Part shown: in pieces, positions 1 through 30,360 of the stretch
Layout: every line of letters begins with the position of its first letter
Numbering within the stretch: the first letter of the stretch is position 1
Source of the DNA: a virus
Direction: 5' to 3' (one strand)
Virus record (IMG/VR): IMGVR_UViG_3300005664_000040
Location: 1 to 30,360 of that record
DNA: 30,360 bases
Made by a program: the position numbers and the translations under genes
Notes under the pieces: model-generated
Told to the model about the DNA's origin: nothing
Seen by the model: the letters and a program-made list of their open reading frames with translations, nothing else
Database searches by the model: none

Positions 1-385
1 CCCACGTTAAGGCCAAAGTCTTAATATCCACCCCTATTTCAGGGTCCGACAGCACTTCCCTGATCCCCTGCGGCGTCTTTAGCTTCGCCATGAGGCTTTC
101 AGAGCCCTTTTTGGCCTGTGCCGCGTCTTTTATCATCTGATCGGCATAAAGCGCCTTCTGCAGCATCGCCCGGACCTGCTCTTTGGTCCCCGAAAGCTTC
201 TGCTTTTGGCCTTTAACGTCTAATTCAAACTCCAGCATGTCCTCAACCGTCTTTACATCTTTTGGGGCCTCCCCGCCCACGGCAGGGCCCTTGGCAAGCG
301 CTCCTGATCCTTCTGACCCCGGGACTGGTGGGACAACGACTGGTTTCTGGGTAACGGGTGCTGGCGCGGCTGATTCTGGTGGCAT
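1..385 (-). CDS. scaffold-like head assembly protein, 3' end cut by window edge
   Basis: The first 128 codons of a leftward gene are present and the rest lies beyond position 1. ATG at 383-385 follows an AAGGAGGGG ribosome site and sits one base past the portal stop codon. The N-terminus (residues 1-45) is low-complexity, rich in Pro, Ala and Gly. It is followed by a charged, probably helical stretch with VEDMLEFELDVKGQ, many Lys/Gln, and LSDPEIGVDIK near residues 113-123. Pro/Ala-rich start, charged helical body and position directly after the portal are usual for podovirus scaffolding proteins, which shape the procapsid and leave before DNA packaging. The family call rests on position and composition; no catalytic motif exists to confirm it. 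The capsid gene would be expected next, outside the window. Confidence 0.6.
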   Translation of the reverse strand, partial: MPPESAAPAPVTQKPVVVPPVPGSEGSGALAKGPAVGGEAPKDVKTVEDMLEFELDVKGQKQKLSGTKEQVRAMLQKALYADQMIKDAAQAKKGSESLMAKLKTPQGIREVLSDPEIGVDIKTLALTW

Positions 386-386
386 T

Positions 387-2444
387 TTAGACCCCTCCTT
401 GGATTTGTGCGGGTTGTGCTGGCTTTACTCCACCCCCCGGCGCTCCGGCTGCCGGAATAGGCGAGCCACCGGGAGCCGGCGGCTTATTGGCCGGCCCCGC
501 AGGTGGTGCGGGTGGTTGGGACAAAACAGGCAGCTTTAACGTCGCCGCCAAGATCGGATTCATGGTCGACAACAGATTGATGTGTTCCATGATATGCCCA
601 AGGGTGGATTGCATGATGCTGGCGACCTTGGGGTCTTGGCTGACCCGCATAGCCGGATCGGCCACCACGTTGGCGTGTTCCATGATATGCGTCACATGAT
701 CGTCTGTCATGATCGCCTTGACCATGCCGCCTTCCGAAAGCATCTCGTTTTCTTGCTTGATGAGCATAAGCTGGCGATGCTGGCCTTCGATCAATGGTTC
801 TAAAGAGCCGGTCTTGACGACTTCGATATACTGCGCGGGGTCTTTGATGAGCCCCGTTGACATGATTTGGTCGGCGATTTCCTTCTTTCCGGCATCGGTC
901 TGCAGGTACGCCGAGCCCAAGGACACGTTCACGCGCTTGATCTGGTTGACCTCCGCACCGGTGAACTCTTTCATATAGGCGCGGTTGGCTTTCCCTGCGA
1001 TAAGGCCGGTGCGCTTTTCTTCCGGGTGGTCCTGTAAATCCTGAAGAACGCCGGTCGCCAGCGCCGCGCAATACTCCGCGTAGGACTTCTGGAACCGGGA
1101 ATTGAACCGAATGGCTCTGGCGTCTTGAAGCGCGGACTGTGCCCCCGATTTGATGTTCTCGTCCGGGGAACCACGCATCTGCGCGTTGATGCCGGCGATT
1201 GTTTCCATGCGCTGAATAACCCGGTCCCAGAGCGCGTACACCTCCGGCGGCGTCAAGACAAGGTTTAAGGCTTCCGGCTTTCCGACCTGCGGGTTGTACT
1301 TCAGGAGGTTCATAGAACCAATGATGTCAGCCACGCCCAGATTGCAGTTATCCGGCACAAGGATATTCGTCACCACAAAGTTGGACACGTTGGTCGCTAC
1401 GCCGGAGGCCAAGATATCAATGAACTGCTGCAGCGGGAGCAAGTCATAAGCGACGGTGTATCCGAAGTTTAAGCCCTGTACCGGAGCCGGCATGTTCGTA
1501 TAGATGGGGATTTCCCGGTAATCCAAGGCCCCGTCTTCCAGCCACAAGTCGGAGTCGATATAGAAGATTTTCCGGCCAAAAGGAAGCGCGTTTGTTTGGC
1601 GATGGAACCACAGATAAAGCGGAATCAGGTCGCAATCATCCGACGAATTGGTTGTCAGGCGCGTATTGTCCCAATCCTGAGAGATAGAGCGCTCACAGAT
1701 TTCGCTGGCTTTGTCCGGGTAGGCCGCGGCCAACTCATACTTGTTGACGAATATCCGGGCCGTAAACCAATTGTTCTGCTTAAACGACTGGACATGAATA
1801 TCACGAATCAGGTTCGTGGGGTCTAGCTCTACAAACGTCACGTCGCCGTTGCGGTAAATCTTCTGCGCTCCGGTATCGACCGCTTTCAGGTCACCGATGG
1901 ACTCGTCCCAGAGTTTCAGGGTCGATCCTTCACCAAAGATGAAAGCGTTCTCAGTCGCGCGGTCGGTGGTGTAGCCCATGCCCTTATTCTTGGCGTAATC
2001 GGCAAGGATGCTGTCCGAAAGCGTCACCTGCGCGGACGTCGAATAGTCGTTATTGACCGGCTGCGATTCAAACGCCAGCTTTTCCTGAGTCGTCAGGCCA
2101 ATCACGTGGTCGGCAAGGTTGCGGAATTCGTTGATGGGAAGGTTGATGAGTTCGCCTTCGATCCCGCTCCTCGACATAGACGCCAGCGTGATAAACCCGC
2201 GATTGTACTGCTCATAGCACAGACGCATGAGCGCCATTTTGCCGGTCGCGTTTAAGTAACCGTAATACTGCCGGGCCTTCTTAACGAGAGAGTTGATACA
2301 TTCCCGCGTCGGCTTTAACGCCCAATAGTCTTTCAGGGCTTCCCGCAGCTTGTTATCCGGCTGCGTCATCTCTTGGGTGTCCATGACCTGCTGTGATACA
2401 GGGGTGGGGTCTTGTGCGGGTGTCGGAATGTCGTTTAGTTGCAT
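387..2444 (-). CDS. portal protein (podovirus type)
   Basis: The 685-residue product fits the portal protein, the dodecameric ring at one capsid vertex through which DNA is packaged and ejected. It has the usual size for podovirus portals, a largely helical composition, and lies directly between the terminase genes and a scaffold-like gene, the conserved order of a packaging/head module. The last ~45 residues are a Pro/Gly/Ala-rich tail, probably disordered. ATG at 2444 is preceded by TAAGGAT at good spacing. The stop lies one base before the next start, implying translational coupling. Long ORFs in other frames across this gene lack SD sites and are treated as shadows. Identity is from overall resemblance and context; which portal subfamily is not settled. 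Confidence 0.85.
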   Translation of the reverse strand: MQLNDIPTPAQDPTPVSQQVMDTQEMTQPDNKLREALKDYWALKPTRECINSLVKKARQYYGYLNATGKMALMRLCYEQYNRGFITLASMSRSGIEGELINLPINEFRNLADHVIGLTTQEKLAFESQPVNNDYSTSAQVTLSDSILADYAKNKGMGYTTDRATENAFIFGEGSTLKLWDESIGDLKAVDTGAQKIYRNGDVTFVELDPTNLIRDIHVQSFKQNNWFTARIFVNKYELAAAYPDKASEICERSISQDWDNTRLTTNSSDDCDLIPLYLWFHRQTNALPFGRKIFYIDSDLWLEDGALDYREIPIYTNMPAPVQGLNFGYTVAYDLLPLQQFIDILASGVATNVSNFVVTNILVPDNCNLGVADIIGSMNLLKYNPQVGKPEALNLVLTPPEVYALWDRVIQRMETIAGINAQMRGSPDENIKSGAQSALQDARAIRFNSRFQKSYAEYCAALATGVLQDLQDHPEEKRTGLIAGKANRAYMKEFTGAEVNQIKRVNVSLGSAYLQTDAGKKEIADQIMSTGLIKDPAQYIEVVKTGSLEPLIEGQHRQLMLIKQENEMLSEGGMVKAIMTDDHVTHIMEHANVVADPAMRVSQDPKVASIMQSTLGHIMEHINLLSTMNPILAATLKLPVLSQPPAPPAGPANKPPAPGGSPIPAAGAPGGGVKPAQPAQIQGGV

Positions 2445-2455
2445 TTGAATTATCC

Positions 2456-2674
2456 TTATCGAGCCCTAAATCTGACTTTGACGTCAGGACCGAACATCGA
2501 GAAAAGATCACCTTTCCCCTTCAGCGCCCAATAGATCAAGGCACATTGAAAAGGGTTGACTTTCAACTCTTTTGCAAGTGCCGCTATGCGCGACTCGACA
2601 AGAACCGGCATTTCCTCGTTCTCGAGTTCTTCACACAACTTTGCGACACGCGCCAGCTTTTCTGTCGGTGTCAC
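2456..2674 (-). CDS. small helical protein between terminase and portal
   Basis: This 72-residue protein of unknown function begins MTPTEKLARVAKLCEELENEE and ends in a basic tail (VKVRFRAR). It is strongly helical, with an acidic N-terminal half and an Ala/Leu-rich centre. Its ATG overlaps the terminase stop codon as ATGA, so it is probably translated by reinitiation after the terminase. The location suggests a minor packaging or head-completion factor, but nothing in the sequence shows a specific activity. Confidence 0.7.
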   Translation of the reverse strand: MTPTEKLARVAKLCEELENEEMPVLVESRIAALAKELKVNPFQCALIYWALKGKGDLFSMFGPDVKVRFRAR

Positions 2675-4266
2675 AATCCCCCCATGATCTGGCTGCCCTT
2701 TGGCTTCTTACTAAATCGTTCCTTGCTGAAAATCCGTTCCAGTGCGCGGCCCTCGTCTGTGTGCGCCTTCTTGTTCCAATTCTCAGGATAGATATGGTTC
2801 GCGCTATCGTACACGACGCCCCTCGTCAAATCGTAGTTCACCGGGAAGGGGTTGGTGCTCATGTTGAGATTTCGCACGCAATAGAGCAAGGCGTCTAAAG
2901 CGTCCATGTGCCCGAGAGCCTTTGACCGGCCATAGTCCAATTTCTTGGCATCCTTCCAGAACGCACCGTTCAGTGTGGCGATGAGAAGCTTGCAAGACGG
3001 GTCGATCTCGATCTTGTTCTGCTTTAAGAGAATCCGAACCAGATTCAACCATTCCGCTTTGTTCTCCTTCTCGGTAGCTCCGATGTGAACATTGTGGAGG
3101 GCTGCAAGGTCATTGAGAAGCATGAGGTTAGAATTATCCGACCAGTAGGTGTGCCTTGAATCATTACCCCACGCAATTTCGGTAACCACGGCTTTATGTC
3201 GAGCGGCGAAGATATCGGTTCTAACGTCAGCCCCTTCGATCCAGAATTCACGCTGTACAACGATTTTCGCCCTTTGAAAGTCATAATAAGCGAACACCTC
3301 AACGGTCTTGTCGGCAACGCCAAGGTCTGATCCTGACGCTTTGTACAAGAGGTCGTACCCGATGGGAGTCGGAGCGGCTCGGACATGTAATCCTTCGTCG
3401 AACTCTGGGACAATGACATAGGTTTCGTCCCGGACGAACCACGCCATAAACTCCCGCATAAAGCGCGTGAGGTACTCTTTCCCGATACCTTCTTCTTTAG
3501 CATACTCGTAGATTTGGGTGACCGAGTGTCCTCGCGCCGGATCACATATTTTGGCAATGACGTTAGACTCTTTTTCACCTATTTCACCTTTTCCGGTTTC
3601 CCTGAGCGCTTCGGCAATCTTGTCATGAGAGTATCCAGCTTCGTAAACAGTCGCATGAACATAGCTGTCATGCTGCTTTGCGGATTCAACGTAACGTACA
3701 ACAGGATCATCTGGAGAAGGGATAGGAGGGGGAGTTCCAGACAAAACCATCTCTCCGTCTGAATCCCATACCGCAGGGAATAGAACGTCATCTACTGCGG
3801 CCTCCAGATCATCGACTTCAGCCATCTCGTCAACTGTTGCCAGCGCCAGTTTCTGACCACGCATATAGCGATACTGACGCATATTACACCCATTAAATAC
3901 GACGCGGGAATCGTTAGGAAAAAGTAAGTCGTTGCTCTTGTCGCGGTATCGGGGAAGTAGGTCGTCAGGACAGTCAGAAAAAACGACGCCGATAATAGGC
4001 GTAATGTAATCTGCCAAGCCTTTCTCAACGGGGGCGACATAAGCCGTCTGTACTCCGGCAGTTCTAATATTCGTTTCTGCGTGCAGTATGAGCAAAAGCG
4101 TGGACTTTCGGCAACGTCGGCCCTCGACGAGTAACAGCTTTCGAGATGGGCGCTTTGTGTAAAACTTGTCATATCCGAGGTGTTGGGGCTTCTTTAGCTT
4201 GAACCTCAGAATTCCCGTTTCCCAACTTAGCCGTGCCCCTATCTGCTTCTCCCGTTCTGTCAGCAA
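2671..4266 (-). CDS. terminase large subunit (TerL)
   Basis: This 531-residue DNA-packaging motor has an N-terminal ATPase and a C-terminal RNase H-like nuclease. Walker A is GRRCRKS at residues 49-55, with Arg where most terminases have Gly just before the Lys. Walker B is LALATVDE at 140-147 (Asp146, catalytic Glu147), and the coupling motif SGTP is at 176-179. Candidate nuclease acidic residues are Asp314 (SGSDLG), Asp377 (WSDNS) and Asp455/Asp458 (HMDALDAL). The start is a TTG at 4264-4266 supported by AGGAG eight bases upstream; no in-frame ATG exists before residue 129. The first 32 codons overlap the small-subunit gene, so the two subunits are tightly coupled. Confidence 0.93.
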   Translation of the reverse strand: MLTEREKQIGARLSWETGILRFKLKKPQHLGYDKFYTKRPSRKLLLVEGRRCRKSTLLLILHAETNIRTAGVQTAYVAPVEKGLADYITPIIGVVFSDCPDDLLPRYRDKSNDLLFPNDSRVVFNGCNMRQYRYMRGQKLALATVDEMAEVDDLEAAVDDVLFPAVWDSDGEMVLSGTPPPIPSPDDPVVRYVESAKQHDSYVHATVYEAGYSHDKIAEALRETGKGEIGEKESNVIAKICDPARGHSVTQIYEYAKEEGIGKEYLTRFMREFMAWFVRDETYVIVPEFDEGLHVRAAPTPIGYDLLYKASGSDLGVADKTVEVFAYYDFQRAKIVVQREFWIEGADVRTDIFAARHKAVVTEIAWGNDSRHTYWSDNSNLMLLNDLAALHNVHIGATEKENKAEWLNLVRILLKQNKIEIDPSCKLLIATLNGAFWKDAKKLDYGRSKALGHMDALDALLYCVRNLNMSTNPFPVNYDLTRGVVYDSANHIYPENWNKKAHTDEGRALERIFSKERFSKKPKGSQIMGGL

Positions 4267-4609
4267 AATTCATCTCCTGTATGATGCGCAAGGCTTGATT
4301 CTGGTCAATGAGCTTCTGCACCGGCCCCGCGATTTCTGAAAAATCCACTTCGTTAGCGGGTTTTCCAAATCCGTAGGCCGCGAGCTTTTCCCACAAGTAA
4401 ACACGATCACCAACAGAGGCTTGGATAAAGATAGTGCCACCATCTTTCGCGACGCGCTCCTCAACTGCTTCACCGTCAAAGACCTTTTTGGCAAACGCGA
4501 AGAACTTGGGCGACATAGCCAATTCTGCGCACTTTTTCCTAAATCCTTCACTTTTACGCCCTGAATTCGGCCTCGGACCGCCATGCGCTCGGTTCTCCTT
4601 GGTAATCAT
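4169..4609 (-). CDS. probable terminase small subunit
   Basis: The 146-residue product starts with the basic, Gly-rich N-terminus (GGPRPNSGRK) that many phage terminase small subunits and other DNA-binding phage proteins carry. A helical middle (residues 20-50) and an oligomerisation-type region follow. Position immediately upstream of TerL is the classical small-subunit slot; the protein would recognise phage DNA and load TerL. ATG at 4609 overlaps the preceding stop as ATGA. The 3' end overlaps TerL by 98 nt in another frame. The call depends on context plus the N-terminal motif, as small subunits share little sequence. Confidence 0.75.
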   Translation of the reverse strand: MITKENRAHGGPRPNSGRKSEGFRKKCAELAMSPKFFAFAKKVFDGEAVEERVAKDGGTIFIQASVGDRVYLWEKLAAYGFGKPANEVDFSEIAGPVQKLIDQNQALRIIQEMNFADRTGEADRGTAKLGNGNSEVQAKEAPTPRI

Positions 4610-4794
4610 TGTGGTTGACCTGTAATGATTTTCACCTTTTCCTTACCAAAATGCTTTAAAAAGCAATGCAAATGGAAAAGAACCTCAGTCCCGGCTAACT
4701 GGCTTTTTCCTTCCGCTTGGATGCGGATGACCGGAAGGCCCACCACCGTATGCCCGGCTTCAATTGCCTTGTCGCATGATCGGCAAAAAGTCAT
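4606..4794 (-). CDS. small CCHC zinc-finger-like protein
   Basis: This 62-residue protein has Cys4-x2-Cys7 at the N-terminus and His41-x2-Cys44 after a 33-residue spacer. That ligand spacing resembles zinc fingers of the C-x2-C...H-x2-C class. The rest is a short beta-rich linker and a basic C-terminus. ATG at 4794 overlaps the stop of the 36-residue ORF upstream as ATGA, and its own stop overlaps the TerS start, so it is in the coupled chain. Function unknown; zinc binding is inferred from ligand spacing only. Confidence 0.7.
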   Translation of the reverse strand: MTFCRSCDKAIEAGHTVVGLPVIRIQAEGKSQLAGTEVLFHLHCFLKHFGKEKVKIITGQPQ

Positions 4795-4901
4795 ATCGTA
4801 GAATCAACGCGCAACGCCTTGATCTCCTCCAGTAGTTTTTCCAAAAGACGATAAACGCTTTTTTGATATGGCGTTAACGCTTCGTATTCCTGTACAGTCA
4901 T
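4791..4901 (-). CDS. 36-residue coupled small protein
   Basis: This short ORF reads MTVQEYEALTPYQKSVYRLL then a Leu/Glu/Lys-rich helix ending VDSTI. It is supported by context: its ATG (4899-4901) overlaps the upstream gene's TGA as ATGA, and its own TGA (4791-4793) overlaps the downstream ATG the same way. It thus fills exactly the gap between two genes in a genome with almost no intergenic space. An alternative in-frame ATG lies five codons upstream. The predicted product is one or two amphipathic helices; function unknown. Confidence 0.6.
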   Translation of the reverse strand: MTVQEYEALTPYQKSVYRLLEKLLEEIKALRVDSTI

Positions 4902-5299
4902 AGCCCATTTATCCATTTAGAAATCGCGTCGTTTCGGTCAAATTTGTGTTTGTACTTTGACAGAAAGGCGTCGTACCACTCCGCATGGTCTTCGCACTTC
5001 ATGCGCGTTAAAATCAGCTTGATAGATGAGACAAACACTTCCGAGTGCAAGCACGAATACGCTTCCCGGCAAGGCTGACACGCATAGCGGACCTGCCAAA
5101 GGAATGGCAACAGGTCAATGACAAGGTCGCTCTTGACGTCACTGGCTAAAGAGCGCAATTGTCGCTGTCGGATGCGCACCAGAGGACGACGGGCGGCGTT
5201 CCAGATGGCATTACGCACCACGTCCCACCATGTCACTTGTCGAACCGTGGGCGCGACCGGCTCCGATAAATAGACCGGCTTGATGTTGGCTTCCATCAT
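4898..5299 (-). CDS. hypothetical protein, helical, Cys-containing
   Basis: The 133-residue protein is not recognised. It has a basic, Arg-rich middle (residues 35-50), a CQPC pair near residues 75-78 followed by YSCLH, and a Trp-rich C-terminus. The CxxC plus a nearby Cys/His could bind a metal, but no family is evident. ATG at 5299 has AAGGA upstream and overlaps the stop of the coiled-coil gene before it. Its 3' end overlaps the 36-residue ORF. It belongs to the small-gene run leading into the terminase genes. Confidence 0.65.
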   Translation of the reverse strand: MMEANIKPVYLSEPVAPTVRQVTWWDVVRNAIWNAARRPLVRIRQRQLRSLASDVKSDLVIDLLPFLWQVRYACQPCREAYSCLHSEVFVSSIKLILTRMKCEDHAEWYDAFLSKYKHKFDRNDAISKWINGL

Positions 5300-5577
5300 G
5301 AAATCCTTGCAGCTCCCGGGACCGTTTCGGGTTTCTTCTCGCGTTTCAATCCGACGTAGAGTTCCATCTGATCCACACGAATCCGCAGCGCTTTTATTTC
5401 GTTGCCAATTGACGTAGGAATGGTCTGGGACTCTTTAATCCCAAGCTCTAAGCCCTTGATCTTGTCGTTTTGCTTCTTGATGATGGCTTCAAGCTTCTCG
5501 ATGTCGTCTATGTGTTCATCCCACAACACCTTGCGCCGGCTTTCCCACCATTCCCCTAAGCGATAGAACACATTCAT
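5296..5577 (-). CDS. coiled-coil small protein
   Basis: The 93-residue product contains a Trp-rich, basic N-terminus (GEWWESRRK). A heptad-like run follows from about residue 22 to 77 (DIEKLEAIIKKQNDKIKGLE, then IKALRIRVDQMELYVGLK), suggesting a two-part coiled coil. The tail is Pro/Ala-rich. No catalytic motif is seen. Only three bases separate it from the upstream gene, and it overlaps the downstream start as ATGATG. A structural or dimeric accessory role is possible; function unknown. Confidence 0.65.
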   Translation of the reverse strand: MNVFYRLGEWWESRRKVLWDEHIDDIEKLEAIIKKQNDKIKGLELGIKESQTIPTSIGNEIKALRIRVDQMELYVGLKREKKPETVPGAARIS

Positions 5578-5580
5578 GAT

Positions 5581-5913
5581 TTAAACCCCCACGCTTTGAC
5601 GATACATTTCCGATTCTAAGACGCCAAGCGCTGAACTGAGCAATGACGGTGCTGGAAGAAGACCATCCCACCGCTTGCGATACTCGTCGTAAGCGTAAGA
5701 TTGCCAGTGCCGGCCATGCTTACACAATCGAAAACGCAACGTCACGGAAGCTTCTGCTGGAATAAGATTTTCTGCCGCGATAGCGTCCGCGCGGTCTTGC
5801 GCTTCTTTCTTGGCCTTCAAATCATACGCCGCCCGTTGATCCGGCGACATGTCCGGCAAAACTGACGGTATCAGCCTCTTCGTAACGACGCGGTTTTTGT
5901 TAGACGCTGCCAT
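5581..5913 (-). CDS. hypothetical protein
   Basis: A 110-residue basic protein. The N-terminal half is charged and helical (DMSPDQRAAYDLKAKKEAQD and the adjoining Ala-rich stretch). A compact segment with Cys69, His71 and His74 (LCKHGRHW) follows, then a Leu/Ser-rich C-terminus. ATG at 5913 has an AGAGGGG site with suitable spacing. Its start overlaps the last 43 nt of the KTSC gene in a different frame. I do not recognise the family. Confidence 0.65.
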   Translation of the reverse strand: MAASNKNRVVTKRLIPSVLPDMSPDQRAAYDLKAKKEAQDRADAIAAENLIPAEASVTLRFRLCKHGRHWQSYAYDEYRKRWDGLLPAPSLLSSALGVLESEMYRQSVGV

Positions 5914-6224
5914 TTGTTTTTCCCCTCTTTGGCTTTTGTGAAATCACTGACTTTTAACGGAGACTGTACCTCTGACCCTAACTCGTTTTTCTTGATGAAC
6001 CGGGAATAGAAACTGCCTTTGGATGGATGAAGCTTCCACGACTCCCACGTTGACGCATCGACGCTTTGATAAACGATCTGCGACCCGGACTTAAAATTGA
6101 CGGTCAGTTGATTGCTGTCTTTGTCGAAGGACGCCGATTGCAAAAATGAGGAGTTGAACGCCATCTGGTCTTGCATGCCAGCGTTCTTGGAGTTTCCCGT
6201 ATCGGGGGTTCCTATATCGGCCAT
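5871..6224 (-). CDS. KTSC-domain protein
   Basis: The product is 117 residues from ATG 6222-6224. Residues ~28-80 match the KTSC fold: SASFDKDSNQLTVNF, then an IVYQSVDAS segment and the SKGSFYSRFIKK end that names the family. KTSC domains are small, often phage-borne, and occur alone or fused to nucleic-acid enzymes; their role is poorly defined. An in-frame TTG at 6263 would add 13 residues, but that TTG is the -35 box of promoter P4 and has no SD, so the ATG is preferred. The predicted transcript start lies only a few bases upstream of this ATG, giving a nearly leaderless mRNA. Confidence 0.75.
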   Translation of the reverse strand: MADIGTPDTGNSKNAGMQDQMAFNSSFLQSASFDKDSNQLTVNFKSGSQIVYQSVDASTWESWKLHPSKGSFYSRFIKKNELGSEVQSPLKVSDFTKAKEGKNKWQRLTKTASLRRG

Positions 6225-6234
6225 TATTGTGTCT

Positions 6235-6263
6235 AGTATACTGCGCGATTGCGAATTTTTCAA
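6235..6263 (-). promoter_or_regulatory. promoter P4, sigma-70 type, reading into the KTSC/terminase genes
   Basis: TTGAAA at 6263-6258, a 17-bp spacer, and TATACT at 6240-6235: five of six consensus bases in each box with ideal spacing. The expected transcript start (about 6228) falls 3-6 bases before the KTSC ATG. A TGTAAACA motif lies just upstream of the -35 box, matching the core of the palindromes in promoter P2. Confidence 0.75.
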
Positions 6264-6278
6264 TGATTTTGTTTACAT

Positions 6279-6698
6279 CTACTTTTTCTCAAACATCCGG
6301 TCCAAAGACGCTTCAAGACTGTCGGTTGTAATACAGGAAAATTCCCCGGAGTAGGTCTTCCCGCGCAACCGCTTGGCCTTGTAGTCGTTGCAGTATTTTA
6401 AACGACAGGGCTTACAGTAAGCCAGATTCAGTGACTTCTCGCGCTTCCCACACTTCGGACACATCTTTTTCTTCGGCTGTCCGCGCTTCTCGTACCGTTT
6501 GCCGGGCAATTCTTTAATGCGCTTTTGAATCTCGTCTTCTGTCATAGCACTCCTTTTTAGCCGCCAGATTGAATTGAGCGTTGACTCGCAATCTCCACAA
6601 TAACTTCGGCCTTTTAACTTCTGAAAGAACTTACAGCGTGGACACACAAACTTCCGAGGCCGTCCCGCTCCCGCCCTTGCTCCTCCGTGACTCATCAC
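6279..6698 (-). CDS. protein with two duplicated zinc ribbons
   Basis: 139 residues. Two modules have identical ligand spacing: Cys19-x2-Cys22-x11-Cys34-x2-Cys37 and Cys80-x2-Cys83-x11-Cys95-x2-Cys98. Each is preceded by a similar basic lead (AGRPRK and RGQPKKK), so the protein looks like an internal duplication. The extreme N-terminus (GGARAGAGRPRK) is AT-hook-like. These traits suggest a nucleic-acid-binding regulator, which is inference. The start overlaps the upstream stop. It is the last gene before promoter P4. Confidence 0.7.
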   Translation of the reverse strand: MMSHGGARAGAGRPRKFVCPRCKFFQKLKGRSYCGDCESTLNSIWRLKRSAMTEDEIQKRIKELPGKRYEKRGQPKKKMCPKCGKREKSLNLAYCKPCRLKYCNDYKAKRLRGKTYSGEFSCITTDSLEASLDRMFEKK

Positions 6699-6880
6699 TT
6701 CGCCTCAATAAACACAAACGCTCTCATGGTGGCCTTTAGCGTCTTGCGACCGCAGTAACACTTGTCTTTATCTTCGGACGAGCGTTTCCAGACGTGGAGC
6801 ATCGGATGGCACTTTTCGTGCTCCCATTGCTGCTTCCAGAAGGCCACCTTGGGGTGTTTGGCGAGGCGGATGACGCTCAT
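6695..6880 (-). CDS. small Cys/His-rich protein
   Basis: 61 residues with a basic, Trp-rich N-terminal half (FWKQQWEHEKCHPMLHVWKR) and a CYCG pair near residue 41. Cys24, His26, His29, Cys41 and Cys43 could form one metal site, but no family is recognised. ATG overlaps the preceding stop (ATGA) and the stop overlaps the following ATG, so expression is probably coupled. Function unknown. Confidence 0.6.
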   Translation of the reverse strand: MSVIRLAKHPKVAFWKQQWEHEKCHPMLHVWKRSSEDKDKCYCGRKTLKATMRAFVFIEAK

Positions 6881-7176
6881 GGCAGTTTAAGGAAAGCTTC
6901 ACAGATCGCACGCGGGGCGGTGTCGGCTTCGGCTATAGAGTTAAAGTCTTCATGCGTTTTCCAAATCAAGCACCTACATGGGTTTTGACCTACCGTTACA
7001 GAGTATCCTTTAGCGCAAACGTAGTCCACCACTTCCCACGCCGCCTTGATGTCGGTGGAGTAGGGGGGTGGATTTCTAAGCAGATAGCCTTTGTCCTTAT
7101 GGTTCCAGAATTGAAGTCCTAATACCCACCCCAACTTCCTCGCTACCGCCTCATTGATTTCGTTATCAGTCATCAT
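6877..7176 (-). CDS. phage ABA-sandwich-domain protein
   Basis: 99 residues with the recognisable pattern of the small phage alpha-beta-alpha sandwich family. It opens with an N-terminal INEAVARKLGW helix, then PPPYSTDIKAAWEVVDYV and a C-terminal TAPRAICEAFLK helix. Such proteins are common in early regions of many phages; their activity is not established. ATG at 7176 (ATGATG) follows GGAAGG. The stop overlaps the downstream start. Confidence 0.75.
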   Translation of the reverse strand: MMTDNEINEAVARKLGWVLGLQFWNHKDKGYLLRNPPPYSTDIKAAWEVVDYVCAKGYSVTVGQNPCRCLIWKTHEDFNSIAEADTAPRAICEAFLKLP

Positions 7177-7571
7177 CTCGCCTTCCGTGCGAGGTGGGCG
7201 AGGGCGCGGAGTATTGGGGAAAGGCCGGAATGAGAAATTAATGGACCGAACCAGATTTGATCTGCCGCCTTCTCAATAGCTTTCTCCACCTCCGCAGGGA
7301 GCGGGGGAGCACAAGAGCAATCTCCTAGAGGTCCCATAAATGTCGTGCATCTTACGCACTTAACCTCCTTCGGCTTCATGGGATTTTCACGTACGTGCGC
7401 TTGGCAGACAGGAATAACAAAACCAGCAGAATCAGGGATAGAAATTCCATTAAAGAAATAAAACCCATTATCTACCCGAGCCTTCGGCTTCGGGGTATAG
7501 CAACACTTGTGCGGGACGTCGCAAGCATGGCAACTGCACGGCTGCTTCGGCATTTCACATTTATGAATCAT
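7173..7571 (-). CDS. Cys-rich hypothetical protein
   Basis: 132 residues from ATG at 7571, chosen because GGAGGGG lies just upstream; an in-frame ATG at 7589 has no such site. The N-terminal 25 residues hold a Cys/His cluster (CSCHACDVPHKCC). A second cluster occurs mid-protein (VKCVRCTTF...CSC), suggesting one or two metal sites. The C-terminal third is helical (AEVEKAIEKAADQIW). Its start borders the 285-bp non-coding segment, so its message may carry that segment as leader. Function unknown. Confidence 0.65.
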   Translation of the reverse strand: MIHKCEMPKQPCSCHACDVPHKCCYTPKPKARVDNGFYFFNGISIPDSAGFVIPVCQAHVRENPMKPKEVKCVRCTTFMGPLGDCSCAPPLPAEVEKAIEKAADQIWFGPLISHSGLSPILRALAHLARKAR

Positions 7572-7616
7572 CACCCCTCCTGTCTGCATACATTCCGGCG
7601 TTTTCTGTACATTCGC

Positions 7617-7757
7617 CTCTCAAATTGGCGGTCGGCCTAGAGCTTTTTGCCTACTCCCCGTCGCCGACCATAACAGGACTTCGGGTTTGCTCGTCGCATC
7701 TTCTACGCTTAGGGGCCTATAGTTCCCCGTTCTCGAAGACCAAATCTCTCAAATTGG
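7617..7757 (-). repeat. 12-bp direct repeat pair marking two CCA ends
   Basis: The minus-strand sequence CCAATTTGAGAG occurs exactly twice, at 7757-7746 and 7628-7617, 129 bp apart. Each copy is immediately preceded by the 3' strand of an acceptor-like stem (CCCCGAC and GCCGACCG). The pair suggests duplication of a tRNA 3' end or a shared processing or recombination site. Confidence 0.6.
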
Positions 7758-7850
7758 GTCGGGGTGCGAGAATCGAACTCGCAATAATGCGCCTTATCAT
7801 GTTCAGCGCACAAGCTCTGCCTTCCGGTTCCATTACGGATTACCCCCGAC
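7755..7850 (-). tRNA. tRNA-like element, anticodon arm non-canonical (degenerate or unusual tRNA)
   Basis: The ends pair as GTCGGGG/CCCCGAC followed directly by an encoded CCA. A perfect T arm is present (GCGAG, loop TTCGATT, CTCGC), and a D-like arm can be drawn (TCCG/CGGA, loop TAATGGAAC containing GG). Between them a TGCGC/GCGCA stem closes a 13-nt loop instead of 7, and about 12 extra bases precede it, so no anticodon can be assigned. A GATAA loop reminiscent of tRNA-Ile is present but lacks a proper stem. Counting G at -1 opposite C73 is also possible. It could be a decayed tRNA, an intron-bearing one, or a tRNA mimic. Confidence 0.35.
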
Positions 7851-7856
7851 GAATTG

Positions 7857-8156
7857 TCATTTGCCAGCGGCCTTTTTCCATGCTTCCAAGGCATGAAATA
7901 GAGAGTTTGGAGTCACAAAACAATACTGACATTGCGCTTGTCCAGCGTCTTCCGTGCTTGGCTGACGATACCAATACCATCCTTGATCGGGACAGTCGGG
8001 GCATCGCTCCGCTGTTATGGTATTCTCGGCAGCCTCCAAGCGAGCGAGGAGGGCTTGAGCATGGTCCATAAAAACAGTCAAACATCCGTCCTGTTCTTTT
8101 ATCCCTTCGGTTATTTTCTCTTTCAACCGCTTCAAATCCTCGTCAGTAAACGTCAT
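7857..8156 (-). CDS. hypothetical protein with CxxC pairs
   Basis: 99 residues from ATG 8154-8156, which has GGGGGAG upstream and overlaps the previous stop as ATGA; an in-frame ATG 22 codons upstream lacks support. The first half is helical (FTDEDLKRLKEKITEGIKEQ, then an Ala/Leu helix). The second half has CPDC and CQYC pairs about 20 residues apart, a likely zinc ribbon with Trp/Tyr-rich filling. Small helix-plus-ribbon proteins of this kind are common in phage early regions; function unknown. Confidence 0.65.
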   Translation of the reverse strand: MTFTDEDLKRLKEKITEGIKEQDGCLTVFMDHAQALLARLEAAENTITAERCPDCPDQGWYWYRQPSTEDAGQAQCQYCFVTPNSLFHALEAWKKAAGK

Positions 8157-8434
8157 TTCTCCCCCGGCGCGAGGGCTTCGATTTTGTCGAATAGAACCGT
8201 CGCGCAATTCCGTTTGAAACATTCGTCATTCACGCACCCATTGTGATCCACCGTGAGTTCGGACGCCTTATCCCTAGCCTCCCTAAACCCCTCGGCTCTG
8301 GCTTCGGTGAGGGCGGCGGCGATTATGGATTCCAACTTTCGCCATTCAGCGTCCGTAATGCAATCATCGTCATTACAAAAATTCGCGGTCCAATCCCCTC
8401 TGACGATCTCCTTCGCTCTCTCGGTGGGGGTCAT
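8153..8434 (-). CDS. hypothetical helical protein
   Basis: 93 residues beginning MTPTERAKEIVRGDW, with a long Ala/Glu/Arg helix (SIIAAALTEARAEGFREARD) and a C-terminal Cys cluster (CVNDECFKRNC). The first segment resembles small phage accessory proteins whose role is not known. AAGGAGAAAAG before ATG 8434 is a good ribosome site. The ATG overlaps the stop of the 32-residue zinc protein, and its own stop overlaps the following start. Confidence 0.65.
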   Translation of the reverse strand: MTPTERAKEIVRGDWTANFCNDDDCITDAEWRKLESIIAAALTEARAEGFREARDKASELTVDHNGCVNDECFKRNCATVLFDKIEALAPGEK

Positions 8435-8529
8435 CTTTTCTCCTTGAATCTTTTACATAGACAATAACGTGTTTGACATCTCTTCCCAGACCTATGCTCA
8501 AATACGTCATGACCACATTCGCAGTTCAT
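8431..8529 (-). CDS. 32-residue zinc-ribbon-like protein
   Basis: MNCECGHDVFEH then a short linker, CQTRYCLC and a basic end. The C-x-CGH...H...C-x4-C-x-C layout is a pattern seen in other tiny phage zinc proteins. AGGAGGATGGGATT precedes ATG 8529, and TGA (8431-8433) overlaps the next ATG as ATGA. Strong SD plus overlap make it a credible gene despite its size. Function unknown. Confidence 0.65.
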   Translation of the reverse strand: MNCECGHDVFEHRSGKRCQTRYCLCKRFKEKR

Positions 8530-8542
8530 AATCCCATCCTCC

Positions 8543-8731
8543 TCAGTCGTCATCTCGTTCGTGTCCCGCTATCGCCATGACCAGTATCCAGAACGCCGCA
8601 AACAAGAGCGACGCCGCCAGCCACCTCATCCCCAGATACATCTTGTGCGTCCAAATCCATTGCGCGATGTCCTGCACGACCTGAACATTCGGCAGTCCCA
8701 CGAACGCCAAGGGTGGTACGATGGCGTCCAT
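8543..8731 (-). CDS. small single-pass membrane protein
   Basis: 62 residues with one clear transmembrane helix at about residues 36-56 (MRWLAASLLFAAFWILVMAI) and an acidic tail (HERDDD). A hydrophobic N-terminal segment may be a second, weaker helix. ATG directly follows the upstream TGA (TGAATG). A 61-codon ORF in another frame over the same DNA lacks hydrophobic organisation and is rejected. Function unknown. Confidence 0.65.
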   Translation of the reverse strand: MDAIVPPLAFVGLPNVQVVQDIAQWIWTHKMYLGMRWLAASLLFAAFWILVMAIAGHERDDD

Positions 8732-9079
8732 TCACTTCTTTTCTCTCCCGTCGTAATAGACGGTGTTCTCATCTCTGACAACGAAATTGTCCAGCCAGTA
8801 ATCTCCGCCTATTAAAGGTATGGTCACACTTGGTTTTTGATATTGAAGATCCTTCCCGAATATGGGGAGTTCTGAGTTAGGGGCATCGTTAAGAAATTGC
8901 ATGGCTTCTTCCTTCGTTTTGAATCTCTTAATCATTGGCCGTCTTTGGTCTAACTGCTTTTCCTTGTAGGTGTAGGTGACTCCCGTATACTGACTTGTAT
9001 GTTTAACCTCTTTTTCTGGCCCATACGTCACCACATCCCACGTCACGATGATTGCGGCCAGCAAATGCTTTATTTTCAC
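8732..9079 (-). CDS. hypothetical protein, hydrophobic N-terminus
   Basis: 115 residues starting at GTG 9077-9079, which overlaps the preceding TGA and follows GAGGGGG. MKIKHLLAAIIVTWDVVTYG forms a short hydrophobic start that could be a membrane anchor. The remainder is soluble, beta-rich, with Tyr/Lys-rich stretches (TGVTYTYKEK, YWLDNFVVRDE). I do not recognise it. It sits among several small membrane proteins. Confidence 0.6.
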   Translation of the reverse strand: MKIKHLLAAIIVTWDVVTYGPEKEVKHTSQYTGVTYTYKEKQLDQRRPMIKRFKTKEEAMQFLNDAPNSELPIFGKDLQYQKPSVTIPLIGGDYWLDNFVVRDENTVYYDGREKK

Positions 9080-9258
9080 TTCCGCACCCCCTCAATCACG
9101 GCCACCGCCAGCATCCCAGCGACGACCAAGAGCCAGAGAGGGACAATGCCTCTCTTATTAATTCCAAAACATCCCCCGCCGAGCTTAGGATTAACCACTA
9201 CAGAGAATCCTGTCCCTTTCGGGTCCTTTTTATTTAGATGCTCGACGGAGAAATTCAT
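9076..9258 (-). CDS. small membrane protein
   Basis: 60 residues. The C-terminal third is a transmembrane helix (VPLWLLVVAGMLAVAVIEGV), preceded by a basic NKRG. The N-terminal half is soluble and Gly-rich. ATG overlaps the methyltransferase stop (ATGA). A shortened relative of its NKRG-IVPLWLL segment is found at 9987-10043 upstream of the methyltransferase, suggesting local duplication. Function unknown. Confidence 0.65.
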   Translation of the reverse strand: MNFSVEHLNKKDPKGTGFSVVVNPKLGGGCFGINKRGIVPLWLLVVAGMLAVAVIEGVRK

Positions 9259-9986
9259 TTTAATCCCATCAACCTTTCAAAGGCTTCTCGCGCTTGGGCC
9301 GGAACCACTGAGTTACCGAGGGAGTGGATTCTATTTCTGTCCATGAAAACGCGTACCCCATTGCGTTCTCGTACAGGGAAACCACGTTCGTCCATTCCAG
9401 TCCATTTATGAGAGCTATGGTTGCTAATGACGGGGAATGCCTTTCTCTGGCCGCCAGGAATGCTTTTGTCCTGCTTAAATCCTTCCCATCCCTTGCGTTC
9501 GGCGTGGCCCAACAGCCACCATCTATCTCGCCTGTGCTGCGCTCCCACATCCGCAGCGGATAAAATTCCCCATCGACAGTCATACCGTAGGCGGCAAAGC
9601 TCCCCAACAACTCGTTCTGCTCCTCGAACAGTGATCGCTGATACGTTCTCCAGGAATACGAATCGCGGTCGTATCTCGCCAATGAGCCGAGCGATCTCGA
9701 AGAATAAACCGCTTCGCTTTCCTTCCAGGCCAGCTCCGCGTCCCGCAACAGAAATGTCTTGGCATGGAAATCCTCCGTAGATAATATCGACCCTTGGAAT
9801 GTAGGTTCCGCGTAGCGTGGTAACGTCATCCCATATCGGTGCAAGCGGGAGGTCTCCTGTAGCCATTCGTGATAAGAGAACGGCTTGAGCGTATCGGTCG
9901 TTTTCACAGTAAGCGACAGGGGTGACGTATCCTTCAAGGGCTTTGGTGATTCCTCCGATACCGCTAAATAAATCCAAGCCATACAC
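9255..9986 (-). CDS. C5 cytosine DNA methyltransferase (orphan)
   Basis: The 243-residue enzyme transfers a methyl group from S-adenosylmethionine to cytosine C5. Motif I is DLFSGIGG (residues 5-12), motif IV GGFPCQDIS with catalytic Cys75, motif VI ENV (113-115), motif VIII QHRRDR (150-155), and motif X GNSVVP (224-229). The target-recognition region between VIII and X is only about 65 residues, so the enzyme is compact. GTG at 9984-9986 with GGGAG upstream is the start giving the complete motif I. No restriction partner is adjacent, so it probably protects phage DNA from host restriction. Target sequence cannot be read off. Confidence 0.93.
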   Translation of the reverse strand: MYGLDLFSGIGGITKALEGYVTPVAYCENDRYAQAVLLSRMATGDLPLAPIWDDVTTLRGTYIPRVDIIYGGFPCQDISVAGRGAGLEGKRSGLFFEIARLIGEIRPRFVFLENVSAITVRGAERVVGELCRLRYDCRWGILSAADVGAQHRRDRWWLLGHAERKGWEGFKQDKSIPGGQRKAFPVISNHSSHKWTGMDERGFPVRERNGVRVFMDRNRIHSLGNSVVPAQAREAFERLMGLK

Positions 9987-10043
9987 TTAAATCACTCCCA
10001 AGAGCCAGATGGGGACTACGCCGCGTTTATTCAACTGGCTCAT
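9987..10043 (-). CDS. 18-codon ORF, remnant or micro-paralogue of the 60-residue membrane protein
   Basis: MSQLNKRGVVPIWLLGVI ends in TAA three bases before the methyltransferase GTG. Residues 5-17 match NKRGIVPLWLLVV of the membrane protein at 9076-9258 with conservative changes, and DNA identity is visible too. ATG overlaps the end of the gene before it; a GAGG-like site is six bases upstream. It may be a truncated duplicate, still translated to couple the methyltransferase, or a relic. Confidence 0.4.
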   Translation of the reverse strand: MSQLNKRGVVPIWLLGVI

Positions 10044-10254
10044 ATGTCGCCTCGAAGATGTCAGGCTTGCAAGGATACCGTTCGCCTTTTACTCCGGTGA
10101 TAATCCAGTCGCCTTCTGAAACATTTAAAGGGCCTTCCAAGGTATCAATGCAATGCCTATTGCCGTCTTTGTAGACCCCTAGCGGCCATCCATCAGGCGT
10201 ATTTACGAAGAACTGCATCGCCTCAATGACTACTGGTTTCTTTCGGAATTTCAT
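10027..10254 (-). CDS. small phage protein of the MKFRKKPVVIEA family
   Basis: 75 residues from ATG 10252-10254, preceded by GGGGAAGGAGAGGGT. The opening MKFRKKPVVIEAMQF, the central EGDWIITGVKGERYPCKPDIFEATYEPV and the overall length mark a small protein found across unrelated phages. The middle holds a short beta domain that ends in the GxxYPxxxxIFxxTYE pattern. Activity is not established. A longer in-frame reading from 10371 is rejected because that DNA encodes a membrane protein in another frame. Confidence 0.75.
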   Translation of the reverse strand: MKFRKKPVVIEAMQFFVNTPDGWPLGVYKDGNRHCIDTLEGPLNVSEGDWIITGVKGERYPCKPDIFEATYEPVE

Positions 10255-10379
10255 ACCCTCTCCTTCCCCATTCTCTGGGCCAGCTTGACTGTCTCGGTCA
10301 CGATCACGTAGACCGTCAGAATCACAACGCCTATTGCCATCCAAAACAAGTAGATCGGGACCTTCAGCCAAAACTTCAT
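10251..10379 (-). CDS. 42-residue membrane protein
   Basis: MKFWLKVPIYLFWMAIGVVI, then LTVYVIV and a charged end (KLAQRMGKERV). One long transmembrane helix spans about residues 6-27. ATG 10377-10379 overlaps the upstream TGA and its TGA (10251-10253) overlaps the downstream ATG, both as ATGA, fitting exactly between neighbours. Function unknown. Confidence 0.65.
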   Translation of the reverse strand: MKFWLKVPIYLFWMAIGVVILTVYVIVTETVKLAQRMGKERV

Positions 10380-10528
10380 TTAGCCCGTCCGTGGTTGATC
10401 TGAGCCTCTAATTGCATCCCGATACGCCCCATCTCCGTCTTCTCTTCGTGGTACAGATACCCGCAGATGATCCCACCCAAGAGACAGAGGTAGATCACCA
10501 CCACGCAGATTTTGGATTCGATGGTCAT
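10376..10528 (-). CDS. 50-residue membrane protein
   Basis: From ATG 10526-10528 the product is MTIESKICVVVIYLCLLGGI and onward: a transmembrane helix (residues 6-26) and a charged C-terminal tail (HEEKTEMGRIGMQLEAQ) that could face the cytoplasm. AGGG lies eight bases upstream and the ATG overlaps the previous stop as ATGA. A start 25 codons upstream is possible but lies inside the preceding gene without an SD. Function unknown. Confidence 0.6.
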   Translation of the reverse strand: MTIESKICVVVIYLCLLGGIICGYLYHEEKTEMGRIGMQLEAQINHGRAK

Positions 10529-10710
10529 CGCATATCCCTGTCGATCAACTTGTAAATTGCCCAAGCCGTAAACGCGACAATAAATGGCATGAGAAAAAGC
10601 CATACATAAACCTCCGTGCGCGTATCGAACACGTAGATGGTGTCTCCGATTCCGTTATGGGCTGACTGGTCAAAGTAGTACATTTTTTTCACCTTTTCCG
10701 AGATGATCAT
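10525..10710 (-). CDS. 61-residue membrane protein
   Basis: A charged N-terminal half (IISEKVKKMYYFDQ) is followed by a transmembrane helix at about residues 34-54 (VYVWLFLMPFIVAFTAWAIY) and a basic/acidic end (KLIDRDMR). ATG 10708-10710 overlaps the RusA stop as ATGA, with no good SD, so translation is probably coupled. One of several consecutive tiny membrane proteins; function unknown. Confidence 0.6.
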   Translation of the reverse strand: MIISEKVKKMYYFDQSAHNGIGDTIYVFDTRTEVYVWLFLMPFIVAFTAWAIYKLIDRDMR

Positions 10711-11117
10711 GGTTCAATTTCCATGCTCTGAATAATGACTTCCGTTCGCTCTTGGCCTTTTGGGCAATCGAAGCGATAGATTAGGGCGCAATCAATCTGA
10801 GAATCGTTTTTGTAAAGCAACCCCTGACAGGCATCTGTAACCAGTTTGTACAGATTGTCCAAATCTGCGTTTTTACGGGCTCCGTACAGCTTGACGCACA
10901 CATATAGCCTTTTTTCGCAATTCGGGCCTAAAAAGGCCATTTCCGTTCGTTTTCGGGCCATTGTGGCGTAGAGTCTGACCGCGTTTTCGGCCTGTTGGGT
11001 GCGTTTAGGGGTAAAACTCCAGCCGGCGCGGTTTACCCGGGCGCGTGCTTTCGGGACCGGGATTCCCGGGACCGTAAACGTAAAAGCCAAATCCCGGGCC
11101 GGGGGTGCGCAGGTCAT
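10707..11117 (-). CDS. rusA: RusA-type Holliday junction resolvase
   Basis: 136 residues. RusA is a small dimeric metal-dependent endonuclease that cuts four-way junctions made by recombination and replication. The N-terminal GIPVPKARARV and FTPKRT segments match the family. The active-site block D85-L-D87-N-L-Y-K91 and the following D105-S-Q correspond to the E. coli RusA acidic residues and lysine with near-identical spacing. The gene sits with replication and annealing genes, where it would resolve branched DNA before packaging. ATG at 11117 overlaps the upstream stop. Confidence 0.88.
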   Translation of the reverse strand: MTCAPPARDLAFTFTVPGIPVPKARARVNRAGWSFTPKRTQQAENAVRLYATMARKRTEMAFLGPNCEKRLYVCVKLYGARKNADLDNLYKLVTDACQGLLYKNDSQIDCALIYRFDCPKGQERTEVIIQSMEIEP

Positions 11118-11335
11118 AAAAAGGCCATCTGGCCGTCCGTGGCCGGGGGGATAATGTGATATCGGTTCTCACTTGGCGTTTTGCCTCTCGCCAGAAGGAC
11201 CGTGAACCCTTTCCTCCGCAGCTCGGTCGCCCGGGCGCGGAATTCATACCCCCATGAGTGCTTCAGGATTTCGCCAAGCGTCATTGTGTTGCCGCTTTTC
11301 TTAAACGCTTCTAAAATCGAATCTTTCTGGTGCAT
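11114..11335 (-). CDS. small winged-helix/HTH-like protein
   Basis: 73 residues with a compact helix-turn-helix layout: KDSILEAFKKSG, then TLGEILKHSWGYEFRARATE, LRRKGFTVLLARGK, and a beta hairpin. This resembles the short winged-helix proteins often encoded by phages for transcription or replication control. It has only the DNA-binding unit and no effector domain. ATG lies a single base after the upstream stop and its stop overlaps the RusA start. Confidence 0.7.
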   Translation of the reverse strand: MHQKDSILEAFKKSGNTMTLGEILKHSWGYEFRARATELRRKGFTVLLARGKTPSENRYHIIPPATDGQMAFL

Positions 11336-11336
11336 A

Positions 11337-11696
11337 TCAATAATTCAGCGCCGACAAGCTGGCGTCTTTATAATTTTGCATGGCGTAATTTTCCCACTGA
11401 TGAATCTCGTCGTGGTACGTCTTGCCCTGAAAACCCCTAATTGTTGGGGCATAGTTTTTTTCTTCAATCTGCCTCTGCTTCCACAGCGTCTTCTCGAATT
11501 CCCGCCACAACATTTTCATCTGCATCTCTGCTTGCTCCGATATCGGTTCCTTCGGCTTCAAGCTGAAGTCTTTGCATATCTCGAACGCTGTCAAGTATCT
11601 GCCCGGCGGTAGCGTTTGCTCGTAATCCCGCAAACTTTGAATTTGTGCGCTGTTTAGCAACCGCATCGTAAAAGCGCGTGCTATTTGTGGCTCCAT
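11337..11696 (-). CDS. hypothetical protein overlapping the 3' end of the replication gene
   Basis: 119 residues, strongly helical and Gln/Lys/Glu-rich (SEQAEMQMKMLWREFEKTLW, HDEIHQWENYAMQNY). ATG 11694-11696 has an AAGGGGGG site at ideal spacing. The first 233 nt lie inside the DUF1376-type gene in another frame. Both frames look protein-like, so this is either a true overlapping gene or the continuation of the upstream gene through a +1 frameshift at the G6-A3 run at 11700-11708. Function unknown; it may act with the replication protein. Confidence 0.6.
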   Translation of the reverse strand: MEPQIARAFTMRLLNSAQIQSLRDYEQTLPPGRYLTAFEICKDFSLKPKEPISEQAEMQMKMLWREFEKTLWKQRQIEEKNYAPTIRGFQGKTYHDEIHQWENYAMQNYKDASLSALNY

Positions 11697-12450
11697 AGTC
11701 TTTCCCCCCTTGTTTGGCTTTCCATTCGTGCGCCCATCGGACTATCGTTTCCAGCGTCCACGACTTTTCCCCCATACTTTCTGATACCTCGTCAATACAG
11801 GCCCGCGCGGACTCATACGAGCCGCAGACCTTCAAAACGGCAGAGGCAGCTTTAGCAGAGCGCGGCCAGTGCGTCTTGTCCCAAGACCGGTCGTCAAACG
11901 GGATCGTCTTCTTGACCGCCTTGTAGTACATCACCAAAGCCGCGGTCGGGTCTTCTTTCGGCTCCGGGATTCGATATTCCCGTAATTCCACCGGTTGGAT
12001 GGGTTCGCGCGGTAGCGCGATATCTTGGTGTTGTAGTTGACGTCTTCTAACGTCTTGAACGTCTAACTTCTTTAACGTCTTTAACGTCTTGTCTGTTACG
12101 GAAGCGTTACTGATAGCGTTACTGCGGAACCTCTTTTGACGATTCGCCGCGTTTTTATAGTGCGAATCTTCTCTTAACATTCTGCGGTTTTCAAGCGTTA
12201 CTAAATTGTTACGGTCCGTTACGCGTAACACTTTAGCCGACAACTCCGCGATGATCCTTGGGGCCGATTCCCAAGGGATTCCGGTCACTCTGGCGAACTG
12301 GTTATAGTCCCCCACCCATCGCCCGCGCTCTTGTGCGTTCCACATCAAACAAAGGATGTCTATGAGGCACCCTTTAGCTTCGGCTGATAGCTCCCGGGTG
12401 TCGTTCATCCAATCGTAAGGATGAAATTTAATCCAGTGCAATTTAGGCAT
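11464..12450 (-). CDS. DUF1376-type replication protein
   Basis: 328 residues. Residues 4-60 (KLHWIKFHPYDWMNDTRELS, LSAEAKGCLIDILCLMW) match DUF1376, typical of phage replication-organiser proteins. A basic linker (residues 85-150) leads to a helical region around 165-245 (AALVMYYKAVKK, ESARACIDEVSESMG, WTLETIVRWAHEW) like the C-terminal helicase-loading part of such proteins. It likely brings the replicative helicase to the phage origin. ATG 12450 is six bases after a GGGGGG ribosome site that can be trapped in a stem of the leader. The last ~77 codons overlap the next gene. Confidence 0.75.
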   Translation of the reverse strand: MPKLHWIKFHPYDWMNDTRELSAEAKGCLIDILCLMWNAQERGRWVGDYNQFARVTGIPWESAPRIIAELSAKVLRVTDRNNLVTLENRRMLREDSHYKNAANRQKRFRSNAISNASVTDKTLKTLKKLDVQDVRRRQLQHQDIALPREPIQPVELREYRIPEPKEDPTAALVMYYKAVKKTIPFDDRSWDKTHWPRSAKAASAVLKVCGSYESARACIDEVSESMGEKSWTLETIVRWAHEWKAKQGGKDYGATNSTRFYDAVAKQRTNSKFAGLRANATAGQILDSVRDMQRLQLEAEGTDIGASRDADENVVAGIREDAVEAEAD

Positions 12451-12547
12451 AAAAAACCCCCCACGGATGCAACAGATACCCTGAGAGGTGAAGGCTGCAG
12501 AGCCGTGGAGGAAATGGAGAGGTGTCGGATTTTCTCAGGGTATCCAT
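12443..12547 (-). CDS. possible 34-residue leader peptide
   Basis: ATG 12545-12547 opens an uninterrupted frame through the whole structured leader, ending TAA at 12443-12445 inside the first codons of the replication gene (eight-base overlap). The product is Leu/Pro/Ser-rich (MDTLRKSDTSPFPPRLCSLH and on). AAGGA sits 11 bases upstream, but promoter P3 predicts a start at or near this ATG, giving a leaderless message. Translation through it would melt the stems. It could be coincidental. Confidence 0.35.
   Translation of the reverse strand: MDTLRKSDTSPFPPRLCSLHLSGYLLHPWGVFYA
12451..12547 (-). promoter_or_regulatory. structured 5' leader: interleaved stems, SD-sequestering pseudoknot or attenuator
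   Basis: Stem 1 pairs GATACCCTGAGA (12544-12533) perfectly with TCTCAGGGTATC (12486-12475). Stem 2 pairs CCTCCACGG (12511-12503) with CCGTGGGGG (12466-12458), nine pairs including one wobble. The arms are interleaved (1, 2, 1', 2'), the topology of an H-type pseudoknot. The 3' arm of stem 2 contains the GGGGGG ribosome site of the replication gene, and it is followed by TTTTTT, so stem 2 could either block initiation or terminate transcription. The leader starts at the predicted P3 transcript start. Confidence 0.6.
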
Positions 12548-12554
12548 GTGTGTG

Positions 12555-12583
12555 ATTTTCCTTTTTCTATTTCCAAGTGTCAA
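12555..12583 (-). promoter_or_regulatory. promoter P3, sigma-70 type, for the replication gene
   Basis: A perfect TTGACA at 12583-12578, 17-bp spacer, and GAAAAT (four of six) at 12560-12555. It overlaps the 3' end of the upstream gene and predicts a transcript start at about 12549-12547, right before stem 1 of the leader. Confidence 0.6.
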
Positions 12584-12779
12584 GTTTTATTTCGTCCTGA
12601 TTTACCGTCGGGATAGTGACTTCAGCCTTGAACGTTTGTGTTTCTCTGGGCCTGAATGTAGAAACCGACGCGGGCGCAAAGACACCACCCGACGCCGGCG
12701 CTTGATGGTCCAGCTTTGGAGCCGGCCATAAAGCCGAGACGACGCCAACCGCTAATATGGCAATCACAGGTATTGGCAT
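12567..12779 (-). CDS. small protein with hydrophobic N-terminus
   Basis: 70 residues: MPIPVIAILAVGVVSALWPA is a membrane anchor or signal-like segment, followed by an Ala/Pro/Gly linker and a short beta-like C-terminal part (TFKAEVTIPTVNQDEIKLDTW). AAGGGGGTAACAT precedes ATG 12779. Promoter P3 overlaps its last codons. Unknown function, possibly an exported or membrane-tethered accessory. Confidence 0.6.
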   Translation of the reverse strand: MPIPVIAILAVGVVSALWPAPKLDHQAPASGGVFAPASVSTFRPRETQTFKAEVTIPTVNQDEIKLDTWK

Positions 12780-12782
12780 ATG

Positions 12783-13130
12783 TTACCCCCTTAAATGAAA
12801 CTCTGTTAATTTCAGCATTTCAGCCATTTTTCTGACGGCTGTGAATTCATTTTCTAATCTTGTCTGGTCAGCCAGCGCCCGCCTATATGCAGATTCAGCA
12901 ATAATGACCGATTGCGTTGTCTCGTAAGTAGCCTCTGCCGCCTTTGCTTTTGCTTTCCCTGCGGTATTATTGAACGCCAGCGCCGCCATGTAAGCTTTAG
13001 CTGACTCCATTTCCTTTCGCGCTTCTGTGAGCTGCCATTTTTCTCGCAGGTCTTCGGTTCGAGTGGACGCCTTATAAATGTCCTCTGGGTACGACCGAAG
13101 CTTTTCGTTGATTAACTTAACGTCGTCCAT
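12783..13130 (-). CDS. coiled-coil protein of the recombination module
   Basis: 115 residues, almost wholly helical with heptad character (TEDLREKWQLTEARKEMESA, then KAKAAEATYETTQSVIIAES). Ala/Lys/Glu-rich, no Cys, no catalytic motif. ATG overlaps the upstream stop (TAATG), with GGGAGAG before it. Proteins of this type often accompany phage annealase/exonuclease pairs, but no role is established. Confidence 0.6.
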   Translation of the reverse strand: MDDVKLINEKLRSYPEDIYKASTRTEDLREKWQLTEARKEMESAKAYMAALAFNNTAGKAKAKAAEATYETTQSVIIAESAYRRALADQTRLENEFTAVRKMAEMLKLTEFHLRG

Positions 13131-13795
13131 TACACTCTCCCAGAAACCACTTTCTCAACCCACACCATAACCCCGGGTATGCTGGCGGTTTTTCCCATCG
13201 CCTTGACGTAGTTTTTAATTTTTTTCTCGTCAGGGCAACAAAGGTTTCGCGGGACCGCGTCGGGGTCGGAGATTTTAAACATAACCTCGTCGCGCATCGA
13301 AATACCGGCAATCTTTGGCGCTTCTGGCGTCTTGACTTCAACGACAACGGGGGCTAGTGGAGCCTCCAGCGTTTGAGCGCACCCTGACAAATCGCCTCGG
13401 TCCATTTGGTCTTGTGCTTTAGCGATGCGGTCCGCTTCGGCTTGGGCTTCCGCTTGGCGGCGAAGGCGTTCGGCTTCTTCGCGGCGCTGTTTTTCGACTT
13501 CCATCTGGTAATTTCCGACTTCACGCTTAACGGTCATTTCGTCTTGCTTCAATGGCGATAGGACGCTATCGCGCAGGGTTGTGAGGGCCTTATGCGCTTT
13601 ATGGGCAAGGGAAACGGGCTCTGCAAACCTGTCTTCAATGATCTTGTAACGCTTCTTGATTTCCAACAGAAGACCGGCAGCGTATTGAAAACTGGCGTCG
13701 TCCGTTACCTTCAACATTGCCACCTGCGCCCGCATATCTCCATTCGAAACCTGCAAATCAACAACCTCTGGCTCAACGATCTGGATATTACTCAT
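13130..13795 (-). CDS. recombination-module protein, coiled coil plus C-terminal domain
   Basis: 221 residues. Residues ~25-150 are long helices (VSLAHKAHKALTTLRD, then EVEKQRREEAERLRRQAEAQ). The C-terminal ~60 residues form a separate domain with SDPDAVPRNLCCPDEKKIKN, KAMGKTASIPGVMVW. That end is the familiar VPxxYLxPDEKxI...IPGVxV pattern of phage proteins encoded beside RecT/ERF-type annealases. Their function is not known; a DNA-handling partner is plausible. ATG 13795 has GGGGGAG upstream and overlaps the end of the exonuclease gene by eight bases. Confidence 0.7.
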   Translation of the reverse strand: MSNIQIVEPEVVDLQVSNGDMRAQVAMLKVTDDASFQYAAGLLLEIKKRYKIIEDRFAEPVSLAHKAHKALTTLRDSVLSPLKQDEMTVKREVGNYQMEVEKQRREEAERLRRQAEAQAEADRIAKAQDQMDRGDLSGCAQTLEAPLAPVVVEVKTPEAPKIAGISMRDEVMFKISDPDAVPRNLCCPDEKKIKNYVKAMGKTASIPGVMVWVEKVVSGRV

Positions 13796-14408
13796 GATAT
13801 TTGCTCCCCCATTTTGTTAGTTTGATGTCTGCATTTAAGATGTCCATGAACGCGGACATATCGTCTGGATCTTCCAGTAGACGGAATTTGTACTCCCCTG
13901 TTTTCTTAAGCCACAAGACGGCGCGGCCTTCTATCTTTGCTTCTGGTTCCAAGCTATCCCATCCGAGCGAATAGCCGGCTGTTTGTAAGCCGACGCTTTT
14001 TGGTATTTCTGCCGTACATTTGTCGTCAATGACCATTCGCCGCCCTGCAACAAAAGCGAAGATGTCCGCTTTGAACCCAAACCCCAAAGGCGACACGTGC
14101 GGGACTTCTGTTTCAATGAGTACGGCTCCGCTATCTTTCCAAAAAGACTTGAACGCTTTTATATAGCCCTGAATCTGCGGATCAATTGTCGATGGGTCCA
14201 GCTCTCTCCCCTGAAGCAATAGCCGACGGCCTTCCGCATATGCGCACCCGCGCTGCCTTGCAACTTCCAGAATGTCTTTTGGAATTCTGGAAAAGTCTGG
14301 AGTCATGCCATACTTCTTTAGCAACCCCGTCACGCTGCGGGGGCATGGCACCCCCGCTTGCGTGTACGTGTGCGTGATCTCGTCAAACACAACGTCTTGC
14401 TGGATCAT
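13788..14408 (-). CDS. PD-(D/E)XK exonuclease, RecT partner
   Basis: 206 residues of the RecB/Cas4-like nuclease superfamily. Core residues visible: Glu99/Glu101 region, Asp115 in GFKADIF, the catalytic Asp128-Asp129-Lys130 (VIDDKCT), and the QTAGY motif at 142-146, in the expected order and spacing. It would resect DNA ends to give single strands for the annealase encoded just upstream. The small size and lack of helicase domain fit phage exonucleases. ATG 14408 overlaps the RecT stop as ATGA, so the pair is translationally coupled. Confidence 0.85.
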   Translation of the reverse strand: MIQQDVVFDEITHTYTQAGVPCPRSVTGLLKKYGMTPDFSRIPKDILEVARQRGCAYAEGRRLLLQGRELDPSTIDPQIQGYIKAFKSFWKDSGAVLIETEVPHVSPLGFGFKADIFAFVAGRRMVIDDKCTAEIPKSVGLQTAGYSLGWDSLEPEAKIEGRAVLWLKKTGEYKFRLLEDPDDMSAFMDILNADIKLTKWGSKYHE

Positions 14409-15244
14409 TTGACCGGCTCCGCGACGGGTTCGTCAGTCCAAGCGGTTAAAACTTGTTTCGCTTGAGCCCTCGATAGGATTGTCAAAGAGTCCGCGGCGAA
14501 TTTGTCTTTCACAAATCGCGCGACCTCCTCCATATCCGCGCCAAGACGTGTTAACTCTTTAAGAAAGTAACTCAATTCTCCGGCAACCATCGGTTGCCCA
14601 TCTGCGCTCTTGACAACCGGGGCCAGTTCTGTCGGTTGAGCCTTTGGCATTTGGATGGCCGGTGCCTTGTCTGCGACGGTTTCAACGTAGTCTGATACTT
14701 CCTCACGGATTGAAAGACCTTTTAAGACGTCCGTGAATTTATCGCGCAATAAAAACGCCCGCGCTCTCATTTGGATCATGCGCTTAGGGTAGCTGCGCCA
14801 TGTCCCCTCCTTCTTCGATAATCCAGCCCTATCTGCGTCTGCCATAGAGAAGGTGTATACCCCCTCATTCGGGTCCGTCTTGCGCTTCCCGCGAACGGTC
14901 CAAGTCTGCGTTTTTTCGTCCCATTCTTCACGGACGTATTCGCATATCGGCGAAGCCAAAACAAGCGCCATCGCTGCATCTCCCCAAACGGTCGGTCGCC
15001 CGTTGATGACCGCAATATTCTGGATCGCTTGCATAGGGGCAAGCCCAACCTCCATTCCCATCTGCATTGCAATCAGGCAATTACCTGCTTTCCCTTTGAA
15101 GTCCTTCGGGGCTAAGTCTGAGTTCGCAATCAACTCTGCCAGCTTGAAAGCCTGATCCAGATTCGTCGGCGTAAGACTGAACGCCTTCCCCACTGCCAGC
15201 GTCGTTTCTTCTACATCTTCTTGACCCTTCTTTTTTGATGTCAT
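14405..15244 (-). CDS. recT: RecT-family single-strand annealing protein
   Basis: 279 residues. The family core is clear: LAPKDFKGKAGNCLIAMQMG, GLAPMQAIQNIAVINGRPTVWGDAAMALV, the WTVRGKRK beta segment and MIQMRARAFLLRDKF. RecT proteins anneal complementary single strands and promote strand exchange during phage replication and recombination. ATG 15242-15244 is chosen because GGAGGAGG lies just upstream and the ATG overlaps the preceding stop; a start 31 codons earlier lies within the Cys-rich gene. The last ~60 residues are a separate helical extension, perhaps contacting host SSB or the exonuclease. Confidence 0.9.
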   Translation of the reverse strand: MTSKKKGQEDVEETTLAVGKAFSLTPTNLDQAFKLAELIANSDLAPKDFKGKAGNCLIAMQMGMEVGLAPMQAIQNIAVINGRPTVWGDAAMALVLASPICEYVREEWDEKTQTWTVRGKRKTDPNEGVYTFSMADADRAGLSKKEGTWRSYPKRMIQMRARAFLLRDKFTDVLKGLSIREEVSDYVETVADKAPAIQMPKAQPTELAPVVKSADGQPMVAGELSYFLKELTRLGADMEEVARFVKDKFAADSLTILSRAQAKQVLTAWTDEPVAEPVK

Positions 15245-15408
15245 TGATTCCTCCTCCGTTCCATTTCGTTGCTGACCCTTTCTTCGTAACAATATCGGCA
15301 CTCTGCGTAGGTCACTGGATGTGATGAGCAGATGCAATCCCGGATATCTGATATGCGGACGCTACAGTTTAAACACTCCACCAAATGATCATGCGTTGCC
15401 CCGTTCAT
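15241..15408 (-). CDS. 55-residue Cys-rich zinc-binding-like protein
   Basis: From ATG 15406-15408: CLNC near residues 12-15, CICSSH in the middle and CRYC near 38-41, with a basic Glu/Arg C-terminus (ERRRNQ). The pairs could form one or two zinc sites. The ATG overlaps the stop of the membrane protein upstream and the TGA overlaps the RecT ATG. A longer in-frame reading from 15489 is rejected since the extra DNA encodes that membrane protein in another frame. Function unknown. Confidence 0.6.
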   Translation of the reverse strand: MNGATHDHLVECLNCSVRISDIRDCICSSHPVTYAECRYCYEERVSNEMERRRNQ

Positions 15409-15572
15409 AGCGACCACCAGAAGTAGAGGAGATGCGATATCAGGTAAACCACAATCCCCAGAACGGTCGCTACTTGCACCGTTTTCCATAAGTCACCGTT
15501 CTTCTGAACCTTGTTCATGGCCTTCCATTTCTCCGCGCGGCTGCTTCTGTTCGCCCATCCGTAGGCGCTCAT
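15405..15572 (-). CDS. 55-residue membrane protein
   Basis: MSAYGWANRSSRAEKWKAMN and on, with a C-terminal transmembrane helix (VATVLGIVVYLISHLLYFWW). AAGGAAGG lies upstream of ATG 15570-15572, which shares a base with the previous TAA (TAATG). The TGA at 15405-15407 overlaps the next ATG. Internal ATG at codon 19 is a possible alternative. Basic N-terminal region and C-terminal anchor; function unknown. Confidence 0.6.
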   Translation of the reverse strand: MSAYGWANRSSRAEKWKAMNKVQKNGDLWKTVQVATVLGIVVYLISHLLYFWWSL

Positions 15573-15709
15573 TAGGCCGCCTTCCTTTCGACAACGGGGG
15601 CCATCCCCCTATCCAAGATGAAGTCGACCCATTCCAGAACATTGTCGCGTCCGTGCGTGATGATCGTGACCCCTCCGGCGGTGATGAAGAATGTCTCTTT
15701 CTCGTTCAT
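15572..15709 (-). CDS. 45-residue hypothetical protein
   Basis: MNEKETFFITAGGVTIITHG, then a helical DNVLEWVDFILDRGMAPVVE and a basic tail. AAAGGAGGGG is ideally placed before ATG 15707-15709. The TAA shares a base with the ATG of the next gene. A short beta hairpin plus helix is likely. Not recognised. Confidence 0.6.
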   Translation of the reverse strand: MNEKETFFITAGGVTIITHGRDNVLEWVDFILDRGMAPVVERKAA

Positions 15710-15723
15710 TTTGAACCCCTCCT

Positions 15724-15999
15724 TTAGGCGTAGTGCTTGACCGTTTTAACCCCGGTCCGCGTAAAAGCCACTTCGTATGATTTCACTTTGTGCCCCTTTG
15801 AACAAAAAGAATCAAGGACCGTTCTTTCTAGGTGTACAACTCGGGTGTCGTACTCGTTGCTTAATTCCATTGCTATACGATTGGCGTCGTCATACGATTT
15901 AAATTCCCCTGCTTTGTACCACACGCCAAGCCGAACCCTATAGTGGACGCCGTATAGATCGTTTAACTTTTCCAAACCGTCCGTGCATTCCTTTTTCAT
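15724..15999 (-). CDS. first gene of the P2 transcript, hypothetical
   Basis: 91 residues, mixed alpha/beta (EKLNDLYGVHYRVRLGVWYK, YDDANRIAMELSNEYDTRVV) resembling a small SPOR- or ferredoxin-like sandwich, though no family can be named. Cys66 and His70 are close together. AAAGGAGGATAT precedes ATG 15999. It lies about 27 bases downstream of the expected P2 transcript start, so it should be among the earliest and strongest expressed proteins. Confidence 0.7.
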   Translation of the reverse strand: MKKECTDGLEKLNDLYGVHYRVRLGVWYKAGEFKSYDDANRIAMELSNEYDTRVVHLERTVLDSFCSKGHKVKSYEVAFTRTGVKTVKHYA

Positions 16000-16032
16000 A
16001 TATCCTCCTTTTGTCTGTCTTGCTACCCTTCC

Positions 16033-16061
16033 AGTATACTTGATTGTTTACAATTTGTCAA
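16033..16061 (-). promoter_or_regulatory. promoter P2, near-consensus sigma-70, early operon
   Basis: TTGACA (six of six) at 16061-16056, 17-bp spacer, TATACT (five of six) at 16038-16033. The best promoter in the window, reading into the recombination operon. It overlaps the stop codon of the RHH gene. Confidence 0.85.
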
Positions 16062-16064
16062 CAA
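16044..16064 (-). promoter_or_regulatory. tandem palindromic operator within P2
   Basis: TTGTTGACAA (16064-16055) and TTGTAAACAA (16053-16044) are two TTGTNNACAA palindromes with centres 11 bp apart, about one helical turn. They cover the -35 box and half the spacer. RHH proteins such as MetJ and Arc bind tandem short sites cooperatively on one DNA face, so the adjacent RHH protein is the natural candidate ligand (inference). Confidence 0.6.
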
Positions 16065-16227
16065 CTATTTTTCTCACTCTGATTTCAAGCGGGACCAGTA
16101 CAGACCTGACATATTGCGGGATTGTGAGTCCGTGCATGTGCGAAGATCGTCGTATGTGTGTCATTTCTTCATCGCTTACGCGCACCGACAGAACGGGATA
16201 CTTCTTCTTGTTTTTTTGGTTTGGCAT
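16048..16227 (-). CDS. ribbon-helix-helix transcriptional regulator
   Basis: 59 residues. After a basic N-terminal arm (NQKNKKK), YPVLSVRVSDEEMTHIRRSS supplies the beta strand and helix A. The HGLTIPQYVRSVLVP segment gives the turn and helix B: the Arc/MetJ/CopG fold, which binds DNA as dimers through the paired strands. AAAGGAGGACAAA precedes ATG 16227. The gene is flanked by its own promoter P1 and by P2, both carrying palindromes, so it probably represses the early operon and itself. Its 3' end overlaps P2. Confidence 0.8.
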   Translation of the reverse strand: MPNQKNKKKYPVLSVRVSDEEMTHIRRSSHMHGLTIPQYVRSVLVPLEIRVRKIVVDKL

Positions 16228-16245
16228 TTTGTCCTCCTTTTGATT

Positions 16246-16274
16246 GTTATAACATTTTGTAGTACAAACTTCAA
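16246..16274 (-). promoter_or_regulatory. promoter P1 for the RHH regulator, with palindromes
   Basis: TTGAAG at 16274-16269, 17-bp spacer, TATAAC at 16251-16246. TTTGTACTACAAA (16268-16256) fills the spacer as a 6-bp-arm palindrome, and TGTTATAACA (16254-16245) covers the -10 box. Both resemble the TTGTNNACAA sites in P2, with a longer centre, suggesting autoregulation. Confidence 0.7.
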
Positions 16275-16280
16275 GGGGAA

Positions 16281-16328
16281 AGGAAAAAGAAACCCCCGGA
16301 CTGGTGGGGTCAATACCAGCCCGGGGGG
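16281..16328 (-). terminator. intrinsic terminator ending the virion/lysis transcript
   Basis: The stem is CCCCCGGGCTGGT (16327-16315) with ACCAGTCCGGGGG (16305-16293), 13 pairs including one G-U, with a 9-nt loop. It is followed by TTTCTTTTT (16292-16284). It lies about 30 bases beyond the holin-like gene stop and just before promoter P1, separating late from early transcription. Confidence 0.9.
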
Positions 16329-16357
16329 CGCGGGGAGGATTCCGCTAATTGACGGGT

Positions 16358-16618
16358 TTAGCCAACCTTTGTGGCTGCGGTTCGTAGTCCATGCAGACCT
16401 ACCGCACCAAGCAACGTGTAGACCCATTCAGGGATAGGGGGTAATGGATGGATAGTGCTTACAGCTCCATAGATTCCCAATACCCCGGCAATTACCGCCG
16501 TCCAGATTGTCTGAGATTTGTACCACGGCTTCGATTCCATATTCTTGTCCTCCTGTAGTTCCAGTTTATTAGCGACTTGCTTCCCGATCAATTTCAACAA
16601 CCAATCTGGGGTCCACAT
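16358..16618 (-). CDS. holin-like membrane protein
   Basis: 86 residues. An amphipathic N-terminus (DWLLKLIGKQVANKLELQED) precedes KPWYKSQTIW, then two hydrophobic stretches at about residues 38-55 (IWTAVIAGVLGIYGAVS) and 66-80 (VYTLLGAVGLHGL). The KxWYKSxTxW lead into paired membrane helices is common in phage holin-like proteins, and the location right after an endolysin cluster agrees. There is a second in-frame ATG at 16540 with a much better SD (AGGAGG), giving a 60-residue form; both may be made. Being last before the terminator also fits a lysis gene. Confidence 0.65.
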   Translation of the reverse strand: MWTPDWLLKLIGKQVANKLELQEDKNMESKPWYKSQTIWTAVIAGVLGIYGAVSTIHPLPPIPEWVYTLLGAVGLHGLRTAATKVG

Positions 16619-16620
16619 AG

Positions 16621-16860
16621 TTACGGAATGGGCGCGTTCAAGCTATCAATCGTAGCCTGAACCTTCGTTCCGATGGTCGCAATTGCCGCCAATGTGGGGG
16701 CCTGATCCGTGTTGTTTTTGATTGCCAAGATCAATTCATCTATTTTTAAGTCTAAGGCTGTGATCGCGTCTGTGGTAAGTGACATTTCGGCCTCCATTGC
16801 ATCTAGTTTTGATAGAACCAGCTCTAACAGCCAGTTCCTGATTGTGTCGGAAAGCGTCAT
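16621..16860 (-). CDS. small coiled-coil protein in lysis region
   Basis: 79 residues from ATG 16858-16860, which overlaps the upstream stop as ATGA. Helical throughout: TIRNWLLELVLSKLDAMEAE, then ITALDLKIDELILAIKN and a Thr/Ala-rich C-terminal part. Heptad-like hydrophobics suggest oligomerisation. A longer reading from 16992 is rejected because that DNA lies in the secreted protein gene. It may be a tail or lysis accessory; unknown. Confidence 0.6.
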   Translation of the reverse strand: MTLSDTIRNWLLELVLSKLDAMEAEMSLTTDAITALDLKIDELILAIKNNTDQAPTLAAIATIGTKVQATIDSLNAPIP

Positions 16861-17330
16861 GGTTGCATGAACCATGGCAACGTGTCCCTGACCGTGATGG
16901 TCGAAAAGATCAGGTTCGCCGCCGTATAGCACCCCTGCGTGTAAGCGTTCTGAAGGGTGAAATTGGTTGTATTCATGCTTAACCCGCCGCAATTACCATT
17001 TGCGACGACGCTCTGCTTTAGCTGGTCAATAATGCTCAGATTTGTCCGTCGCTCCACGTCCATTCCAAGACCAAATCCGTAGACGTAGCACTCGTCAAAG
17101 GCGGTCGCGGTCGCTATCGGGGAACTGACAAGAACCGGAACCCCAGACGTCCGGCTGGAAACCGCGAGCTTGTAATCCCCCGCGAACAACCCCGGCTTCA
17201 CGGTCACGTTCCAGTATGTCGTCGTGAACGCGATGAAATCCGTCTGGGCCTGAGCGTTTGGGAATGACGCCGACACCCCCGCAAAAGCGAGAGATGGGAA
17301 AAGGATTAGGACAATAACTTTTCGGATCAT
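16857..17330 (-). CDS. secreted protein, unknown
   Basis: 157 residues with a textbook signal peptide (MIRKVIVLILFPSLAFAG, cleavage likely after residue 17). The mature part has four Cys (about residues 80, 113, 133 region) that may form disulfides, and Thr/Tyr-rich beta segments. Placement between endolysin and holin-like genes might suggest a periplasmic lysis factor or a superinfection-exclusion protein; neither is shown. ATG overlaps the endolysin stop. Confidence 0.65.
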   Translation of the reverse strand: MIRKVIVLILFPSLAFAGVSASFPNAQAQTDFIAFTTTYWNVTVKPGLFAGDYKLAVSSRTSGVPVLVSSPIATATAFDECYVYGFGLGMDVERRTNLSIIDQLKQSVVANGNCGGLSMNTTNFTLQNAYTQGCYTAANLIFSTITVRDTLPWFMQP

Positions 17331-17788
17331 AACGTCGGCCTGTAGGCGTAAAATGAAGGCATCTCACTGAACGCCCAATTGATCCCGCGCCCTATCGTGT
17401 TCTCTTTCCCCACAGAGGCACAAGACGGCACTTGGCCCCACCGCCCGGAGGATTTCTCTTTCCCCGGGCAAATGATAGCCACATGACCGTGGACGGGGGC
17501 CTTGATGGCAGCAATTACGAATGTCCCGGCGTTGGCGAGTGCTTGGCATTTGTCCATAGAGACTTCGGACCATTGAGGGTGTGCCTTGATAAAGTCCACA
17601 ATGTCGTTCGCCATCTTGCCTTCCAAATCCCCAAATCCGATGAAAGACAAGACCTCGTTTACAAACTGGTTGCAGTGGGTCGTCATGCTGACAATAGCGC
17701 CCTTCTCGTCGCGCTTAATCTGGGGAGCATATTCAGGACGGCTAAAGGCTAGGTGGATCGCATCTGACAAGGTCAATATGTCTTTCAT
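17327..17788 (-). CDS. cysteine-peptidase endolysin (NlpC/P60- or CHAP-like)
   Basis: 153 residues from ATG 17788, preceded by TAGGAGGGGG. The catalytic core is Cys39 in TTHCNQFVNEV and His102 in HGHVAIICPG, with a later polar Asn in the GRGINWAFSE segment. This is the Cys...His arrangement of papain-like peptidoglycan hydrolases such as NlpC/P60 and CHAP. It would cut peptide bonds of the cell wall at lysis. There is no signal peptide or separate wall-binding domain, so it needs a holin, consistent with the membrane protein two genes downstream. An N-terminal extension to 17914 is excluded by the SD and by the Ogr-like ORF. Confidence 0.75.
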   Translation of the reverse strand: MKDILTLSDAIHLAFSRPEYAPQIKRDEKGAIVSMTTHCNQFVNEVLSFIGFGDLEGKMANDIVDFIKAHPQWSEVSMDKCQALANAGTFVIAAIKAPVHGHVAIICPGKEKSSGRWGQVPSCASVGKENTIGRGINWAFSEMPSFYAYRPTL

Positions 17789-17802
17789 GTTGGGTCCCCC
17801 TC

Positions 17803-17982
17803 CTAATCGTCCACCGAATCCCCGTCGAGTGTACGCAATTCGCCATTCACGTACCCCGCGGTGACTTTCTTCTCCCAAGAGCAAGCCGAGTAATCGCAGC
17901 AAGACATTACCCACAGCTCACCCACCGAGTGACGGGCTTCAATGACGCTTTGCCGCGATCTGCTAAGACATGACGGGCACAC
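17803..17982 (-). CDS. Ogr/Delta-like zinc-finger protein, start uncertain
   Basis: The frame encodes CPSC, 22 residues, then Cys-x4-Cys (CDYSAC): exactly the C-x2-C-x22-C-x4-C spacing of the Ogr/Delta late-gene activators of P2-type phages, which bind DNA upstream of late promoters and contact RNA polymerase. The stop TAG abuts the endolysin SD. No ATG exists in this frame. GTG at 17980-17982 gives 59 residues starting right before CPSC but without an SD. The open frame continues upstream to about 18075 and could start at CTG 18003, or be entered by frameshift from the preceding gene. Confidence 0.5.
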   Translation of the reverse strand: MCPSCLSRSRQSVIEARHSVGELWVMSCCDYSACSWEKKVTAGYVNGELRTLDGDSVDD

Positions 17983-18011
17983 ATAGCGCGTTGAGACTTT
18001 CAGCTTCGGAA

Positions 18012-18254
18012 CTAGTCTCGGTGTTCTCTTTTTCGTAAAGCCACCAATTCCTTCAAATAGACCACAGCATCTTCGACACGAGTGATGCGAAGCTCATGCT
18101 CATCGGTCTGCTTCTTAACAATAGCTAACATCTCTTTTGTCGCTGTTGCGCTCTGATACCATGCCCCGGACGTAAAAATAGCCACCAGAAGGGGCCAGAA
18201 TTTAAGCACGCGCCCGAATCCGATGTCCTCTATCCGATTTCCGTGTCCAATCAC
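18012..18254 (-). CDS. small membrane protein with coiled-coil tail
   Basis: 80 residues from GTG 18254 (AAAGGGG upstream). One transmembrane segment at about residues 17-35 (VLKFWPLLVAIFTSGAWY) is followed by a charged helix (EMLAIVKKQTDEHELRITRV, EDAVVYLKELVALRKRE). TM plus periplasmic or cytoplasmic coiled coil near an endolysin recalls phage lysis accessories (inner-membrane spanin or holin partner). Its 3' end overlaps the open frame of the Ogr-like ORF. Confidence 0.6.
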   Translation of the reverse strand: MIGHGNRIEDIGFGRVLKFWPLLVAIFTSGAWYQSATATKEMLAIVKKQTDEHELRITRVEDAVVYLKELVALRKREHRD

Positions 18255-18265
18255 AATTTACCCCT

Positions 18266-19831
18266 TTACTTGTTTTTTGACGTTACCCACTGAGCAACGT
18301 CTTCAGGCACTTCGCCGCCTTGCCACATACCGCCGATTAACTCGTCAAACGACTCGCCGGAATGGTGCGCTAATTCCTCGAAAAACTCAGGCAGTGATTT
18401 AATGCGCCCGGGATTTTTAAGCACGCTACTGCTGACGCGGTTCGCCACATCTCCGGCCATGCGATAGCCGCCCCGATCCCATAGCTGTTGCCAGATTGCC
18501 GAGAAAGCACCACCCGGCGCCCCCCGTCCCGTCATTGCCCGCCGGGCAGAGGAAGCAACCATCTGTTCAAGCTTTTTATGCGCTCCAAAATCGCGCAGAT
18601 TTTCGGTGTAGAAATTATTCTCTGCCGGAGAGAGGACGCTTCTCAGGGAGTCGTTGTTCATGCGGCTCACAATGTTCGCCGCGTCGGTTGTTGGTCCTTC
18701 ATTTTGACCGATCTTGTTGAATGTCTTTTTCTCTTGATTTAGATAGGTCGCCAAGTCGGCCATGCCCTGATACGTCGGGTTCTCTTTTACTTTCCGGTCA
18801 AAATCACTAAGGACCGTTTTAATCTCTCTTGCGGCTTTTTCTCCATACTCTGCCGTGAGTTCGTCAAGGATGGCTTTTCGTATTTCCGCAATCGGAGGCG
18901 TTCCGCGCTTCCCTGCAATCTGACGAACCGCCCCAATGTTGGCCCCGGTTTTTTCTATTGTCGATGCGATGGCGTCCTTTCGTGCGACGTCCGTCAACCC
19001 CGGCCTGAAATACCCTTTTTCCCCTGCGTAGTCCATAAGGTCTTCGGCCTTCTGGAGTGCTTGCAAGGGACGCTTGGGGTCTAGGCTGCGAATCATAGGG
19101 TCACGCATCCCGATATCTTTAGCGCGAAAATCAGCCACCTCGTTCTTCACATACTTGGCGGCTTTTTCTTGCCACCCGGGAACCGCTTCGGCTTTTGCCT
19201 GAGTTCGTTTTAAGAAGTCTTTCACGTCTTGAAGCGGGTCAATCGGCCCTTTAGCGGCGGCTGGCGGCGGCTCCGGCGCTGCCTTGGGTATCGGAGGGGG
19301 CTCCGCGCCGACCGGCGGCGCTTCGGGGGCCACTTTCGGCATCTGCCGCGCGGCCATCGGTGCTTCTGGCGGCGGTAGTGGCGCTTCCGGGGTCCGCATC
19401 GGCATCTCGGGCGCGGCCATCGGTGCCTTTTTAGGCATCATCCCGCCTATCAACTGTTTTGCGCCCAAGATGTTGAGGGTTTGCTGGACAGGATGCTCTT
19501 GCATGTAGTCGATAGGATGGGTGATCGGTCGAACCATCTCTGCGGCCTGTTGGGGCGCGTTCTGGACAAGGTTTACGGCTTGCCGGCCTGACGGGGTTTC
19601 GGCATAAGGCACGCCGCCGGCCATCTCGACGCCGGTTTGCATTGCCCGTTTCGGCATCTCGTAAGCGCCCTCTTTAATCATGCTGCCGATCCCGATCGCC
19701 GTCTGCTTCAAGTCAGGGATGATATTTTTAACGGTTTTCTCTACATACCCCTCAACAGGCTCGGTTTCGTCCCATGAAGGCCCCGATTGCTCAACTGGCT
19801 CCGTATCGTCCCAACTAGGTCCGGCGCTCAT
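18266..19831 (-). CDS. large internal virion protein
   Basis: 521 residues. The N-terminus repeats GPSWD(D/E)TEPVE twice in tandem. Such SWDxTxPV segments start some phage internal proteins. Residues ~130-200 are a Pro/Ala/Met-rich linker (many PEAP units), and residues 200-521 are helical, Lys/Glu/Ala-rich. No transglycosylase motif is seen. Position at the end of the ejection-protein block suggests a capsid-internal or DNA-ejection protein. ATG 19831 overlaps the upstream stop as ATGA. Confidence 0.65.
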   Translation of the reverse strand: MSAGPSWDDTEPVEQSGPSWDETEPVEGYVEKTVKNIIPDLKQTAIGIGSMIKEGAYEMPKRAMQTGVEMAGGVPYAETPSGRQAVNLVQNAPQQAAEMVRPITHPIDYMQEHPVQQTLNILGAKQLIGGMMPKKAPMAAPEMPMRTPEAPLPPPEAPMAARQMPKVAPEAPPVGAEPPPIPKAAPEPPPAAAKGPIDPLQDVKDFLKRTQAKAEAVPGWQEKAAKYVKNEVADFRAKDIGMRDPMIRSLDPKRPLQALQKAEDLMDYAGEKGYFRPGLTDVARKDAIASTIEKTGANIGAVRQIAGKRGTPPIAEIRKAILDELTAEYGEKAAREIKTVLSDFDRKVKENPTYQGMADLATYLNQEKKTFNKIGQNEGPTTDAANIVSRMNNDSLRSVLSPAENNFYTENLRDFGAHKKLEQMVASSARRAMTGRGAPGGAFSAIWQQLWDRGGYRMAGDVANRVSSSVLKNPGRIKSLPEFFEELAHHSGESFDELIGGMWQGGEVPEDVAQWVTSKNK

Positions 19832-20886
19832 TTATACCTCAGGAATTGCTTTGTATTTACATCGTAAATCCCTATTTTCCCGTCCTTTGTGCGGCGTTCA
19901 ACTTCATTGTCTGCCGGGCGCAACCCTGCCTGTTGCTCCAGAACCTTTGTCGCCGGATTCTGGGTGATGAAATCCGTCGTGCGCTTCCATACGCCACGTT
20001 CTGCAAGTTGTTTCGCCGCCCCTGCCCTTTCCTTTTTCGCGCTAGATTCGTCTTCTTTCTTTTGGTGCTCAACTTCTGCTTTCGCTTTATATGTGTTAAG
20101 CCCAAGACTGGCCGCGGCCATCGCGGCTTCGGATTCCGCTTTCATCATATCGACCGACTTCCCTGTCAAATCAGATATATTTGACGCAGACATTTTGAAA
20201 ATGTCCTCATCTGAGAATCCAATCTTTTTAAGGAGTGGCCCGTAGGTCTGCTGGAGCTGCTGCGACAAAGGGGAACTCGGAGACTTAGCCTCCAATTGTT
20301 GGGAAATGCCAAACCGTTCCTTTCCCATCGAAACCTTGTCCTTCTCGTTCTGCAGATACGCCTGATTCCGGCCTTCAATGATGCCTTGGAACGTCTTCTG
20401 GTGGTTCGCGCCGGCATCGTGCCCGTAACTCCGCGCGATAGCGTCGCCAAGCCCCGCCCCAAAGCTCCCGATGGCGTTTCCGATGCTTGGCGCCTGTGTC
20501 CGGTCAAATACGGCTTGCCGGCTCTCCGGGGTGCTGCCCATGATCTTGTCGGCCTGCACCCCGTAGTCTACAGGGGCCGCGGCTGGCGCGGAAACCGGCC
20601 TAGGTTCGATTATTGCCTGAGTTTCGGGCATCGGGACCTGTGCGGGGGGAATGGCCGCTGCTTGGGCCTGTAGCGCGTCAATTTCGCGGGGGTCGATTTC
20701 GTCCGGGTCTTCTGGGACAAACCCGCCCGAGGCCATCATGGGAACGTCGCTCCCTGCGGCCTTTTCCCGGTCCACAAGCTTTTCGACCGGATGGCGCTCA
20801 TCTTTCTGGTTGACCACCACCCAATTCTTGATCTCGTCCGGGATGCGGTCGCCTAGTGTTTCCCAATCGTCGTTGTACTTGTTCAT
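19828..20886 (-). CDS. internal virion protein
   Basis: 352 residues from ATG 20886 (AAGGGG upstream). The N-terminal ~80 residues are acidic with PEDPDEIDPREIDALQAQ. Pro/Ala-rich spacer, a Gly-rich segment (IGNAIGSFGAGLGDAIA) that could insert in membrane, then long helices (EAAMAAASLGLNTYKAKAEV) and a short beta end. Composition and neighbours suit a DNA-ejection or core protein. Not assignable to a named family. Confidence 0.65.
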   Translation of the reverse strand: MNKYNDDWETLGDRIPDEIKNWVVVNQKDERHPVEKLVDREKAAGSDVPMMASGGFVPEDPDEIDPREIDALQAQAAAIPPAQVPMPETQAIIEPRPVSAPAAAPVDYGVQADKIMGSTPESRQAVFDRTQAPSIGNAIGSFGAGLGDAIARSYGHDAGANHQKTFQGIIEGRNQAYLQNEKDKVSMGKERFGISQQLEAKSPSSPLSQQLQQTYGPLLKKIGFSDEDIFKMSASNISDLTGKSVDMMKAESEAAMAAASLGLNTYKAKAEVEHQKKEDESSAKKERAGAAKQLAERGVWKRTTDFITQNPATKVLEQQAGLRPADNEVERRTKDGKIGIYDVNTKQFLRYK

Positions 20887-20887
20887 T

Positions 20888-22324
20888 TTAAGCCCCTTGG
20901 ATGTGGTGGAGCGCTTCCAGCACGGTCGCCACATGCTTTGGTTCTACTCTTGGCTCCGGTTTGCGTATTCTGCGAAGGAATTCCATAACCTTGTCCGGGC
21001 TTTGCGCCGCCGTGCGCGGAATAACGATTTCCCCGGGGCTCAATACCGCCGGCACAATGTCATTCTTCGGTGAATCACCCGCCACCGGGGCATTTCCCGG
21101 AACCTCGCCGCCCGATTGCGCCAAATAAGAAGGCGTCACCTGCTGGCGGTTGTCTTTATCTGTGTAAATGTCCGGGACATAATCGGGACCACTGACGGGA
21201 ACACCTTCAGACGGGTATTTCTGGCGCATGTAATTGATGATATCGCCGGAGTCCGTGACCTCTCCACCGTGCGCCCCTGTCGCTGGCTTGGTCGTATCTG
21301 GCTTTTGCTTGTTGGCGTTGTAAGCGTTCCCAAACGCCGTAGCCCCTGCGCCTATGAGATTGCCCATAAAAGCGTTCTGGTCCTGCGAATTCTGAGACTG
21401 AACGCCCGCTAAAGGCTGCGCCATCCCGGCGGCGGCTGACGACTTGTTCAACTGATTCGTGAAATTCTGCTGAATCAGGTCCGCGTTCCTTGTGGTGTTT
21501 GAATTATTCGCTGCAACGTTGGCGTTCATAATCCCCTGCGCGTTGGCGAGGTTTGCCCCTTGTGCCGCGTTTTTGTTCGACGCATTAAATTGCGCCGTTT
21601 CGTTCTGCTGTGAAGCGTTGAATTTGTTGATGGCGTCCGCGGCGCTGGCCGTCTGCGCGGCTTGCTGCCAGTCTTGCCCCTGCAACGTCGCGCCCATACT
21701 TCCCGCCGTGGTCAATGCTTGCATCGCGCGGGTCGCCGCGTCTGCACGCGCCTGTAACGCTTGCTGATTAGCGTTGGCTGCGCCGGCGGCGTTAGCATCC
21801 AACTGCGCGGCGGTCGTCATGCCGGAGTTCAGCATCCCTCGTTGCGCCGCGTTCTGCAAGATTGACGAGCGCTGACCTTTTTCTTGGGCATTAAGCGCCC
21901 GGACGGTCTGGTCGAGGGCGGCTTGTTCCTGTGGGTCCATGCCCCCGGAGTTGGCAATCTGCATAAGCTTGTCGATTGCTTGAATCTGCGTTTCTTCACC
22001 CTTGGGATTAATCTTGATCTTTGCGAATTCCGTCGGGTTGGCCGCGTAATATTGCGCTTCCTCTGGCGTCAGGATGCCGGCTTGAACATACTGCTGCAAT
22101 TCAATCTGCATCGACTCTGCCGATGGCACTTGAATTTGTCGGATTTGTTCAAGAGCATTTAGTAAAGTTTCCGTTGCTTTCCCGTCGTCGCCGCCCATAA
22201 ATCCACCCATTAGAGCCCCCGCCCCGCCGCCAATAAGAGCGCCCCAAGGACCAAAGCTTGCACCCGCTCCAGCCCCACCAACACCCCCACCAACTGCACC
22301 TTTTTCGTTAAATTGCTGCGCCAT
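20888..22324 (-). CDS. DNA ejection/internal virion protein, glycine zipper
   Basis: 478 residues. Residues 8-45 form a glycine-zipper membrane segment (VGGGVGGAGAGASFGPWGAL, then IGGGAGALMGGFMGG). The middle (about 170-320) is Asn/Gln/Ala-rich with repeats such as FNASQQN and FNASNKN, probably coiled coil. A conserved NDIVPAVLSPGEIVIPR motif near residue 425 is widely seen in phage minor structural proteins. A membrane-inserting segment plus helical body matches proteins that extend the tail through the cell envelope for DNA entry. Confidence 0.75.
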   Translation of the reverse strand: MAQQFNEKGAVGGGVGGAGAGASFGPWGALIGGGAGALMGGFMGGDDGKATETLLNALEQIRQIQVPSAESMQIELQQYVQAGILTPEEAQYYAANPTEFAKIKINPKGEETQIQAIDKLMQIANSGGMDPQEQAALDQTVRALNAQEKGQRSSILQNAAQRGMLNSGMTTAAQLDANAAGAANANQQALQARADAATRAMQALTTAGSMGATLQGQDWQQAAQTASAADAINKFNASQQNETAQFNASNKNAAQGANLANAQGIMNANVAANNSNTTRNADLIQQNFTNQLNKSSAAAGMAQPLAGVQSQNSQDQNAFMGNLIGAGATAFGNAYNANKQKPDTTKPATGAHGGEVTDSGDIINYMRQKYPSEGVPVSGPDYVPDIYTDKDNRQQVTPSYLAQSGGEVPGNAPVAGDSPKNDIVPAVLSPGEIVIPRTAAQSPDKVMEFLRRIRKPEPRVEPKHVATVLEALHHIQGA

Positions 22325-22336
22325 ATTTTCATCTCC

Positions 22337-23764
22337 TTAGAATAATGGCACTTTGGAATATCCAGAAATGCCCAACAATGCGTCTATTGATGCAATTGTC
22401 TGCGGATCAAGGTAATTAACTTGCCCCGCCTGTTGCCCGGTGGAAAATCCTTTAGCTAATCCAAGCGCCGTAAGTTCTTTACCGATTGGATCGCTTGAAT
22501 AATTATTAAACGTCGTTTTCCCCAAAATAGCGTCGATCATGGCATCCATCATCGCGTCCTGATTAAAGGTCGGATTTTGGATGTCTTCTTTGTAAGTGCC
22601 GGCTTGATTCCTTAGTGACTGATTAAGAGAAGAGGAGTAGCCATTCCCGAGGAGCGTCGCAAGGGCAGCGTCCATGTCGAAATCATTTGTGCCAGCGACA
22701 TTCTCCATGATGGGAGAGATAGACTTATTTCCTCCGGGGTTGATGTAGGCCGCAAAGTTTGGAGCAAGCCCCGGGAAATTGTTACCGATGACAGAATTTG
22801 CGTTTGAAATGCCTTGGAACTGCGAAGGGTCTACCCCAAGAGCAGCGTATTGGCTCGGGGTAATGGCTGCATAATTTCCAGACTGAATGTTGGTCAAAAG
22901 AGAATTGTACGTGGACGAATTGATCGCTTGCTTGCTGGCTGCGTTTTGAAGTTGGTTCATTAAAGTGGCTTTAAAATTCTGCGCCATTGGATCAAACACA
23001 GATTTAACCGCTTGCGGGGCCGCAGACGTTCCGCTCTGGGCTGCCTGAATCTTGGCGTTGGATTGCGTGACCATATCCGAAAGCGCTTGGTTGAGCGTGG
23101 CATAGGGGGCTTGTGCGCTCTTAACCGTCCCGATGGCTCCGGGATTCTGCTGCAAGACAAGCGCGTCAAGGGCCGTCATGCCAGCCGTTGGGTTTGTCTC
23201 TAACTTCTGTACAACCTGCCGAATGTTCTTCGGGTCGGTCGAGCCGGCGTTTGCCACCGCTGACGAAATCTTGCTGTTTAAGTCGGAATAATACTTGGTC
23301 CCCTGAAAATCCTGTGGGCCTGTGTAACTCGCGTTTAACTGCTTCTGGAACGCTTGGACATTGTTGGGGTCTTTGACAAAATTCACCGGGTCGGCGGCGG
23401 CCTGTTGAATCAATCCTTGGTCTGGCTGTACGCTGCCGGTCTGAACTTCAGTATCAAACGCCGACTGAGCGTTTGCCATATCGCTTTGCACTTGCTTGGC
23501 TCCGGCTCCCAGAGTAGTCGCTATCTTGTCAGCCATGCCCTGCGCTTGCGGCGCGTTGGCTTTCAAGTACGCTGAAAGGTTCTGGACAGGAGGCGCTTTC
23601 CCGCCACCGGTCTGGGCTGCAACTCCCGCCGGGGGAACCGCTGACGCTACCCCACCCGCTGGCCCAGAGGACACCTGTCCCGCCGTCTGCGGCGTTTGCA
23701 AGAGCGCGTTCGGGGCCATTTGCGCTTGTTGGTTGTTGGGGTCTAATGGGTCAATGTAAGCCAT
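22337..23764 (-). CDS. internal virion protein, Gln/Ala/Asn-rich
   Basis: 475 residues. Low-complexity Ala/Gln/Pro start, then alternating helices (YLKANAPQAQGMADKIATTL, ALSDMVTQSNAKIQAAQSGT) and Asn-rich loops; a FPGLAPNFAAYINPGG element at the centre. No enzyme motif. The gene lies between the beta-rich tail genes and the glycine-zipper ejection protein, so it is probably part of the same ejection assembly. ATG has an acceptable site upstream; nine bases separate it from the previous stop. Confidence 0.65.
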   Translation of the reverse strand: MAYIDPLDPNNQQAQMAPNALLQTPQTAGQVSSGPAGGVASAVPPAGVAAQTGGGKAPPVQNLSAYLKANAPQAQGMADKIATTLGAGAKQVQSDMANAQSAFDTEVQTGSVQPDQGLIQQAAADPVNFVKDPNNVQAFQKQLNASYTGPQDFQGTKYYSDLNSKISSAVANAGSTDPKNIRQVVQKLETNPTAGMTALDALVLQQNPGAIGTVKSAQAPYATLNQALSDMVTQSNAKIQAAQSGTSAAPQAVKSVFDPMAQNFKATLMNQLQNAASKQAINSSTYNSLLTNIQSGNYAAITPSQYAALGVDPSQFQGISNANSVIGNNFPGLAPNFAAYINPGGNKSISPIMENVAGTNDFDMDAALATLLGNGYSSSLNQSLRNQAGTYKEDIQNPTFNQDAMMDAMIDAILGKTTFNNYSSDPIGKELTALGLAKGFSTGQQAGQVNYLDPQTIASIDALLGISGYSKVPLF

Positions 23765-23773
23765 AGCGTCACC

Positions 23774-24181
23774 TCAAAATAACATCACTTTTAGAATGTA
23801 CTGCGTGCCGGTCGTCAGTCCTGAAATGGCTGTAATGTAAACCTGCCCTCCGCTGGCATACCAAGAAAAATCGACCGGCGACGTGACAGGAATAGACGGG
23901 TCGCTCGACACATTACAGGACAACTTGATGAGTCCCACCGGAAACCCCGTTATCAATTGCCGGAAATTGACAGCATTAGACGCCGCGGTCGCGCCGCCGG
24001 TAATGGCAAAGCTGAAAATCTGAGCGTTGAAATTCTCTTGGAAGGTGATTCCGTTCTGGAGCGCCACATAGACCGGGTCCGTGAATAGGTTTAAAGCCGA
24101 GATGAACCGGTTTGTGAAAGCGTCGGGCAAGCTCTTATAATCGCCCGGGTTAAATTTGCGCGTTACTGGTAGGCTTGCCAT
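23774..24181 (-). CDS. small virion protein, beta-rich
   Basis: 135 residues with a helical start (DAFTNRFISALNLFTDPVY) and a beta-rich remainder (AQIFSFAITGGATAASN, VDFSWYASGGQVYITAISGL). Secretion signals are absent. It follows the nozzle-like protein with a three-base gap and may be a minor tail or fibre-attachment protein. Not recognised by family. Confidence 0.6.
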   Translation of the reverse strand: MASLPVTRKFNPGDYKSLPDAFTNRFISALNLFTDPVYVALQNGITFQENFNAQIFSFAITGGATAASNAVNFRQLITGFPVGLIKLSCNVSSDPSIPVTSPVDFSWYASGGQVYITAISGLTTGTQYILKVMLF

Positions 24182-24184
24182 AGG

Positions 24185-26722
24185 TCACCCACTCACGTCG
24201 CTGATGATGTCATAGCTCATCGTCACGCCAAGGCTCGAGAATCGCGTCTTCGGGAACGAAAGCGAAAGAGAAGGTTGTATCCACCGCGCTTGGCTGTTCG
24301 GGACAGGAACAAGCGTTTGTATGGATTGCGGGAAATTCGCCGTGCCGCCGTAAGCGCCACCGCCAAAGGGTCCGAATCCGTAACCACCCGTCACGATGGC
24401 CGCAAGTGTCTGCGTTGGCCCTGTGATGTCGGTCTGGAAACCGGTCGAGATGTTCTGGAAATTCCCACCGTTAAACCAGAAATTGACGCGGCCCCAACTC
24501 TTTAGGACGTGCGGATAGCTCCCGGTCTGTGGACACCACATAAGGTCAAGCGGTATCGGAACCTCAATTTCAGCGGCCCCCGCCACCCACGGCAACGCTT
24601 CCCCCGGGACAGTTGAATCGTCAATGTCGACGGTGATGGTCTTGGATCCCGTATCGACCGCCGTGATAATGGCGATGCCGGCGTCGGTTTGTGCGAATCC
24701 GTAACCGACCCAATCGGCATCGGGGGTAGTGGTGATGGTGATAATCAATCCCGTCGTATCGACGGATGAGATCGTGACAGGGAAAACGTCGTCCATGTAA
24801 TCGTTGTAAGTGTAGGTTTTGCGTTCCTGATACGCAAACGTCCTGTCGGTGTCGGGTCGTCCCAGATACAGAAGGTTGTCGTATGGATTGACGATTCCAG
24901 CCGAAATATCAATAGGCCAGCGCGTCCATGCGTTGGTCACCCAATTGAAACAGTAGGCTTGCGTGCCATAGGTGTCTTGTTCGTTCGTCGGCAAGGTGAG
25001 AATGTAAAGCCTCTCGGATTCATAGCTGATCGCCGCTGTGGCTTGTTTGAAATAGGTGAACTGTGGCGCGGTCACTTCAAGAAGGTCCGATTCAATAGGC
25101 CGGCTCTGAATCGTCACCCCTGATTCCGTGATGGAAACGACGCCTTGGTTGGTCATACAGTAAACGCTGTTGTTAAGAAGTGTTACAGATTCAGGCGCGA
25201 TGCAGATAATGGTCGAATCTAACAGCGTGACGCTCAACGTCTGGGGGGTTGCTCCGGAGACTGTATAGATTCCATCGGTTTTTATAACTATAGCCACGCC
25301 TCGGAGCGCTTTTACGCGCAAAATAGGCTGATCACCGCCACCCACCGGAACCAAATTCAGAAAAGGGACCGCTTCGGGCTGTCCTACCTTGGAAACCGCA
25401 AGGCCATTAGGAGTAGAATCATTTGAACTTGCAAAAGTAGTGCCAGAAACAGGAAGAAAAGGGTTAAACGCGCCGCCACGCGACGATAGAACATAAAACA
25501 CCCCTTGCGATAAAGATATTGCTTCAAGCCCGATTTTCCCGGGGAGATCGTTATACCCTGACAGGTAAAAAGCGTACACGTCGGTCGTCGCCGCGTTGGC
25601 GTTCATGCAAGCCACCAAATTTCTGGCTGTCTGGTCGATGTTCTCCGACACTGTGCCGGATGTCACCACCTCGAATTGCTGAGAGGCATTGTTCTGCGTT
25701 GCTTTTCCCGTAAATACCACCGCGTTGACGGTTACGGTGTCGTCAATCTGAATCCCGTTTGGAGCATCTACCGAAATCAGGTTAAATTGCGTGTTCTGCC
25801 GGCTCTGGACGTCTGCGTAGAGCATCATCTGGTTGTACAAACACATATCGTTTGCCATCGGAGGCCGGTCATTCGACTGTGTCGGTCCTTCCTGTGACGG
25901 GTTGGTATATAAAAAGGTGTCCAACAGTTCATCTGGCGTGATGTCGGTATAGGTGACAGTCCCTGCCGAGATATCCCCGCTGGACAGATCGTTTTGCGCC
26001 GCTAATTGAGGTTCCGCGCCGGGGGGCACGTTCAACGACGGAGTGGCGCTGTAATCCGTCTGCACCGTTCTATAGAGCTGATAAAAGTACCCCACAAAAC
26101 ATTCGCTTGGAACCGTGAACGTGACGTCAACATCATCGTCGCCGGCTGTCGAGTTAACCGCCAAAATACGTTGCGACGGACTCCCTAGAATCAGGTTCCC
26201 GTTCGCGTCTGTGTAGCCAAAAACCACTTGATAAACACATTGCTTGGAAGCTCCAAGAAATCCCGATCCATCCCCGGCTAATGCGGCTGTGCCATCGAGC
26301 GCAGGGACAGCGCCCGCGGTCGTAGGCTGTGCGTTGTAGGCGTCCATTTTGTAGATGCCAGCGTCCGTGGAGAAGTAGAAGTTCTTGTTCGACTCTGCGC
26401 CTTTGATCTTGGCGATGGATGCCGGAGGATCAAACGTGCCTGTAAAGGCCGTCCATGTCTGAGCGCCGTCTGAATCGTAAGACAAGACGCCCGTCGAGTC
26501 ATGGACTAGCAGCCGGTTCTGGTAAGAAAAGTACTGGTCGATAAAATCTGACCCTGACAACCCGAGCGTCGTACCTGTTTTGGCAACGCCACGCCGCGAT
26601 TCCGCTACGCCTTCCCGGCTAATGACGATGTTGTCGGCCTGAAGCAGTGCCCCCACCGGAACCTTAGAAAGGTTGTTCGGGAAGGTGTAAAGCCCTGCCG
26701 ATTCAAGAGCGCTCGAGTACAT
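24185..26722 (-). CDS. tail nozzle-like protein (T7 gp12-type role)
   Basis: 845 residues, beta-rich. The start VPVGALLQADNIVISREGVA followed by ESRRGV matches the opening of large podovirus tail tubular/nozzle or stabilisation proteins, which form a hexameric propeller-like tube below the adaptor. Repeated blade-like segments occur (GAESNKNFYFSTDAGIYKMD, LRGVAIVIKTDGIYTVSGAT, YCMTNQGVVSITESG, NWVTNAWTRWPI). The gene follows the adaptor and a small beta protein, conserved podovirus order. Confidence 0.7.
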   Translation of the reverse strand: MYSSALESAGLYTFPNNLSKVPVGALLQADNIVISREGVAESRRGVAKTGTTLGLSGSDFIDQYFSYQNRLLVHDSTGVLSYDSDGAQTWTAFTGTFDPPASIAKIKGAESNKNFYFSTDAGIYKMDAYNAQPTTAGAVPALDGTAALAGDGSGFLGASKQCVYQVVFGYTDANGNLILGSPSQRILAVNSTAGDDDVDVTFTVPSECFVGYFYQLYRTVQTDYSATPSLNVPPGAEPQLAAQNDLSSGDISAGTVTYTDITPDELLDTFLYTNPSQEGPTQSNDRPPMANDMCLYNQMMLYADVQSRQNTQFNLISVDAPNGIQIDDTVTVNAVVFTGKATQNNASQQFEVVTSGTVSENIDQTARNLVACMNANAATTDVYAFYLSGYNDLPGKIGLEAISLSQGVFYVLSSRGGAFNPFLPVSGTTFASSNDSTPNGLAVSKVGQPEAVPFLNLVPVGGGDQPILRVKALRGVAIVIKTDGIYTVSGATPQTLSVTLLDSTIICIAPESVTLLNNSVYCMTNQGVVSITESGVTIQSRPIESDLLEVTAPQFTYFKQATAAISYESERLYILTLPTNEQDTYGTQAYCFNWVTNAWTRWPIDISAGIVNPYDNLLYLGRPDTDRTFAYQERKTYTYNDYMDDVFPVTISSVDTTGLIITITTTPDADWVGYGFAQTDAGIAIITAVDTGSKTITVDIDDSTVPGEALPWVAGAAEIEVPIPLDLMWCPQTGSYPHVLKSWGRVNFWFNGGNFQNISTGFQTDITGPTQTLAAIVTGGYGFGPFGGGAYGGTANFPQSIQTLVPVPNSQARWIQPSLSLSFPKTRFSSLGVTMSYDIISDVSG

Positions 26723-26725
26723 TAA

Positions 26726-26947
26726 TTACCAAGAAATCGTCAGCGTTGACGTTGTCGCCGTGGCTGTATACCCGTTGATGCGAAGGTCGCGGATCATGAG
26801 CTGCACGTCCGCGTTGCTGCGTCCGACGATGCTGACATTGCAGGTCAACAACGAATTACCAACCGCTGTGTGAATCGCATTGTCGACGATGGTTTCAAAG
26901 TTCGCTGCGACGGCTTTTGCTCTGCTTTTTTGCGCTGGTTGTACCAT
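26726..26947 (-). CDS. small hypothetical structural protein
   Basis: 73 residues: basic helical N-terminus (AQKSRAKAVAANFETIVDNA) and an alpha/beta sandwich-like end (CNVSIVGRSNADVQLMIRDL, GYTATATTSTLTISW). It sits between adaptor and nozzle genes, where small collar or neck factors are encoded. Three-base gap to the nozzle start. Not recognised. Confidence 0.6.
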   Translation of the reverse strand: MVQPAQKSRAKAVAANFETIVDNAIHTAVGNSLLTCNVSIVGRSNADVQLMIRDLRINGYTATATTSTLTISW

Positions 26948-26956
26948 AACGCCTCC

Positions 26957-27910
26957 TTATCTGAAGAACGGATAATTAAATCGACCAACCTGCATACGTC
27001 TGTTGACGAGCTTTTTAGGGCTTCCCTCGACGCGCGGCGTCAGCATCTTCACCACGTGCGCGGCGCTATCTTCGGCCAGCTTCGCCGCCACTTGGAACAT
27101 GTTGGAATTCTGCATGGCGATAGCGATGCGCATGACCCCACGCTGAACCAATAGAGGGTACGCCTCTACGGGAATCTGCGGCTGACATGTCGTCCCGAAC
27201 GGGCACGCCCACATATTCGCCGTAATGTCCGACGAGATCGGCGTTGATGCGTCAATCGTCAATGTTGAACCACTGACGCCAGAAATCAACAGGTTGTCGT
27301 TAAGGCTTGTAAACTGCGGCGTGTTGTCAATGACGTCAATCAATTGCCCCGCCACCCATCCCGGGGGAGAAGCCGACAGGGTAATTTGATTTGTGCCGAC
27401 GTTGATGCTGGCAACCGTCACACAGTTGGCGTCGCTTGTCAGCGTGTTTGGCCGGCGCTCGTACTTCTCCCGAAGCTCATACGCCGTATTGTTGTACGTC
27501 GGAGGGAAAAGCACCACTTTATCGTTGCGGATAAAGAATCCCTGCCCCCTGAATGTCGGAGCCACGACGAAATACGGAGGGGTCTTTAACTGGTCCGGGT
27601 CTAAGTGCGCCATCTCGATTTCATTTCCAGAGGCGTCAAGGAAAACCACGTCCCGAAGGCCGCCCGCCACCGCCCGAGGAGGCATCCCATACTCAGACTG
27701 TCCCACCGTAATCGCCTGATCATAATTCGTCAGCCAGTACTCCTCGCGGACGCTGTGGATCAAGCTGGAGATGGTCGTCTTTTCTTCCTCATCCAGAAAG
27801 GCAATGATGTCGTCAGTCGTGAACGTGACCTGACTAATAGGCAACCTCGCCGCACGAATGACGGAGTCCACCATGTCGTCAACGGTCAGATACGGCGAAG
27901 GAACCGTCAT
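26957..27910 (-). CDS. head-tail adaptor (tail tubular A/gp11-like)
   Basis: 317 residues from ATG 27908-27910 (overlapping the upstream TGA; AGGTGG precedes it). The helical core TVDDMVDSVIRAARLPIS, FTTDDIIAFLDEEEKTTISS, REEYWLTNYDQAI recurs in podovirus adaptor proteins that sit between portal and nozzle. The GMPPRAVAGGLRDVVFLD stretch and the final LVQRGVMRIAIAMQNSNMFQ helix belong to that core. Residues ~155-240 form a beta-rich insertion (INVGTNQITLSASPPGW, GSTLTIDAST). Confidence 0.7.
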   Translation of the reverse strand: MTVPSPYLTVDDMVDSVIRAARLPISQVTFTTDDIIAFLDEEEKTTISSLIHSVREEYWLTNYDQAITVGQSEYGMPPRAVAGGLRDVVFLDASGNEIEMAHLDPDQLKTPPYFVVAPTFRGQGFFIRNDKVVLFPPTYNNTAYELREKYERRPNTLTSDANCVTVASINVGTNQITLSASPPGWVAGQLIDVIDNTPQFTSLNDNLLISGVSGSTLTIDASTPISSDITANMWACPFGTTCQPQIPVEAYPLLVQRGVMRIAIAMQNSNMFQVAAKLAEDSAAHVVKMLTPRVEGSPKKLVNRRMQVGRFNYPFFR

Positions 27911-28170
27911 TTTACGCAACCACCTTTACACATTCCGAGCGCGTGCCGAACATCGTCGTGACCTTCGGCTTCTTCCTCTTGGATGAATTTCTCTTTGGCT
28001 TCTTCGTCCGCGGCGCCGTGGGGCTTGACCGCGATTTCAATGGTTACGCCCTGATCCGCTGGCTTTTCTTCATCGTCTTCCAGCTTCGACCCGGCGTAAT
28101 CGTCAACCTCGCCGCCAAGCATCTCTAGAACCTTATCCTTCATTTCCTCGTCGTCGTCCATCGGATACAT
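27907..28170 (-). CDS. small acidic protein
   Basis: 87 residues, very acidic (MDDDEEMKDKVLEMLGGEVD, EEAKEKFIQEEEAEGHDD) with a short Cys-containing end (MCKGGCVK). AAAGGAGATTTCT precedes ATG 28170. Acidic, probably partly disordered; could act as chaperone for a virion protein or mimic DNA. The C-terminal CxxxxC may bind metal or form a disulfide. Unknown. Confidence 0.6.
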   Translation of the reverse strand: MYPMDDDEEMKDKVLEMLGGEVDDYAGSKLEDDEEKPADQGVTIEIAVKPHGAADEEAKEKFIQEEEAEGHDDVRHALGMCKGGCVK

Positions 28171-28181
28171 AGAAATCTCCT

Positions 28182-29558
28182 TTATTTGGTCGTATTCTTG
28201 CCGTTCGGAATCACTTTCAGGTAGATTGCTCCCTGATTCGTGGTCGCCGACGGACCGGTCACGTTTACGCGGATATACCCATAATTCACGTTGCCAAGGT
28301 CAACGATGGTCGACGTTGAAGGGTTTACATACGTCGCTTGTGTCATCGAAGCCCCGGGGGTCGTTAAGTCCGTCCAGTTGGTCCCGTCATTCGAGCCCTG
28401 ATACTTGAAGCTCGCGCTTCCAGTGAAGGTAGACGTTCGCACCGTGAAGGTGTGCGTGGTCGTGGAAGGAGAAGACGACGTGAACGTCACGTAGCTTCCC
28501 GCAATAGCCCCGGTGGACGTTGTGGCAAGCCCAAACGTGCTGGCTGTTAGCGGAACCGCATAGTATGTAGTCCCGGAAGCCAGTGGGGAGATGGTCACGT
28601 TTGATCCGGTCGAGTAAATCACCGGGAGCGCCGTCGTCAGTTGATGATTCGACGCCGTGATGATCCCTGTTCCGTACCCAAGAGCCGAATCTGTCCCGCC
28701 GTAATAGGTGTTTGTGTTGGACACCGTCAAGGCTGCCGGAGTCGACGAAATCAGTGAGTAATTCGCCGCCGTCCCTGCAATGATGGATGTCGACACAATC
28801 ACCCCCGCGCGTGCGCTTGGGGACGTAGAGGTCACAATGGCCGCTATCGAGGTATTTGCCCGCATGGCCGCGGCGATGGCGTCGGCTGTTGCTGTCACCG
28901 AAGCCCCCGGATACCAGTCAACGTTGGCCGTCAGTGGCACGCCGTTTACGCTAATTCTGGCGTTATCTCTGCCGCCCGTAAATGTAGGCGTGTTGATGGT
29001 TATAGACGAGCTATTGGACGTAAACGTGATGTTGTTCCCGTAAGAGCCGGGAGCCGTCGCCGTCGCGTAGACGATACTCGCGCCGCCCGTTGTCGCCACA
29101 ATGCCGGGGACATATGAGTTAATCGCGTCCCGAATCGACCGGGCTGTCCAAGACGAGTAGGTCACATCATTAAACCAATGCGTGCCGCCCGTCAGTGTGA
29201 TTCCGTTGATGGTTACGGCGGCGTTCGTGATGCTTTTGGTGGTCAATACCGTCAGGTAGTTGGTCGCCGAAGCGGTAGACAGCGCCGTATTGCTCACCAC
29301 CGTAATGGTGGCCGTGGATTGCTTCCCATCATTAAAAGACACCGTCGGAATCGTCGCGCTGCCATAGATCGCTTGGAACGACAGCGAATCAATCATGGGG
29401 CTCGACATGTTCAACACGTAAGTATTGCTGTACCCAAGAGCCGTTTCATTGACGAGCGGCTTGTTGTATACTGGCGCTGATGCGACGACGGGAGAAATGA
29501 ACCCGCAAAGAATCGCGGCCACTGCTCCGTATTTTTTTAACCGTTCTCTGATGTTCAT
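28182..29558 (-). CDS. secreted or virion beta-rich protein with two internal repeats
   Basis: 458 residues from ATG 29558 (AAAGGGAG upstream), opening with a Sec-type signal peptide (KYGAVAAILCGFISPVVASA). Two ~90-residue units follow at about 110-195 and 196-285: each has a short strand with NG(I/V)xLT, a Trp plus an ATADAIAAAM/TARSIRDAIN helix, and an Ile/Thr/Ser-rich half. A C-terminal domain (FKYQGSNDGTNWTDLTTPGA to the end) is a discoidin-like or phage tail beta module. A start at 29600 (ATGA overlap) would bury the signal, so the later ATG is preferred. It may be a tail-attached or exported adhesin-like protein. Confidence 0.6.
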   Translation of the reverse strand: MNIRERLKKYGAVAAILCGFISPVVASAPVYNKPLVNETALGYSNTYVLNMSSPMIDSLSFQAIYGSATIPTVSFNDGKQSTATITVVSNTALSTASATNYLTVLTTKSITNAAVTINGITLTGGTHWFNDVTYSSWTARSIRDAINSYVPGIVATTGGASIVYATATAPGSYGNNITFTSNSSSITINTPTFTGGRDNARISVNGVPLTANVDWYPGASVTATADAIAAAMRANTSIAAIVTSTSPSARAGVIVSTSIIAGTAANYSLISSTPAALTVSNTNTYYGGTDSALGYGTGIITASNHQLTTALPVIYSTGSNVTISPLASGTTYYAVPLTASTFGLATTSTGAIAGSYVTFTSSSPSTTTHTFTVRTSTFTGSASFKYQGSNDGTNWTDLTTPGASMTQATYVNPSTSTIVDLGNVNYGYIRVNVTGPSATTNQGAIYLKVIPNGKNTTK

Positions 29559-29596
29559 TGTCTTGTTCTCCCTTTCAATTTTAAGTCGGTATTCGC

Positions 29597-30061
29597 TCAT
29601 TTCTCGTCAATCCCAAGTTGAATCTTTAGATATTCGCGGTCCAGAAGACCCTGCACCGTCGCGGCCTGATTCGCTGCTGTCAGGTTCTTAAAACCCGTCA
29701 CCCGCGCATTGTTCAGGGCGGTGGTCGTGGTCGCAAACTGGACGGTCCAAGCCGCTTGCTGTGCCAAATACGCCGCATCTGCTGCTTTCTGTGCGTTGTA
29801 TTTGGTTACGATAGCGGGGATAGTGATATTCGCCACCACGTCAAAACTCACGTCGTCGAAGCAGATCGTCATCCGTTTCTGAGCGTCATATGTCATCGAC
29901 GGGAACTTTGCTGTGTTGTCTAGGGGAATGGCAATCTGGTGCGCGAACATGGGCGCGTGGTTGATCTGTTCCATTGAATAGGCCGATCCGTCCAGCGTCG
30001 CGCATTGCTTGGCCGCGTAGAGGCTGGGGGCGATTAAGAGCAGGGCAATTAGTTTTTTCAT
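29597..30061 (-). CDS. secreted protein, unknown
   Basis: 154 residues from ATG 30061 (GAGG upstream). MKKLIALLLIAPSLYAAKQC is a clear signal peptide. The mature part has two Cys (near residues 20 and 67), a beta-rich first half and an Ala/Gln/Asn-rich helical second half (AQKAADAAYLAQQAAW, AANQAATVQGLLDREYLKIQ). It neighbours a second signal-bearing gene. A 20-codon N-terminal extension is excluded because the signal would be internal. Confidence 0.65.
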   Translation of the reverse strand: MKKLIALLLIAPSLYAAKQCATLDGSAYSMEQINHAPMFAHQIAIPLDNTAKFPSMTYDAQKRMTICFDDVSFDVVANITIPAIVTKYNAQKAADAAYLAQQAAWTVQFATTTTALNNARVTGFKNLTAANQAATVQGLLDREYLKIQLGIDEK

Positions 30062-30069
30062 TTTGGTCC

Positions 30070-30360
30070 TCATGGGAATACGGGTGTCATTAACGGCTGA
30101 GTGAAATATCCGGTGTAGCACGAATGAAACATCCCGGCGGTTGGGGTGCCGGACGGGGTTAATCGGTTCACCAGAACATCGCCATCTGCGACGACGATAT
30201 ATCCGTCGCTCTGGGCGGTGGTCGATGTTCCTGAGATGGTCGCAGAGGGACCGCCCGTCGGGTCGGCGAAATTTCTCCGTAGCGTGTAGGTATAACTTCT
30301 CCCCGCGCTTGGGGCGGTAGAGACTGAATAGTTCGCGCTTTTAATGATAAGGCCGGGAGA
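30070..30360 (-). CDS. C-terminal end of a tail-fibre-like protein, 5' end cut by window edge
   Basis: The last 96 codons of a gene entering from the right edge. The segment is Ser/Thr/Gly-rich and beta-structured (SAGRSYTYTLRRNFADPTGG, then SATISGTSTTAQSDGYIVV and NRLTPSGTPTAGMFH), typical of phage fibre or baseplate-type C-terminal domains. It ends TGA at 30070-30072, nine bases before the next start. Which tail protein it belongs to cannot be told from the fragment. Confidence 0.5.
   Translation of the reverse strand, partial: SPGLIIKSANYSVSTAPSAGRSYTYTLRRNFADPTGGPSATISGTSTTAQSDGYIVVADGDVLVNRLTPSGTPTAGMFHSCYTGYFTQPLMTPVFP

Follow-up and report, generated by a model that had tools for sequence, protein, structure and literature searches.

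We asked whether the short leader ahead of a phage replication gene holds a structured RNA and, if so, what this RNA may control. The window, i.e. the whole stretch of DNA that was analysed, is a 30,360-bp record of an uncultured phage whose genes include a P22-type portal (PF16510, with a score below the cut-off), RecT, an exonuclease, RusA and a DUF1376/primosomal-type replication gene, hereafter rep. The replication region is read on the minus strand, and the leader fills a 116-nt gap between a 70-aa ORF, which ends at 12567, and rep, which starts at 12450. The initial annotation had placed there a promoter, two interleaved stems as in an H-type pseudoknot and a possible leader peptide, controlling rep by trapping of its ribosome site or by attenuation. 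We know of few structured leaders at phage replication operons that have comparative support.

The features of the locus, all on the minus strand, are as follows.

12555..12583: promoter, TTGACA (12583-12578), 17-nt spacer and GAAAAT (12560-12555), with a predicted start at about 12549-12547
12443..12547: upstream ORF of 34 codons, whose stop overlaps the rep start by 8 nt
12533..12544: 5' arm of stem S1, GATACCCTGAGA, at the predicted RNA 5' end
12503..12511: 5' arm of stem S2, CCTCCACGG, overlapping the end of the invariant CCATTTCC (12517-12510)
12494..12499: 5' arm of stem S3, TGCAGC, the inner extension of S2
12475..12486: 3' arm of S1, TCTCAGGGTATC, pairing with 12544-12533
12468..12473: 3' arm of S3, GTTGCA
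12458..12466: 3' arm of S2, CCGTGGGGG, including most of the GGGGGG ribosome site of rep
12451..12456: T6 run from S2 to the rep ATG, a full U-run in the window phage only
11464..12450: rep, a 328-aa DUF1376/primosomal-type replication protein (PF07120, E 1.4e-5, below the curated cut-off; phrog_9327, E 2.6e-7)
12046..12089: iteron-like repeats (A)AGACGTTA within rep

Stems and fold of the window leader

At the positions proposed, S1 is a perfect 12-bp helix. It is the sole perfect inverted repeat of at least 11 bp with arms within 100 nt across the 30-kb window, for which about 0.1 such repeats are expected by chance (4 in 40 shuffled windows), and 3 of 20,000 shuffles of the leader equalled it. 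S2 was also found as described, interleaved with S1, with 9 bp including one U-G pair and extendable to 10 bp. Taken alone it is mildly unusual, as at least 9 bp were reached in 289 of 2000 shuffles and its energy in 25 of 2000. The GGGGGG (12462-12457), the T6 run and the rep ATG at 12450 are likewise in place. As a repeated protein operator, S1 was rejected, with 21 three-mismatch matches compared to 17 expected.

Two features had been missed by the initial annotation, namely S3 (12499-12494 with 12473-12468) and the existence of nested alternatives, S1 alone versus S2+S3, which are near-isoenergetic. The nested fold of the window RNA prefers S2 extended by S3, with S1 almost as stable; during stepwise growth of the RNA, S1 forms first and is later displaced by S2+S3. 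The unpaired probability of the rep Shine-Dalgarno sequence (SD) is mostly below 0.2. Together with the T6 run, S2+S3 reaches −28.1 kcal/mol and is one of two terminator-like outlier hairpins on the coding strand. The other, at about 16288 (minus strand, −27.9 kcal/mol), precedes a strong promoter, TTGACA-17-TATACT (16061-16033, minus strand), that is followed by AAGGAGG and a gene at 15999; this region is likely the head of the recombination operon.

Homologous leaders in other phages

A DNA similarity search of phage records gave no direct relatives of the window, a single-sequence search with the rep protein gave no homologues, and the S1 arms used as an exact pattern had no match. Three homologous leaders were nevertheless found in other uncultured phages: L052 (IMGVR_UViG_3300020021_000064), G007 (in L016; IMGVR_UViG_3300028800_000036, 39 kb) and L011 (IMGVR_UViG_3300042090_000274). 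G007 and L011 were retrieved through the portal alignment, and L052 by a DNA-pattern scan from the in-rep repeats common to the window and G007. The leader itself gave a weak BLASTN match to G007 (71% over 70 nt, E 0.03), and the homology of the L052 leader was recognised by reading its sequence; that phage has a rep that is 54% identical over 132 residues. The L011 leader was picked out by a sequence-free S1+S2 descriptor, which alone gives many chance matches. A covariance model (R1) recovered all four leaders and no others, in single copy per genome, and a second model (R2) returned nothing convincing from 42 further records.

A search with a two-sequence rep alignment (A2) added 10 distant rep homologues in viral contigs and none in genomes. 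These 10 are without the leader, and their rep start abuts or overlaps the upstream stop. In the distant homologues L019 and L020, rep holds a different repeated 7-mer, TGTAACG, present five times.

The iteron-like repeats recur with the same motif and place in three phages (window 12046-12089, L016 1506-1543, L052 about 8050-8083), whose rep proteins are 39-54% identical; by analogy with lambda O, they are a candidate origin within the gene. The iteron pattern also led to dense tandem arrays of GACGTTA in the unrelated viral contigs L075, L091, L101 and L078. In the same three phages, a conserved gene overlaps the 3' end of rep by about 150-230 nt in another frame (gene/rep: window 11337-11696/11464-12450; L016 948-1337/1186-1899; L052 7494-7856/7645-8442), with products 33% identical.

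Base pairing is conserved in four leaders

The check called for by the initial annotation was covariation of both stems in homologues. S1, S2 and S3 are kept in all four leaders through compensatory changes. In the alignment of the paired arms, which leans towards the proposed stems because it was hand-cut to them, 98 of 100 cells pair, with two-sided changes at 12 of the 25 pairs (5 in S1 and 7 in S2/S3). No shuffle out of 500 was as good as the observed pairing, and sliding the register by 1-3 nt lowers the paired fraction to 40-47%; these stem statistics rest on four sequences. As an independent check, a covariance model was built from the whole leaders of the three relatives with the window left out. 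It finds 12544-12448 of the window with 39.1 bits and an E of 5e-8 in 0.6 Mb, the next best hit having an E of 0.33.

Across the leaders, S1 has 11-12 bp and S2 has 9 bp extended by S3, with loops L1 of 18-21, L2 of 10-16 and L3 of 5-8 nt, consistent with one pseudoknot plan. The invariant sequence includes CCATTTCC before and at S2, and CCT ahead of the 3' arm of S1. The comparison thus supports selection on both interleaved stems of a structured leader. That the repeats arose by chance is scarcely credible: S2 alone is only mildly unusual, which would fit, but the covariation and the held-out match refute this explanation unless the four loci were misassembled.

Searching the 4227 models of Rfam gave no match in the window at the gathering thresholds, and none up to an E of 1 for the window leader and its three relatives; no description of such a leader was found in the literature. 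The leader constitutes a new RNA family. Its kind, that of 5' pseudoknot leaders, is known, and its position at the 5' terminus is unusual.

Promoter and predicted transcript start

The TTGACA-17-GAAAAT promoter is present where it had been annotated; the match alone is unremarkable, 0.6 such sites being expected by chance per window. In all four leaders, a perfect TTGACA precedes a conserved AUG, at distances of 36, 38, 36 and 38 nt, with GAAAAT, TAACAT, CATAAT and TACTAT as −10 candidates. This spacing places the predicted RNA start at the 5' edge of S1, in agreement with the earlier proposal, and the leader RNA probably begins at S1 in all four phages. In G007 (L016 3085-3252), a small NikA/ribbon-helix-helix-like gene, which may encode a transcriptional regulator, is oriented divergently to the leader promoter.

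The upstream ORF is conserved in position but not in peptide

The 34-codon ORF (12547-12443) indeed runs through the leader. All four leaders keep its AUG at S1 and an open frame from there, which ends 8 (window), 22, 4 and 4 nt beyond the start of the next gene. The probability that all four are open by chance is 0.026 (product, by shuffling), openness alone being weak support. In the window, the codon usage of this ORF is like that of non-coding frames. A peptide conserved at the codon level would keep one frame over the conserved sequence, whereas over CCATTTCC and GGGTA the four leaders use frames 0, 2, 2 and 1. Considering that these conserved motifs are read in three different frames, it is the RNA that is conserved and not the peptide, the opposite of the outcome named beforehand as adverse to the pseudoknot (codons conserved and base pairs not).

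The suggestion of a leader peptide therefore holds for the ORF and its overlap with the next start, and fails for the identity of the peptide. Codon usage in the window and the frame shifts among the four leaders also led us to reject the ORF as an ordinary gene. Translation per se may matter, while the amino acids appear not to. For an RNA beginning at the AUG, the ORF would be without an SD and would require leaderless initiation.

Downstream genes, ribosome sites and U-runs vary

In the four phages, the leader sits ahead of replication-region genes and of the block leading on to the portal. The next gene is rep in the window, a 46-aa gene and then rep in L052, a 53-aa gene in G007, where an N6/N4 methylase follows and rep lies about 1 kb downstream, and a 34-codon ORF followed by a helicase-methylase in L011, a contig with no detectable rep homologue. 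Contrary to what had been assumed, the leader is thus not tied to rep: rep is immediately next in the window only, and its distant homologues are without the leader.

Trapping of the SD in S2 was borne out in the window and G007 and not in L052 and L011, because in the latter two the SD (AAGGAG and AGGGAGG) is some 10 nt past S2, and the S1 fold of L011 instead engages the SD in pairing with CUCUCC. An intrinsic-terminator attenuator would have a hairpin and a U-run in all members, and attenuation at the U6 does not generalise either, since the run is found in the window only; at its site stand TTCTATTTA in L052 and L011 and TTATTTATG in G007. As neither the U6 nor an SD within the stem is universal and the next gene varies, the function common to the four is neither copy control specific to rep nor attenuation at a terminator.

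Proposed function and alternatives

All four leaders share the promoter, the stems S1/S2/S3 at their 5' end and an ORF that overlaps the start of the next gene, and we therefore favour control of translation initiation. Our preferred reading, which we hold as an even call, is that of a conserved cis-acting leader RNA gating translation of the phage replication operon. It builds on the conserved structure, ORF geometry and promoter position as observed, and from these we infer the transcript start, the assignment of OFF and ON states and a ribosome or factor as trigger. The TTGACA-17-xAxxAT promoter would start the RNA within a few nt of S1, and S1 and S3-extended S2 would fold as an H-type pseudoknot or switch to and from the S2+S3 hairpin. 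With the structure closed, the upstream ORF would have its AUG at or adjoining the first S1 pair and, in the window and G007, the ribosome site of the next gene would lie within S2, so that initiation would be low. A ribosome on the upstream ORF, or a bound factor, would open the structure and turn the operon on, with coupling from the ORF to the next gene because the stop of the first overlaps the start of the second.

More tentatively, the leader may represent a new class in which the transcript 5' end is locked in a pseudoknot of some 25 bp, with S1 placed coaxially on S3/S2. On steric reasoning of ours, stacking of S1 on S3 would be feasible, the 5' end then lying at their junction. Such a lock might tie RNA stability, the upstream ORF start and the next-gene ribosome site into one switch for the replication region, triggered perhaps by a ligand, a protein or the ribosome.

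The main rival is protein-bound repression as in T4 gene 32, where a replication or recombination protein would bind the pseudoknot and repress its own operon; we consider it rather unlikely, though worth weighing. The gene 32 mRNA of T4 and RB69 has a 5' pseudoknot operator of about 28 nt, recognised by gp32 and followed by UUAAA repeats (PMC535899). Here too, a covarying 5' pseudoknot lies upstream of a ribosome site, ahead of replication-region genes in the four phages, and the invariant unpaired CCAUUU could be a contact. In contrast, the present leader is about 90 nt long, begins at the predicted 5' end of the RNA, shares sequence with an ORF and is followed by genes that differ between the phages; in the sequences after S2, read directly, no UUAAA or UAAA repeats were seen. 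Since the downstream genes differ and the L011 contig is without a detectable rep homologue, one regulator need not be common to all. An attenuator, in which S2+S3 with the U-run would be an intrinsic terminator and S1 would favour read-through, is unlikely. The outlier hairpin of the window and the near-isoenergetic alternatives agree with it, but the U-run is not conserved in the three relatives, and S1 is not a classical antiterminator because its arms have no bases in common with those of S2/S3.

A little less probable is a role in 5'-end protection or as a stand-alone small RNA, for instance a replication primer or a regulator; the promoter would then yield a short structured transcript that is shielded from decay by its paired 5' end or that works in trans or at the origin nearby. 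S1 stands at the predicted 5' end in all four leaders, iteron repeats lie downstream inside rep in three phages and RNA-based prophage origins exist (PMC7157519), but a cis-acting element is indicated by the overlap between the ORF and the following gene, which is conserved, and by the short distance of 6-19 nt from S2 to the start codon. Control as in I-complex plasmids, by leader-peptide translation with an antisense RNA, is very improbable. Leader pseudoknot control of repB-repA (IncI repZ) is outlined in PMC10286972 (Asano and Mizobuchi 1998 cited there), and the window shares with it a replication gene behind a leader ORF that overlaps its start by 8 nt and a pseudoknot-forming leader. 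Unlike in those plasmids, no antisense sigma70-like promoter of at least 9/12 was found in the four leaders, the ribosome site is inside a stem in two of the four, and a gene other than rep comes next in the relatives. The preQ1 and SAM-V riboswitches are also H-type pseudoknots with SD control (PMC11625349, PMC6061858) and resemble the leader as small 5' pseudoknots adjoining a ribosome site; they differ in that the leader has no Rfam match and no known ligand, and its genes are of the phage replication region and not metabolic.

The phages, with portal and replication proteins only 32-59% identical, share a compact self-contained module of promoter, pseudoknot and ORF overlap. The covariance model can be used to find more members, and the module offers a clean test of post-transcriptional timing of phage replication genes.

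Additionally, two long ORFs of the window lie on the same strand and overlap almost completely (9255-9986 and 9269-9982); one product is cytosine DNA methyltransferase-like, and the other, of 237 aa and in another frame, looks protein-like.

Follow-up and report, generated by a model that had tools for sequence, protein, structure and literature searches.

The locus and its small ribbon-helix-helix gene

The window, meaning the whole stretch of DNA that was analysed, is a phage contig presented as a virus record of 30,360 bp, and the features found in it are collected in Table 1. Among them is a gene for a 59-residue protein (hereafter rhh), preceded by what reads in the sequence as a good ribosome-binding site. 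A sequence-only reading of the window had assigned this protein to the ribbon-helix-helix (RHH) fold, and profile, model and structural neighbours agreed with the assignment. In particular, the protein matched the NikA-like family of Pfam with an E-value of 7.1e-6 and 26.5 bits, half a bit under the curated cut-off of 27. Its AF2 monomer model presented two helices (residues 19-31 and 36-56) at a moderate mean pLDDT of 68.5, the strand of the RHH fold being unformed in the monomer, and the entries ranked at the top when this model was compared with the PDB by Foldseek were RHH proteins (NikA, Arc, CopG and antitoxins), every E-value being at least 0.001. On both the sequence-profile test and the test of two helices and structural neighbours, the protein is a member of the RHH superfamily. 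Moreover, a weak match to the RelB model of NCBIfam was obtained (E-value of 0.0076, 16.5 bits against a cut-off of 50), and the nearest plasmid match was a MobC gene (E-value of 0.07). A direct search with the protein returned no relative among viral contigs or annotated phages.

Upstream of P1, the predicted promoter of rhh, the lysis-side genes end in a strong intrinsic terminator whose hairpin (-27.5 kcal/mol, z -3.7) is followed by a T-rich tail. Behind rhh, on the same strand, small unassigned genes are followed by those of a RecT-like annealing protein, two exonuclease-like proteins, a primosomal-type protein and RusA. The phrog matches of these downstream genes bore out the earlier proposal that rhh heads a recombination/replication operon. 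The primosomal-type protein scored 25.8 bits against PF07120, below the cut-off of 30.1. In the interval separating rhh from the gene that follows it, the minus strand had no listed terminator-like site. This following gene, which is the first one behind a second predicted promoter (P2), encodes 91 residues that had no match in NCBIfam and only a sub-threshold match to DUF3110 in Pfam, and no counterpart of it was found in the five relatives searched. Furthermore, a C-5 cytosine methyltransferase gene (window positions 9255-9986, minus strand) is codirectional with the operon.

Table 1. Positions in the window of the genes, promoters and candidate operator sites
Feature	Position	Strand	Basis or description
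Intrinsic terminator of the lysis-side genes, upstream of P1	16293..16327	minus	13-bp arms, 92% complementary
P1, predicted rhh promoter	16246..16274	minus	TTGAAG-17-TATAAC; 9/12 consensus matches, by eye
P1 palindromes	16268-16256; 16254-16245	minus	TTTGTACTACAAA; TGTTATAACA
P1 candidate operator array	16245..16266	minus	TGT-N3-ACA-N3-TGT-N4-ACA; occupies spacer and -10
ACA-N3-TGT core of P1 array	16252..16260	minus	ACAAAATGTTATA, identical in G009 P1
rhh, candidate RHH repressor, 59 aa	16048..16227	minus	ORF translation, profile and structure searches
P2 palindromes	16064-16055; 16053-16044	minus	TTGTTGACAA; TTGTAAACAA; centres 11 bp apart
P2 candidate operator array	16045..16063	minus	TGT-N2-ACA-N3-TGT-N2-ACA, i.e. 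two TTGTNNACAA palindromes; spans rhh stop codon
ACA-N3-TGT core of P2 array	16050..16058	minus
P2, predicted promoter of the recombination/replication operon	16033..16061	minus	TTGACA (16061-16056), 17 bp, TATACT (16038-16033); 11/12
First gene behind P2, 91 aa, no assigned function	15724..15999	minus
RecT-like annealing protein, P2 operon	14405..15337	minus	phrog_561, E 1.8e-51
Two exonuclease-like genes, P2 operon	13788-14408 and 13130-13795 (span 13130..14408)	minus	phrog_298, E 6.9e-10; phrog_10477, E 5.3e-17
Primosomal-type (DUF1376-like) protein, farther along the operon	11464..12450	minus	phrog_9327, E 2.6e-7

Paired sites at the two promoters

Two promoter scans over the whole window returned P2 as the sole 11/12 match, in line with its earlier designation as the best promoter. 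It overlaps the 3' end of rhh, its -35 box lying inside the coding sequence. P1 was missing from the list of the scanner, which demands a T at position 6 of the -10 box, and its boxes were placed by eye. All four palindromes that had been claimed for these promoters were found on the minus strand. At P2, the first of them lies over the -35 box and the second, situated in the spacer, spans the TAA that ends rhh (16050-16048); the operator-like site that had been said to overlap the 3' end of the gene thus contains its stop codon. At P1, one palindrome lies in the spacer and the other over the -10 box.

The palindrome TTGTNNACAA occurs twice in the 30,360 bp, compared to a mean of 0.28 in shuffled sequences, 3 of 100 of which reached two copies. 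When pairs built of the same half-site were considered (4-bp arms, 2-bp gap, centres 9-13 bp apart), one was found in the window, against 0.005 per shuffled window (200 shuffles). Furthermore, when TGT-N2-4-ACA sites were required to come in pairs with a centre-to-centre distance of 10.5-13 bp, exactly two places qualified, P1 and P2, also when one mismatch was allowed, and two such pairs per window were reached in none of 300 shuffles. At this level, the suggested relatedness of the sites in both promoters held, and the TGT..ACA pairs appear nowhere else in the 30 kb.

The tandem arrangement of TTGTNNACAA was also searched for in the whole collection, where it appeared in 96 other viral stretches. 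Two of these (L039 and L042) are second stretches of the L028 and L041 records and were excluded, leaving 94 records, none of which had a detectable NikA-like RHH protein; the terminase relative L126 (see below) was also searched. Similarly, when the window protein was compared by phmmer with short ORFs located no more than 900 bp from a tandem TTGTNNACAA, the best non-self E-value was 0.26. Therefore, the motif alone is not diagnostic of an RHH protein, and the palindromes by themselves weigh less. In addition, three or four palindromes of the TTGTGGACAA type in exact 11-bp tandem were observed in unrelated viral contigs (L012 4137-4179, L036 4583-4625, L030 5891-5922 and L098 10762-10804); as no NikA-like RHH protein was found in these four records, another regulator with one-turn spacing is likely there.

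The gene, its 3' promoter and the arrays in relatives

The relatives carrying the RHH gene were recovered through their terminase and not through the motif. A total of seven contigs resulted from the terminase search, and a wider search added L126 and also reached L004, which had already been found via its portal. The terminase alignment had no match in bacterial genomes, and the terminase by itself gave a single weak match among annotated phages. The window terminase itself (2671-4242, minus strand) presented about 35 extra residues (alignment columns 229-269) that are missing from seven relatives. Of the terminase relatives, G009 (22.9 kb, E-value of 5.3e-12) and G010 (39.4 kb, E-value of 8.1e-4) were found to carry the RHH gene, the remaining ones being fragments of 5-16 kb. 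The proteins of these two phages are 53 and 55 residues long and show 40% (G009) and 33% (G010) identity to that of the window, with R16, E21, R26, R27 and V43 among the invariant residues. Against the NikA-like family they scored 24.2 (G009) and 32.3 bits (G010), so that the cut-off of 27 was passed by G010 alone. A profile built from the three RHH sequences and applied to 15 records matched only the window, G009 and G010, which are its own source sequences, and when the alignment of the three sequences was used as the query, bacterial genomes gave no relative and the viral contigs only G009 again. In two RecT relatives (G001 and G002), the RHH gene was undetected and the exact site pair was absent from the stretches examined.

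In both G009 and G010, the RHH gene is the first of the early operon and a promoter stands at its stop codon. P2 of G010 reads TTGACA-17-TATACT (11/12), with the stop codon TGA within the -35 box, while in G009 the TTGACA starts right after the stop codon and the -10 box is poor (TAAGCT), this promoter being unlisted by the promoter scan. An AAA_24/Sak4-like ATPase stands in both phages in place of the RecT and exonucleases of the window. Moreover, when the window and G009 were compared by blastp (E-value of 1e-4), the RHH gene was among the few recognisably shared ones outside the structural genes and the terminase-adjacent block. All three phages found with the gene keep a predicted target promoter where the regulator gene ends, three phages being what this plan rests on. 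Two divergent relatives thus combine the RHH gene with a P2-type promoter at its end and with paired sites, in support of the earlier reading.

A check that had been proposed, namely that relatives keeping the gene should present TTGTNNACAA pairs, failed, as the literal palindrome is not conserved. The pairs are TTGTTGACAC and TGTGTAACAA in G009, and TGTTATACA and TGTTATACT in G010, and within the 20 kb of G009 that were examined, TTGTNNACAA has a single exact copy, at another location. The pattern TGT-N2-4-ACA-NNN-TGT-N2-4-AC, present at P1 and P2 of the window, has one copy in the complete G009 record and one in that of G010, each time at P2. It was absent from nine further stretches, of which seven came from terminase relatives and two from RecT relatives; G010 fails to match the strict form ending in ACA. 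Furthermore, the 8-mer TGTTATAC has three copies in the G010 record, two of them in P2, 12 bp apart, and one inverted over the -10 box of P1, and a tandem P2 8-mer recurring in P1 appeared in none of 20,000 shuffles. Operator-like repeats in the gene's own promoter, the mark of an autoregulatory RHH protein, are hence found as an array in the window and as the inverted TGTTATAC in G010, while P1 of G009 carries only the ACA-N3-TGT core.

This core is present in five of the six promoters of the three phages, P1 of G010 being the exception. When all 3-bp dyads with gaps of 0-8 were examined in the six 53-bp promoter regions, none reached five promoters in 3000 shuffles (maximum of 4) or in 3000 random genomic sets. 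The significance is somewhat overstated by these figures, since in two of the five promoters the ACA is part of the -35 TTGACA, which the shuffles did not hold fixed. Motif definitions were made after the sequences had been viewed. The recurring candidate operator is a loose alternating TGT/ACA array with a period of 11-12 bp, of which ACA-N3-TGT is the most constant part. The inner gap of its TGT..ACA palindromes varies (2, 3 or 4 bp), which is awkward for a rigid RHH dimer and unlike the fixed half-site spacing known from characterised ones.

A predicted early repressor and its alternatives

Judging from the arrangement of gene, promoters and arrays, the 59-residue RHH protein probably represses the phage early operon together with its own gene, the best reading being a Cro-like role carried out with a fold and a DNA reading like those of Arc, CopG and RelB. 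P1, shielded from the lysis genes by the terminator, would transcribe rhh and probably read on into the operon, while P2, across the end of rhh, would drive the recombination and replication genes without further repressor synthesis. As the protein accumulated, its dimers would sit next to one another on the same face of the helix, on the alternating TGT/ACA half-sites. At P2 the array covers the -35 box and spacer, and at P1 the spacer and -10 box; bound dimers would exclude RNA polymerase and both promoters would be shut off. We infer promoter activity, dimer binding, cooperativity, repression and the timing of this early shut-off.

It is unlikely that the arrays are operators of another regulator, be it a host or an unrecognised phage protein, with the RHH protein binding elsewhere or having another job. 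Dyads of the TGT..ACA kind are also read by other regulators, the within-site gaps vary and the 94 viral records mentioned above have tandem TTGTNNACAA pairs but no detected NikA-like RHH protein. Nevertheless, arrays stand on either side of rhh in the window and, judged by the shared 8-mer, also in G010; they appear nowhere else in the three records and follow rhh into relatives with different neighbours, and no HTH_3 protein was found in these records, whose small ORFs were scanned only in part. That the protein activates P2 as a middle promoter while repressing P1 is quite improbable, as the sites cover the -35 box and spacer, where polymerase binds, and P2 is already near consensus in both the window and G010, even if the weak -10 box of G009 P2 might need help and the RHH protein AmrZ is, in the part of the literature available, an activator and a repressor both.

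Two further roles are suggested by the families that the protein resembles. RHH antitoxins autoregulate via such sites, which, together with the weak RelB match, would suit a type II toxin-antitoxin pair in which the RHH protein is the antitoxin and the product of the neighbouring gene the toxin. This is the most improbable of the readings, given that the neighbouring gene is preceded by a promoter of its own, resembles no toxin family (its only hit being the DUF3110 one described above) and has no match in the relatives keeping rhh, whose 53- and 55-residue proteins leave little beyond the RHH core for toxin binding. A NikA/MobC-type relaxosome protein or replication-origin binder, with the arrays as the origin, is very unlikely too. 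The plasmid proteins of this type are the closest sequence family, NikA-like being the best Pfam family (above its cut-off in G010) and MobC the nearest plasmid match, but the PF03432 relaxase, which is one relaxase family only, was found in none of the three records, making mobilisation unlikely, and the arrays coincide with promoters. In addition, MobC of RA3 itself autorepresses, through a palindrome between the -35 and -10 boxes, according to the available part of its description (PMC4175270). As for lysogeny control, it was set aside as unlikely because tyrosine integrase (PF00589) and HTH_3 repressor (PF01381) were each found in none of the three records, which are possibly incomplete.

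Regarding known systems, the repressor proposed here would share with lambda Cro the position of first gene of an early operon whose promoters it shuts off, although Cro has an unrelated HTH fold and competes with CI. P22 Arc (and Mnt) is likewise a small phage RHH protein heading a transcription unit, and Arc was a structural match in Foldseek. The half-sites of Arc are different, and its setting is a lysogeny immunity region that includes an antirepressor, unlike the present context, where neither integrase nor HTH_3 repressor was found in the three records. The 3' end of arc is not known to contain a promoter. The closest known operator found was that of Escherichia coli RelB, an RHH autorepressor whose relO comprises TTGTAATGACAT and TTGTAATTACAA with [A/T]TGT[A/C]A half-sites; in the part of that study available, two adjacent 12-bp palindromes are bound, extra spacing is not tolerated and RelB R7 contacts bases in the published model (PMC2812701). 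The present sites resemble relO in being adjacent TGT/ACA palindromes over the regulator's own promoter, but no toxin partner was recognised here, the inner gaps are of 2-4 bp compared to 4 in RelB, the array period is 11-12 bp compared to 12, a second promoter also carries sites and the RelB model match is far below its cut-off. The signature arginine of RelB, R7, seems to have its counterpart in R16 of the window protein, in our own reading and not in a computed alignment. Moreover, the archaeal viral proteins SvtR and F55 are small RHH proteins binding their own and other viral promoters, and F55, which binds tandem repeats at early genes, maintains lysogeny, as far as the available part of the source describes (PMC5569661); unlike the present protein, both act at archaeal promoters. 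By analogy, the 59-residue protein would work most like the RelB, archaeal viral RHH and MobC autorepressors.

No account of an early RHH repressor whose gene carries a promoter at its 3' end turned up in the full-text literature searched, in which few subscription journals are covered. More tentatively, and as something possible rather than probable, an RHH protein may serve an uncultured and probably lytic phage lineage as a timer of the Cro kind. The early-operon promoter and its operator would be fixed in the final codons of the regulator gene, so that regulator and promoter would form one travelling cassette behind which the recombination module is exchanged. The operator grammar would then be new for RHH proteins, combining a constant everted ACA-N3-TGT core with half-sites at a flexible distance, and raising the question of how RHH dimers read DNA. 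This would be the first predicted regulator for an uncultured phage group, with closely defined operators, and suggests that a protein of 60 residues and a promoter can make a portable governor of early genes, staying put while the recombination genes behind it get replaced.

Back to back with P1 of G010 there is a second 11/12 promoter (L116 7148-7176, minus strand), TTGACA-17-CATAAT, directed leftward, and the RHH protein might thus also influence the leftward operon. Finally, long short-unit repeats with several open frames (Gly/Tyr/Asn/Ser runs) were observed close to the early genes in G009 and G010 (L115 3266-3574 and L116 11157-11563).
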